Both the position numbers and the translations under genes were made by a program. The notes beneath the pieces are model-generated. The model made no database searches. It saw only the letters and a program-made list of their open reading frames with translations, and was not told the DNA's origin. 44,578 nucleotides of DNA from contig NZ_PVNB01000031.1 in assembly GCF_003001995.1 (NCBI RefSeq), forward strand, positions 1-44,578, read 5' to 3'. Source of the stretch: Orenia metallireducens. GTDB lineage: Bacteria > Bacillota > Halanaerobiia > Halobacteroidales > Halobacteroidaceae. Positions 1-44,578 of this stretch are shown here, in pieces. Every line of letters begins with the position of its first letter. Position 1 is the first letter of the stretch.

Positions 1-15
1 CCCAGCCATTGCTTT

Positions 16-91
16 GCCCCCATCGTCTAGTGGCCTAGGATACTGGGTTTTCATCCCAGCGACAGGGGTTCGAATCCCCTTGGGGGTACCA
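16..91 (+). tRNA. tRNA-Glu (TTC)
   Basis: The 76-nt cloverleaf has acceptor arms GCCCCCA and TGGGGGT, anticodon loop TTTTCAT giving anticodon TTC, T-arm ACAGGGGTTCGAATCCCCT and an encoded CCA. The first acceptor pair is a G-U wobble. It is the first of three tRNAs on this strand and probably the tail of a longer tRNA cluster to the left. Confidence 0.95.
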
Positions 92-113
92 CTAAAAATA
101 TCAATTCCACGAA

Positions 114-147
114 AGGTTTTTGAAGTTTAAAACCTGTAGGGGTACCA
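114..147 (+). other. possible tRNA 3'-half remnant
   Basis: Between tRNA-Glu and tRNA-Tyr lies an AGGTTTT...AAAACCT hairpin followed by GTAGGGGTACCA. That tail repeats the last nine bases (GGGGTACCA) of the tRNA-Glu just upstream. The layout of T-arm-like hairpin, acceptor-like strand and CCA resembles a decayed tRNA end or an old attachment-site duplication. The loop does not match the usual TTCRANY, so the reading is weak. Confidence 0.25.
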
Positions 148-161
148 AAAATACAGTATGA

Positions 162-214
162 AGTGACGAGTAAGCAGTTAAGTTTTTAAAAGATCTTACT
201 AATTACTGTTCACT
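162..214. repeat. imperfect intergenic palindrome
   Basis: Bases 162-182 and the reverse complement of 195-214 share the pattern AGTGAnnAGTAAnnAGT(T)AAG with about 16 of 20 positions matching, separated by an AT-rich centre. A near copy of one arm appears at 42637-42656, so this looks like a dispersed intergenic repeat and not a gene-specific terminator. Confidence 0.5.
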
Positions 215-234
215 AATTACTACTAACTAAATAT

Positions 235-319
235 GGAGGGGTTCCCGAGTGGTCAAAGGGAGCAGACTGTAAATCTGCCGGCGACGCCTTCAGAGGTTCA
301 AATCCTCTCCCCTCCACCA
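235..319 (+). tRNA. tRNA-Tyr (GTA)
   Basis: This is an 85-nt class II tRNA with a long variable arm. The acceptor arms are GGAGGGG and CCCCTCC, the anticodon stem-loop holds GTA (CAGACTGTAAATCTG), the T-arm contains GGTTCAAATCC, and CCA is encoded. Class II with anticodon GTA fits bacterial tRNA-Tyr. Confidence 0.96.
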
Positions 320-324
320 TTTAT

Positions 325-400
325 GCGAAAGTAGCTCAGCTGGTAGAGCATCTCGTTGCCAACGAGAAGGTCGCGAGTTCGAATCTCGTCTTTCGCTCCA
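325..400 (+). tRNA. tRNA-Gly (GCC)
   Basis: This 76-nt tRNA has acceptor arms GCGAAAG and CTTTCGC, a D-arm with AGCTCAGCTGGTAGAGC, an anticodon stem CTCGTTGCCAACGAG with GCC in the loop, a T-arm with GAGTTCGAATCTC, and encoded CCA. It lies five bases after tRNA-Tyr, so the two are almost certainly co-transcribed. Confidence 0.96.
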
Positions 401-412
401 TTTTGTATATTC

Positions 413-444
413 AACCTTGTTATCTCAGGATAGCAAGGTTTTCT
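413..444 (+). terminator. terminator of the tRNA cluster
   Basis: The arms AACCTTG-TATC and GATA-CAAGGTT form a long stem with a very small loop and are followed by TTTTCT. It lies directly downstream of tRNA-Gly and closes the tRNA unit before zapA. Confidence 0.75.
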
Positions 445-627
445 AGTATTTGGAGAAGGATTTTAATGATGCTTTGGTGAATATTTATATAGTTAGGAAT
501 ATTTTATAATAGTATTAAAAAGCTTTTGTTTAGATTATTGATTGATGTGTTTTACTAATTAGGTATTTATCAATAATAGATTATAAATTAATTTATAATA
601 TTAAAAAACTCTTTGGAGGGAATAATA

Positions 628-1005
628 TTGAGTATAGAAAATTCTTCTAATAAGTCTGAAGTTAAAGTAGAAATTTTAGGCAAAGAATATAAAATTAAAG
701 GTAATGAGTCGCCTGAATATATTAAGAATATAGCATCTTTTGTTAATGAACATATGAAAGAGATTCAAGAGTATGCACCATCACTTTCTACAAATAGAAT
801 CATAATATTAGGGGTTCTGAACTTAGCAGATAAGCTATATAAGGTGCAAGAGATGAATGGAAAATTAAAAGAAGATAATAATAAATTAGAGAGCAGTTTT
901 AAAAAAATTCTTTCTGAGAATAACAAATTAAAAGAACAGAATAGGACCTTAAAAGAAGAGTATGAAGAATTCTTAGATTTAATTGAGAAGGGAGAGTTAG
1001 GTTAG
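628..1005 (+). CDS. zapA: cell division protein ZapA
   Basis: A 125-residue protein of ZapA size and layout. A small beta-alpha head at about residues 8-60 (VEILGKEYKIKG then a helix with NEHMKEI) is followed by a long charged coiled coil from about residue 70 to the end. ZapA binds FtsZ in the cytoplasm and cross-links Z-ring filaments as dimers/tetramers through the coiled coil. I chose the TTG at 628 because GGAGGG (615-620) sits seven bases upstream, whereas the TTG at 613 overlaps that SD. The next gene starts right after the stop. zapA followed by cvpA and polX is a common Firmicute order (yshA-yshB-polX). Confidence 0.88.
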   Translation: MSIENSSNKSEVKVEILGKEYKIKGNESPEYIKNIASFVNEHMKEIQEYAPSLSTNRIIILGVLNLADKLYKVQEMNGKLKEDNNKLESSFKKILSENNKLKEQNRTLKEEYEEFLDLIEKGELG

Positions 1006-1491
1006 TTGGAGTTTAACTTAATAGATATTGTAGTGATTATTCTTGCAGTAGTATTCATGGTTAAGGGATATAGGTTAGGTTTAATTAAACAGTTAACTGC
1101 AATATTAGCTATTATAATTGCTATTTATGTTGCTCAAGAGCAGTATACAATTATTGCAGAGTTTTTAGTTAAGGAATTTGATCTTGCTTTAAAATTAGGA
1201 AAAATAATCTCTTTCTTTTTAATTGTTGTGATTGTTACTTTGTTAATTAATTATATAGGATATTTTCTTACTCAATTATTAGATATAATCTTTTTATCTT
1301 TTATTGATAATTTTGGTGGTTTATTATTTGGACTTATTAAGGGAATTTTAATCTTATATATTGGACTGTTATTATTAAATATTATTCCTATAGAGCTGTT
1401 AGAAAAGGAGATTAATCAATCTTATTTTGCTCCTAAGATATTAAGCTTTAGTTCAGTTGTTGATAAAAAAATTGAAGAATTCTCGAAATGA
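1006..1491 (+). CDS. CvpA family membrane protein
   Basis: This 161-residue, very hydrophobic protein has about four membrane segments (roughly residues 5-22, 28-45, 65-90 and 100-127) with short charged loops. It matches the colicin V production (CvpA) family by topology, the N-terminal pattern IDIVVIILAVVFMVKGYRLG and its place between zapA and polX. The family's biochemical role is not settled; in enteric bacteria it is linked to envelope stress and colicin V export. The TTG start directly follows the zapA stop and has GGGAG about 10 bases upstream, implying tight co-expression. Confidence 0.85.
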   Translation: MEFNLIDIVVIILAVVFMVKGYRLGLIKQLTAILAIIIAIYVAQEQYTIIAEFLVKEFDLALKLGKIISFFLIVVIVTLLINYIGYFLTQLLDIIFLSFIDNFGGLLFGLIKGILILYIGLLLLNIIPIELLEKEINQSYFAPKILSFSSVVDKKIEEFSK

Positions 1492-1512
1492 TATTAATTG
1501 GAGGCAATATTT

Positions 1513-3189
1513 ATGAATAATTTAATAGTCAGTTCAATCTTTGATGATATTATGAATTTATTAAAGATAAAAGGGGCAAATAGCTATAAAATAAGAGCTT
1601 ATGAAAGGGCTAGCAAACTCATTAGGGATTTAGAAGTTGATGTAGCCCAATTAATCAAAGAAGGTAGGCTGACAGAGATTTCTGGTATTGGAGAGAGCTT
1701 GGCGGAGAATATTAAAGAGATAGTTGAAACTGGGAGTTGTGAGGATTATAATCTTTTGATCAATGAATATCCAGCTACATTAATTTCTTTGTTGAAGGTT
1801 TCTGGAGTGGGTGCCAGTAAAGTTAGACAATTTTATAATGAGCTTGGAATTAAAGATTTAAATGATCTAAAGAAGAAAGCCGAAGTAGGAGTATTATCTC
1901 AATTATCTGGAATTGGTCCTAAAACTGAAAATAAGATTTTAGAGAGTATAGATAAGCTGTTATCTGAAAAAGATAAGTTTAATTTAGGAGAGGCAACTCA
2001 TCTAGCCAATCAGCTAAAAGATTATATTGAAGCTTTTAAAGAGGTTGATAATGTTAAGGTAACAGGTGCTATTAGAAGAAAAGAAGAGGTCATTGATCAG
2101 ATTGATTTAGTTATAGCAACTGATAATTTCAACAAAACAGTTGAACGACTTGAGAAAATTTCTATTATCTCAAATATAGATAAACTAGCTCATCAGACTC
2201 TTGTAGTTGATACTAAGCTAGGAATTAAAATCAAAATATCTGTAACTGATAATAGATCCTTTTGGGAGGAGGTCTTTTGGTCAACAGCTTCCAAAGAATA
2301 TAGTCAAAGATTACAGGAAATTATTGATGATAAGGGAAAGGATACATCTATAGATGATTTTAAAGATGAACAGGAGATGTTTAAATCTCTTAATTTACCT
2401 TATATTATCCCTGAATTGAGAGATGATTTAGAGAGTATAGATAGAGCTCAAAATTATAAGTTGCCTAATAGTATTGAACTAAAAGATATTAAAGGTGATT
2501 TACATATGCATTCTAGATGGAGTGATGGTCGATATACCATTAAGGAGATGGCTCGAGCTTGTCAGCAAAAGGGGTATAAATATATGGCTATTTGTGACCA
2601 TACTCAGTCCTTAACTGTAGCCAATGGCCTAAGCCCTGATAGATTGAAATCCCAGTGGGAAGAGATAGATAAATTAAATGAGAGCTTAGATATTACTATT
2701 TTAAAAGGAGCTGAGGTGGATATCTTAGCTGAGGGATTAGATTATAGTGATGATATTTTAGCTCAGTTAGATATAGTAATAGCATCTATACACAGTGGAT
2801 TTAATAATTCTAGTGAGAAGATGATGGAGAGAATCATAAGAGCATTAGAACATCCTCATGTCCATATTTTAGCACATCCTACAGGTAGAATAGTTCTTGG
2901 CAGAGGAGCATATAATATTGACTTTGAAAGGTTTATACATAAAGCCATAGAGACTAATACTATCTTGGAGATTAATGCATCACCTAAAAGACTAGACTTA
3001 AATCATCAGCAGGTTAAATTAGCTCATCAATTAGGTGCTAAATTTATTATCAATACAGATGCTCATAAGACTAAAGATTTAGATAATATGGGAATTGGTG
3101 TTTCAGTGGCTAGGAAGGGCTGGCTAGAGAAAGATGATGTAATTAATACTCTAGAGCTAAGTGAATTTAAAAAGCTTTTAGCTAAATAG
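1513..3189 (+). CDS. polX: PolX-type protein: helix-hairpin-helix, degenerate Pol beta domain, PHP phosphoesterase
   Basis: Family X DNA polymerase architecture, 558 residues. An HhH-rich 8-kDa-like domain (1-150, with SGIG and SGVG hairpins) leads to a Pol beta-type palm (about 160-310) and a C-terminal PHP domain (about 325-558). Bacterial PolX fills gaps in base-excision repair, and its PHP domain gives 3'-5' exonuclease and AP-endonuclease activity. The PHP metal motifs are intact: HMHSRWSDG, CDHTQS, GAEVDI, IHSGF, HPTGR and NTDAH. The palm is odd. In the usual GSxRR(x6)DxD motif the first Asp is Gln196, the Ser is Ala186, and the third catalytic Asp is Lys241; only Asp198 remains. I infer a nuclease/AP enzyme with little or no polymerase activity. 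ATG 1513 has GGAGG nine bases upstream. Confidence 0.87.
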   Translation: MNNLIVSSIFDDIMNLLKIKGANSYKIRAYERASKLIRDLEVDVAQLIKEGRLTEISGIGESLAENIKEIVETGSCEDYNLLINEYPATLISLLKVSGVGASKVRQFYNELGIKDLNDLKKKAEVGVLSQLSGIGPKTENKILESIDKLLSEKDKFNLGEATHLANQLKDYIEAFKEVDNVKVTGAIRRKEEVIDQIDLVIATDNFNKTVERLEKISIISNIDKLAHQTLVVDTKLGIKIKISVTDNRSFWEEVFWSTASKEYSQRLQEIIDDKGKDTSIDDFKDEQEMFKSLNLPYIIPELRDDLESIDRAQNYKLPNSIELKDIKGDLHMHSRWSDGRYTIKEMARACQQKGYKYMAICDHTQSLTVANGLSPDRLKSQWEEIDKLNESLDITILKGAEVDILAEGLDYSDDILAQLDIVIASIHSGFNNSSEKMMERIIRALEHPHVHILAHPTGRIVLGRGAYNIDFERFIHKAIETNTILEINASPKRLDLNHQQVKLAHQLGAKFIINTDAHKTKDLDNMGIGVSVARKGWLEKDDVINTLELSEFKKLLAK

Positions 3190-3263
3190 GTTTATAATAT
3201 AGCACTGATTAATAGTCTTGAAATAAAAATTCAGTATGAGTGATAATTAAAGGAGATGAAAAA

Positions 3264-4091
3264 GTGAAGATAGGAAAGTATAATGAAGGAAAAGTAGTAA
3301 AAGAGACTGATTTTGGATTATATTTAGAGATAGATGGTGAGGAGATATTACTACCGAACAAATATATTCCTGAGAATACTGAGATTGATGATAAATTAAA
3401 TGTATTTATCTATAAAGATTCTGAGGATAGACCTATAGCAACTACATTAACTCCCAAAGCAGAGGTTGGTGATTATGCCTATTTAGAGGTGAAGGATGTT
3501 AGTAGAATCGGTGCCTTTTTAGATTGGGGGCTAGAAAAGGATTTATTAGTACCTTATAGAGAGCAACGTGGTAAGCTGAAGAAAGGTAAGAGCTATGTGG
3601 TAAGGGTTTATCTTGACCAAGAGACAGACAGAATAGTTGCTACAGAGAAGTTTGATAGATTTGTCGACCATAGTGACTTGGATATCTCTGAAAATGATGA
3701 GGTAGATATCTTAATCTATAGATATACCGATTTAGGAGTTGAGGTAATCGTTAATAATAAGTATTATGGGCTGGTTTATAGTGATGATATCTATAAAAAC
3801 CTAAAGATTGGGCAGAGATATAAAGGATATATTAAAAAGGTTAGAGAAGATAATAAGTTAGATGTCAGCCTAAGAAAGCCAGGTTATGGCAGAGTAGAGG
3901 ATGCTAAAGATAAAATTCTGAAGAAATTAAAAGAAGATGATGGTTTTATCTCTTTAAATGATAAGAGTTCTCCACATACAATTAAAAGATTACTTCAGAT
4001 GAGTAAAGGTACATTTAAGAAGGCAATTGGAGGTCTTTATAAAGAAGAAATTATAGATATAACAGATGAAGGAATCAGGTTAAGAGATTAA
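3264..4091 (+). CDS. CvfB-like S1 domain RNA-binding protein
   Basis: A 275-residue soluble protein of the CvfB/YitL family, whose members carry tandem S1 domains plus a C-terminal winged helix and influence virulence and RNA metabolism in staphylococci. S1-like strands are visible at about 8-60, at 66-125 (GDYAYLEVKDVSRIGAFLDWG) and at 140-205 (ISENDEVDILIYRYTDLGVEV). A winged-helix end carries the KRLLQMSKGTFKKAIGGLYK stretch. The GTG at 3264 is preceded by AAAGGAG eight bases upstream, while an upstream GTG at 3240 has no such site. A strong terminator follows. Confidence 0.84.
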   Translation: MKIGKYNEGKVVKETDFGLYLEIDGEEILLPNKYIPENTEIDDKLNVFIYKDSEDRPIATTLTPKAEVGDYAYLEVKDVSRIGAFLDWGLEKDLLVPYREQRGKLKKGKSYVVRVYLDQETDRIVATEKFDRFVDHSDLDISENDEVDILIYRYTDLGVEVIVNNKYYGLVYSDDIYKNLKIGQRYKGYIKKVREDNKLDVSLRKPGYGRVEDAKDKILKKLKEDDGFISLNDKSSPHTIKRLLQMSKGTFKKAIGGLYKEEIIDITDEGIRLRD

Positions 4092-4170
4092 TCTTGACTA
4101 ATTTTAAGTTAGATGTACAAATAGTTAATTACTCATTATTTCTTGCTTAATTTGTATTGTAGTAATATTT

Positions 4171-4204
4171 AAGACCTTTAATCTAATTAGATTGAAGGTC
4201 TTTG
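4171..4204 (+). terminator. intrinsic terminator after the CvfB-like gene
   Basis: AAGACCTT(T)AATCTA and TAGATTGAAGGTCTT pair almost perfectly around a short loop, followed by TTTGCTT. It ends the zapA-to-cvfB transcription unit. Confidence 0.75.
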
Positions 4205-4284
4205 CTTATAAGTATTGACTAATAATATACTTTCTTAGTAATCTTCAATAAACATCTATAGGTATTAAAGAAGGGGAGATTTTC

Positions 4285-4779
4285 ATGGTTGAGCTAGAGG
4301 AGGGGATTGGCTTTGAGCAATATCTCAATTCATCTAAAGAGGAGTATAAGCAAGAGCAGTTGCAGATATACAAACAAGTCAATTTAGCAGATAATACGAA
4401 GGAAATTATAAGTAAGATAAGCAAGAAGATAAATATTATAATATTTGCAGAGATATACTGTCCAGATTGTAGGATACTGTTGCCTTATTTAGAGAAGATG
4501 AGAGAGTTAAATGATAATATATCCATATATATCTTTCCACGTAAAGGTTATGAAGCGGTGATGGAAGAATATATAGAAGTAGCTAGGATTCCTACGATTC
4601 TAAGATTTGATAGCTCTAAGCAGTTACTAGGGCAGTTTGTTGAATTTCCTCAAGATTTTAAGACAATGCTAAAAGGACTAAACGAAGAAGAGAAAAAAGC
4701 TTTAATTGAAAATTATAGATGTGGAGAATATAATAGGTTAATAGAGCAGGAGATTTTAGAAGAGATAATATTGAGATAA
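4285..4779 (+). CDS. thioredoxin-fold protein with CPDC motif
   Basis: This 164-residue cytoplasmic protein has an N-terminal helical extension (1-45), then a thioredoxin fold with the redox motif C59-P-D-C62 (context EIYCPDCRILLPYLEKM) and the cis-proline loop IPT at 102-104. CPDC with a following basic residue is typical of 'thioredoxin family' bacillithiol/thiol-linked proteins of Firmicutes. No signal peptide or membrane segment is seen, so a cytosolic thiol-disulfide role is inferred; the substrate is unknown. The SD AAGGGGAG lies about 8 bases before the ATG. It is followed closely by mutS2. Confidence 0.8.
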   Translation: MVELEEGIGFEQYLNSSKEEYKQEQLQIYKQVNLADNTKEIISKISKKINIIIFAEIYCPDCRILLPYLEKMRELNDNISIYIFPRKGYEAVMEEYIEVARIPTILRFDSSKQLLGQFVEFPQDFKTMLKGLNEEEKKALIENYRCGEYNRLIEQEILEEIILR

Positions 4780-4825
4780 CTAGATTCTAAATTAAAGAAT
4801 CTTGATAAGAAAGGTGATATATTGA

Positions 4826-7198
4826 ATGGATAAACATGCATTGAAAGTCCTGGAGTTTAATAAGGTAAAGGAACAGTTACGAAAACATATCAGTAGTAAG
4901 CTGACAGAGACCTTTGTCGATAATTTAGAGCCTAAAACTGAAATGGACTATATTAGAGCAAGGCAAGAAGAGGTAAGTCAGGCCAAACAGATCTTAGTAA
5001 AGGAAGAAAGACCTCCCTTTGGTGGAATCTATGATATTAGAGATTCACTGTCAAAGGTAGAGAAGGATATTGTTTTATATGGTGAAGAGCTACTAAATAT
5101 CCTAAATACTCTGGTGACTGGTCATCGCTTGAGCAATTATTTTGCTAACTTAGATGATGAGGATAATGAGTATTATAGGATAATCAATCTAGCAAGTAAT
5201 ATTGGAAGCTTTAAGGAGTTAGAAAGGACTATTAAAGGGGCAATAGATGAGCGAGGAGAGGTTAAGGATGATGCTAGTGTTCGCTTAAGGGAGATTAGAA
5301 AGAATATCAGAAGAACCAGTGAAGGTATTAGAGATCAATTGAACTCTATTATCAATTCAAGTCGTTATCGTAAGTATATTCAGGAATCTGTAATTACAAT
5401 TCGTGACAATAGATATGTAATACCAATAAAAGCAGAAGCACAACATCAAGTACCAGGAATTGTTCATGACCAATCGGCTAGTGGTCAGACCTTATTTATT
5501 GAACCTATGCCTGTAGTTAAACTCAATAATAAGCTTCGCCAACTATCCTCCCAAGAGGAAGAAGAGGTCTATCGAATCTTAAAGGAGTTGTCTTTGAAGG
5601 TAAAAGAGAGAGTAGATGATATCAAAGATACTGTACAGATATTAGCGATATTGGATTTTATCTTTGCTAAGGCTAAATACAGTACTGAAATAAGTGGTTC
5701 AGAACCTTTACTTAATAGTGATGGAGAGATTAAACTAATTAAGGCTCGCCATCCATTGATAACAGGTGATGTAGTGGCTAATGATGTTCAGTTGGGTAGA
5801 GACTTTAATACCCTTGTAATTACTGGCCCTAATACTGGAGGAAAGACTGTTACCTTAAAGACTGTGGGATTATTGATTTTAATGTCCCAATCTGGTTTAC
5901 ATATTCCAGCATTATCAGGTTCTAGTCTTGCGATCTATCAACAGGTCTATAGTGATATAGGCGATGAGCAGAGTATTGAGCAGAATTTAAGTACCTTCTC
6001 TTCCCATATGAATAATATCATCAAAATTATTGAAGAGGTTGATGATAATTCACTAGTATTATTAGATGAGTTAGGGGCTGGTACTGATCCTGCTGAAGGT
6101 GCAGCTTTAGCTATGTCTTTGTTGGATTATTTACATCAAAAGGGTGCTAAGACTATTGCTACAACCCATTATAGTGAACTTAAAACCTACGCCTATTCTA
6201 ATGAAGGGATTGAAAATGCTTCAGTAGAATTTGATGTTGAGACTTTACAGCCTACTTATAGACTGCAGATGGGGCTACCAGGTAGTAGTAATGCCTTTCA
6301 AATAGCCAGTAAGCTAGGTCTAAGAGAGGATATAATTGAAGGGGCTAATAATTTATTAGCAAAGGATAATATCGAGTTAGATAATATCTTAAAGGAGATT
6401 GAACAGGATAGAAAAGAGTACAATGATAAGAAGGAAGAAGCAGAGCAAATTAATCAAGAAGTTAAAAGACTTAAAGAGGAGTATGAAGAAAAACTTAAGT
6501 CTTTGGAAGAGAGAGAAGAAAAGGAGTTAAAAGAAGCCTATCGAGAAGCCAATAAAATTATCAAAAGGGCTCAAGATAGAGCAAATAAGATAATAGATGA
6601 GCTAAAAGAGAAGAAGCGGGCTAGTGATAGAGAAATTGAAGAGGCAAGAAGTGGATTACGGGAAGAGCGCAAAGGTATTAAAAGTCAAGAGGGTAAATTA
6701 GTTGAAGAAGCAAGGAAGAATAGGGGAGTTCCTGACTTAGAAGTTGGTGATAAGGTTAAAATTGTTAGTTTAAGCAAGAAGGGTGAGGTTCTTCAGTTAT
6801 TCCCTGATAAGAAGCAGGCTCTTGTTCAAGCAGGGATTATGAAGGTAAATGTAGATTTAAGAGATTTAGAGGAGGTAAAGGGCAAGCAGCAAGATAAGGA
6901 TGATAGTAACTTTGCTAAGGTTAATTATAGTAAGGTTAAAGGCAATAAAGCAAGAAATATCTCTCCGAAGTTGGATTTAAGGGGAATGAGAGCTTTAGAT
7001 GCTAAGATGAAGGTTGAAAAGTACTTAGATGATGTGATGCTAACCAATCTAAGTCAAATTGAGATTGTTCATGGTAAGGGTACAGGGGTCTTAAAGGATG
7101 TAGTCCATGAGATTTTGGATAATTATCCAAGTGTACAGGAATATCGCTTTGGCAAGCCTCAAGAGGGTGGATTTGGAGTTACTATAGTAAACTTTTAA
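4826..7198 (+). CDS. mutS2: MutS2 ATPase/endonuclease
   Basis: A full-length 790-residue MutS2. It has an N-terminal core and clamp (1-300), an ABC-type ATPase with Walker A GPNTGGKT and signature/Walker B DELGAGTDPAEG, a long charged coiled coil (about 510-620), a KOW-like stretch and a C-terminal Smr domain with LDLRGM and HGKGTG. MutS2 suppresses homologous recombination in some bacteria. In Bacillus it was reported to act on collided ribosomes, splitting them upstream of ribosome quality control. Family lengths are about 780-790 residues, so nothing is missing. The ATG at 4826 has AAAGGTGAT upstream. It ends at a bidirectional terminator facing the PBP gene. Confidence 0.95.
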   Translation: MDKHALKVLEFNKVKEQLRKHISSKLTETFVDNLEPKTEMDYIRARQEEVSQAKQILVKEERPPFGGIYDIRDSLSKVEKDIVLYGEELLNILNTLVTGHRLSNYFANLDDEDNEYYRIINLASNIGSFKELERTIKGAIDERGEVKDDASVRLREIRKNIRRTSEGIRDQLNSIINSSRYRKYIQESVITIRDNRYVIPIKAEAQHQVPGIVHDQSASGQTLFIEPMPVVKLNNKLRQLSSQEEEEVYRILKELSLKVKERVDDIKDTVQILAILDFIFAKAKYSTEISGSEPLLNSDGEIKLIKARHPLITGDVVANDVQLGRDFNTLVITGPNTGGKTVTLKTVGLLILMSQSGLHIPALSGSSLAIYQQVYSDIGDEQSIEQNLSTFSSHMNNIIKIIEEVDDNSLVLLDELGAGTDPAEGAALAMSLLDYLHQKGAKTIATTHYSELKTYAYSNEGIENASVEFDVETLQPTYRLQMGLPGSSNAFQIASKLGLREDIIEGANNLLAKDNIELDNILKEIEQDRKEYNDKKEEAEQINQEVKRLKEEYEEKLKSLEEREEKELKEAYREANKIIKRAQDRANKIIDELKEKKRASDREIEEARSGLREERKGIKSQEGKLVEEARKNRGVPDLEVGDKVKIVSLSKKGEVLQLFPDKKQALVQAGIMKVNVDLRDLEEVKGKQQDKDDSNFAKVNYSKVKGNKARNISPKLDLRGMRALDAKMKVEKYLDDVMLTNLSQIEIVHGKGTGVLKDVVHEILDNYPSVQEYRFGKPQEGGFGVTIVNF

Positions 7199-7208
7199 TA
7201 TTTCTAAT

Positions 7209-7247
7209 AAAAAATAGACTAGGGATTAATCCCTAGTCTATTTTTTA
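7209..7247. terminator. bidirectional terminator between mutS2 and the PBP gene
   Basis: AAAAATAGACTAGGGAT and ATCCCTAGTCTATTTTT form an essentially perfect stem with a tiny loop, A-rich on one side and T-rich on the other. It therefore works for both convergent genes, whose stop codons flank it. Confidence 0.9.
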
Positions 7248-9623
7248 TTAGTCCCTACCCCTTAACAGGTTAAAGAAGTCAAAGATCTTATCCTTGATTT
7301 CTTCAGCTGGATTCTGTGGACCATGGATATTACATTTTTCTGTTGGAATAGTTTCATAGATATAATTTCCTTCTTCATCTGTTAACGGTAATTTAGTCTC
7401 GGGATCAATCTTCTTGACTGGAACTCCATTTTCATCAACGATAATACCTGTTTCTACTTGATAAGTTCTAGTTACTACCTCATCTTGTGGGCAGTAATCT
7501 GTAGCTATTAATCCTGTAGATTTATCTATCTTTATCTGGGCAGTGGCTTTGTGTAAAGTACCAACTTCTGTTGGTTCTGTACCTTCAATAAATAGCTCTT
7601 CCCGCCTTGCATTAGGAGGACAGTATTGATTAGGTAATAACCCATCTTCAATACAGATCTCTTTAGCAATAATATTATTTGGTCTTTTAAATTCTTTAAC
7701 TGGTCGATTTTCAACAACTTTTTTCATATAATCTCCCCAGATTTTAGAGGCTTCTCCACTGGAGATGATGTCCATCTTAATCTTACCAGTACCATCTTTG
7801 ATCAGATTTCCTTCTTTATCCTTCATCTGATACTCCATTCTAGTAGGAGAATCTTCACCAAGCCAGACTGATGTTACCAAATCAGGGGTGTAGCCTACAA
7901 ACCAAGCATCAGTGTAATCAGAGGTTGTTCCAGTCTTACCAGCAGCAGGTCTACCTAAATAAGCTCTCCAACCAGTTCCCCAGACTAAAGGTCCTCTAGA
8001 GATAGCAGATTTAAGCATATCTGTTACTAGATAAGCTACGCTCTCATCTAGAACAATATTTCGATGAACCTCATTGGACAAGATTATATTACCATTATTA
8101 TCTTCGACTTTAGTGATAGCAATAGGGTCTGTTTTAATACCACCAGTAGCAAAGACTCCATAGGCTGTAGACATCTCTAACGGTGTCACTCCTTTGGTCA
8201 AGCCACCTAAAGCTAGGGAGAGGTTTCTATCTTCAGGAACTAAGTTTTTAATTCCTAAGCTTTTAGCAACATTAATGGCATTACTAATCCCTACTCTTTC
8301 TAGTAATTTAACAGCTGACACATTGAGTGATTTTGCTAAGGCTATTCGCAAAGTAGTTGGACCATGATACTCTCCATCATAGTTTTTAGGAATCCATAGT
8401 TCATCCTCGTCACCATTGAGTGTTGTTTTATATCCTTTAGGAGTATCATCTACAACTGTTCCAGTCCCAGCACCTTGCTTGATAGCTGTAGTATAGACAA
8501 AGGGTTTAAATGCAGAACCTGGTTGTCGATAGGCTTGAGTTGTACGATTGAATTTATCATCACCGCGACCACCAATCATGGCTTTGATATAGCCAGTATG
8601 AGGGTCTATAGTAAGCAAAGCTACCTGTGGTTGAGTCTTACTCTGACCCCTTTGGCGAACAATAGTAGGTAAATAGTTGGTTTCAAAGGCGTGATCTACT
8701 GTTTCTTGGGCTTTTTTCTGCATATCTAAATCTAAAGTGGTATAAACCTTTAGCCCCCCAGTATAAACCTGCTTTGCACCAAATTTGTTAAGTAATTCTT
8801 TTCTAATGTATTCAACGAAATATGGGGCAACTTCAGCATTATTCTCTTCAGCTCTTTCAAGTTTAATCTCCTCATTAATTGCTTGTTTATAATCTCTTTG
8901 AGAGATATATCCCTGTTCCAACAGCTTTGTTAAGACAAGGTCTCTACGTTTTCTAGCCTTATCTAGATTTCTATAAGGAGAATAGCTATTTGGTGCTTTT
9001 GGTAGTCCTGCTATTAAAGCAGATTCAGCCAGAGTCAAGTTCTCTACATCCTTATTAAAATAAAATTTAGCAGCACTCTGTACACCATAAGCACTGTGCC
9101 CTAAAAAGATTTCATTTAGATAAAATTCAAGAATTTCTGCTTTAGTATACATTCTTTCAAATTGCATGGCGATATACATCTCTTGTAATTTCCGTGAGAA
9201 TAACTTTTCATGGGTTAAGAGGACATTTTTAGCCAACTGCTGAGTGATGGTACTAGCCCCTTCTACTTTGGCCATTGCCTTGATATCTACCCAGATAGCC
9301 CGTAAAATACCTCTAATATCTATTCCATAATGTTGATAGAATCGTTCATCCTCAATTGCTACAATAGCATTTTGTAAGTCTTTTGGAATTTTGTTAATAG
9401 GTACGTAGATTCTATCTTCTTTATATAGTTTAGTTAAAATTTCACCATTAGAAGCATATACTACACTACTTTCGCTTGTCTGCCATTGACCATAATCAGA
9501 GATATCAGGACTTCTTTTAATGATCCAGGTGACACCACCAATTATAGCTCCCATGCCGACAGCCATAGCTAATATAATTAATATTATAATTAATTGTTTA
9601 ATCTTCTGCCTGTCTTTAGACAA
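7248..9623 (-). CDS. class A penicillin-binding protein (PBP1A type)
   Basis: A bifunctional peptidoglycan synthase, 791 residues from TTG 9623. It has a cytoplasmic stub, one membrane anchor (about 10-33), then a GT51 glycosyltransferase domain (EDERFYQHYGID, GASTITQQLAKN, FLNEIFLG-type motif) that polymerises lipid II. The transpeptidase domain carries the SxxK motif GSAFKPF, the SxN motif KSLNVS and KTGTTSDYTDAW. A C-terminal extension of roughly 150 residues holds two Cys-containing repeats (CIEDGLLPNQYCP and STGLIATDYCP). The GTG at 9632 directly abuts the SD AAAGGGGTGA, so the TTG three codons later, with proper spacing, is the likelier start. Confidence 0.93.
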   Translation of the reverse strand: MSKDRQKIKQLIIILIILAMAVGMGAIIGGVTWIIKRSPDISDYGQWQTSESSVVYASNGEILTKLYKEDRIYVPINKIPKDLQNAIVAIEDERFYQHYGIDIRGILRAIWVDIKAMAKVEGASTITQQLAKNVLLTHEKLFSRKLQEMYIAMQFERMYTKAEILEFYLNEIFLGHSAYGVQSAAKFYFNKDVENLTLAESALIAGLPKAPNSYSPYRNLDKARKRRDLVLTKLLEQGYISQRDYKQAINEEIKLERAEENNAEVAPYFVEYIRKELLNKFGAKQVYTGGLKVYTTLDLDMQKKAQETVDHAFETNYLPTIVRQRGQSKTQPQVALLTIDPHTGYIKAMIGGRGDDKFNRTTQAYRQPGSAFKPFVYTTAIKQGAGTGTVVDDTPKGYKTTLNGDEDELWIPKNYDGEYHGPTTLRIALAKSLNVSAVKLLERVGISNAINVAKSLGIKNLVPEDRNLSLALGGLTKGVTPLEMSTAYGVFATGGIKTDPIAITKVEDNNGNIILSNEVHRNIVLDESVAYLVTDMLKSAISRGPLVWGTGWRAYLGRPAAGKTGTTSDYTDAWFVGYTPDLVTSVWLGEDSPTRMEYQMKDKEGNLIKDGTGKIKMDIISSGEASKIWGDYMKKVVENRPVKEFKRPNNIIAKEICIEDGLLPNQYCPPNARREELFIEGTEPTEVGTLHKATAQIKIDKSTGLIATDYCPQDEVVTRTYQVETGIIVDENGVPVKKIDPETKLPLTDEEGNYIYETIPTEKCNIHGPQNPAEEIKDKIFDFFNLLRGRD

Positions 9624-9864
9624 TATACTCACCCCTTTAAAAGATAATAGATATATTATAGATTCTTATTATCTTATTTATAATATTTTTAAGAAAGTTC
9701 ATAACTATTCTATCAAGGTAAAAGATAATCTGCCATTATCTTTTAGTTTTCAATATTTTTTATTAGTTTAGCTTATAATAGATATTGTCTTCTTAGTTCA
9801 TTAATTATCTGTGCTAAGACCTTTAAATATTATAACATAAAATAGACTTTATATATAGTAAATT

Positions 9865-9895
9865 CCCCGTTTAGCTACTAATCATACGGGGCTAA
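9865..9895. other. compact GC hairpin with possible pseudoknot
   Basis: In an AT-rich 450-bp gap, CCCCGT (9865-9870) and ACGGGG (9886-9891) form a 6-bp stem. The loop begins TTAG, and CTAA (9892-9895) follows the stem directly, so a 4-bp pseudoknot is possible. The rest of the gap 9624-10100 holds only the promoter and terminator listed here. No coding region was seen. Confidence 0.35.
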
Positions 9896-9913
9896 TGGAT
9901 TATTTTTACATAT

Positions 9914-9942
9914 TTGATATTGGGCTTTAATTGTGATATAAT
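9914..9942 (+). promoter_or_regulatory. sigma-A-type promoter upstream of tyrS
   Basis: TTGATA (9914-9919), a 17-base spacer and a perfect TATAAT (9937-9942) match the vegetative consensus. Transcription would start near 9949, about 23 bases before a terminator hairpin and 150 bases before tyrS. Confidence 0.65.
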
Positions 9943-9971
9943 GTTAAAAAAGTATTTCTAGATAAATAAAC

Positions 9972-10010
9972 ACTCTTTCTCTATTAATATACAAGAGGAA
10001 AGAGTTTTTT
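9972..10010 (+). terminator. terminator in the tyrS leader
   Basis: ACTCTTTC (9972-9979) pairs with GAAAGAGT (9998-10005), with further TCT/AGA pairs inside, and TTTTTT follows. Located between a good promoter and tyrS, it would make a ~60-nt RNA or act as an attenuator. I see no T-box elements around it. Confidence 0.7.
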
Positions 10011-10100
10011 AATGTTTGTTTAATATTAGATTTTTTTATTATTTTATAATGTAAATAATTTTAAATATTATAGATAGTAATGATGATAGGGGGCTATGTA

Positions 10101-11321
10101 ATGGAAATTGCAGAACAGTTGAAGATAATCAAACGAGGTATCGATGAGATGATTGGAGAAGAGGATTTAGTAAAGAAACTAAAGAAGTCCAAAGAAGAAG
10201 GTAAGGCATTAAAGGTGAAATTAGGACTAGATCCAACTGCTCCAGATATTCATTTAGGGCATACTGTAGTTTTACAGAAATTAAAGCAGTTTCAAGATTT
10301 AGGCCATGAAATTATCTTATTGATTGGTGATTTTACTGGTAGAATTGGAGATCCAACGGGTAAATCTAAGGCTAGAACTCAATTGACTGAAGAAGAGGTT
10401 AAAGAGAATGCTAGAACCTATGAAGAGCAGATCTTTAAGATCTTAGATCCCAAAAAGACTAAGGTAGTCTTTAATAGTCAATGGTTTGGAGAGATGAGTT
10501 TTAGTGATGCTATTCAGTTGTCATCTAATTATACAGTAGCTAGAATGTTAGAAAGGGAGGACTTCTCTAAGAGATACTCTAATAATCAACCAATTAGTAT
10601 CCATGAATTCTTCTATCCAATCTTACAGGGTTATGACTCCGTGGCAATTGAAGCTGATGTTGAATTAGGTGGAACCGATCAGAGATTCAATCTCTTAGCA
10701 GGGCGCAACTTGCAAAAAGAGTATGGTCAAGAGGCACAAGCGATTATTATGATGCCTTTACTAGAAGGTTTAGATGGTGTAGATAAAATGAGCAAGAGTA
10801 AAGGAAACTACATAGGAATCAATGAAGCACCTAGTGAGATGTTTGGTAAGGCTATGTCTATGCCTGATGAGCTGATCACCCGTTACTTTGAATTATTAAC
10901 AGATATCTCATTAGAAGAGTTGAATAAGATAAAAGAAGGCTTAGCTAATGGTGATTTACATCCAATGAAGATGAAGAAGAAGGTTGCTAGAGAGATAATC
11001 AATAAATATTACGATGAAGATACTGCTCATGCTGCTCAAGAGGAGTTTGAACGAGTCTTTAAAGAAGGAGATACTCCTGATGAAATTCCAGAGGTAGAAC
11101 TAGCTACTAGTGATTTAGAGGATGGTAAGTTATGGATTGTGAAGCTTGTTGCTGCTACTGGATTGGTAGATAGTAATAGTGAAGCTCGTCGCATGATTAA
11201 ACAAGGTGCTGTTAGTATAGATGATAAACGCTATGATAAAATGAATCTTGATATAGAAGTAAAGGATGGAATGGTTATCAAAGTTGGGAAGAGAAGATTT
11301 GCTAAGATAATTTTGAAGTAG
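10101..11321 (+). CDS. tyrS: tyrosyl-tRNA synthetase
   Basis: A 406-residue class I synthetase that charges tRNA-Tyr in the cytoplasm. It shows the HIGH signature HLGH (51-54), LGGTDQRFN in the tyrosine pocket, the KMSKS loop (DKMSKSKGN) and a C-terminal S4 domain (residues about 340-406, [17 protein letters not shown]). Length and the HLGH form resemble the TyrZ-type group, but I do not assign the paralogue firmly. The ATG at 10101 has AGGGGG seven bases upstream, better than the upstream ATGs at 10080 and 10083. The gene stands alone behind its own promoter. Confidence 0.95.
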
Positions 11322-11394
11322 AAAATTGATTAATTTAGAAATAATCTTGCACAAAATCACCCTTTAATTAATAAGATATTAAGGGGTGGTTAGA

Positions 11395-12048
11395 GTGCTT
11401 TTTTTCTTGAAAAGGTTTCTAAAAATTGGATTATCAGTAATAATAATCTTATCTCTGTTCTTTATAATATTGGTAGAAACTACTTTACAACCTATTTTAA
11501 ATAATATCTGTGAAGTTGAAGTGACAGGAATGTTAACCACTGTTATCAATAAAGGCATTAATAAGGCTACTAATGGATTATCCTATAATGATATGGTTAG
11601 AATTCAAACAAATCGGCAAGGGCATATCATTTTAATGGAACCCAATTTGAAGTTTGTAAATAGATTATCCTCTGATATCACTTTAGAGATACAGACAAGA
11701 TTGGATAACCTTAGTGAAAAGGTTATCACTATACCTATCTCTCAAATCTTTGGGGTTGAAGTCTTATCTAAATTCAGTCCAAGGGTCAATGCGCGAATAA
11801 TACCTCATGGAGCAGTAAAGACTGATGTTGTTGATGAGTTTGATTCTGTAGGGATTAATCAGACACGACACAGGCTTTATTTGAAGGTAAATACTAAGGT
11901 AAGGGTAGTTGTACCCCTTACAGGTACAGAGATAGCTGTAAACACACAGGTTCCTATGACAGAGGCTGTAATTGTTGGTCAGGTTCCCCAAGTGTATGTA
12001 GGATTAGAAAAGGGGCTATTTAAAGAAGGGGTAATCAAAAAGGAGTGA
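11395..12048 (+). CDS. yunB: sporulation protein YunB
   Basis: A 217-residue protein with one N-terminal membrane segment (about 10-33) and an extracytoplasmic domain. The NLKFVNRLSSDITLEIQTRL and PLTGTEIAVNTQVPMTEAVI stretches, together with length, match YunB. In Bacillus subtilis yunB is a sigma-E-regulated gene required for efficient sporulation; its molecular role is unclear. The GTG at 11395 has AAGGGGTGG upstream at good spacing, whereas the GTG at 11386 lies inside that SD. The downstream gene begins ten bases after the stop, suggesting an operon. Confidence 0.85.
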   Translation: MLFFLKRFLKIGLSVIIILSLFFIILVETTLQPILNNICEVEVTGMLTTVINKGINKATNGLSYNDMVRIQTNRQGHIILMEPNLKFVNRLSSDITLEIQTRLDNLSEKVITIPISQIFGVEVLSKFSPRVNARIIPHGAVKTDVVDEFDSVGINQTRHRLYLKVNTKVRVVVPLTGTEIAVNTQVPMTEAVIVGQVPQVYVGLEKGLFKEGVIKKE

Positions 12049-12057
12049 TAGATTACT

Positions 12058-12711
12058 ATGAAGAAGGAATTTAAAGTCAAGACACCTTTATATAGTAAAT
12101 GTATAGAAGTGCCTAAGATTATTGATAAGGCTACAGGTATACATATTCTAAGCCGTTTTGTCAAAGCGATTATCTTTACTACTGATGTTGTAGTGATTAA
12201 GAATAATAATGCTGATGCGATTATGGCTGTTTATCCTTTTACACCACAACCTATACTCTCCCATGCCTTAGCCACAGTAGCTAATATGCCATTGATGGTG
12301 GGGATAGGTGGAGGAACTACTCAAGGGGATAGAGTAGTAGAGCTTGCTTTAGATGCAGAATTTCAAGGGGTATTAGGGGTAGTATTGAATGCTCCCATCG
12401 ATAATAAGACTCTATCAGCTGTACGGCAGGCTGTAGAGATTCCTATTATTGTTTCTGTTGTATCTACTAAAAGGGTAGAAGAGAGGTTGAAGAATGGAGC
12501 TGATATTCTCAATGTCTGTGCAGGAAAGGATACAGTTGAAGTAGTTAAATATATTAGAGACAGATATCCTGATGTTCCTATTATGGCTACAGGTGGTTCA
12601 AGTGATAAAGCGATAGAAGAGACTATCGATGCAGGTGCGAATGCTATCGTTTATACACCTCCAACTACAACTCAATTGATGAAGGATTTGATGGCAACTT
12701 ATCGGACTTAA
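12058..12711 (+). CDS. TIM-barrel-like protein of unknown function
   Basis: A 217-residue soluble protein. Alternating beta/alpha segments and a glycine-rich phosphate-type loop (MATGGSSDKAIEETIDAGAN near 183-202) suggest a (beta/alpha)8 barrel like ThiG/HisF-type proteins. A second glycine-rich stretch is GIGGGTTQGD (about 82-91). Homologues are usually labelled 'hydrolase' in clostridial genomes, a label I cannot support from motifs. It sits ten bases after yunB with SD GGAGTGAT and is followed by a strong terminator, so it probably shares yunB's transcription. Substrate unknown. Confidence 0.6.
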   Translation: MKKEFKVKTPLYSKCIEVPKIIDKATGIHILSRFVKAIIFTTDVVVIKNNNADAIMAVYPFTPQPILSHALATVANMPLMVGIGGGTTQGDRVVELALDAEFQGVLGVVLNAPIDNKTLSAVRQAVEIPIIVSVVSTKRVEERLKNGADILNVCAGKDTVEVVKYIRDRYPDVPIMATGGSSDKAIEETIDAGANAIVYTPPTTTQLMKDLMATYRT

Positions 12712-12715
12712 TTTC

Positions 12716-12740
12716 AAAGCAGGCAGCTGCCTGCTTTTTT
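12716..12740 (+). terminator. intrinsic terminator
   Basis: AAAGCAGGCAGCTGCCTGCTTTTTT is a perfect stem with T-tail just after the TIM-barrel gene. Confidence 0.9.
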
Positions 12741-12870
12741 AAATTATTAATAGAGTAATAGTTTATCAAAAATAATGGTGATTAAAGCTTGATTGATTGA
12801 GATTTACCATTGTATTTTAATTATCAAAACTATAGAATTAAAGATATAGAGAGCAAAAGGAGGAATATTA

Positions 12871-13602
12871 ATGACAGAGAATACAAAAATTGTATTTGTG
12901 GTTAGCATAGGGTTGATAGTATCTTCACTGATTTTAGGAATATTCTTTTATCAGGCTCAAAAAGAAGTAAATACTATAAAGGTAGTAGGACTAGCATCTA
13001 GAGCCTTTGTAGCAGATAGAGTTAAATGGAATATAACTATAGAGGAGGAGATTTCAGAAGATAATCTCAAAAAAGGTTATCTACAATTAAAAGATAGTAC
13101 TGATAAATTAAAAGCAGAGCTGAAAGCAATTGATATCAAGCAAGAAGATATTAATATAAAACCTGTTAATGTCTATAAAGAGTATGATTATATAAATGAA
13201 AAAGGTCGAAGTAGCAAAGTTTTTAGAGGTTATAGACTACAACAGCATTTTTATGTTATTTCAGATAAAGTAGAAGAGATAGAAGAACTTAACTTTGATC
13301 CAATTAAACTCTTAGATAAAGGAGTTATTATTGAAAATTCTAATTTACAATATTTCTATTCTAAGATTGACCAATTGAAAAAGGATATTATATCTGAAGC
13401 AATGGTAAATGCTAAAGAAAGAGCTAATAAAATATTAGAGAATACTGATCTAAGTCTTGGCAAGACAGTATCTATCAAATCTGGAGTATTTCAGATTACA
13501 GAACCTTATTCTACTAATGTATCTAGTGGAGGTGTTTATAATACTTCTACTAAACATAAAGAGATTCGAGTAACTGTTCATGCTGTTTTTGAGATAGATT
13601 AA
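12871..13602 (+). CDS. SIMPL domain protein (DUF541)
   Basis: A 243-residue protein with one N-terminal membrane anchor (about 8-29) and an exported SIMPL domain. The family pattern begins after the anchor: VVGLASRAFVADRVKWNITIE, then QxxDIK/INIKP and the conserved YRLQQHFYVISDKV beta-meander. A C-terminal NAKERANKILENT helix and a final EIRVTVHAVFEI strand follow. SIMPL proteins are envelope or periplasmic proteins with no agreed biochemical role; YggE in E. coli is linked to oxidative stress. SD AGGAGG precedes the ATG. It has its own downstream terminator, so it is probably monocistronic. Confidence 0.82.
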   Translation: MTENTKIVFVVSIGLIVSSLILGIFFYQAQKEVNTIKVVGLASRAFVADRVKWNITIEEEISEDNLKKGYLQLKDSTDKLKAELKAIDIKQEDINIKPVNVYKEYDYINEKGRSSKVFRGYRLQQHFYVISDKVEEIEELNFDPIKLLDKGVIIENSNLQYFYSKIDQLKKDIISEAMVNAKERANKILENTDLSLGKTVSIKSGVFQITEPYSTNVSSGGVYNTSTKHKEIRVTVHAVFEID

Positions 13603-13652
13603 TTATGTTAGTATGTATAATAGAAGGGCATATTATCTAGAAGTATAAGATG

Positions 13653-13680
13653 GAATCTACGAAAGTAGGTTCTATTTTTT
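13653..13680 (+). terminator. terminator after the SIMPL gene
   Basis: GAATCTAC and GTAGGTTC pair (one G-U) around a GAAA tetraloop, followed by TATTTTTT. Confidence 0.8.
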
Positions 13681-13732
13681 ATTCTGTAGTCTTAATTAGG
13701 TTTATTTCAAAGCAACTTGGTTATAATAATTA

Positions 13733-13767
13733 TTAGTTATTAGCTGTATATTTTGGCTAAGAACTAA
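13733..13767. repeat. palindrome abutting the SD of the PRC-barrel gene
   Basis: TTAGTTATTAGC (13733-13744) and GCTAAGAACTAA (13756-13767) match in 11 of 12 pairs. The 3' arm touches the SD AAGGAGG, so folding in the mRNA could limit ribosome access. It may equally be a member of the intergenic palindromes seen elsewhere in the window. Confidence 0.5.
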
Positions 13768-13778
13768 GGAGGTTAACG

Positions 13779-14255
13779 ATGAAAAGAGGTCAAGAGTTAA
13801 TAGGATTATCAGTAATGGACTTGGAGATAGGTGAAGAGATAGGCCAAGTAACAGATGTATTCTTTGACCATCAATTACAGAGTATATTGGGCTTGAAGAT
13901 AAAGAAAAAAAAGGGAAGAGGTCAAGACTTTATTCCCTATGAGAAGTTATATAGCTTAGGTGAAGATATGGTTGTCATAAAGGATAAAAATTGTATCGGT
14001 GAATGTCAAGAGAGATATCAGAGCTTAATAGATGAAGGTGAGGTTATTGGACATAAGGTGATCAGTGACCAAGGAGAAGAGTTGGGTATGGTTGAAGATA
14101 TACTCCTTAATGATAATGGAAAGTTGGTTGCCTATGAACTAAGTGAGGGCTTAATTCAAGATATTTTGGAAGGAAGAGAGACTTTGACGATAGATAATAC
14201 TGTTAGCTATGGGAAAGATGCAATTATAGTCGAAAGTTCAAAGAGGTTGCCTTAA
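13779..14255 (+). CDS. PRC-barrel domain protein
   Basis: A 158-residue protein made of two PRC-barrel domains. The first spans about 1-70 (GQELIGLSVMDLEIGEEIGQV, then FDHQLQSILGLKI), and the second spans 85-158 (GEVIGHKVISDQGEELGMVE). PRC barrels are small beta folds used in RNA processing (RimM) and in many uncharacterised proteins. The gene starts a PRC / AI-2E permease / alaS order that I recall from other Clostridia, though its role there is unknown. A very good SD (AAGGAGG) precedes the ATG. The permease gene follows with only a few bases between them. Confidence 0.82.
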   Translation: MKRGQELIGLSVMDLEIGEEIGQVTDVFFDHQLQSILGLKIKKKKGRGQDFIPYEKLYSLGEDMVVIKDKNCIGECQERYQSLIDEGEVIGHKVISDQGEELGMVEDILLNDNGKLVAYELSEGLIQDILEGRETLTIDNTVSYGKDAIIVESSKRLP

Positions 14256-14269
14256 TAGGAGGGATGAGG

Positions 14270-15304
14270 TTGGGAAATCAAGAGAAGAGGGGTATTTTGT
14301 TATTAATCATCTGTCTGGCTTTCTACTTCTTCTATCATGTTAGAGTTATCCTACTCCCTTTTATATTGGCAATACTGTTGGCTTATCTAATAAATCCCTT
14401 GGTCGAGGAGCTGATTGATCGTGGACAGCCCCGGATTGGAGCATTAATCTTTATCTTTGGTCTCTTTATAACTATCTTTTCTTTTATTTTAATAACCTTT
14501 CTGCCAGCAATTATTGATGAGCTAGATGTGTTAGCTCATAGATTGCCTGATTATGCTATGAGGCTAGAGAGCTTGATAGATAAGGTCAATATTAAGTATC
14601 AGCGAATTGATCTTCCTGATACTGTAACTACTATCCTAGACAAGTCTATTAATAGATTAGAAGAGAATACATTGGAGTTTATCCAGAAAACCAGTGGAGT
14701 ACTTTTAGGATTATTATCTAGAATGTTCAGTTTAATAATGGCCCCTATTCTTGCTTTTTATCTACTAAAGGACTTAGAAGTGATTAAAGAGTTTTTATGG
14801 TCTTTAATTCCTAAAAGAAGAAAGAAGGGAATTAAAGTTCTGCTAGGAAGGGTAGATAGGTCATTATTTGGATTTTTTAAAGGGCAGCTATTAGTTAGTT
14901 TGCTAGTTGCTATTCTCTCTACCATTGGTTTATATTTATTGAATATTAAATTCTATCTAATCATTGGAATAATAGTGGGAATCTTTAATATAGTCCCTTA
15001 TTTTGGTCCGATTTTGGGTGCTCTACCAGCAGTTATAATAGCCAGCTTTAGTTCGAGCAAATTGGTTCTTATGGTTGTACTACTCTTTTTTGCCATTCAA
15101 CAGATCGAAGGTGGGGTTATTGCTCCCAAAATTATGGGAGAAGAGGTGGGCTTACATCCTATAGTCATTATCTTCTCACTTTTAGCAGGGGGAGAACTTC
15201 TTGGAATTATAGGGATGTTAATTGCTGTTCCTATTGCTGCTATCATTAAAGAACTACTGCGATATATAATTTATGAACTACTAATCTCAGTTGACAATAG
15301 ATAG
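14270..15304 (+). CDS. AI-2E family transporter (YtvI/PerM-like)
   Basis: A 344-residue polytopic membrane protein. Two or three segments lie in the first ~75 residues, then a ~90-residue extracytoplasmic/amphipathic stretch, then about five segments to the end. Family hallmarks are PFILAILLAYLINPLV near the N-terminus and a glycine/proline-rich GIFNIVPYFGPILGALPA motif. Members were named for autoinducer-2 export; others move Na+/H+ or have unknown substrates. The ATG at 14264 touches the SD AGGAGGG, so TTG 14270, six bases away, is preferred. Co-transcription with the PRC-barrel gene is likely. Confidence 0.82.
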   Translation: MGNQEKRGILLLIICLAFYFFYHVRVILLPFILAILLAYLINPLVEELIDRGQPRIGALIFIFGLFITIFSFILITFLPAIIDELDVLAHRLPDYAMRLESLIDKVNIKYQRIDLPDTVTTILDKSINRLEENTLEFIQKTSGVLLGLLSRMFSLIMAPILAFYLLKDLEVIKEFLWSLIPKRRKKGIKVLLGRVDRSLFGFFKGQLLVSLLVAILSTIGLYLLNIKFYLIIGIIVGIFNIVPYFGPILGALPAVIIASFSSSKLVLMVVLLFFAIQQIEGGVIAPKIMGEEVGLHPIVIIFSLLAGGELLGIIGMLIAVPIAAIIKELLRYIIYELLISVDNR

Positions 15305-15397
15305 CATTTTTAGTATGATAATTGTTAAGATTATATTTTCTTAGCTGTGAGTAATTTTGGTATTTTAATATAAAAGTGTTATCATATAAATTAGGCT

Positions 15398-15435
15398 AAA
15401 ATCTAGCTTTAAGATAATTTTAGCTAGATTTTTAT
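15398..15435 (+). terminator. hairpin with T-tail upstream of alaS
   Basis: AAATCTAGCT and AGCTAGATTT form a 10-bp stem followed by TTATC. It may end the permease transcript or lie in the alaS leader. No T-box consensus is visible in 15305-15510. Confidence 0.65.
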
Positions 15436-15510
15436 CTATTTTATAAGAGTCTTTATTTAGTTGAGTTCAAGATTAGATTTAAACTTATTGTTTACGGGAG
15501 GTTTATTTAG

Positions 15511-18132
15511 ATGAAGAGTAGTGAGGTAAGAGAGAAATTTTTAAAGTTTTTTGAGAGTAAGGGTCATAAATTACTACCAAGTGCACCTTTAGTTCCTCAA
15601 GATGATCCTACATTATTATGGATTAATGCAGGAATGGCTCCTTTTAAGGATTACTTTAATGGTAGTGCTATCCCACCTAAGCGTAGAGTAAGCACATCTC
15701 AAAAATGTATTAGAACAAATGATATTGAGAATGTAGGAAAGACTGCTAGACACCATACCTTTTTTGAAATGCTAGGAAACTTCTCCTTTGGAGATTACTT
15801 TAAGGAAGATGCTATTAACTGGGCTTATGAATTTTTAACTGAATGGATGAACTTTGACCCAGATAAATTTTGGGTATCTATTTATAAAGATGATGATGAA
15901 GCTTTTGAAATTTGGACCAAACAAGTAGGTTTCCCTAAAGAGAGAATAGTTAGAATGGATAAAGATGAGAACTTCTGGGAGATTGGAACTGGTCCTTGTG
16001 GTCCTTGTTCTGAAATTCATTATGATCGTGGAGTAGATTATGGCTGTAGTGATGACTGTGAATTAGGCTGTGACTGTGACCGTTATTTAGAGATTTGGAA
16101 TCTGGTATTTACCCAGTATAATAAGACTGAAGATGGTGAATACTTGGAGTTACCTAATAAGAATATAGATACAGGGATGGGACTGGAAAGAATAGTCTCC
16201 TTATTACAAGATGCTCCAACCAACTTTGAAACAGATTTGTTTATGCCAATGATAAATTACATAGCTGATAATGCTGATGTTAAATATGGAGATTCTAAAG
16301 AGACAGATATGGCTTTAAAGGTAATTGCAGATCATATTAGAAGTATCAGTTTTGCTATTGCTGATGGTGCTTTACCATCAAATGAGGGCAGAGGATATGT
16401 GGTAAGAAGAATTCTAAGAAGGGCTGTTCGCTATGCAAAGGTATTGGGCTTAGAGATTCCTTTCTTACATACAATTGTACCGATAGTTGTAGAGGTAATG
16501 GGAGATCATTACTCTCAATTAGTAGATATGGAAGAGCAGATTAAAAAGATTGTTAAGCAAGAGGAGATTAGATTTGAAGAGACTTTAGAGCAGGGAATGG
16601 ATATCTTAGAAGAAGTAATTGCTGAGTTGAAGAAGAAGGATGCTAAGGTTATTCCAGGTGATAAAGTATTTACCCTTTATGATACCTATGGTTTTCCTAA
16701 GGAGTTAACTGAAGAGATAGCAGGGGAGCAGGGCTATGAGATTGACCATGCTGGCTTTGAAAAGTCTATGGAAGAACAGCGTAACAGAGCTAGAGCTGCT
16801 CGTCAGGATTATGACCAAGGGCATAGTGAATTAGAGTTATATAAAGCTATTAGAGAAGAGCTAGGACAGGATGATTTTGTAGGCTATGAAGAGTTTGAAG
16901 TAGAGACAGAGGTCCTATCTTTAGTTAAAGACCAACAGAAAGTAGAAGAGGTAGCTGTTGGGGACAAGGCTCAGGTTATCTTAGCTAAGACGCCTTTCTA
17001 TTCTGAAGGTGGTGGACAGGCTGGAGATCAAGGAATTATTATTAACACTAATGCTCAATTAAGAGTAGTAGATACTCGTGAGATTGCAGAGATGACAGTT
17101 CATGAGGTTGAAATAGAAGAAGGAGAGCTAAAGGTCAATGACCAAGTTCAAGCAATCGTTAGTGGAGAGTTAAGAACTGCTACTGCTAGACATCATACTG
17201 CTACTCACTTATTGCACAAAGCCTTAAAGGAGTTTTTAGGAGAGCATGTAAATCAGGCAGGTTCTTTGGTTACACCGACTAGACTCCGTTTTGACTTCTC
17301 CCACTTTGAAGCTATTAAAGAGGAAGAGCTAGAGAAGATAGAGGCTAGAGTAAATGAACAGATCCTAGCAAATTTAGTAGTAGATGCTAGAGAGATGCCA
17401 ATTAAAGAGGCTAAAGAGCTAGGAGCTATGGCCTTATTTGGTGAAAAATACGGAGAAGAAGTACGTGTGGTAACTGCTGGAGATTATAGTATTGAGCTAT
17501 GTGGGGGAACCCATGTTAGAGCTACAGGAGAGATTGGACTATTTAAGATTCTCAATGAATCTGGAATAGCAGCAGGTGTTAGAAGAATTGAAGCTGTAAC
17601 TGGTCATGAAGCTTTAGATTATGTTAAAAAACAGGAAGATACAATTCGTACTATTGCTGATAAATTGAAATCTTCTCCTAAGGAAGTGGTAACTAAAGTT
17701 GATAGTCTACAGTCACAGATTAAGGAGTTAGAAAAAGAACTTACAAGTCTAAAGGATAAGCTAGCATCATCACAATCAGGGGATTTAATCTCTGAAGCTG
17801 AGGAGCTAAATGGCATTAAGACTATCTTACACAGCATCGATGGAATAGATGCTGATGGATTAAGAAAGATGGGAGATAATCTTAAAGATAAGTTAGATTC
17901 TGGTATTGTGGTCTTGGCTTCTAAATTAGATGGAAAGGTAATCTTTATTGCTATAGTAACTAAGGATTTAGTTAAAGCAGGGTACCATGCTGGAAATATC
18001 ATTCGTGAAGTTGCCAAGGTTGCTGGTGGTGGTGGTGGTGGTCGCCCAGATATGGCACAAGCAGGTGGAAGTAAACCAGACAAGATAGAAGAAGCTTTAG
18101 CAAAAGCTAAAGAGCTAATATTAGCAGAATAA
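15511..18132 (+). CDS. alaS: alanyl-tRNA synthetase
   Basis: A full-length 873-residue class II synthetase that charges tRNA-Ala and edits mischarged Ser/Gly. The order is: aminoacylation domain (1-~250, GHKLLPSAPLVP, DEDEN-like RMDKDENFWEIG and a Cys-rich insert with GPCGPCSEIHYDRG/CDCDRYLEIWNLVF), tRNA-recognition helices, then the editing domain with zinc motifs HHTATHLLH and CGGTHVRATGEIG. The C-terminal oligomerisation/DHHA1 domain follows, with GGGGGGRPDMAQAGG. The ATG at 15511 has GGGAGG upstream. A weak hairpin without a T-tract follows at 18140-18169. Confidence 0.97.
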   Translation: MKSSEVREKFLKFFESKGHKLLPSAPLVPQDDPTLLWINAGMAPFKDYFNGSAIPPKRRVSTSQKCIRTNDIENVGKTARHHTFFEMLGNFSFGDYFKEDAINWAYEFLTEWMNFDPDKFWVSIYKDDDEAFEIWTKQVGFPKERIVRMDKDENFWEIGTGPCGPCSEIHYDRGVDYGCSDDCELGCDCDRYLEIWNLVFTQYNKTEDGEYLELPNKNIDTGMGLERIVSLLQDAPTNFETDLFMPMINYIADNADVKYGDSKETDMALKVIADHIRSISFAIADGALPSNEGRGYVVRRILRRAVRYAKVLGLEIPFLHTIVPIVVEVMGDHYSQLVDMEEQIKKIVKQEEIRFEETLEQGMDILEEVIAELKKKDAKVIPGDKVFTLYDTYGFPKELTEEIAGEQGYEIDHAGFEKSMEEQRNRARAARQDYDQGHSELELYKAIREELGQDDFVGYEEFEVETEVLSLVKDQQKVEEVAVGDKAQVILAKTPFYSEGGGQAGDQGIIINTNAQLRVVDTREIAEMTVHEVEIEEGELKVNDQVQAIVSGELRTATARHHTATHLLHKALKEFLGEHVNQAGSLVTPTRLRFDFSHFEAIKEEELEKIEARVNEQILANLVVDAREMPIKEAKELGAMALFGEKYGEEVRVVTAGDYSIELCGGTHVRATGEIGLFKILNESGIAAGVRRIEAVTGHEALDYVKKQEDTIRTIADKLKSSPKEVVTKVDSLQSQIKELEKELTSLKDKLASSQSGDLISEAEELNGIKTILHSIDGIDADGLRKMGDNLKDKLDSGIVVLASKLDGKVIFIAIVTKDLVKAGYHAGNIIREVAKVAGGGGGGRPDMAQAGGSKPDKIEEALAKAKELILAE

Positions 18133-18217
18133 TCTTTCTAAACCTCAGGGGTATATACTCTTGAGGTTTACAAATACTATCTATTATAATTGAATAATAG
18201 ATAATGGGATATTTTTT

Positions 18218-18300
18218 AATTTGGTAGTTAGGTAGTTTGAGGATAGGTAGTTAGGTCAAAGCTAACCATCCAACCACTTTACCCACTCAATAGCCAAATT
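18218..18300. repeat. 83-bp imperfect palindrome between alaS and ireB
   Basis: The ends AATTTGG and CCAAATT are perfectly inverted, and the centre GTTAG(GTCAAAG)CTAAC is a perfect small hairpin flanked by GGAT/ATCC. The arms between are degenerate and rich in GTAGTTAGGT-like strings. No ORF lies in 18133-18450. The stretch holds this palindrome, a weak hairpin after alaS and the ireB promoter. Confidence 0.45.
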
Positions 18301-18372
18301 CTCGCAATATACCCATTCATCATTATTAACTATATCTAAATTTAATTGGGGTAGTTTATAAATCTCAGTTAG

Positions 18373-18400
18373 TTGATAAAGGAAAAATAATCTGTATAAA
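18373..18400 (+). promoter_or_regulatory. candidate sigma-A promoter for ireB
   Basis: TTGATA (18373-18378), a 16-base spacer and TATAAA (18395-18400) sit 50 bases before the ireB start. Confidence 0.5.
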
Positions 18401-18450
18401 GAATAGCTATAATAGGAAAACTATAATATAAGTGTTGAGGTGAAAAACTA

Positions 18451-18699
18451 ATGAGTGATTTTGATAAAACCATGATGTTTAGAATGGACAATGAAAAAGA
18501 CACTGAAGTAACTAAGGCTTTAAGAGATGTTTATGTTGCTTTAGAAGAGAAAGGATATAATCCAATCGATCAGATTGTTGGATACATATTATCAGGAGAT
18601 CCTGCTTATATTACAAGTCACAAGCAGGCTCGTAGTAAGATGAGAAAGTTTGAAAGAGATGAGATCATTGAAGAGCTGGTTAAAAGTTATTTGAAGTAA
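18451..18699 (+). CDS. ireB: IreB family regulatory phosphoprotein
   Basis: An 82-residue protein matching IreB/YrzL (UPF0297) over its whole length. It has the N-terminal [10 protein letters not shown] with the phospho-acceptor Thr region, [20 protein letters not shown], and [19 protein letters not shown]. In Enterococcus IreB is phosphorylated by the PASTA kinase IreK and acts as a negative regulator of cephalosporin resistance, a cytoplasmic envelope-stress control. Most Firmicutes follow ireB directly with ruvX and a DUF1292 gene. Here three extra genes are inserted between them. SD GAGGTG precedes the ATG. Confidence 0.93.
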
Positions 18700-18716
18700 T
18701 GCTACGGAGTGATTAA

Positions 18717-20879
18717 ATGAAAAGAACTGTTTTCCTATTAATGGTTTTGATTATGATATTCTCTATACAGATAAAATCTGAAGCTATAGAGAAAAACTTT
18801 GTAATTTTTGTAATGGATGGCGTCAGTTTGTCAGAAATAAAGTCTGCTCAAACACCTAATTTAGATTCATTAATAGATGCTGGAGCTATTGCTTTGACCA
18901 ATACTAGAACTGCTGGATCTTTAGAGCCAAAGGATGCTTATTTGACCATTGGAGCTGGTGATCGGGCAAGAACTGGTGTCTCTGCTTATTTAAACTTTAA
19001 TATTGATGAAGATTATAAAGGTACTAATGTCAAAGAACTTTATTCGATGAGAACAGGAAGATTAGATTTTGAAGCTCAAATGCTTAATATAGAGTTAGCT
19101 AGATTGATAGCAACTAATGAAAAAAGTGATTATCAGGCCAAAGTAGGTCAGCTGGCAGATAAATTAGCTGAAAAGTCCTTAACTTTAGCTGTACTAGGTA
19201 ATGCAGATATTTGGCAACAGCCACGCAGACACATAGCTATGTTAGGAATAAATAAATATGGTCTTATCTCTAAAGGGGATATTGGTCAGAAAATGCTCTT
19301 AGCATCTGACCAATATCCTTCTGCTTATATAACTAACCAAGATTATTTATTGGATAAATTCGATAAATTAGTAGATCAGACTGATCTATTAATTATTGAG
19401 TCAGGTGATACTTCCCGAGTAGAAGCGGTTAAGAGCTTATTATTAGAAGAACGTTTTTTAGCAGAGAAGAAGCGGTCAATTGAACGGGTAGATAAGCTCT
19501 TAGGAAGAGTAAGTAGGAGGTTAGATTTTAACCGAGATTACTTATTTGTACTTATCCCTACTCCATCTAAAAGAGCAGTTGCAGAGGGGGAAAAGCTATC
19601 TTTATCACTATTGGTCGGTCCTGATAGTAAAGGTTTACTAAGATCAGCTACAACAAAAAGGGCAGGTTTGATAAGTAATTTGGATATAGCACCGACTATC
19701 TATAGCTATTTAGGCGGACAAGAGGAGACCTTTACAGGTTCAGCGGTAGAAGCTGTTTCTTCTAATAAATCTATCGATTATCTAATTGGCTTAAATCAGA
19801 GAATAGAGAAGACCTTTGCTTGGCGACCTATCTTGATTAAGGGGTTTATTTTATTACAGATAATTACACTTTTTTTAGTTGCTTTTATCATACTTTATAA
19901 AAAGTCATCGGAAAGACTGAAGAAGGTGGTCAAGTATCTGCTACTTAGCTTATTATGGATACCTTTGCTCTTTCTTTTATCGAAATATTTCTTAGCCTGG
20001 AATCTAATTTTAGTAATCTTATTTATTATCTCTTTAAGCTTCTTATTAACCTATTGTCTATTAAGGCTTACTAGGAATGAATTAATTCATATTTGGGTTA
20101 TTTCAACTCTGACTTGGCTCTTATTAGCAATTGATTTATGGACTGGTGCTAATTTGATTAAATTATCAGTCCTAGGTTATTCACCAGTAATTGGAGCTAG
20201 ATTTTATGGTATTGGAAATGAATTTATGGGGATAATTATTGGAGCAGGAATTATCAGTTTGACTATCTTTAAAGAGTTTAGAAAAGGATTCTCTCTAAAA
20301 TTATTAATACTATCATTTTTCTTTTTGATAGTAACGGTGGGGCATCCTAACTTAGGGGCCAATTTTGGTGGTTTGATCACAACAATAGTTGTTAGTAGTG
20401 CTACTTACTTTTATTTAAAAGGTTATAATTTAAATTTAAAGGTATTATTTAAAATAACTATTATCCTGGTAGCTATTGTCTCTTTAATTGTTTATTTAGA
20501 TACTCAAGGTGTTGGTGCTAATCAGACCCATCTTGCCAATACTATAGCTGAGATTAGAAGAGAAGGTTTGGGTACTTTAATCAACATTATCTATCGTAAA
20601 ATCAGTATGAACTTAAAGCTGTTAAGATGGACTATTTGGACAAGGGTACTCTTATCCTTTGTAATTATCTTAATTATTCTCTTTAAAAGGCCTAGAGGGG
20701 TGATTAGAGATATCATTGATAATTATGGAGATTTAGCTGCTGCCTTTAAAGCTTTAATAATTGGAAGTATAGTTACGATGGTGGTCAATGATTCAGGAGT
20801 TGTTGCTGCTGCCACCTTACTCTTATTCCCTATCTTTACTCTGCTTTATTTAGTATTAAATAGGATAAATAATCGATAA
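18717..20879 (+). CDS. exported alkaline-phosphatase-like domain fused to a polytopic membrane domain
   Basis: A 720-residue protein. A signal peptide (1-23) precedes an extracellular phosphatase/sulfatase-fold domain of about 330 residues. Its opening metal motif VIFVMDGVS is followed by TPNLDSLIDAG and by SNLDIAPTIYSYLG near the domain end, the usual frame of this superfamily. The canonical DH(G) metal ligands near the end are not obvious, so catalysis is uncertain. About ten membrane segments follow (roughly 370-710). The substrate is unknown; an envelope or lipid-linked phosphate substrate is a guess. It starts 17 bases after ireB and precedes an FtsA/PilM-like gene, implying an envelope module. 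Confidence 0.65.
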   Translation: MKRTVFLLMVLIMIFSIQIKSEAIEKNFVIFVMDGVSLSEIKSAQTPNLDSLIDAGAIALTNTRTAGSLEPKDAYLTIGAGDRARTGVSAYLNFNIDEDYKGTNVKELYSMRTGRLDFEAQMLNIELARLIATNEKSDYQAKVGQLADKLAEKSLTLAVLGNADIWQQPRRHIAMLGINKYGLISKGDIGQKMLLASDQYPSAYITNQDYLLDKFDKLVDQTDLLIIESGDTSRVEAVKSLLLEERFLAEKKRSIERVDKLLGRVSRRLDFNRDYLFVLIPTPSKRAVAEGEKLSLSLLVGPDSKGLLRSATTKRAGLISNLDIAPTIYSYLGGQEETFTGSAVEAVSSNKSIDYLIGLNQRIEKTFAWRPILIKGFILLQIITLFLVAFIILYKKSSERLKKVVKYLLLSLLWIPLLFLLSKYFLAWNLILVILFIISLSFLLTYCLLRLTRNELIHIWVISTLTWLLLAIDLWTGANLIKLSVLGYSPVIGARFYGIGNEFMGIIIGAGIISLTIFKEFRKGFSLKLLILSFFFLIVTVGHPNLGANFGGLITTIVVSSATYFYLKGYNLNLKVLFKITIILVAIVSLIVYLDTQGVGANQTHLANTIAEIRREGLGTLINIIYRKISMNLKLLRWTIWTRVLLSFVIILIILFKRPRGVIRDIIDNYGDLAAAFKALIIGSIVTMVVNDSGVVAAATLLLFPIFTLLYLVLNRINNR

Positions 20880-20952
20880 AATTATTATTTAAAAGAAGGA
20901 ATTCAACTCTTGATGGATAATTTTGTAATATCAGGAGGTGTTTTCTATTATC

Positions 20953-22200
20953 ATGATTTTTAATAATTTTTTCAAAAAGGAGACAAAACTAGATTATCAG
21001 CATCGTATAGCTTTAGATATTGGTACAGAATATGTCAAGGCTATGATAGTAAAATTTAATCAGAATAACTCTGAAATTATTGGATATAGTAGGGTGAAGC
21101 AGGATTATATTAACATGGAAGGTGGAGCTATCTCCAATATTGAAGAGGTAATTAAAATCTGCCATAAGGCTATTGAAGAAGCTGTAGCAATGGCAGATTA
21201 TAGTCCTACTGAGATTGTGATTGGAATTGCTGGTGAATTTGTCAAAGGAATTGTTACTCAGATGAATCATACTAGGTCTATACCTAAAAAGAAGATCAAG
21301 AGAAAAGAGATAGATGCTTTGGTCAAGAAAGCTCAAAAATCGGCTTTAAAATCTGTTCAACAGGAGTTATTAGAGGACATAGGCTTAGAGAATATCAAAG
21401 TAGAATTGGTCAATTCTTCTGTAGTGGAGATGAAGATAGATGGTTATAAAGTTACTAATCCTGAACAGTTTCAAGGAAAGAACTTAGAGGTGACTGTCTT
21501 TAATACCTTTGCTCCTTTAGTTCATGTAGGTGCTTTAGAGACGATAGCTTTAAGACTAGGATATAATCTAGTAGGTATAATTGCAGAGCCCTTCTCTATT
21601 GCTAAAAGTATTATGAGCAATGAAGCTTATGAATTTGGGGCGATTGTGATAGATATTGGAGGAGGGACTACCGATATTGCTTTGATTAGAAATGGGGGTA
21701 TAGAAGGGACTAAGATGTTCAGTTTAGCGGGCAGGGACTTTACTAAAAGTTTGGCTAGAAATTTCAACTTAACTTTAGAAGATGCTGAAAAGCTAAAGGT
21801 TGCTTATTCTAGTTCAGAAAGTGAGCTACCCAGCAAAGAGATAGAGGCAGTCTTAAAGCCTGATCTTGATCTATTATATGAAGGTATTGAAGTGGCTTTA
21901 GCTAGTTTGGCTAAGTCAGAGGCCTTACCTCAAAGAGTCTATCTCTGTGGTGGAGGTAGTGCTTTAAGTGGTTTATTTGATGGGATTAGACAGAGGAAGA
22001 TGTATGAGAATCTACCTTTTTTCAAAAGACCAGAGATTAGGTTATTGGAGGCTCAAGATATCGAGGGGATTGAAGATAAGGTGGATCTCTTGAAGGGAGC
22101 AGAAAATGTAACACCAAAGAGCTTAGCTTTGCAGTCAACTAAGGTCAAAGAGGTTGAAGATCATAGTATATTCCAGAAGATAGTGGCTAATTTTGGTTAG
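20953..22200 (+). CDS. FtsA/PilM-like actin-fold ATPase
   Basis: A 415-residue actin-superfamily protein. It shows the phosphate-1 motif RIALDIGTEYVKAMIV near the N-terminus, an inserted SHS2-type domain (about 80-190), the phosphate-2 motif VIDIGGGTTDIALI and the adenosine motif VYLCGGGSALSGL. The tail SIFQKIVANFG could be an amphipathic membrane-targeting helix, as in FtsA. FtsA tethers FtsZ to the membrane and PilM organises pilus assembly on the inner face; which role applies here is open. SD AGGAGGTG (20933-20940) is 12 bases before ATG 20953. The next gene encodes a bitopic membrane protein, a plausible partner in the way PilN is for PilM. Confidence 0.75.
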   Translation: MIFNNFFKKETKLDYQHRIALDIGTEYVKAMIVKFNQNNSEIIGYSRVKQDYINMEGGAISNIEEVIKICHKAIEEAVAMADYSPTEIVIGIAGEFVKGIVTQMNHTRSIPKKKIKRKEIDALVKKAQKSALKSVQQELLEDIGLENIKVELVNSSVVEMKIDGYKVTNPEQFQGKNLEVTVFNTFAPLVHVGALETIALRLGYNLVGIIAEPFSIAKSIMSNEAYEFGAIVIDIGGGTTDIALIRNGGIEGTKMFSLAGRDFTKSLARNFNLTLEDAEKLKVAYSSSESELPSKEIEAVLKPDLDLLYEGIEVALASLAKSEALPQRVYLCGGGSALSGLFDGIRQRKMYENLPFFKRPEIRLLEAQDIEGIEDKVDLLKGAENVTPKSLALQSTKVKEVEDHSIFQKIVANFG

Positions 22201-22211
22201 GGGTGAGAAGT

Positions 22212-23732
22212 TTGGAAAATTATATTAAGCTCTATATAGACCCTGATGAACCATTAAATTCATTTTTAGATAAGATTAAATCGGCAACAGAGAATAAGAT
22301 AGTAGTTATAGTACATAGAAATTCACCAATATTTGTTGGTCAGGTAAATATAGAGTTGATTAAAAAGTATGGGCAAGAAGCAGATAAAGAGTTAATCTTT
22401 ATAACAAATAATAAGAAGACTAAAAATATCTTGTCAAGGGTAGGCTTTGAGGTCTATTCTAAATTAAAAGACTTTGAAGAGAGTCTAGATCAACTAGAGG
22501 CAGATATAAATAAATCGGAAAGAGAGTCATTATTTACTTTAAATCAGTATTCGACAGCTAAAAAGAAGTCTAAGAAGAGAAAAAAGCTACGAAAGGGATT
22601 AGTTGTTGCTACCCTATTATTAACAGCAATAGTCTGGGTCTACTTTGCTTTTCCTGTAATAACTGTTGAGATTCAACCATCTATTAAGGATAAGGTGTTG
22701 GTCAGTCAGATTAGAGCTTTAGAAGATCTGCCAACTATAGATTGGGCTACAAGTACAATCCCATTAATTAAAAAGGAAGTAAGCATAGAAGAAGAGGTAA
22801 TTTTTCCAAGTACTGCTACTAAAGAGATAGGTATTAAGAAAGCAACAGGGGTTTTAACTCTAATCAATAGTAATCGGAAGAATGTAACTATAGCAGCAGG
22901 AACTGTAGTCAGTACAAGAAATGGAGTAAAATTTAAGACTAAGGATAAGGTTGTTGTTCCATCAGCAAAAGTAGAGAAGTTTATGGATGTAGTTGTAGGT
23001 GTAAATGCAGGAAGAGCTGAGGTCAATATCGAAGCATTATATAAAGGGGTTCATGGTAATGTTAGCAAAGGAAGAATAGTCAATTTTGTTAATAAAGATT
23101 ATGCTATAAAGATAATCAATCCAGAAGCAACTTATGGTGGGCAGAATCAATTGGTCAAGGTGGTTTCCCAAGCTGATTTAGACAATGCCTTAAAACAAAC
23201 TAGGGTAAAACTATTAGAGAAAGCTAAAGAAGATTTAAAGAATAAATTTGATGCTAACCTTGTCTTTTTTAAAGATGAAAGTAAGGTTGCTGAACCTAAG
23301 TTTCAGACAAATAATAAGGTTGGGGAGATAACAAATCAGCTAGTAGTTAAAGGAGAAGTTAAAATTACAGGTTTTGCAGTAGAAAAAGAAGGATTAAAGA
23401 GTTTAGTATTTAAATTATATAAGGATAGCCTTGAAAATAAATTTGTCCTTAATAGACCACAGATCACCATTAAAGAGGTTGAAGTCGATAAGGTAGCTAA
23501 GAATGAAATTGATTTTAGAGTTAAGAGTATAGGACAAGTTGCAGGGAAGATTGATAAAGACTATATTGTTAATCAGATATTGGGCAAGAAGGTAGAAGAG
23601 GCTAAAGCATTAATGGATAATATGTTAGAGATAGATAGTTATCAGATAAAACCTGTCAATCAAGTCAATTTACCACAATTTAAATATGGAATTAATTTAG
23701 TGATTGATGGAGATACTGGGTACAGCAATTGA
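22212..23732 (+). CDS. baseplate J-like bitopic membrane protein
   Basis: A 506-residue protein. A cytoplasmic N-terminal domain (1-~115) is followed by a highly basic stretch ([12 protein letters not shown]), one membrane segment ([20 protein letters not shown]) and a ~360-residue outer domain. The outer region carries the [19 protein letters not shown] and [13 protein letters not shown] patterns of the baseplate J/gp47-like family, here on the cell surface and not in a phage. Function unknown. TTG 22212 is six bases after AGGGGTGA; the GTG at 22203 lies within that SD. Context between an FtsA/PilM-like ATPase and ruvX suggests a complex spanning the membrane. Confidence 0.68.
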
Positions 23733-23746
23733 GGGGAGTAACTAAG

Positions 23747-24157
23747 ATGAAGATTATGGGCTTAGATGTTGGAGATGTGAGAACAGGGGTTGCAGTCAGT
23801 GATGCTTTGGGTTGGACAGCTCAGGGAAAAGAGGTAATAAAATCTAAATCTTTAGAGGAAGATATAGAATATATTGCCTCTTTGGTGGAAGAATATAATG
23901 TAGAGAAGATTGTAGTGGGTCTGCCTAAAAATATGAACGGCTCTCTAGGACCAAGGGCTGAAAAGGTTCTAAATTTTGTAGAGAACCTAAAGAATAGGTT
24001 AGATTTACCGATAATAACTTGGGATGAAAGGTTATCCACAGTAGCAGCTGAAAGAACTTTAATCCAAGCTGATTTAAGTAGAAAGAAGAGAAAAGAAGTT
24101 ATTGATAAGATGGCAGCAGTAGTAATTTTACAGAATTATTTAGACAGTATAAATTAG
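23747..24157 (+). CDS. ruvX: Holliday junction resolvase-like RuvX/YqgF
   Basis: A 137-residue RNase H-fold protein. Motifs are the first acidic site [16 protein letters not shown], the central [20 protein letters not shown], and [14 protein letters not shown] near the end. YqgF/RuvX proteins act in 16S rRNA 5'-end maturation and possibly on branched DNA; the cytoplasmic role is conserved and often essential. ATG 23747 has GAGGGGAG at 23731-23738. The upstream gene's stop lies within this leader, and the DUF1292 gene follows after a hairpin, matching the ireB-ruvX-DUF1292 order seen in other Firmicutes. Confidence 0.93.
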
Positions 24158-24189
24158 CTATCGGCGATTAGCTAACAGCTAATGGCTAA
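24154..24189. repeat. palindrome between ruvX and the DUF1292 gene
   Basis: A perfect inner hairpin ATTAGCT-AAC-AGCTAAT (24167-24183) is enclosed by TTAGC (24154-24158) and GCTAA (24185-24189). It begins at the ruvX stop and ends 12 bases before the next SD. Confidence 0.5.
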
Positions 24190-24212
24190 AAAAGAAAACA
24201 GAGGTGATGATA

Positions 24213-24491
24213 ATGGCAGAAAATGAAGGTTTAATTAAGTTGATTGATGAAGAAGAAGGTATAGTAGTATTAGAGGAGCCTAATGGTGAAGAGAATCGCT
24301 ATGAGATAGTACTAGTTCTTGATGTAGATGATGATACTTATTTAATTATAGTACCTGAAGATGATGATGTAGAAGAAGGTTTTGCTCTAAAAGTAGTTGA
24401 GAATGAAGAGGGAGATACCTTCTATGAGCCAGTAGTCGATGAAGAGGAGCTAAGTAAGATAGAAGAAGAATTAGCTAAGGAAGACCAATAG
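24213..24491 (+). CDS. DUF1292 family acidic protein
   Basis: A 92-residue, very acidic protein of the DUF1292/UPF0473 (YrzB) family. The pattern I-x-L-x-D-E-E-(G) followed by YEIVLVLDVDDDTYLIIVPE and a closing FYEPVVDEEELSKIEEEL is typical. No biochemical role is established. It almost always follows ruvX in Firmicutes, as here. The ATG at 24213 is chosen because GAGGTGAT sits just upstream; the ATGs at 24204 and 24207 overlap or abut it. Confidence 0.85.
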   Translation: MAENEGLIKLIDEEEGIVVLEEPNGEENRYEIVLVLDVDDDTYLIIVPEDDDVEEGFALKVVENEEGDTFYEPVVDEEELSKIEEELAKEDQ

Positions 24492-24596
24492 AGCTTAAGT
24501 TTATAAAACACTTCCCTCCTATCTTTGGGTATAGAGTATAAAATCTAATTTTATTGTCAATACTGTTAGTAGTACTTTTAAAAGAGGGGGGGTTAG

Positions 24597-24896
24597 ATGT
24601 TATTAACTGAATGTATTTTAGAAGACAAATATTTTAGAGTAGAGAGTACCACCCATGCCCTAAAGCGTATGGAGGAGAGGGATATTGACCAGAGTTTGGT
24701 TACTGCGATCATTCTTAGCTTAGATAAAAAACTACTTGACTATAATGATACTGGTGAAGAGGTTGCAGTAATTGATCAAGAGAACAATTTGGCTGTAATT
24801 ATTGAAGTTAGAGAATTTAAAGCAGTAGTAATCACAGTTATTGATCGGGCTAACATACATATTAAAGATGGTACACGGCTTGAAGAGATAGCTTAA
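24597..24896 (+). CDS. DUF4258-like small protein
   Basis: A 99-residue protein with the DUF4258 signature STTHALKRMEERDIDQSLVTAII near residues 17-38, then two beta strands (EVAVIDQENNLAVIIEV, FKAVVITVIDR). DUF4258 is a RelE/BrnT-like fold whose members include unpaired proteins of unknown role. No antitoxin-like gene is adjacent, so I do not call a toxin-antitoxin pair. A strong SD (GAGGGGGGG) precedes the ATG. A bidirectional terminator follows. Confidence 0.65.
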   Translation: MLLTECILEDKYFRVESTTHALKRMEERDIDQSLVTAIILSLDKKLLDYNDTGEEVAVIDQENNLAVIIEVREFKAVVITVIDRANIHIKDGTRLEEIA

Positions 24897-24930
24897 AAAT
24901 AATCGTGCTTATATAAGCACGATTATTTTT
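24895..24930. terminator. bidirectional terminator
   Basis: AAAAATAATCGTGCTTAT and ATAAGCACGATTATTTTT are perfectly inverted with A and T flanks. It serves both the DUF4258 gene and the convergent gene to its right. Confidence 0.9.
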
Positions 24931-25393
24931 AATTTAGGTTAGCTAATTTTTTACCTAAATCTTTTTCTTCTAGGCTTCTAGTAATCATTTTTTCTCTATA
25001 AAAATCAAAGTGATTTAAAGTTTCTTTAGCTAAAAATTCATTTTCTTTAATAGATTCAGCTAGAAAAATTATTTTATTAGCTATTTTTTCTCTTTCCTGT
25101 GGAGTAGTCATCTCATAACCATTTTTCATCATTTCTTTAACATCCTCTAAGTTATCTAGTTCATCCATTGCCAACATCTTATTTATTTTCTCTTCTTTCT
25201 CTTTGTTTTCTATCATTATTTTCTTGACCTGTTCTCTTAATCTAATAATTTCTTCTTCTTTTTCTTCATAACTTTTAAAACTTTGCTGTTCAACAGCTTT
25301 TTGGATAGCCTCTTCAATCTCACATTTCCTATTAGACTTGATATGATTATAAATTTCTAAAGCTTTTGATTTGAAATCTTTTGGATTTTTTAT
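24929..25393 (-). CDS. charged helical protein, unknown function, apparent ATA start
   Basis: Reading leftward, the frame opens just after an in-frame TAG that overlaps the start of an excellent SD (AGGGAGGGG, complement of about 25396-25404). It runs 154 codons to the terminator. The codon five bases after the SD is ATA (complement of 25391-25393), and no ATG, GTG or TTG follows until an internal ATG at 25216, which has only a poor SD. The product is hydrophilic and mostly helical, with coiled-coil-like EEKEEEIIRLREQVKKI. I do not recognise the family. Either AUA initiates, or the start has mutated and only a 95-residue product (from 25216) or none is made. Confidence 0.55.
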   Translation of the reverse strand: MKNPKDFKSKALEIYNHIKSNRKCEIEEAIQKAVEQQSFKSYEEKEEEIIRLREQVKKIMIENKEKEEKINKMLAMDELDNLEDVKEMMKNGYEMTTPQEREKIANKIIFLAESIKENEFLAKETLNHFDFYREKMITRSLEEKDLGKKLANLN

Positions 25394-25672
25394 ATTTTCC
25401 CCTCCCTATTAATAAGTAATAAAATTACTTTTGATATAATAAAGACTTACGCTATTTAAACTTAGATATAATAGGTAGCTTGGCAATTAGCGAGAAGTTA
25501 TAGTACAGAAATTTTTTGCTAATAAAGACTTATTACTAATGTATTATTTTTTGATCAGTACAATAGTTAATAATAGCATATGTCACCAACATATTTATAC
25601 ATTCATTGGAAAATACCTTTATTATTTACTATTTAATTTATGATTTGGAGTTTAATAGAGGGTTTGCTTTTG

Positions 25673-25701
25673 TTGATAAATGAGATGAGATTGTTTATAA
25701 T
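25673..25701 (+). promoter_or_regulatory. sigma-A promoter for mltG
   Basis: TTGATA (25673-25678), 17 bases, and TATAAT (25696-25701) form a near-consensus promoter 80 bases before mltG. The rest of the gap 25394-25672 is AT-rich with no gene seen. Confidence 0.7.
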
Positions 25702-25781
25702 AGAGAAGGGAATTATATTTGGGTTCTTTAGCTATTAAATATCAATTTCTAAATATTTATAAGTTGGGAGGGGGAGTTGTA

Positions 25782-26804
25782 GTGGAAAGTAAAGAGCAGA
25801 TTAAAAAAATAGTTAAGAAGCGAAGAAAGTATCTTGTTATAGCAAGTCTAATATTTATGATAAATTTAATTTTATTTAGCTATGTACAACAATTATTAGA
25901 ATCTGTTAGTAGTAGACCTATAACAGAGGAGATTATTGAAATAGAATCAGGCTCCTCCTTAGGTCAGGTTACAGATGACTTATATAAGAATGGATTAATT
26001 AAGAATCCTTTAGCTTTTAAAATATATATAAGGATTAGAGGGTTAGCAACTAAGATTCAAGCAGGGTATTATCAATTGAGCTCTAGTATGTCAGCTATTG
26101 AGATTGCAGATACTCTAGTGAAAGGAAGAGTTGCAACTTATAAGCTAACTCTTCCTGAAGGGATAACTATTGAAGAGATAGGAGATATTTTAGCTAAAAG
26201 AGGTTTGAATAAGGAGAAATTTCTATCTTTAGCTAAGAACAAAGAGGTTGATTTATTCTCTACTCCTGTTACAGTTAAGTATAATTTAGAAGGTTTTTTA
26301 TTTCCTGAAACCTATCAGATCCCTTATGGAGCTGATGAAAAAGAGATAATAGATATTATGGTAAATGAATTTAAAAGAAGAATTAAACCTTTAGAAGAGG
26401 AGATTAAGAAGAGTGAGTATGATCTATATCAGATTATTACGATTGCTTCTTTAATTCAGGCAGAAGCACAGATAAAGGATGAAGCTCCAGTAATAGCAAG
26501 TGTTATTTATAATCGCTTGAATAGAGGGATGAAGTTACAGTTAGATGCTACGGTCCAGTATAGTCTGTCAGAACGTAAAAGTAGACTCTTATACAGTGAT
26601 CTTAAAGTTGATTCAGAGTATAACACTTATCAGAATATAGGCTTACCTCCAGGTCCTATCAATAATCCTGGAATTGAGATGATTAAGGCTGCTTTAAAGC
26701 CTGAAGATACCGATTATTTATATTATGTTGTTACTAAGAAGGGTAGACATACCTTCACTAAAAGTTATCGGGAGCATTTAGAGGTGCAGAGGCGATTAAA
26801 GTAA
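25782..26804 (+). CDS. mltG: endolytic murein transglycosylase MltG
   Basis: A 340-residue membrane-anchored protein: basic N-terminus, one membrane segment (about 18-38), a LysM-like subdomain (ITEEIIEIESGSSLGQVTDDL region) and the YceG catalytic domain. Catalytic-region motifs are ASLIQAEAQIKDEAPVIASV (the Glu of QAEAQ is the expected catalytic residue), YNRLNRGMKLQLDATVQYS and NTYQNIGLPPGPINNPG. MltG cleaves nascent glycan strands near their membrane end. GTG 25782 has GGGAGGGGGAG upstream. It starts the yrrL-yrrM-yrrO-udk-like cluster. Confidence 0.92.
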   Translation: MESKEQIKKIVKKRRKYLVIASLIFMINLILFSYVQQLLESVSSRPITEEIIEIESGSSLGQVTDDLYKNGLIKNPLAFKIYIRIRGLATKIQAGYYQLSSSMSAIEIADTLVKGRVATYKLTLPEGITIEEIGDILAKRGLNKEKFLSLAKNKEVDLFSTPVTVKYNLEGFLFPETYQIPYGADEKEIIDIMVNEFKRRIKPLEEEIKKSEYDLYQIITIASLIQAEAQIKDEAPVIASVIYNRLNRGMKLQLDATVQYSLSERKSRLLYSDLKVDSEYNTYQNIGLPPGPINNPGIEMIKAALKPEDTDYLYYVVTKKGRHTFTKSYREHLEVQRRLK

Positions 26805-26833
26805 AGTTAAGAACGTTATAATAATAGATAATA

Positions 26834-26897
26834 TTAAGCTTAGGTCTAAGTTTGGGTATAAGTTAATAAACTTGCTTAAACTTAGACTTAAGCTTAA
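26834..26897. repeat. 64-bp palindrome between mltG and trmR
   Basis: TTAAGCTTAGGTCTAAGTTT (26834-26853) is the near inverse of AAACTTAGACTTAAGCTTAA (26878-26897), with 19 of 20 positions complementary. AAGTT/AACTT pair further inside. There is no T-tract. It ends eight bases before the SD of trmR. Confidence 0.7.
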
Positions 26898-26918
26898 ACT
26901 AATATAAGGAGTGTTATG

Positions 26919-27563
26919 ATGAGTAATCTTGTTCAAGAATGGATTGTTAAATATCTACGGGAGAAACAACCAGATAGAGAAGGTAAATTTAGGGAGATTG
27001 AAGAATCGGCATTAGAACGAGGTTTTCCTATTATCGAGCCAGAGGTGGGAAATCTACTAAATCTATTGGTTAAATTACATAAGCCTAAGAGAATTTTGGA
27101 GATAGGTGCAGCAATAGGTTACTCGACCTTATGGTTGGCTAGAGATTTAAAGGGAGAGCTAGTTACAATCGAGTTAAATGAGGCTTCAGCTAGGGAAGCC
27201 CAAGATAATTTTGACACTTTGGGGTATGATAATATCAAGTTATTGACAGGTAATGCTTTAGAGATTTTACCTACTTTAGAGGGAAAGTTTGATTTTATCT
27301 TTATAGATGCTGCTAAGGGTCAATATCCTAATTTTTTAGAAGAGAGCTTAAGATTAATTAATGATGGTGGTTTGATTATAGCTGATGATGTCTTATTTAA
27401 GGGAATGATTGCTGATGACCGCTTTTATCATCCAAGATACAGTACATTGACTAGAAGATTAAGAGAGTATGTAGATACGATTATGGATCATCCGTTATTG
27501 GATTCATCAATAATTCCACTAGGAGATGGACTAGCAATTAGTATTAAAAAGGAGGAAGAATAG
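26919..27563 (+). CDS. trmR: tRNA 5-hydroxyuridine methyltransferase TrmR (O-methyltransferase)
   Basis: A 214-residue class I SAM-dependent O-methyltransferase. SAM motifs are RILEIGAAIGYSTLWLA (motif I), ELVTIELNE (motif II), and FDFIFIDAAKGQYPNFLEES with the metal-ligand Asp. It resembles Bacillus YrrM/TrmR, which methylates ho5U34 of tRNAs to mo5U34. The assignment rests on similarity plus context, because the next gene is the TrhP-type tRNA hydroxylation protein that makes its substrate. The ATG at 26919 has AAGGAG seven bases upstream; the ATG at 26916 is possible. Confidence 0.85.
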   Translation: MSNLVQEWIVKYLREKQPDREGKFREIEESALERGFPIIEPEVGNLLNLLVKLHKPKRILEIGAAIGYSTLWLARDLKGELVTIELNEASAREAQDNFDTLGYDNIKLLTGNALEILPTLEGKFDFIFIDAAKGQYPNFLEESLRLINDGGLIIADDVLFKGMIADDRFYHPRYSTLTRRLREYVDTIMDHPLLDSSIIPLGDGLAISIKKEEE

Positions 27564-28796
27564 ATGCAATTACCAGAGCTATTAGCTCCAGCAGGGACTT
27601 TAGAAAAATTGAAGATAGCGATATTATATGGTGCTGACGCTGTGTATTTAGGTGGAGAGGCTTATGGAATGAGAGAGAAGGCGGGAAACTTCACCTTAGA
27701 AGAGATGGAAGAGGGGTTAGACTTTGCTCATGAGCGTGGGGTAAAGGTCTATGTGACGGCTAATATTATCCCTCATAATGAAGACCTTGAAGGTTTAGCT
27801 GAGTATATTAAAGAAATAGACAAGCTTGGGGTAGATGGGGTGATTGTAGCTGATCCTGGTATCTTTGCTATAGTCAAGGAGGCTGCTTCTGAATTAGAGG
27901 TTCATATCAGTACTCAGGCAAATAATACTAATTGGGGTAGTGCTCAATTCTGGAAGAGTCAAGGTGCTAAGCGGATCGTTGCTGCTAGAGAGCTATCTCT
28001 AGCAGAGATTAAAAAGATTAAAGAGAAGGTGGATATCGATATAGAAGCCTTTGTTCATGGGGCGATGTGTATCTCTTATTCAGGTCGTTGCTTATTGAGT
28101 AACTATATGAATGGCAGAGATGCTAATAAGGGAGCCTGTGCCCATTCTTGCCGTTGGAAGTACACTCTGATGGAAGAGAAGCGTCCAGGGGAGCATTATC
28201 CTATCTATGAGAATGATCGAGGAACCTTTATCTATAACTCTAAAGACCTCTGTATGATAGAGTATATACCAGAGTTAATTGTAGCTGGAATAGATAGCTT
28301 GAAGCTAGAGGGGAGGATGAAGAGCCTCCATTATGTAGCTACAGTTACTAATGTCTATCGTCGAGCTCTAGATGCTTATGCTAAGGATCCAGAGGATTAT
28401 CAATTTAAGGAAGAATGGCTAGAAGAGTTGAAGAAGATTAGCCATCGCAATTATACAACTGGATTCTATTTTGAAAAGCCAAAGGGTAGTGAGCAGAATT
28501 ATGATGATTATGGCTTCCATAGAAGCTATGATTATATGGGAATTGTTCGTGATTATCTTCCAGAGAGTCAAGAGGCGGTGATTGAGGTGAGAAGTAAGTT
28601 CTTCCAAGGTGATGTTGTAGAGATCTTTGGACCAAGAACAGATACTTTCTCGCAAAAGCTAGATTATATTAAGAATGAAGAGGGAGAAGAGGTTCCAGAT
28701 GCACCCCATCCCCATCAATTAATTACAGTTAAGGTCGATAATCCAGTAGAAGAGTATGATTTAGTTAGAAGAGAAAAAGGTGATGGTGATGAGTAA
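27564..28796 (+). CDS. trhP: U32 family protein, tRNA hydroxylation protein TrhP
   Basis: A 410-residue U32-family ('collagenase-like') protein: [51 protein letters not shown] and [15 protein letters not shown] are family hallmarks. The Cys pattern C-x6-C-x15-C-x3-C (MCISYSGRC...GACAHSC) fits the Fe-S cluster region of TrhP. TrhP hydroxylates U34 of tRNAs (ho5U) using a prephenate-linked pathway, the step before TrmR. Bacillus has two tandem genes (yrrN, yrrO); only one is here, of YrrO length. It follows trmR directly with SD AAAGGAGG and overlaps udk by eight bases. Confidence 0.88.
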
Positions 28797-29415
28797 GCCA
28801 GTGTTAATAGGGTTAACAGGGGGGACTGGATCAGGCAAGACTACAGTAGCTAAGACGATTATAGAGGAGCTAGGTCATGATAATATAGTCTTGATTCAGC
28901 AGGACTCTTATTATAAGGATCAAAGCCATCTCTCCTTTGAAGATAGAATCAAGACCAATTATGATCATCCCTTTGCCTTTGACACTGAGCTGTTGATTGA
29001 GCATTTAGAGGATTTAATGGCTGGTAAAAGTATTGACAAGCCTGTCTATGACTTTTCTCACCATACTCGTACTGATGAGGTAGTTACTATTAATCCTTGT
29101 GATGTGATCGTTTTAGAAGGAATTTTGGTCTTAGAGAATGAACAGCTAAGGGATATGCTCGATATTAAGATCTATGTAGATACAGATAATGATGTCAGGT
29201 TTATCAGGAGATTATTAAGGGATACTAAAGAGCGGGGAAGAACTATGGATTCAGTAGTCAATCAATACCTAGGGGTAGTGCGACCAATGCACCAACAATT
29301 TATTGAACCGACTAAAAAGTATGCAGATATCATTATCCCAGAAGGTGGTTATAATAAAGTGGCTATTGATATCTTAGTGACCAAGGTCAAATCTATTTTG
29401 AAGGAGTTAGGTTAA
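28789..29415 (+). CDS. udk: uridine kinase
   Basis: A 208-residue P-loop kinase that phosphorylates uridine/cytidine in pyrimidine salvage. It shows Walker [10 protein letters not shown] near residues 11-19, QQDSYYKDQ, the [12 protein letters not shown] substrate region, VYDFSHHTR and the lid [12 protein letters not shown]. Full length for the family. The start ATG 28789 lies within the trhP 3' end, with AAAAAGGTGAT upstream, so translation is coupled. It is in the same position as udk in the Bacillus yrr cluster. Confidence 0.95.
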
Positions 29416-29642
29416 TGGTAGATACTATTGGATTTCAGGTTAAGGTGGAGAAGGGTGAATTGTATTTTGTAGATAATGTTATTAAGGCTTATGAAGGCTT
29501 GGCTTTAACTACAGTAGTGGGTATTGAAGATGAGGTTGGTATTTTGAATCTAGAGGTTAGTGCAGGAACTAAGGATGATGTGCTAGAGATATTGAAGAAT
29601 CTACAGAAGCAGGTTAAGTTGGAGATAGTTGCAGGAGAATAA
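29415..29642 (+). CDS. DUF4911-like small protein
   Basis: A 75-residue protein whose ATG overlaps the udk stop (TAATG), implying translational coupling. The pattern of a first strand, YFVDNVIKAYEGLALTTVV, and a closing GTKDDVLEILKNLQKQV helix resembles DUF4911 proteins of Clostridia, which have no known function. The overall layout looks like a small ferredoxin-like alpha/beta fold, a guess from strand/helix order. It ends the mltG-trmR-trhP-udk unit and is followed by a long hairpin. Confidence 0.6.
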   Translation: MVDTIGFQVKVEKGELYFVDNVIKAYEGLALTTVVGIEDEVGILNLEVSAGTKDDVLEILKNLQKQVKLEIVAGE

Positions 29643-29654
29643 TTTATCTAAAGA

Positions 29655-29721
29655 GACAGCATTGACATTTCTAAATGGCTAGGTAGGGGCTTAGGGGAAA
29701 GGAGTCATTGCTGTCATTTTT
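29655..29721 (+). terminator. long hairpin terminator with G-rich loop
   Basis: GACAGCATTGAC and GTCATTGCTGTC pair with minor interruptions and are followed by ATTTTTCT. The ~35-base interior contains four G-runs (GG, GG, GGGG, GGGG), unusual in this AT-rich DNA. Confidence 0.65.
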
Positions 29722-29761
29722 CTATGTAAAATCTAAACTCCCCTTTTGAATCTAAATTTAG

Positions 29762-30328
29762 TTAATCTAACCATTCTACAACTTCACTTAAATCCTTACG
29801 AGGTCGTGGAAAAGGTGATTGATTAGCATATCCAATAGCTACTGCTGCTATAAGCTCATCTCTTCTATTTAACCATGAACAAATTTCTCTTTTAGAATAA
29901 AAAACATCACAAATCCAAAGAGTAGCTAAACCGATATCTTGTGCTGCCAAAAGCATCGTTTGTATCGCTGCTCCAATTGATTGGGTATCCATTAATAATC
30001 TATTATGATTATTATTCTGTTCATCTTTAGAGAAGGGATTGAAAACTAGAATTACTACAGGTGCTTCTGAAATTGCATTAATGCTTAATTCACTGCTTCC
30101 TACACTCAAATTCTGCTTTTTAAGTAATTTTACCTTTTGATTCATAATTTTTACTAACTCTCTTTTGCTTTGACCTCGTAACACAATAAATCTCCAAGGT
30201 TGTCTATTCTTACCTGAAGGAGCTTTAATAGCTAGTTCTAATAATTGTGCTATCATATCTTGAGGGATATTTTTATTCTGAAACTTTCTTATACTTCTTC
30301 TGTCAATTATTGCTCTTAATGTATTCAT
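29762..30328 (-). CDS. nitroreductase family protein
   Basis: A 188-residue FMN-dependent nitroreductase-fold protein: RRSIRKFQNKNIPQ (FMN phosphate contacts) at the N-terminus, APSGKNRQPWRFIVLRG, then SIGAAIQTMLLAAQDIGLATLW, and a closing AAVAIGYANQSPFPRPRK. Such enzymes reduce quinones, nitro groups or flavins with NAD(P)H; the substrate here is not predictable. The ATG has AGGAGA upstream. It is read toward the DUF4911 gene and away from sigK. The 436 bases between its start and the sigK start hold no gene, only AT-rich sequence and the sigK promoter region. Confidence 0.85.
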   Translation of the reverse strand: MNTLRAIIDRRSIRKFQNKNIPQDMIAQLLELAIKAPSGKNRQPWRFIVLRGQSKRELVKIMNQKVKLLKKQNLSVGSSELSINAISEAPVVILVFNPFSKDEQNNNHNRLLMDTQSIGAAIQTMLLAAQDIGLATLWICDVFYSKREICSWLNRRDELIAAVAIGYANQSPFPRPRKDLSEVVEWLD

Positions 30329-30698
30329 CTAAAATCTCCTAATAAATTATAGTTTTAAATATCTTATCAATAATTTGCAATTTATGAATTTAAATAGTAT
30401 TGCAGATAAGCAAACATTCTCAACCAATTTCCTATAAACCCAATATTTTATATTATTCATGATATACTTCGAAAATACCTTCTCAAATGTAAGTAAACTC
30501 AATTAATCATTTCTCCATACTTATTATGGTGCTAGATAGAACTTACTCATTAAATCTGCTCCTACAATTAGGTATCTAAATTTTCTAAATTGAACTTAGC
30601 TGTCACAAATAAAATAAAAACTCCTGATAAAAATCTTGCACAGTTTACAAAATAAAGTCGATTTGGAGATAGTTAAAGGAGAATAAATCTCATGGACA

Positions 30699-30730
30699 GG
30701 CACAATTGAGTACATCACCTCATATAGATA
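30699..30730 (+). promoter_or_regulatory. candidate mother-cell (sigma-E/sigma-K) promoter of sigK
   Basis: GGCACA (30699-30704) with AC at 30702-30703 is followed after 17 bases by CATATAGATA (30721-30730). This resembles the sigma-K consensus AC-N16/17-CATAnnnTA, with the final TA shifted by one base, and the related sigma-E -10 CATA element. It lies 35 bases before the sigK start. Confidence 0.4.
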
Positions 30731-30764
30731 TAAATAGGAGTGAAATTTGGGAGGTGAATGGTCT

Positions 30765-31061
30765 TTGGTGCCTTCTTTTTTAGTTGAGTTATGCTCAACA
30801 TTGATGGATGGCTTAATGTTATTGGTATCATATATCTCTAATGGTACTACCTTTGCACAGCCTTTATCCAAAGAGGAAGAAGAAGAGTGTTTAAAGAGAT
30901 TGGCTGAAGGGGATTTAGCAGCTAAGGATGAGCTAATTGAACATAATATGAGATTGGTAGCCCATATTGTTAAAAAATTTGAAAATACTAACGTAATAAA
31001 GTTACAATACATACCTAAGAAAATTACCACTTATACACAACCTCTATCAGATTCTTTTTAG
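30765..31061 (+). CDS. sigK: sigK 5' half (pro-sigma-K N-terminus), interrupted by skin element
   Basis: Residues 1-76 match the N-terminus of pro-sigma-K. A hydrophobic pro-sequence (MVPSFLVELCSTLMDGLMLL then VSY at 21-23) leads to FAQPLSKEEEEECLKRLAEG and region 2 IEHNMRLVAHIVKKFENT (59-75). Then homology stops: the expected EDLISIGTIGLIKA continuation is absent, and 22 unrelated codons run to a stop inside the recombinase's antisense end. Sigma-K directs late mother-cell genes of sporulation. TTG 30765 is seven bases after GGGAGGTGA. In Bacillus sigK is split in the same manner by skin. The 3' half is expected beyond the window. Confidence 0.85.
   Translation: MVPSFLVELCSTLMDGLMLLVSYISNGTTFAQPLSKEEEEECLKRLAEGDLAAKDELIEHNMRLVAHIVKKFENTNVIKLQYIPKKITTYTQPLSDSF
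30985..30996. other. sigK/skin junction (attL region)
   Basis: Similarity to sigK ends within or just after GAAAATACTAACG (codons E-N-T-N). The crossover must therefore lie close to here. Exact core bases cannot be set without the other junction. Confidence 0.6.
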
Positions 31062-32472
31062 AACTTACTCTAACTTCTTTGATGATTCTACTAACAGCAT
31101 TTTTCTTTCTTTGAATAGGGGAATGGCTTTTTAAAGTTTCTATTACATCTCTTAAGGTGGTCATAAAAGATTCTTCATCAATAGTCTTTTCTTTTATCTT
31201 ATTTTCTAAGGTTTTAAATTCAGTTAATAGCTCTTCTTTTTCTTCTTTAAGTCTATCTTTATAACTCTGTAGCTGCTTTAAATTAATTACTCCTGCTTCA
31301 TAAGCCTTCATCTGTCTTTCAAATTGTTTGTCAAAGTTATTTAACTTGTCCTTAATACTCTCATATTTCTTTTCTAGGCTATCTGTTTGACTTACTAATA
31401 TATTTAGTTTATTAATGTCTACTTCACCCCTTGAGACACTTTCTAGGGCTTGTATAAAATACTTTTCTATCTTATCCATATTATTAGAGTTACCATAACA
31501 GTTATTATACTTGCCATGATTAGTACAACGAGCATATACATAGGTCTTTACCTTTCCAGAGGCTAATGTTTGTCTAGAGAATTGACGATGCATAGTACCA
31601 TGACATTCATAACACTTTAAGACTCCTTGTAGTAGGTAAGGGTCATATTTATCATAATTTCTTCTAGTCTTTCTTTTCTGAGTTAAGTCTTGGACTAATT
31701 TAAAGTCACTTTTAGAAATAATAGGGGAGTGGTTATTTTCAATTTTAATATCTTGCCATTCAAAGGTTCCAATATAAGCATTGTTCTGTAATATTCTAAG
31801 AATAGTAAGGTTGTTCCACTTCATAATCTCACCAGTTGATTTTTCTAAAGAGAAGTCATGTTCATTCTCTTGGAGAGCTAAGGCTATTTTCTGAGTTCCT
31901 TTTCCATCAATGTATTCTTGGAAGATGTATTTAACTATTTCAGCTTCTTGTTCTTGAATTTGATACTTGCCATCTTCTCCAATAATATAACCAATAGGGG
32001 GTTTACCTACTGCTTGACCAGCTTTAGCTTTTTCACGTTGACCTTTTTCAACTTCACGAGCTAAGTTTTCAGAGTAGAATTCTGCTATGACTTCAAGGAT
32101 ACCTTCAATCATTTTACCAATAGGTCCTTCTCCAAAATCCTCTTTAATAGCTATTACATCTACTTCACAATCTCTACGAAGTAAGGACTTATAGACTATA
32201 GAATCTTCACGATTACGAGCAAATCTATCGGTCTTATGAATCAGTACAGCATCATAGTTTCCCTTATCATTTTTAATATCTTTAATCATTTGTTGGAACT
32301 GTGGTCTATCGGCTGTTTTGGCACTTTCTCCTTTATCTACATACTCAGCTACTACCTCATAGCCATTCTCTACTGCATAATCACGAAGTTGACTGATTTG
32401 AGCATCAATAGATAGTCCTTCTTCAACCTGTATCTTGGAAGATACACGAGCATAGATGACTGCTTTTTTCAT
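31024..32472 (-). CDS. spoIVCA: large serine recombinase, SpoIVCA-like
   Basis: A 482-residue large serine recombinase. The resolvase domain (1-~145) has catalytic Ser11 in YARVSS and the conserved arginines of HKTDRFARNRED. A recombinase domain (about 160-265, GKPPIGYIIGEDGKYQIQ) follows, then a zinc ribbon (CYECHGTM...CTNHGKYNNCYG), a coiled coil (about 350-440) and a C-terminal helix. SpoIVCA cuts and rejoins the skin ends in the mother cell, restoring sigK; location beside the split sigK supports this specific role. ATG 32472 has AAAGGAG eight bases upstream; GTG 32481 overlaps the SD. Its 3' end is antisense to the read-through tail of sigK. Confidence 0.88.
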   Translation of the reverse strand: MKKAVIYARVSSKIQVEEGLSIDAQISQLRDYAVENGYEVVAEYVDKGESAKTADRPQFQQMIKDIKNDKGNYDAVLIHKTDRFARNREDSIVYKSLLRRDCEVDVIAIKEDFGEGPIGKMIEGILEVIAEFYSENLAREVEKGQREKAKAGQAVGKPPIGYIIGEDGKYQIQEQEAEIVKYIFQEYIDGKGTQKIALALQENEHDFSLEKSTGEIMKWNNLTILRILQNNAYIGTFEWQDIKIENNHSPIISKSDFKLVQDLTQKRKTRRNYDKYDPYLLQGVLKCYECHGTMHRQFSRQTLASGKVKTYVYARCTNHGKYNNCYGNSNNMDKIEKYFIQALESVSRGEVDINKLNILVSQTDSLEKKYESIKDKLNNFDKQFERQMKAYEAGVINLKQLQSYKDRLKEEKEELLTEFKTLENKIKEKTIDEESFMTTLRDVIETLKSHSPIQRKKNAVSRIIKEVRVSSKKNLIEVVYKW

Positions 32473-32594
32473 AATGTTCACTCCTTTCTCTATTAATTAT
32501 AGACTAGTAATGAAAAAAAGAAAAATCCTTTATTTTCTTTAGATGATATTCTGTAGCTTTACAATATTGCTGTGTATATATTAATCTTATAAAT

Positions 32595-33047
32595 TCAATT
32601 ATTTATAAGATTTTCAAACAATGTACTAGCTTTTTTAACTTCAATATTAAATAGGACCATACATAACAGGTAAGCAAAAATAAATATGGCAAAGATTATT
32701 AAAGATTCAAATTCTGGATTTAAAAAATTAATAAGCATAAGTCCAATCCATAAAACCCCAAAAACTAATACAAATTTATTAAGTCTCATAGTTATTTTAA
32801 TTGTGCTTCCAGAATTATCTGGATGAATCACTCCATCAACTATTGGTAAAAAAGAATTTTTATATTTTATTATTCTTGAAATAAAAAAATGATTATCAAT
32901 TATTGTACCTTTAAATTTTTTATCACTATCATAGAAGAATGAACCTTTAAGCATATTAATTTCAATATTTTCTTCGATTTTTTTCTTAAGCTCACCTGTA
33001 GATAAATCTGTCTTTATTTCTAATTTTTTATATGGCAAGTATAACAG
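32595..33047 (-). CDS. predicted membrane protein, unknown
   Basis: About 150 residues. An N-terminal soluble beta-rich part (STGELKKKIEENI, KGSFFYDSDKKFKGTI) is followed by two membrane segments near the end (FVLVFGVLWIGLMLINFL and LIIFAIFIFAYLLCMVLF) and a short charged tail. No family recognised. The start is unclear. A CTG (complement of 33045-33047) sits eight bases after AAAGGAG, while a TTG at 33089 would give 164 residues but has no SD. First of a leftward accessory group behind the recombinase. Confidence 0.55.
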   Translation of the reverse strand: MLYLPYKKLEIKTDLSTGELKKKIEENIEINMLKGSFFYDSDKKFKGTIIDNHFFISRIIKYKNSFLPIVDGVIHPDNSGSTIKITMRLNKFVLVFGVLWIGLMLINFLNPEFESLIIFAIFIFAYLLCMVLFNIEVKKASTLFENLINN

Positions 33048-33124
33048 TTTAATCACTCCTTTTACTAGATAATTAATAATTTGAATCAATATTATTTATC
33101 CAAACAGAGTAGGAAAGTGGTATT

Positions 33125-33634
33125 TTAATTTAAGAATAAATTAGCAAATAAAATAAAAAATATATAAGCCAATACTATACTCTTAACAAAATCCTTCCAA
33201 CTAACTTCAACTCCTTCACTAATTCTCATATCAGTATTAGCAATTTTATCATGGATTAACTTTGGGTTGCTTTTTACCTCGTCTTTAATAAATAACCAAA
33301 AACATATAGTATTAAAAATATTATAAACAATATAATGGATTAAAGCTATGGGCATCAATAAAATTCTAATTAAAACCTGATGCCATCTAACTTTATTGTT
33401 ATTCTCTAGAGAGATTAATTCAATTTTTAGAAGCTTGTCACCAATTGTTTTGTTAAATAGTATTAAAGATAAGAAGTAGTATACTGGTAATATAATAAAT
33501 ATTAATTGTGGTTTATTAAAATACTTATCAAATAGCATTGATGAAGAAAGTCCTATTATCATATTATCTAGAAAAAATCTAGCAATAAATCTTCTATGGA
33601 AAGAAGGTCTTTTATATTCTATCTCATTTTGCAT
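33125..33634 (-). CDS. RDD family membrane protein
   Basis: A 169-residue protein with RDD-family marks: RRFIARFFLDNMIIGLSSS (the R...D pair in the first segment), NKTIGDKLLKIELI after the second, and KLIHDKIANTDMRI before the last segment. Four membrane segments are likely. RDD proteins are small integral membrane proteins; one halophile member was reported to support Na+/H+ exchange, but most have no known role. ATG 33634 has AAGGAAGGA upstream. It shares orientation with its neighbours in the element's accessory cassette. Confidence 0.7.
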   Translation of the reverse strand: MQNEIEYKRPSFHRRFIARFFLDNMIIGLSSSMLFDKYFNKPQLIFIILPVYYFLSLILFNKTIGDKLLKIELISLENNNKVRWHQVLIRILLMPIALIHYIVYNIFNTICFWLFIKDEVKSNPKLIHDKIANTDMRISEGVEVSWKDFVKSIVLAYIFFILFANLFLN

Positions 33635-33801
33635 TATTCAAAATTCCTTCCTTGTTCTTTGGTATAAAATTTTTTATTTTTAATTTAATGTTTCTGTGAT
33701 TCTCGACCGTGCATTATTTAATAATAACTCTCTATAAATTACACACTACTATAACACACCATCTGATGAATGACATGTCGCTAATCAGGGGTTATGGGAA
33801 G

Positions 33802-34368
33802 TTAAAATGCGATTTTAATAATTCCATTACTTCTATTAATTATCTCCTTTCTCATAAGTTCATTAACTAAGTTGTCAATTTCTGCTATATTACGATTGCA
33901 TAAATAATTGCTTCTGTATGGGCACTCAATGTCGTTTTGTACACATTCCTTTTCAAAATATAAGTAGTCATCTATTACTCTTTTATCACTTATAAGGGTA
34001 TCTAATAGGATACATCTCTCTTGTTCTGTTATTTTATAAATAGTTTTAGACGCTATACCTGTCATTGTTAAAGCAGTTGATGCTACTCCTTTAGTTAAGT
34101 TACTATCTAAAATAAGCATAATCAATATTAGTAACGACTTTCTAATATTGATGCTGTATTTGGTATCAAACATTATAGTGTTATAAAAGCCTGGTCTCAT
34201 TCTTGTAGGGTTTTTTAATATATTTACATATTCCTCATCTTCAAGAATTTCTGGATTTTTACTCAGAAAATCTAAAACTTTATCTACATGTCTTCCACTG
34301 CTTGTTAATTCAATAAGTTCCTTCATCAAATCAAATTTTGTTACATTATTAAATTCTATATAATTCAT
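33802..34368 (-). CDS. hypothetical protein, possibly membrane-interacting
   Basis: A 188-residue protein I do not recognise. It is mostly helical, with one hydrophobic stretch (SLLILIMLILDS), then TKGVASTALTMTGIASKTIY. Later four cysteines (CVQNDIECPYRSNYLCNRN plus an earlier QERC) could bind metal or form disulfides. The SD GAGGTGAGG is good, so expression is likely. The gene lies between the RDD gene and a secreted SH3 protein in the element's leftward accessory cassette. A 167-bp AT-rich gap (33635-33801) holds nothing recognised. Confidence 0.5.
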   Translation of the reverse strand: MNYIEFNNVTKFDLMKELIELTSSGRHVDKVLDFLSKNPEILEDEEYVNILKNPTRMRPGFYNTIMFDTKYSINIRKSLLILIMLILDSNLTKGVASTALTMTGIASKTIYKITEQERCILLDTLISDKRVIDDYLYFEKECVQNDIECPYRSNYLCNRNIAEIDNLVNELMRKEIINRSNGIIKIAF

Positions 34369-34467
34369 GTTTCCTCACCTCAGCATTTTAATTTTCAATA
34401 ACTCATATCTTAACGACACAATTCGTTTAACCCTCTAAATAAGCATTCTAGTAGTATTAATATTTCT

Positions 34468-35013
34468 TTATATCCCACTCTTAAATTCAATAGTATAATC
34501 ATCTACTTGTGATAGGTATCCAGCTGAAGTTATATTAAAAGATTTAGTCTGATTATCAGCAAAATTTTTAAGTTGTATATAGCTAGTTCCAATAGTCGAG
34601 CCTGAATTGTTATATAATCTGATAATAAAAGTAGTTAAATTATAATTCTTGCCAGTCTGGTTAGTTAGCTTTCCATTAATATTAATCTTACCACTATTTC
34701 CTGTTAGTTTGATATCTTTATAGGTGAAGCCAGGAGTTATAGTCTTTTTATCTGTATCTTCTGATAAATTATTAGATATGGATTCTTTTGGTATCCAGCC
34801 TTCAACCTTAACTTTAATCCATTTGTCAGTTGAGCCTATTACTTCAACTTGAGTATTTTGGGGGAGGGTGGTTATAGTTCTTCCATTGGGCTCAATCCTT
34901 AATTTTGCTTGATTTGCTTTGATAAAGAAGATCTGTTTAGCCCAAGCTGTTAGTGTTAGTAATAGGATACAGATAATTATAGAGGAGATTATCTTCTTTT
35001 TAATATTAATCAC
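34468..35013 (-). CDS. secreted SH3-domain protein
   Basis: A 181-residue exported protein. A signal peptide (about 1-25, IISSIIICILLLTLTAWA) precedes a bacterial SH3 domain (about 30-78: ANQAKLRIEPNGRTITTLPQ, VEVIGSTDKWIKVKVEGWIP). A C-terminal beta domain like FxLYD follows (KLTNQTGKNYNLTTFIIRLY). Bacterial SH3 domains usually bind cell-wall peptides. Start unclear: GTG 35013 directly abuts AAGGAG with no spacing, and the better-spaced codons are ATT. Likely displayed at the sporangium or cell surface; the role is unknown. Confidence 0.62.
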   Translation of the reverse strand: MINIKKKIISSIIICILLLTLTAWAKQIFFIKANQAKLRIEPNGRTITTLPQNTQVEVIGSTDKWIKVKVEGWIPKESISNNLSEDTDKKTITPGFTYKDIKLTGNSGKININGKLTNQTGKNYNLTTFIIRLYNNSGSTIGTSYIQLKNFADNQTKSFNITSAGYLSQVDDYTIEFKSGI

Positions 35014-35057
35014 TCCTTATGGTTATCTTATCTTTCTTTTAATAAGATAAAATTATA

Positions 35058-35756
35058 TTATTTAATCAGTAATTGCTGTATTTGTTCAAAATATTTGAAG
35101 TAGTATTTAGATTCTTTTTTTAATTTTTCTTTGTTATTCTCGTTTAAGTTAATGTTATATTCTTTGTTAAAAATAATATATGCAAAGAATTGATAAATTC
35201 TTTTTTCTCCTGTGGGTAAATCTTTAAAATTTATCTTATCTACACTATCTCTATCACCTTCAAAAATATATGTTTGGATTCCAATGTTTAAATCCCAGAT
35301 ATAATAATATAGTCTTTCTTCAAATGTAGTTGGGTCATCTGAAGTATTACCATATACTAACCACGGAAGCATATCATAACCAAAATGTTTAATGGGTTCT
35401 GTTTCATAAAAGAAATAGTTAAATGACCCTTGATTATAGCTATTTGTAACTAGGTCACCATTTTTATTATAAACTGCTTCTGAATAGCCATTATTTTCTT
35501 TATTTTTTTGAATATAAACTACATTTTCATTTTCTCCTCGCATTTTGTGAATATTATTCTCGTATGTATTACGGAGAATATAATTTATTACAGATAACTC
35601 ATAATCGGTAGGAATATAATGTTTATCAAATTTATATTTTGAGTATATACCCTTGTCCATAAGATATTTAATGTGACTATCATCCATACTTAAAGCAATA
35701 GTACAATTTACAAATAAAAACATTGCTAATAAGATTAAAATTATTTTATAATTCAT
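35058..35756 (-). CDS. predicted exported protein, unknown
   Basis: A 232-residue protein with a clear signal peptide (NYKIILILLAMFLFVNCTIA) and a hydrophilic, aromatic-rich mature part (YLMDKGIYSKYKFDKHYIP, YYIWDLNIGIQTYIFEGD). The Cys before the cleavage site does not make a good lipobox. No family recognised. SD AGAGGTG precedes the ATG. It is the most upstream of the leftward accessory genes and follows, across 146 bases, the terminator of the immA gene. Confidence 0.55.
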   Translation of the reverse strand: MNYKIILILLAMFLFVNCTIALSMDDSHIKYLMDKGIYSKYKFDKHYIPTDYELSVINYILRNTYENNIHKMRGENENVVYIQKNKENNGYSEAVYNKNGDLVTNSYNQGSFNYFFYETEPIKHFGYDMLPWLVYGNTSDDPTTFEERLYYYIWDLNIGIQTYIFEGDRDSVDKINFKDLPTGEKRIYQFFAYIIFNKEYNINLNENNKEKLKKESKYYFKYFEQIQQLLIK

Positions 35757-35857
35757 ATTACACCTCTATTAAGATTAATTTGATAAGTTTAATTGTTGAC
35801 TTCTCAGTTATTTTCCCACAATATGAATAAATGTTAAAAATATCTTAAATAGATATA

Positions 35858-35883
35858 AATAAAAACTTAGCATAACACTAAGT
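35858..35883 (-). terminator. terminator of the immR-immA unit
   Basis: On the minus strand ACTTAG(TGTTATG)CTAAGT is followed by TTTTTATTT, just downstream of the immA stop. Confidence 0.7.
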
Positions 35884-35902
35884 AGAGCTTGTTATATAAA
35901 AT

Positions 35903-36250
35903 TTATCCTCCTAAAGCTGCCATAGCTTGTATAGAAAATAGGTCAGCTTTCTTTTCAAGAGGGGAGTGTTGCATATCTAAACCAATAGTATATGATTTTT
36001 CTGGCATATCGTAGAGGATATGTTCTATTTCATGTAATAAGACTTCTCGTTGTAATTCTAAAGATATATTTTTATTTACTATGATTAGATAAGTTCCATA
36101 GTTGGAACGGTAAACAAAACCGTTTAGTTCTGATCCTAAATAGCTCTGTCTAATAAAGATACCTTGTTCCTCAGCCCATTTGTGTATTTTATTTAAGAAC
36201 TTACGTAACTCAGCTTTGTCATTAGAAAGGAGAGCCTTGGGTAAATTCAT
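35903..36250 (-). CDS. immA: ImmA/IrrE-family metalloprotease
   Basis: A 115-residue protein with the zinc motif HEIEH (74-78, context LLHEIEHILYDM) and a downstream Glu in SPLEKKADLFSIQAMAALGG as likely third ligand, as in ImmA/IrrE (COG2856). In the ICEBs1 conjugative element ImmA cleaves the repressor ImmR after DNA damage or signalling and so induces the element. Its start overlaps the repressor stop (ATGA), so the pair is translationally coupled. Short for the family but with the active site whole. Confidence 0.83.
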   Translation of the reverse strand: MNLPKALLSNDKAELRKFLNKIHKWAEEQGIFIRQSYLGSELNGFVYRSNYGTYLIIVNKNISLELQREVLLHEIEHILYDMPEKSYTIGLDMQHSPLEKKADLFSIQAMAALGG

Positions 36251-36648
36251 CCTCCATGTCTCTCCCTTTCTTCTTCTTCAAAAATCTTAATAATCTTAAT
36301 TACTCGCTGTATAGTTTCTGGGCTAAGGTCACGAGTTTGTTTAAATAATAGTTGTAAATCTTCTCGTTCTTCTAACTCTCCCCAAAACTCTACTAGTTCT
36401 GGATCATTAGATATAGCAGATTTAATCTTTGTATTTGGGTCTTGGCGTTGGTCTGTACGGCAAAGAAGATAGTCTACGGACACGTTAAAGAAGTCTGCTA
36501 ATTCATCTATTAAATCCATATCTGGTTTTCTATAGTCATTTTCATAATTAGAAAAAGTAGTTCTACCTCTATTAAAATGCTCAGCCATTTCTCTTAATGT
36601 TAAGCCTTTATCTTGTCGTAGTTCTTTTAATCTCTCTCCAAAAGTCAT
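36247..36648 (-). CDS. immR: XRE-family repressor, ImmR-like
   Basis: A 133-residue phage-type repressor. The N-terminal helix-turn-helix (1-65, RLKELRQDKGLTLREMAEHF, TTFSNYENDYRKPD, FFNVSVDYLLCRT) is joined to a helical C-terminal part ending EEEERERHGG. It would hold the element's lytic genes silent by binding the divergent control region at 36673-36801. It is coupled to the immA gene, its probable cleaving partner. SD AAGGAGGTGG precedes the ATG. Confidence 0.87.
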   Translation of the reverse strand: MTFGERLKELRQDKGLTLREMAEHFNRGRTTFSNYENDYRKPDMDLIDELADFFNVSVDYLLCRTDQRQDPNTKIKSAISNDPELVEFWGELEEREDLQLLFKQTRDLSPETIQRVIKIIKIFEEEERERHGG

Positions 36649-36672
36649 AAAGCCACCTCCTTATTTAATTAT

Positions 36673-36715
36673 ACACGTTTGTGGGAAAAAATCTACATTT
36701 GTACAGTAAACGTGT
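36673..36715. promoter_or_regulatory. inverted-repeat operator at the immR promoter
   Basis: ACACGTTT (36673-36680) and AAACGTGT (36708-36715) are perfectly inverted. The right arm overlaps the immR -35 box and the left arm lies near its start point, as expected for autoregulation. Confidence 0.55.
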
Positions 36716-36718
36716 CAA
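36690..36718 (-). promoter_or_regulatory. immR promoter
   Basis: On the minus strand TTGACA (complement of 36713-36718), 17 bases, then TAGATT (complement of 36690-36695). Confidence 0.55.
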
Positions 36719-36745
36719 AAAGTTCCCGAAAACAGAAAAAAACAC

Positions 36746-36774
36746 TTGACAGTCCCGTTTTTGTGGATTATAAT
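36746..36774 (+). promoter_or_regulatory. rightward early promoter of the element
   Basis: TTGACA (36746-36751), a 17-base spacer and TATAAT (36769-36774) make a full-consensus promoter. The spacer is filled by GTCCCGTTTTTGTG, one arm of an operator. Confidence 0.8.
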
Positions 36775-36801
36775 ATAGATAATAAGTCACAAAAACAGGA
36801 C
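36752..36801. promoter_or_regulatory. inverted-repeat operator over the rightward promoter
   Basis: GTCCCGTTTTTGTG (36752-36765) and CACAAAAACAGGAC (36788-36801) are inverted with one mismatch in 14, flanking the -10 box. A repressor bound here would block the promoter. A further copy, GTCACGAAAACAGGACAAA, is at 36974-36992. Confidence 0.6.
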
Positions 36802-36816
36802 AAAGGGGAGTTGGAA

Positions 36817-37008
36817 ATGAATTGTAGAAATCAAAAATTAAAATCATTAAGATTTGATTATGGTTTAACTCAAGATGATATGGCAAAAATATTAGGTATT
36901 AGTAGATCAACATACAATGAAAAAGAAAATGGTTTTAGTGAATTTAAACAGAGTGAAATTTTTTGGAATCAACGTCACGAAAACAGGACAAAACAAAGAG
37001 CCAGTTAA
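36817..37008 (+). CDS. Cro-like XRE regulator, probably truncated or frameshifted
   Basis: A 63-residue protein with an XRE helix-turn-helix (NQKLKSLRFDYGLTQDDMAK, LGISRSTYNEKENG). After QSEI (about residue 48) the usual last helices are missing, and the frame gives FWNQRHENRTKQRAS. One base off, starting in the T-run at 36959-36964, the sequence reads FGINVTKTGQNKEPVNII, which looks more like the normal end of such regulators. I infer an internal deletion that shifted the frame; a short functional Cro is still possible. SD AAAGGGGAG precedes ATG 36817. It faces immR across the operator region. Confidence 0.6.
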   Translation: MNCRNQKLKSLRFDYGLTQDDMAKILGISRSTYNEKENGFSEFKQSEIFWNQRHENRTKQRAS

Positions 37009-37014
37009 TATAAT

Positions 37015-37031
37015 ATAACCAAAGTGGTTAT
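37015..37031. other. small hairpin downstream of the Cro-like gene
   Basis: ATAACCA-AAG-TGGTTAT is a perfect 7-bp hairpin without T-tract. The rest of 37032-37106 shows nothing recognised. Confidence 0.4.
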
Positions 37032-37121
37032 TTGGTATAAAGGTAGCATTTTGATTAGCAATTATATCCAACATAGGACAATCAACTAAAGCCATATAGT
37101 TTAATAAGGGAGGGGGTAAGA

Positions 37122-37373
37122 TTGGGTTATAAAATTTTGCATTGTTTTGCAATGCCAGATGGAACGGAGACAGAGCCTTTAGAGACGGAAGAGTTTTTGG
37201 AGAAGTATAAAGATAAGCTAGCTAATTGGGATAACTTAGATTTATTTAAGATAGACTTGATAAAGATGGCAGCAGAGATGAATGGTTTAGAAGTAGAGAT
37301 AAAAGTAAAATCAAAAGTAAAATCAAAAGTAAAATCAAAAGTAAAATCAAAAGATACTTCTAAGGTTAACTGA
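37122..37373 (+). CDS. small phage protein with C-terminal KVKS repeats
   Basis: An 83-residue protein of unknown family: an N-terminal beta/acidic part (LHCFAMPDGTETEPLETEEF), a helix with KIDLIKMAAEMNGLEVE, then four copies of K-V-K-S ending KDTSKVN. The repeats come from a 12-bp tandem array in the DNA, so the basic tail has probably grown by slippage. Start TTG 37122 follows AGGGAGGGGG by five bases. It lies in the element's early rightward unit. Confidence 0.55.
   Translation: MGYKILHCFAMPDGTETEPLETEEFLEKYKDKLANWDNLDLFKIDLIKMAAEMNGLEVEIKVKSKVKSKVKSKVKSKDTSKVN
37301..37353. repeat. 12-bp tandem repeat
   Basis: AAAAGTAAAATC is repeated four times exactly, plus a partial fifth copy (AAAAG). 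In frame it encodes K-V-K-S units. Confidence 0.95.
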
Positions 37374-37442
37374 CAGCTGTTGACCATAAAGGGAAGGTGT
37401 ACAAGTTAATTAAACTTTAAACTAAAAGTTAGGAGGGAATGT

Positions 37443-37610
37443 ATGAGAGAACGAGTCAAAAAAGAATTTTTTGCAGAAATTTCAACTAAAGAATTGCTAG
37501 AAGAGTTGAAGAAAAGAGTAGGGGAAGTAAGTAAAGAGACTATTAATAAGTTCTTTAATCAGAATTACATAGGACAGCAAATAGAAAAAGACACTACTCG
37601 CCACAAGTAA
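37443..37610 (+). CDS. small hypothetical phage protein (55 aa)
   Basis: A 55-residue charged helical protein beginning MRERVKKEFFAEISTKELLE and ending IEKDTTRHK. SD AGGAGGGA precedes the ATG by a few bases, so translation is likely. It resembles the small regulatory or recombination-related proteins common in early phage operons, but no family is recognised. Confidence 0.55.
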   Translation: MRERVKKEFFAEISTKELLEELKKRVGEVSKETINKFFNQNYIGQQIEKDTTRHK

Positions 37611-37646
37611 GTGTCTTAAAGATTAATACTTTATCAAATTGAACTA

Positions 37647-37663
37647 CACCTCAAAAGGAGGTG
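37647..37663 (+). promoter_or_regulatory. SD-sequestering hairpin
   Basis: CACCTC-AAAAG-GAGGTG is a perfect 6-bp hairpin. Its 3' arm is the SD (AGGAGGTG) of the mini-ORF at 37669. Confidence 0.55.
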
Positions 37664-37668
37664 AATTG

Positions 37669-37752
37669 ATGAAACAGATTATAGCTCTAACTATAATCTC
37701 TGCTCCACTATTAAATTCTTTTCTTAATTATAGCAGATGGTGGAGCGGATAG
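37669..37752 (+). CDS. mini-ORF in hairpin-rich leader (27 aa)
   Basis: ATG 37669 follows AAAGGAGGTG and encodes 27 residues starting MKQIIALTIISAPLLNSF, a hydrophobic stretch, ending SRWWSG. It contains ATTATAG(CTCTAA)CTATAAT and GCTCCAC...GTGGAGC inverted repeats. It may be a tiny membrane peptide or a leader peptide controlling the next gene. Nothing else is coded between 37611 and 37825. Confidence 0.4.
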   Translation: MKQIIALTIISAPLLNSFLNYSRWWSG

Positions 37753-37825
37753 CAAGATAGCTAGACTAGTTTGAGATATTTATGGGATTGACTAGACCAT
37801 CAAGAATAATTAAGGAGCTGAGAAG

Positions 37826-38311
37826 ATGAAATCAGATATTATCGGAATGTTAAAAAATATGGAAAAAGGTTACTATAAAATTATCCAATGTCGTAAGGAT
37901 GGAGGGTTTAGAACCTTAAAGAATGATAAGAATCACCTACATACCTTTATTAGCAAGATTAGAAAGAATGATTTGAAGGAGTATGAAACATTAGAAGAGT
38001 CTAAGATAGTATTTAATTTCTTTGATGATTCGGTAAATGATAGGTGGGAGGTCATACCATCTATCAAATTAATCCGATATCAGATTAGAGGTCAGAAGAG
38101 AAGAACTGTTGCTAATGATTTAGTTGATAAGGAGTTGGGAGTATCTTTATTAACTCAAGTTGGACAAGCTCAGAAGATTGAGGGTACAGATATTATTGAG
38201 GTTGTTAATAATTTTGATACTGGTTATCTGGAGTATATCTTAAAAGATAAATTAGAGCAGAAGATAAGTAGAATAGATTTAGCTAATAAAGCTGTAGCTA
38301 AGGTGGTTTGA
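37826..38311 (+). CDS. hypothetical phage protein
   Basis: A 161-residue soluble protein with an unfamiliar sequence. The N-terminal half is basic (YYKIIQCRKDGGFRTLKND), followed by FFDDSVNDRWEVIPSIKLIRY and a C-terminal helical part with EQKISRIDLANKAVAKVV. It sits just before a gene with a nucleic-acid-related C-terminal domain and the replication genes, so a role in phage DNA metabolism is plausible but not shown. SD AAGGAG precedes the ATG. Confidence 0.5.
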   Translation: MKSDIIGMLKNMEKGYYKIIQCRKDGGFRTLKNDKNHLHTFISKIRKNDLKEYETLEESKIVFNFFDDSVNDRWEVIPSIKLIRYQIRGQKRRTVANDLVDKELGVSLLTQVGQAQKIEGTDIIEVVNNFDTGYLEYILKDKLEQKISRIDLANKAVAKVV

Positions 38312-38357
38312 TGAAGGGAATGGTATATATCAACTATACAGGGGTGGTAGTTATCTA

Positions 38358-39140
38358 ATGTATAAAGTTGAGGAGTTGTTAAAACTTGAAGGTGGTAAAT
38401 ATAGTATCAAGCTATGGAATGTTTTCTTTAAAGATAAGGGACAAGTCTATTGTGATGCTTATTTAACTGAGATAGATAGTAACTGGACAATCATGCTTAA
38501 TGGTAATGGAAATAAGATATTACTGTCTAAAGCTCAGATAGGGTATTTGATTTCCAAGGTGGAACGGTTAGATTTATTGAGATATGGAAGAGAGAAGGTT
38601 GATGAATACTTTGGTTTAGCCAATGGATCAGGAATTAAAAAGGGATATCACTATTATAAATTACTCTTTCAATATCAAACTCATTTCGACAATGGTACTG
38701 CTAAGAAATATCCTTTCTCCTTCTTTGTTAAAACCTATGATAATCATTATAGAGTTGACTTGGATGATATGCTGTTAACCCTATATAAATTTAAGGATAT
38801 CTTAGAAAAGATGATTATTGGTAGAGGTGTAGTTAAGATTGAATCTATTTATGATATAGATAAGAAAGCAATGGTCTATGAACGTGGGTCTTACAGCAGT
38901 AGCAATAGTCATACTCAATCAGATAATAATTCTGATGATATTTCTAACAGCATTGAAGTTAATATAGGTGATAAGGATCAAAAGATATTGGAGTTAGGAG
39001 AGATTGAAGTTACTGTTGGTAAGAATGTAGGGAAGAAATTAAAGGAATTAGGCAAGAGAGACATAGAGTGGTTAGCAACTAAATCCTATGATGAAGATTT
39101 AAAGAAAGTAGCAACTGATTATTTAAGATTGATGTTCTAG
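38358..39140 (+). CDS. hypothetical phage protein with ExoX-like C-terminal motif
   Basis: A 260-residue protein. A ~165-residue N-terminal domain of mixed alpha/beta character (YSIKLWNVFFKDKGQVYCDA, YPFSFFVKTYDNHYRVDLDD) is followed by a Ser/Asn-rich linker (about 176-200). A ~50-residue C-terminal motif, EVTVGKNVGKKLKELGKRDI then EWLATKSYDEDLK, matches the small domain found at the C-terminus of exodeoxyribonuclease X-like proteins (G-K-x-x-G-K-x-L...WL). A nucleic-acid role is inferred. The SD is weak (AGGGGTGG). Confidence 0.52.
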   Translation: MYKVEELLKLEGGKYSIKLWNVFFKDKGQVYCDAYLTEIDSNWTIMLNGNGNKILLSKAQIGYLISKVERLDLLRYGREKVDEYFGLANGSGIKKGYHYYKLLFQYQTHFDNGTAKKYPFSFFVKTYDNHYRVDLDDMLLTLYKFKDILEKMIIGRGVVKIESIYDIDKKAMVYERGSYSSSNSHTQSDNNSDDISNSIEVNIGDKDQKILELGEIEVTVGKNVGKKLKELGKRDIEWLATKSYDEDLKKVATDYLRLMF

Positions 39141-39180
39141 AGCTGGCCCTTTGGGGCTGGCTATTTAAGGAGTGGTAAAG

Positions 39181-39297
39181 ATGGGTAGATATAGATTACC
39201 TGGAGAGGAATCAGAGGTAGAAGAAAGAAAAGAGAGAGGTCAGCGTGAAAAAAGTCTTGCATGGGCTAGGATTATAAAAGAGAAATTGGCTAAATGA
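39181..39297 (+). CDS. small hypothetical phage protein (38 aa)
   Basis: 38 residues beginning MGRYRLPGEESEVEERKERG and ending KEKLAK, highly charged. SD AAGGAG lies six bases before the ATG. It sits between the ExoX-motif gene and the replication initiator, with a GC-rich imperfect hairpin (39138-39165) just before it. Confidence 0.5.
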   Translation: MGRYRLPGEESEVEERKERGQREKSLAWARIIKEKLAK

Positions 39298-39318
39298 CTT
39301 ACCTAAGGGAGTGGAACC

Positions 39319-40350
39319 ATGCCTAAAATAGATAAGCTTAAAAGAGCGATTATTAAAGAAGAGCTGGTAGTAGCAATAGAATATAGGTTAAATGATAAAG
39401 GTATCTCTACAAGGGACTCTTATAAGTTAGCGATATTACTTAATCAGGCATTATATTGGACTGAAAGAGTAGGTCAAGAGAAATATCAAAGATTCTTGAT
39501 TGAAGAGAGTAGACGGGAAGTAGATGATATTGCTGAATTAAAAGGTGGTTGGATATATAAGAATGCTGAGGAATGGGCAGAAGATTGTCTATTAGGGGTG
39601 TCAAGCCAGACGGTAAGAAGATGGTTTGAGAAGTTAATTAAGATTGGCTATATCTTAGAGAGAAATAATCCTAAAGTTAAGTTTGACCATACAGTTCAAT
39701 ATAGGCTTAATTTGGTGAAACTGATTGAAGATTTGAATAAGTTAGGTTATAAATTGGAGGGTTACAAAACAGCATCATTACTGAATCTCCAAAATGGAGA
39801 ATCGAGAGTGCAAAATGGAAATTCCAAAGTTCATAATGGAGCTAGCAATCTCCAAAGTGGAGGAACTATACCAGAGATTACTACAGAGAGTACTACAGAT
39901 AATGCTACTCAGCATAAAGAACAGGAAGGAAAAATTGAAAGTCAACCAAATCATGCAGTAGAAGAAGTGCAACATTACATTCTCTCTCAGACAAAGAGGG
40001 TCAATTTAGGCAAGGAATATTTGATTATTGAGGATTTAAAGCAATATAGTACAGCAGTTATTAAGAAGGCCTGTGATTTGGCAGTTACAGCCCAAGAGTC
40101 TAGAGGAAATTATAGGCAGGGTGATGCCAAAAATGGGGTTGATATATCAAGCTATAAGTTTATTAGGTGCTTTATAACAGAAGCTCAGGAACTTTTAACT
40201 CAAAATTTGGGAGGTGCAAATAGTGGAAGCAATATCTCAAATACTCCAAAAGAATTCACAGAAGGTGGTCAGTATAAATCAGAGCAGGGAGAAGAAGGAG
40301 CCAATAATTCAGAGATCCAAGAAGTTGAAATCTCTATCGAAGACCTTTAA
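39319..40350 (+). CDS. phage replication initiator-like protein
   Basis: A 343-residue protein. A winged-helix N-terminal domain (about 1-130: LAILLNQALYWTERVG, GVSSQTVRRWFEKLIKIGYI, a typical phage replication/DnaD-like pattern) is followed by a polar linker (150-215). A second helical domain (about 218-300, HYILSQTKRVNLGKEYL, SSYKFIRCFITEAQELL) leads to an acidic disordered tail. Such proteins bind the phage origin and recruit the helicase loader, which is the next gene. The last 128 bases overlap that gene in another frame. SD AAGGGAG precedes the ATG. Confidence 0.68.
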   Translation: MPKIDKLKRAIIKEELVVAIEYRLNDKGISTRDSYKLAILLNQALYWTERVGQEKYQRFLIEESRREVDDIAELKGGWIYKNAEEWAEDCLLGVSSQTVRRWFEKLIKIGYILERNNPKVKFDHTVQYRLNLVKLIEDLNKLGYKLEGYKTASLLNLQNGESRVQNGNSKVHNGASNLQSGGTIPEITTESTTDNATQHKEQEGKIESQPNHAVEEVQHYILSQTKRVNLGKEYLIIEDLKQYSTAVIKKACDLAVTAQESRGNYRQGDAKNGVDISSYKFIRCFITEAQELLTQNLGGANSGSNISNTPKEFTEGGQYKSEQGEEGANNSEIQEVEISIEDL

Positions 40351-41188
40351 TCTGGATAGACTTAAGCAGACTCAATATAAGGCAGTCTGGGAGTTCCAGA
40401 ATGGTGAAGTGGACAAGGAGCAATTTGAATGCCGAGCTTGTTGTGATAAAGAGATCATCGTTAGAAGAGATAAAGATGGATTTTTAGCTATTTCCTGTGA
40501 TTGTAAAGAAGAGAAGAAGATTAAGGCTCAAAAAGCTAAGGAACAGAAGAGATATGAAGAGAATATTCAAGCGGCTAAGATAAGGGAAGGGTTTATCGGT
40601 AAAACCTTTGCTGATTTTAAAGAGCTAGCAGGAAAGAAAGAGGCTAAGTTAGCTGCTATGGACTATGTTTATAACTTTGAATTTTATAGAAAGAAAGGGA
40701 TTGGAATAACCTTTATTGGCAAGTGTGGTCGAGGAAAGAGTTTATTATCTCATATAATCGAGCAAGAACTATTAGACAAAGGTTATACCGTGATAAATGT
40801 AGTGGCTAAAGAGTTTTATGATGATATTAAAAATACCTATAGCAACCCTGCTCAGGAAACATCAAAGCTGATAGATTCAGCCAAGAAGGTTGATTTGCTA
40901 GTAATAGATAATTTAAACGCTAAACGATTTGGAGCTGATGAATTAGAAAAGCTTTTTATTATCTTGAATTATAGGATAGAGAACAATAAGCCTTTTATTG
41001 TTAATTCTACAGGTGATATGAAGTATCTGGAAAGACAATTAACTGAAGATCATGTAAGTAGGTTGATTGGTAAGAATGGTGACCCAATTGTTGTTGGTGG
41101 AATTGATATGAGAAGAAAGCATGGTGAAGCGATTACAAAGCTAAGAGAACAGAATATAGATAAGTTGAGAGCAGAAGGCAGAGGATGA
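40223..41188 (+). CDS. DnaC/DnaI-type helicase loader ATPase
   Basis: A 321-residue AAA+ loader. A basic N-terminal region (1-60) leads to a zinc-type Cys cluster (C70-x2-C73 ... C92-x-C94), Walker A GKCGRGKS (166-173), Walker B LLVIDN (225-230), a sensor-1 FIVNSTGD and an arginine-finger-like DHVSRLIG. It would load the host DnaB-type helicase onto the element's origin. GTG 40223 has GGGAGGTG six bases upstream; GTG 40214 lies in that SD. The start is 128 bases inside the initiator gene, in a different frame. Confidence 0.85.
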   Translation: MEAISQILQKNSQKVVSINQSREKKEPIIQRSKKLKSLSKTFNLDRLKQTQYKAVWEFQNGEVDKEQFECRACCDKEIIVRRDKDGFLAISCDCKEEKKIKAQKAKEQKRYEENIQAAKIREGFIGKTFADFKELAGKKEAKLAAMDYVYNFEFYRKKGIGITFIGKCGRGKSLLSHIIEQELLDKGYTVINVVAKEFYDDIKNTYSNPAQETSKLIDSAKKVDLLVIDNLNAKRFGADELEKLFIILNYRIENNKPFIVNSTGDMKYLERQLTEDHVSRLIGKNGDPIVVGGIDMRRKHGEAITKLREQNIDKLRAEGRG

Positions 41189-41228
41189 GGGATAGCCAGT
41201 ATTTTCTTTGAGATGGGAGGATGGTTTG

Positions 41229-41651
41229 ATGAAGAGACATAGAAAGTTAATCGATTACTTGCTTAATTATAAGAAGATAAAGAGTAGAATAGAGGCGGTT
41301 GATATTCAGTTGGAGTATAATCAGCAGGCAATTGATTATGCTAGACCTAAAGTAAGTGGGGGAGTTTATTGTGACCCAGTTTATGATATTGTAGAGAAGA
41401 GATTAGATAGTAAGTTAGCTAGAGAGAAGGAAGAGAAGGAGAGAATTATCAATTTAATAGAGACTGGATTAGAATCATTGGATAAGGAGCTAGAGTTACC
41501 ATTGATTAAAGCTAAATATCTGCAAGATAGGGTAGAGCGAGATAATATGATTTATAATAGTATTAGATTTCCTTATTCAGCTAGTCAATATTATCGAGTG
41601 AAGAAGAGGGCATTAGCGAAGTTGGAGGAGAGTATTGGGGATTTGATTTAA
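41229..41651 (+). CDS. ArpU/RinA-like phage late transcription regulator
   Basis: A 140-residue, coiled-coil-rich protein. A basic N-terminus (MKRHRKLIDYLLNYKKIKSR), a long helical middle and a C-terminal sigma-4-like helix-turn-helix with FPYSASQYYRVKKRALAKLE fit the ArpU/RinA/YqaQ group that activates phage packaging genes. Its place between replication genes and terminase supports this. ATG 41229 is eight bases after GGGAGG. Confidence 0.7.
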   Translation: MKRHRKLIDYLLNYKKIKSRIEAVDIQLEYNQQAIDYARPKVSGGVYCDPVYDIVEKRLDSKLAREKEEKERIINLIETGLESLDKELELPLIKAKYLQDRVERDNMIYNSIRFPYSASQYYRVKKRALAKLEESIGDLI

Positions 41652-41843
41652 AAGGCATACTAGAGCAAACCTTTTTTATGATCACAAATTTTGATAGAGG
41701 TGTAATAATTATTTTGTAGAATGATAAATTATAACATGGTGATTAGTAGTTGTTTTAAAATATAAGATATATTTTTATAACTAAAGGCTATACTAATAGC
41801 TATGCTTATAATATTTTAAATTGGTTGCTAGAGGGGGAGTTAT

Positions 41844-42575
41844 ATGTTCAAGGAAGTGGATAATAAGAAGGAGAAGATTGATCAAAAGAGACCTTTACCT
41901 AAATACACAGCTGTTAGTATTAGAAAACATTTATTATTAACTTGGACATATAACTCTAATGCTATAGAAGGAAATACTTTGACTTTATTAGAAACTAAAG
42001 TGATATTAGAAGATGGGGTAGCCATTGGAGGAAAGACCTTAAAGGAGCATTTTGAAGTTATAAATCATAAAGAGGCTATTTTATATGTAGAGGAGATAGT
42101 AAAGAAAAATAAAAATCTCTCAGAATGGCAAATTAAAAGTATCCATAGATTAATTCTGAAAGGTATAGATGATGAATATGCAGGTGTATATAGGAAAGAA
42201 AGAGTTATTATAAGTGGTGCAGAGCATATGCCTCCTGAACCAATAGCACTTTCTGGAGAGATGGAAAGATTGATAAATTGGTACTCAGGCGAGGGTCAAA
42301 GTTTACATCCTATTGAGAGAGCTGCTAGACTACATACAGATTTTGTTAAGATACATCCTTTTATTGATGGAAATGGGAGGACTGCAAGGTTGTTATTGAA
42401 CCTAGAGTTGATGAAAGCTGGTTATCCTCTAGTAATTATTAGAAATGAAGATAGAGCTAGATATTATAGTTCTTTAGATAAAGCATGTACAATAGGAGAT
42501 TATAATGAATTTATTTTATTAGTAGCTGAATCTTTAAATAGGAGTTTAGATATGTATTTAGACTTGATAGATTAA
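41844..42575 (+). CDS. class II Fic family protein
   Basis: A 243-residue Fic protein with the full catalytic motif HPFIDGNGRTAR (171-182) and the flap region RKERVIISGAEHMPPEP (117-133). The N-terminal inhibitory helix motif S38-N-A-I-E42-G-N fits class II (S/T-x3-E-G/N), meaning self-inhibited. Fic enzymes usually transfer AMP to target proteins. It sits alone between the late regulator and the terminase genes of the element, behind SD AGAGGGGGAG and before a strong terminator, so it looks like a phage-carried accessory gene. The target is unknown. The gap 41652-41843 shows no gene. Confidence 0.92.
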   Translation: MFKEVDNKKEKIDQKRPLPKYTAVSIRKHLLLTWTYNSNAIEGNTLTLLETKVILEDGVAIGGKTLKEHFEVINHKEAILYVEEIVKKNKNLSEWQIKSIHRLILKGIDDEYAGVYRKERVIISGAEHMPPEPIALSGEMERLINWYSGEGQSLHPIERAARLHTDFVKIHPFIDGNGRTARLLLNLELMKAGYPLVIIRNEDRARYYSSLDKACTIGDYNEFILLVAESLNRSLDMYLDLID

Positions 42576-42636
42576 AGTTGATATAAAATTGGAAGATATA
42601 AGATTTAAATCATTGATATAATTAGAATTAGTAAGT

Positions 42637-42656
42637 AGTGAATAGTAATGAGTAAG
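42637..42656. repeat. copy of the AGTGAA...AGTAAG intergenic repeat
   Basis: AGTGAATAGTAATGAGTAAG matches 18 of 20 bases of the complement of 195-214. Confidence 0.5.
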
Positions 42657-42682
42657 AAGATAAACTAAATACTAAAAACCTT

Positions 42683-42720
42683 TAAAGTCAAGAGCATATT
42701 GCTTTTGACTTTATTTTTTT
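42683..42720 (+). terminator. intrinsic terminator after fic
   Basis: AAAGTCAAGAGCA and TGCTTTTGACTTT pair around a 3-base loop, followed by ATTTTTTT. Confidence 0.85.
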
Positions 42721-42772
42721 ACTATTCTTTATCAATCACAAATTAAGCTTAAGAAGGAGGTGCTGTCAGTAA

Positions 42773-43348
42773 ATGAATGGAGAAACTAAAACAATCAAAT
42801 GTAGTGGTAATAAAAGTGATGGTTCTAGATGTACTAGAGAAAAACAGGTAGCTATTGATTTTGCTGGTGAGTGGTACTGCTGGCAGCATCAAAATAAGGC
42901 ACAAAATGTCACAGATACTACGAATGAAGAATTGAGCGAGAATCAACTCAAAGCTATAGACCTACTTATCTCGGGAGAGTTTACTAAGACTGAAATAGCT
43001 GAGAAGTGTGACATTAGTAGAAGGCAATTATATAGGTGGTTAGAAGATGAAATTTTTAAAAAGATTTATTATGAAAGGCTAGATGAGATAAAGGATAAGT
43101 TTAATCCTAAGTTATTGAATATGATTAATGATATTATGAGAACTGCTCATCCAGAAGAGATAGATGATGAGTTGGATAAGATTGAGGCATTGGAGAGGTT
43201 ATTCAAACTATATCAATTATTGAATGGAGAGGCTACGGATATTATTAAAGGAGATTTTAAGCATCAAGGTGACATGAATTATAATATTGATTTGTCTTAT
43301 ATGAGTGATGAAGAACTTAAAAAAGAACTAGAGAAATTTAAGGAATAG
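42773..43348 (+). CDS. phage terminase small subunit-like protein
   Basis: A 191-residue protein. A small Cys/His cluster at the N-terminus (C10, C20 and the CWQH pair near 36-39) resembles a zinc finger. A helix-turn-helix follows (about 55-85, QLKAIDLLISGEFTKTEIAE, KCDISRRQLYRWLEDE), then a helical oligomerisation part and an acidic tail. It matches phage HTH/small terminase proteins, which bind the pac/cos site, and the large subunit follows. SD AAGGAGGTG (42754-42762) is ten bases before the ATG. Confidence 0.75.
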   Translation: MNGETKTIKCSGNKSDGSRCTREKQVAIDFAGEWYCWQHQNKAQNVTDTTNEELSENQLKAIDLLISGEFTKTEIAEKCDISRRQLYRWLEDEIFKKIYYERLDEIKDKFNPKLLNMINDIMRTAHPEEIDDELDKIEALERLFKLYQLLNGEATDIIKGDFKHQGDMNYNIDLSYMSDEELKKELEKFKE

Positions 43349-43387
43349 AGAAAATCATTAAAACAATAAACTCAAGGGCTTTTTTAG

Positions 43388-43420
43388 CCACGAATCTACA
43401 CGGATTCACACGAATAAAAA
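43388..43420. repeat. three decameric CACGRAT repeats
   Basis: CACGAATCTA, CACGGATTCA and CACGAATAAA follow each other at 43389-43418 in the 144-bp gap between the terminase genes. No coding function seen. Confidence 0.6.
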
Positions 43421-43492
43421 TATAGGAATAAAAAGCGATTTTTAAGTTCTAGTAGTAAATAAATTGATTATTAGAATACTGTGGTGATAGTT

Positions 43493-44578
43493 ATGAATAG
43501 AAAAGATAAGGAAAAATTATTAATTCTTAAGCGGGAAAAGAAGATTAGAGATTCTAGGGGTAGCTTATGGGAGTTTTGTCAAACTATTTCTCCAGAATTC
43601 TACCAAGAGCATAGGTGGCATTTAAAACTATTATGCGATACTTTGCAGAGGCTATATGAAGGAACTTTAGTTAATGAAGAAGGAAAAGTTTATACTAAAC
43701 TGATGATGAATATGCCTCCTCGACATGGGAAATCTAGAACACTAATCAATTTCTGTAAATGGGTATTGGGTAGGAAGAAGAGTAATAGGATTATAACCTG
43801 CAGCTATAATGATGATGCTGCCACGGATTTCTCTAGATATACCAGGGATGGGATTATGGAGGGGAAAACTTATCCCCACGAGATTGTTTATGAGGATATT
43901 TTTCCTGAAAGCAAAATTAAGAAAGGGAATGCTAGTTATCATCAGTGGGCTTTGGAAGGAGAGTTCTTTAATTATAAGGGTGCAGGTATTGGAGGGAGTA
44001 TTACTGGAAAGGGTTGTAATATTTCCATAGTTGATGACCCAGTGAAGGATGCTGAGACTGCCCTTAATGATAGAGCCTTGGATAAAATTTGGACCTGGTA
44101 TAGTGGAACCTTTCTTTCTCGTAAGGAAGAGGGAGCTATTGAGATAGTTAATATGACTCGTTGGGCTAAGAAGGATATCTGTGGGAGGATATTGGCTGGT
44201 CCTGAAGGTGATGAGTGGTATCTATTAAAGTTAGAGGCTAAGGATGAAGAAGGCAAGATGCTCTGTCCTGATTTGTTATCAGAGAAGAGTTATGAAAGTC
44301 TAAGGGTTAATATGGTTCCAGAAATATTCAGAGCGAATTATCATCAGGAACCGATAGACCAGAAGGGTAAATTATATAAGTATTTTCAAAGTTATGATGA
44401 GTTACCTGAGAGTTATGATAGGATTATCTGCTATGTTGATACTGCTGATGAGGGTAATGATTATCTTTGTGCTATTGTTGGAGTAGAGTATGAAGGTGAG
44501 ATTTATGTAATTGATGTTCTTTATACTAAAGAAGGGATGGAGGTTACTGAGTCACAGACTGCTGAGTTATTGGTAAGA
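43493..44578 (+). CDS. phage terminase large subunit (cut by the window end)
   Basis: An open frame of 362 codons from ATG 43493 (MNRKDKEKLLILKREKK) to the last base of the window. It has an ATPase part with Walker A PPRHGKSR and Walker B SIVDDPVKD, a motif-III-like IVNMTRWAKK, a linker, and the start of the RNase H-like nuclease with IICYVDTADEGNDYL carrying the first catalytic Asp. It packages phage DNA into capsids with the small subunit upstream. SD is modest (GTGGTGAT). The C-terminal end is outside the window. Confidence 0.87.
   Translation, partial: MNRKDKEKLLILKREKKIRDSRGSLWEFCQTISPEFYQEHRWHLKLLCDTLQRLYEGTLVNEEGKVYTKLMMNMPPRHGKSRTLINFCKWVLGRKKSNRIITCSYNDDAATDFSRYTRDGIMEGKTYPHEIVYEDIFPESKIKKGNASYHQWALEGEFFNYKGAGIGGSITGKGCNISIVDDPVKDAETALNDRALDKIWTWYSGTFLSRKEEGAIEIVNMTRWAKKDICGRILAGPEGDEWYLLKLEAKDEEGKMLCPDLLSEKSYESLRVNMVPEIFRANYHQEPIDQKGKLYKYFQSYDELPESYDRIICYVDTADEGNDYLCAIVGVEYEGEIYVIDVLYTKEGMEVTESQTAELLVR

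Follow-up and report, generated by a model that had tools for sequence, protein, structure and literature searches.

The polX gene and its surroundings

The window (the whole stretch of Orenia metallireducens DNA analysed here, 44,578 nucleotides) carries a polX gene whose 558-residue product is encoded in a frame that is open throughout, beginning with an ATG at 1513 and preceded by a GGAGG ribosome-binding site at 1499-1503; its flanking genes are a cvpA-like gene and mutS2 (Table 1). With 515 bits the product passes the cut-off of 426 for NF006375, the NCBI equivalog for PolX; it can be aligned over its whole length with T. thermophilus PolX (E 4.7e-93) and has the PolX architecture of 8-kDa, thumb, palm, fingers and PHP domains. 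The Pfam models HHH_8, HHH_5, HHH and PHP are all above cut-off but the palm model (16.7, cut-off 25) and the thumb model (21.1, cut-off 25) are below it, and this points independently to the polymerase core as the part of the protein that has eroded. An AlphaFold model (pTM 0.74, with the orientation of the domains uncertain) retains the fold of PolX and is confident in the palm, where pLDDT is about 83-92 per block, and a structure search with this model gave the PolX proteins of T. thermophilus and D. radiodurans as best matches. No second full-length or canonical PolX was found in the genome, the three other matches being stand-alone PHP proteins.

Table 1. Features of the polX locus (positions in the window; Tth, T. 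thermophilus PolX)
Feature	Position	Strand	Basis
CvpA-like gene, conserved neighbour upstream of PolX	1006..1491	+	
PolX gene: 8-kDa domain, thumb, degenerate palm and fingers, intact PHP domain	1513..3189	+	domain/profile matches
8-kDa and thumb helix-hairpin-helix DNA-binding domains (about residues 1-150); Asn66 at Pol beta Lys72 position	1513..1962	+	
GAIRR (residues 185-189), degenerate GSxRR motif; Ser to A186; Tth has GSARR	2065..2079	+	
Gln196 codon, replaces first catalytic Asp (Tth D198)	2098..2100	+	
Asp198 codon, only triad residue kept (Tth D200)	2104..2106	+	
Lys241 codon, replaces third catalytic Asp (Tth D243)	2233..2235	+	
WSTASK (residues 256-261), degenerate YxTGSK dNTP-binding motif; Tth has YLTGSK	2278..2295	+	
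Fingers deletion site, about 10 residues; 48 residues vs 57-58 in most relatives	2347..2352	+	
PHP nuclease domain (about residues 326-558), nine metal ligands and conserved DNA-path residues F430, R459, R464, N488, R493, K535	2488..3186	+	
mutS2, conserved neighbour downstream of PolX	4826..7198	+	

Further along the window, at 30747-32481, the coding sequence for the first 72 or so residues of the sporulation sigma factor SigK (30780-30992, plus strand) is joined without a break to a gene for a large serine recombinase on the minus strand, and phage-like genes then continue to about 43.3 kb, near the end of the contig. It is likely that a 'skin'-type element interrupts sigK in this member of the Halanaerobiales; no separate C-terminal part of SigK is listed elsewhere in the genome, and it may be unassembled.

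The polymerase active site

The palm aligns without gaps over 118 residues to residues 160-277 of T. thermophilus PolX and is unchanged in length (101 aligned residues in both), and in this alignment the catalytic residues Asp198, Asp200 and Asp243 of the T. thermophilus enzyme correspond to Gln196, Asp198 and Lys241. The first-pass annotation had claimed just this, that Gln196 and Lys241 replace catalytic aspartates with Asp198 the only survivor and that the serine of GSxRR has become alanine, and both observations are confirmed. Misalignment or a sequencing error hiding real aspartates at the catalytic positions has a practically negligible probability. Asp195 adjoins Gln196 and was considered as a shifted catalytic residue, but the gap-free palm alignment rejects this, as do homologues in which an acid at 195 is additional to the Asp or Glu at 196 (LIDDIDLL in L009, IIDEIDLV in L005); as relatives that keep an acid at 196 also have the one at 195, Asp195 is not a displaced catalytic residue. 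In the model residue 195 just precedes the palm-sheet strand that bears 196 and 198, with 241 on another strand. No shift in the alignments with T. thermophilus PolX and with relatives, comparisons of the kind that the annotation had proposed as a check, puts Asp at the catalytic positions, and a sequencing error is contradicted by an altered state that is common to several independent genomes.

Changes that the annotation had not mentioned are the degraded WSTASK motif, in which the steric gate tyrosine is replaced by tryptophan and the GS pair by AS, the deletion of about 10 residues from the fingers, which is common to the window's family and one member of the sister family, and Asn66. The last was entertained as a second dead site, through loss of the lyase lysine, and dropped; it says little because that lysine is also missing in most canonical relatives. 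Among the other PolX sequences L042 (G031) has fingers of 119 residues as against the usual 57-58 together with an alignment gap over the 8-kDa/lyase region, which may be an insertion or an artefact of extraction.

A canonical polymerase has three acidic metal-binding residues, and the triad here is QDK. The non-acidic triad replacements, dNTP-site substitutions, fingers deletion and intact PHP metal site are instead the features of the 'noncanonical PolX' defined by Prostova et al. (2022, NAR 50:6398; PMC9226535), which make up 27.5% of prokaryotic PolX proteins, Firmicutes included. That group has the domain order found here and likewise combines a triad altered to uncharged or positive residues, lysine among them, with degraded GSxRR and YxTGS motifs, fingers that are shortened, and 8-kDa, thumb and PHP domains that are intact (PMC9226535). 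In noncanonical PolX deletions in palm and fingers are common, not universal, and co-occurrence with NHEJ (Ku/LigD) is statistical, not defining. The full-length palm differs from that of the tested Deinococcus proteins, which form a separate lineage with palm deletions; those of D. radiodurans and D. gobiensis show no polymerase activity and work efficiently as Mn2+-dependent 3'-5' exonucleases, and an early report of activity for D. radiodurans PolX (triad AEE) was later not reproduced (PMC9226535). The smaller noncanonical groups of Firmicutes lie apart from the main cluster (PMC9226535). Compared with canonical PolX (T. thermophilus 3AU2/3AUO, B. subtilis) the protein has full-length homology, the same domains and the same PHP site, but two of the three polymerase metal ligands and the dNTP motif are lost and the fingers are about 10 residues shorter. 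The actinobacterial PolX-like proteins are similar in keeping the PHP nuclease without a working polymerase, but lack the polymerase region altogether whereas here it is present and degenerate (PMC12926913).

The dead polymerase proposed in the annotation is thus supported by loss of two ligands, most of the dNTP pocket and part of the fingers: with metal binding and the dNTP pocket lost, nucleotide transfer should be absent. What counts against this is D198. It is conceivable, if very unlikely, that the palm keeps a weak or altered nucleotidyl transfer through Asp198 and other acids, or one seen only with Mn2+, as D198, the palm fold and the Arg pair of GxxRR are all kept and purifying selection still acts on the palm (see below). 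A lysine at the metal-binding position of the third Asp is hard to reconcile with such an activity, as are the lost dNTP motif, the shortened fingers and the occurrence of KSE, EIR and ELR at the same sites within the family, which indicates that there is no consistent replacement. Moreover, mutation of a single triad residue abolishes the polymerase of B. subtilis PolX and leaves its 3'-5' exonuclease (PMC9226535).

The PHP domain, selection and predicted activity

All nine PHP ligands (H331, H333, D338, H363, E401, H427, H455, D516 and H518, with H333 assigned from sequence and invariant alignment columns) are kept in the window gene and in its lineage, in agreement with the annotation. B. 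subtilis PolX needs F440, R469, R474, N498, R503 and K545 for access of DNA to the PHP site (PMC6616362); going by the residue numbers in the papers and a constant offset of 10, these would correspond to the DNA-path residues of Table 1, all of which are present.

Divergence is unevenly distributed over the protein. In the altered family the palm/PHP divergence ratio is 2.3 (range 2.0-3.2) and the fingers/PHP ratio 2.0, as against 1.2 and 0.65 in the canonical f3 genomes. For the pair L001/L005 dN/dS is 0.43 in palm plus fingers and 0.14 in PHP, and across old divergences the PHP value is 0.10-0.17, these absolute values being rough as some pairs are near saturation at synonymous sites; the bootstrap ratio of palm plus fingers to PHP for L001/L005 is 3.1 (95% 1.5-6.6), and two canonical control pairs gave ratios of 0.5 and 1.5, both with intervals that include 1. 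Constraint is strong on the nuclease and DNA-binding parts and relaxed, though not absent, on the polymerase core; dN/dS of the core is well below 1, suggesting that the region retains some function, perhaps only a structural one. The annotation had read the kept PHP motifs as selection for the nuclease/AP activity alone. The contrast between PHP and palm plus fingers bears out the emphasis on the nuclease, but the word 'only' in that reading goes slightly too far, as the DNA-binding domains are conserved too and the palm is partly constrained.

From the residues kept and lost, and by analogy with the characterised proteins, the protein is very probably a noncanonical PolX with a palm that does not transfer nucleotides and a PHP domain acting as a 3'-end-cleaning Mn2+-dependent nuclease. 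At the level of sequence the three-metal site and basic DNA path are intact, and by comparison with characterised homologues the PHP domain would act as a Mn2+-dependent 3'-5' exonuclease, a 3'-phosphatase/phosphodiesterase and possibly an AP endonuclease. Most likely, by homology, the 8-kDa and thumb domains would bind gaps or ends while PHP trims or cleans the 3' ends, and resynthesis would fall to other polymerases such as Pol I. As genes for Pol I, Nfo and Xth are present in the genome, PolX need not be required for filling gaps or cleaving AP sites, and with two other AP endonucleases present its role at AP sites may be redundant.

Native polX genes in related genomes

The five PolX proteins of the window's family have the triads QDK, EDK, KSE, EIR and ELR, all altered and each differently, and the same-family relatives with altered triads have the gene at the same cvpA-polX-mutS2 locus. 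In the sister family (the Acetohalobium group) the triads are DDD, DDD, DDE, DDE and QDE (glutamate is counted as acidic, following Prostova et al.) and the dNTP motif is lost in all five (e.g. AATGNQ). The more distant families f3, f7 and f9 are canonical, with DDD and YFTGS or HFTGS. In a tree of 77 PolX sequences, built without the palm and fingers columns, the five altered family members form one clade (support 100) that is sister to the Acetohalobium group (support 99), and the state of the triad changed at least six times over the tree as a whole. The most economical interpretation is that failure of the dNTP pocket in the ancestor shared by both families was followed by erosion of the triad, which each branch underwent on its own. 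L037-L039 (G015, G024 and G022) have a full DDD triad with a degraded dNTP motif (ATTGNS), and are thus canonical if judged by the triad alone, yet probably impaired.

Most genomes of the class have PolX in the interval between cvpA and mutS2, but it is missing from there in G003, G004, G005, G025 and G030. In G030 and in G004 and G005, which belong to the same family as the window and are without PolX, cvpA and mutS2 are present with no polX between them, while G003 and G025 have a canonical DDD PolX elsewhere, and these two sequences group together (support 98) in another part of the tree. G014, G015, G022 and G024 combine an altered native PolX with another copy, away from the locus, that has an acidic triad; in G017 the native triad is DDE with a degraded dNTP motif and the canonical copy is again elsewhere. 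Each of these last five genomes has two PolX genes (L034/L035 vs L027/L030; L041, L043 and L045 vs L037-L039). With native copies lost or degraded and other copies elsewhere, the native PolX of the class tends to give up polymerase function and is occasionally replaced. The absence of the native gene from the cvpA-mutS2 interval in five genomes would fit a gene that is heading as a whole for pseudogenisation, the conservation of PHP being merely a lag, but we regard this as highly improbable given that the frame is open in all five lineage members and that the low PHP dN/dS and the retention of every ligand indicate strong purifying selection.

Among Firmicutes with altered PolX 11 of 12 genomes have NHEJ (PMC9226535). 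In contrast, no Ku was found in any of the eight genomes of the window's family (including G000) by a search that did recover the Ku of B. subtilis and identified Ku in 7 of 41 genomes, so the proposed partnership with NHEJ does not explain the retention of PolX here. Earlier work describes the enzyme class, what it does and how PHP is the more strongly kept part (PMC9226535; PMC12926913), and the literature searched contained no paper on PolX from this family; what this analysis contributes is the resolved order of decay and the history of the locus within one lineage, together with the absence of Ku.

Taken more widely, it is possible, though we put this forward tentatively, that the native cvpA-mutS2 PolX of the Halanaerobiales and their relatives follows a fixed sequence in the decay of its polymerase (dNTP pocket, then triad and fingers). 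Its exonuclease would remain under selection, in the absence of any Ku-type NHEJ, up to the point at which the gene disappears, or at which an acquired canonical PolX elsewhere in the genome joins or replaces it. If this is true, the long-term role of PolX in these bacteria would be Ku-independent 3'-end processing. The family provides a phylogenetically resolved case, with no Ku found, of a polymerase that has apparently become a repair factor with nuclease activity only. It speaks for the published view that, of the functions of bacterial PolX, the PHP nuclease is the one more strongly retained, and weakens the idea of NHEJ as a general reason for keeping it.
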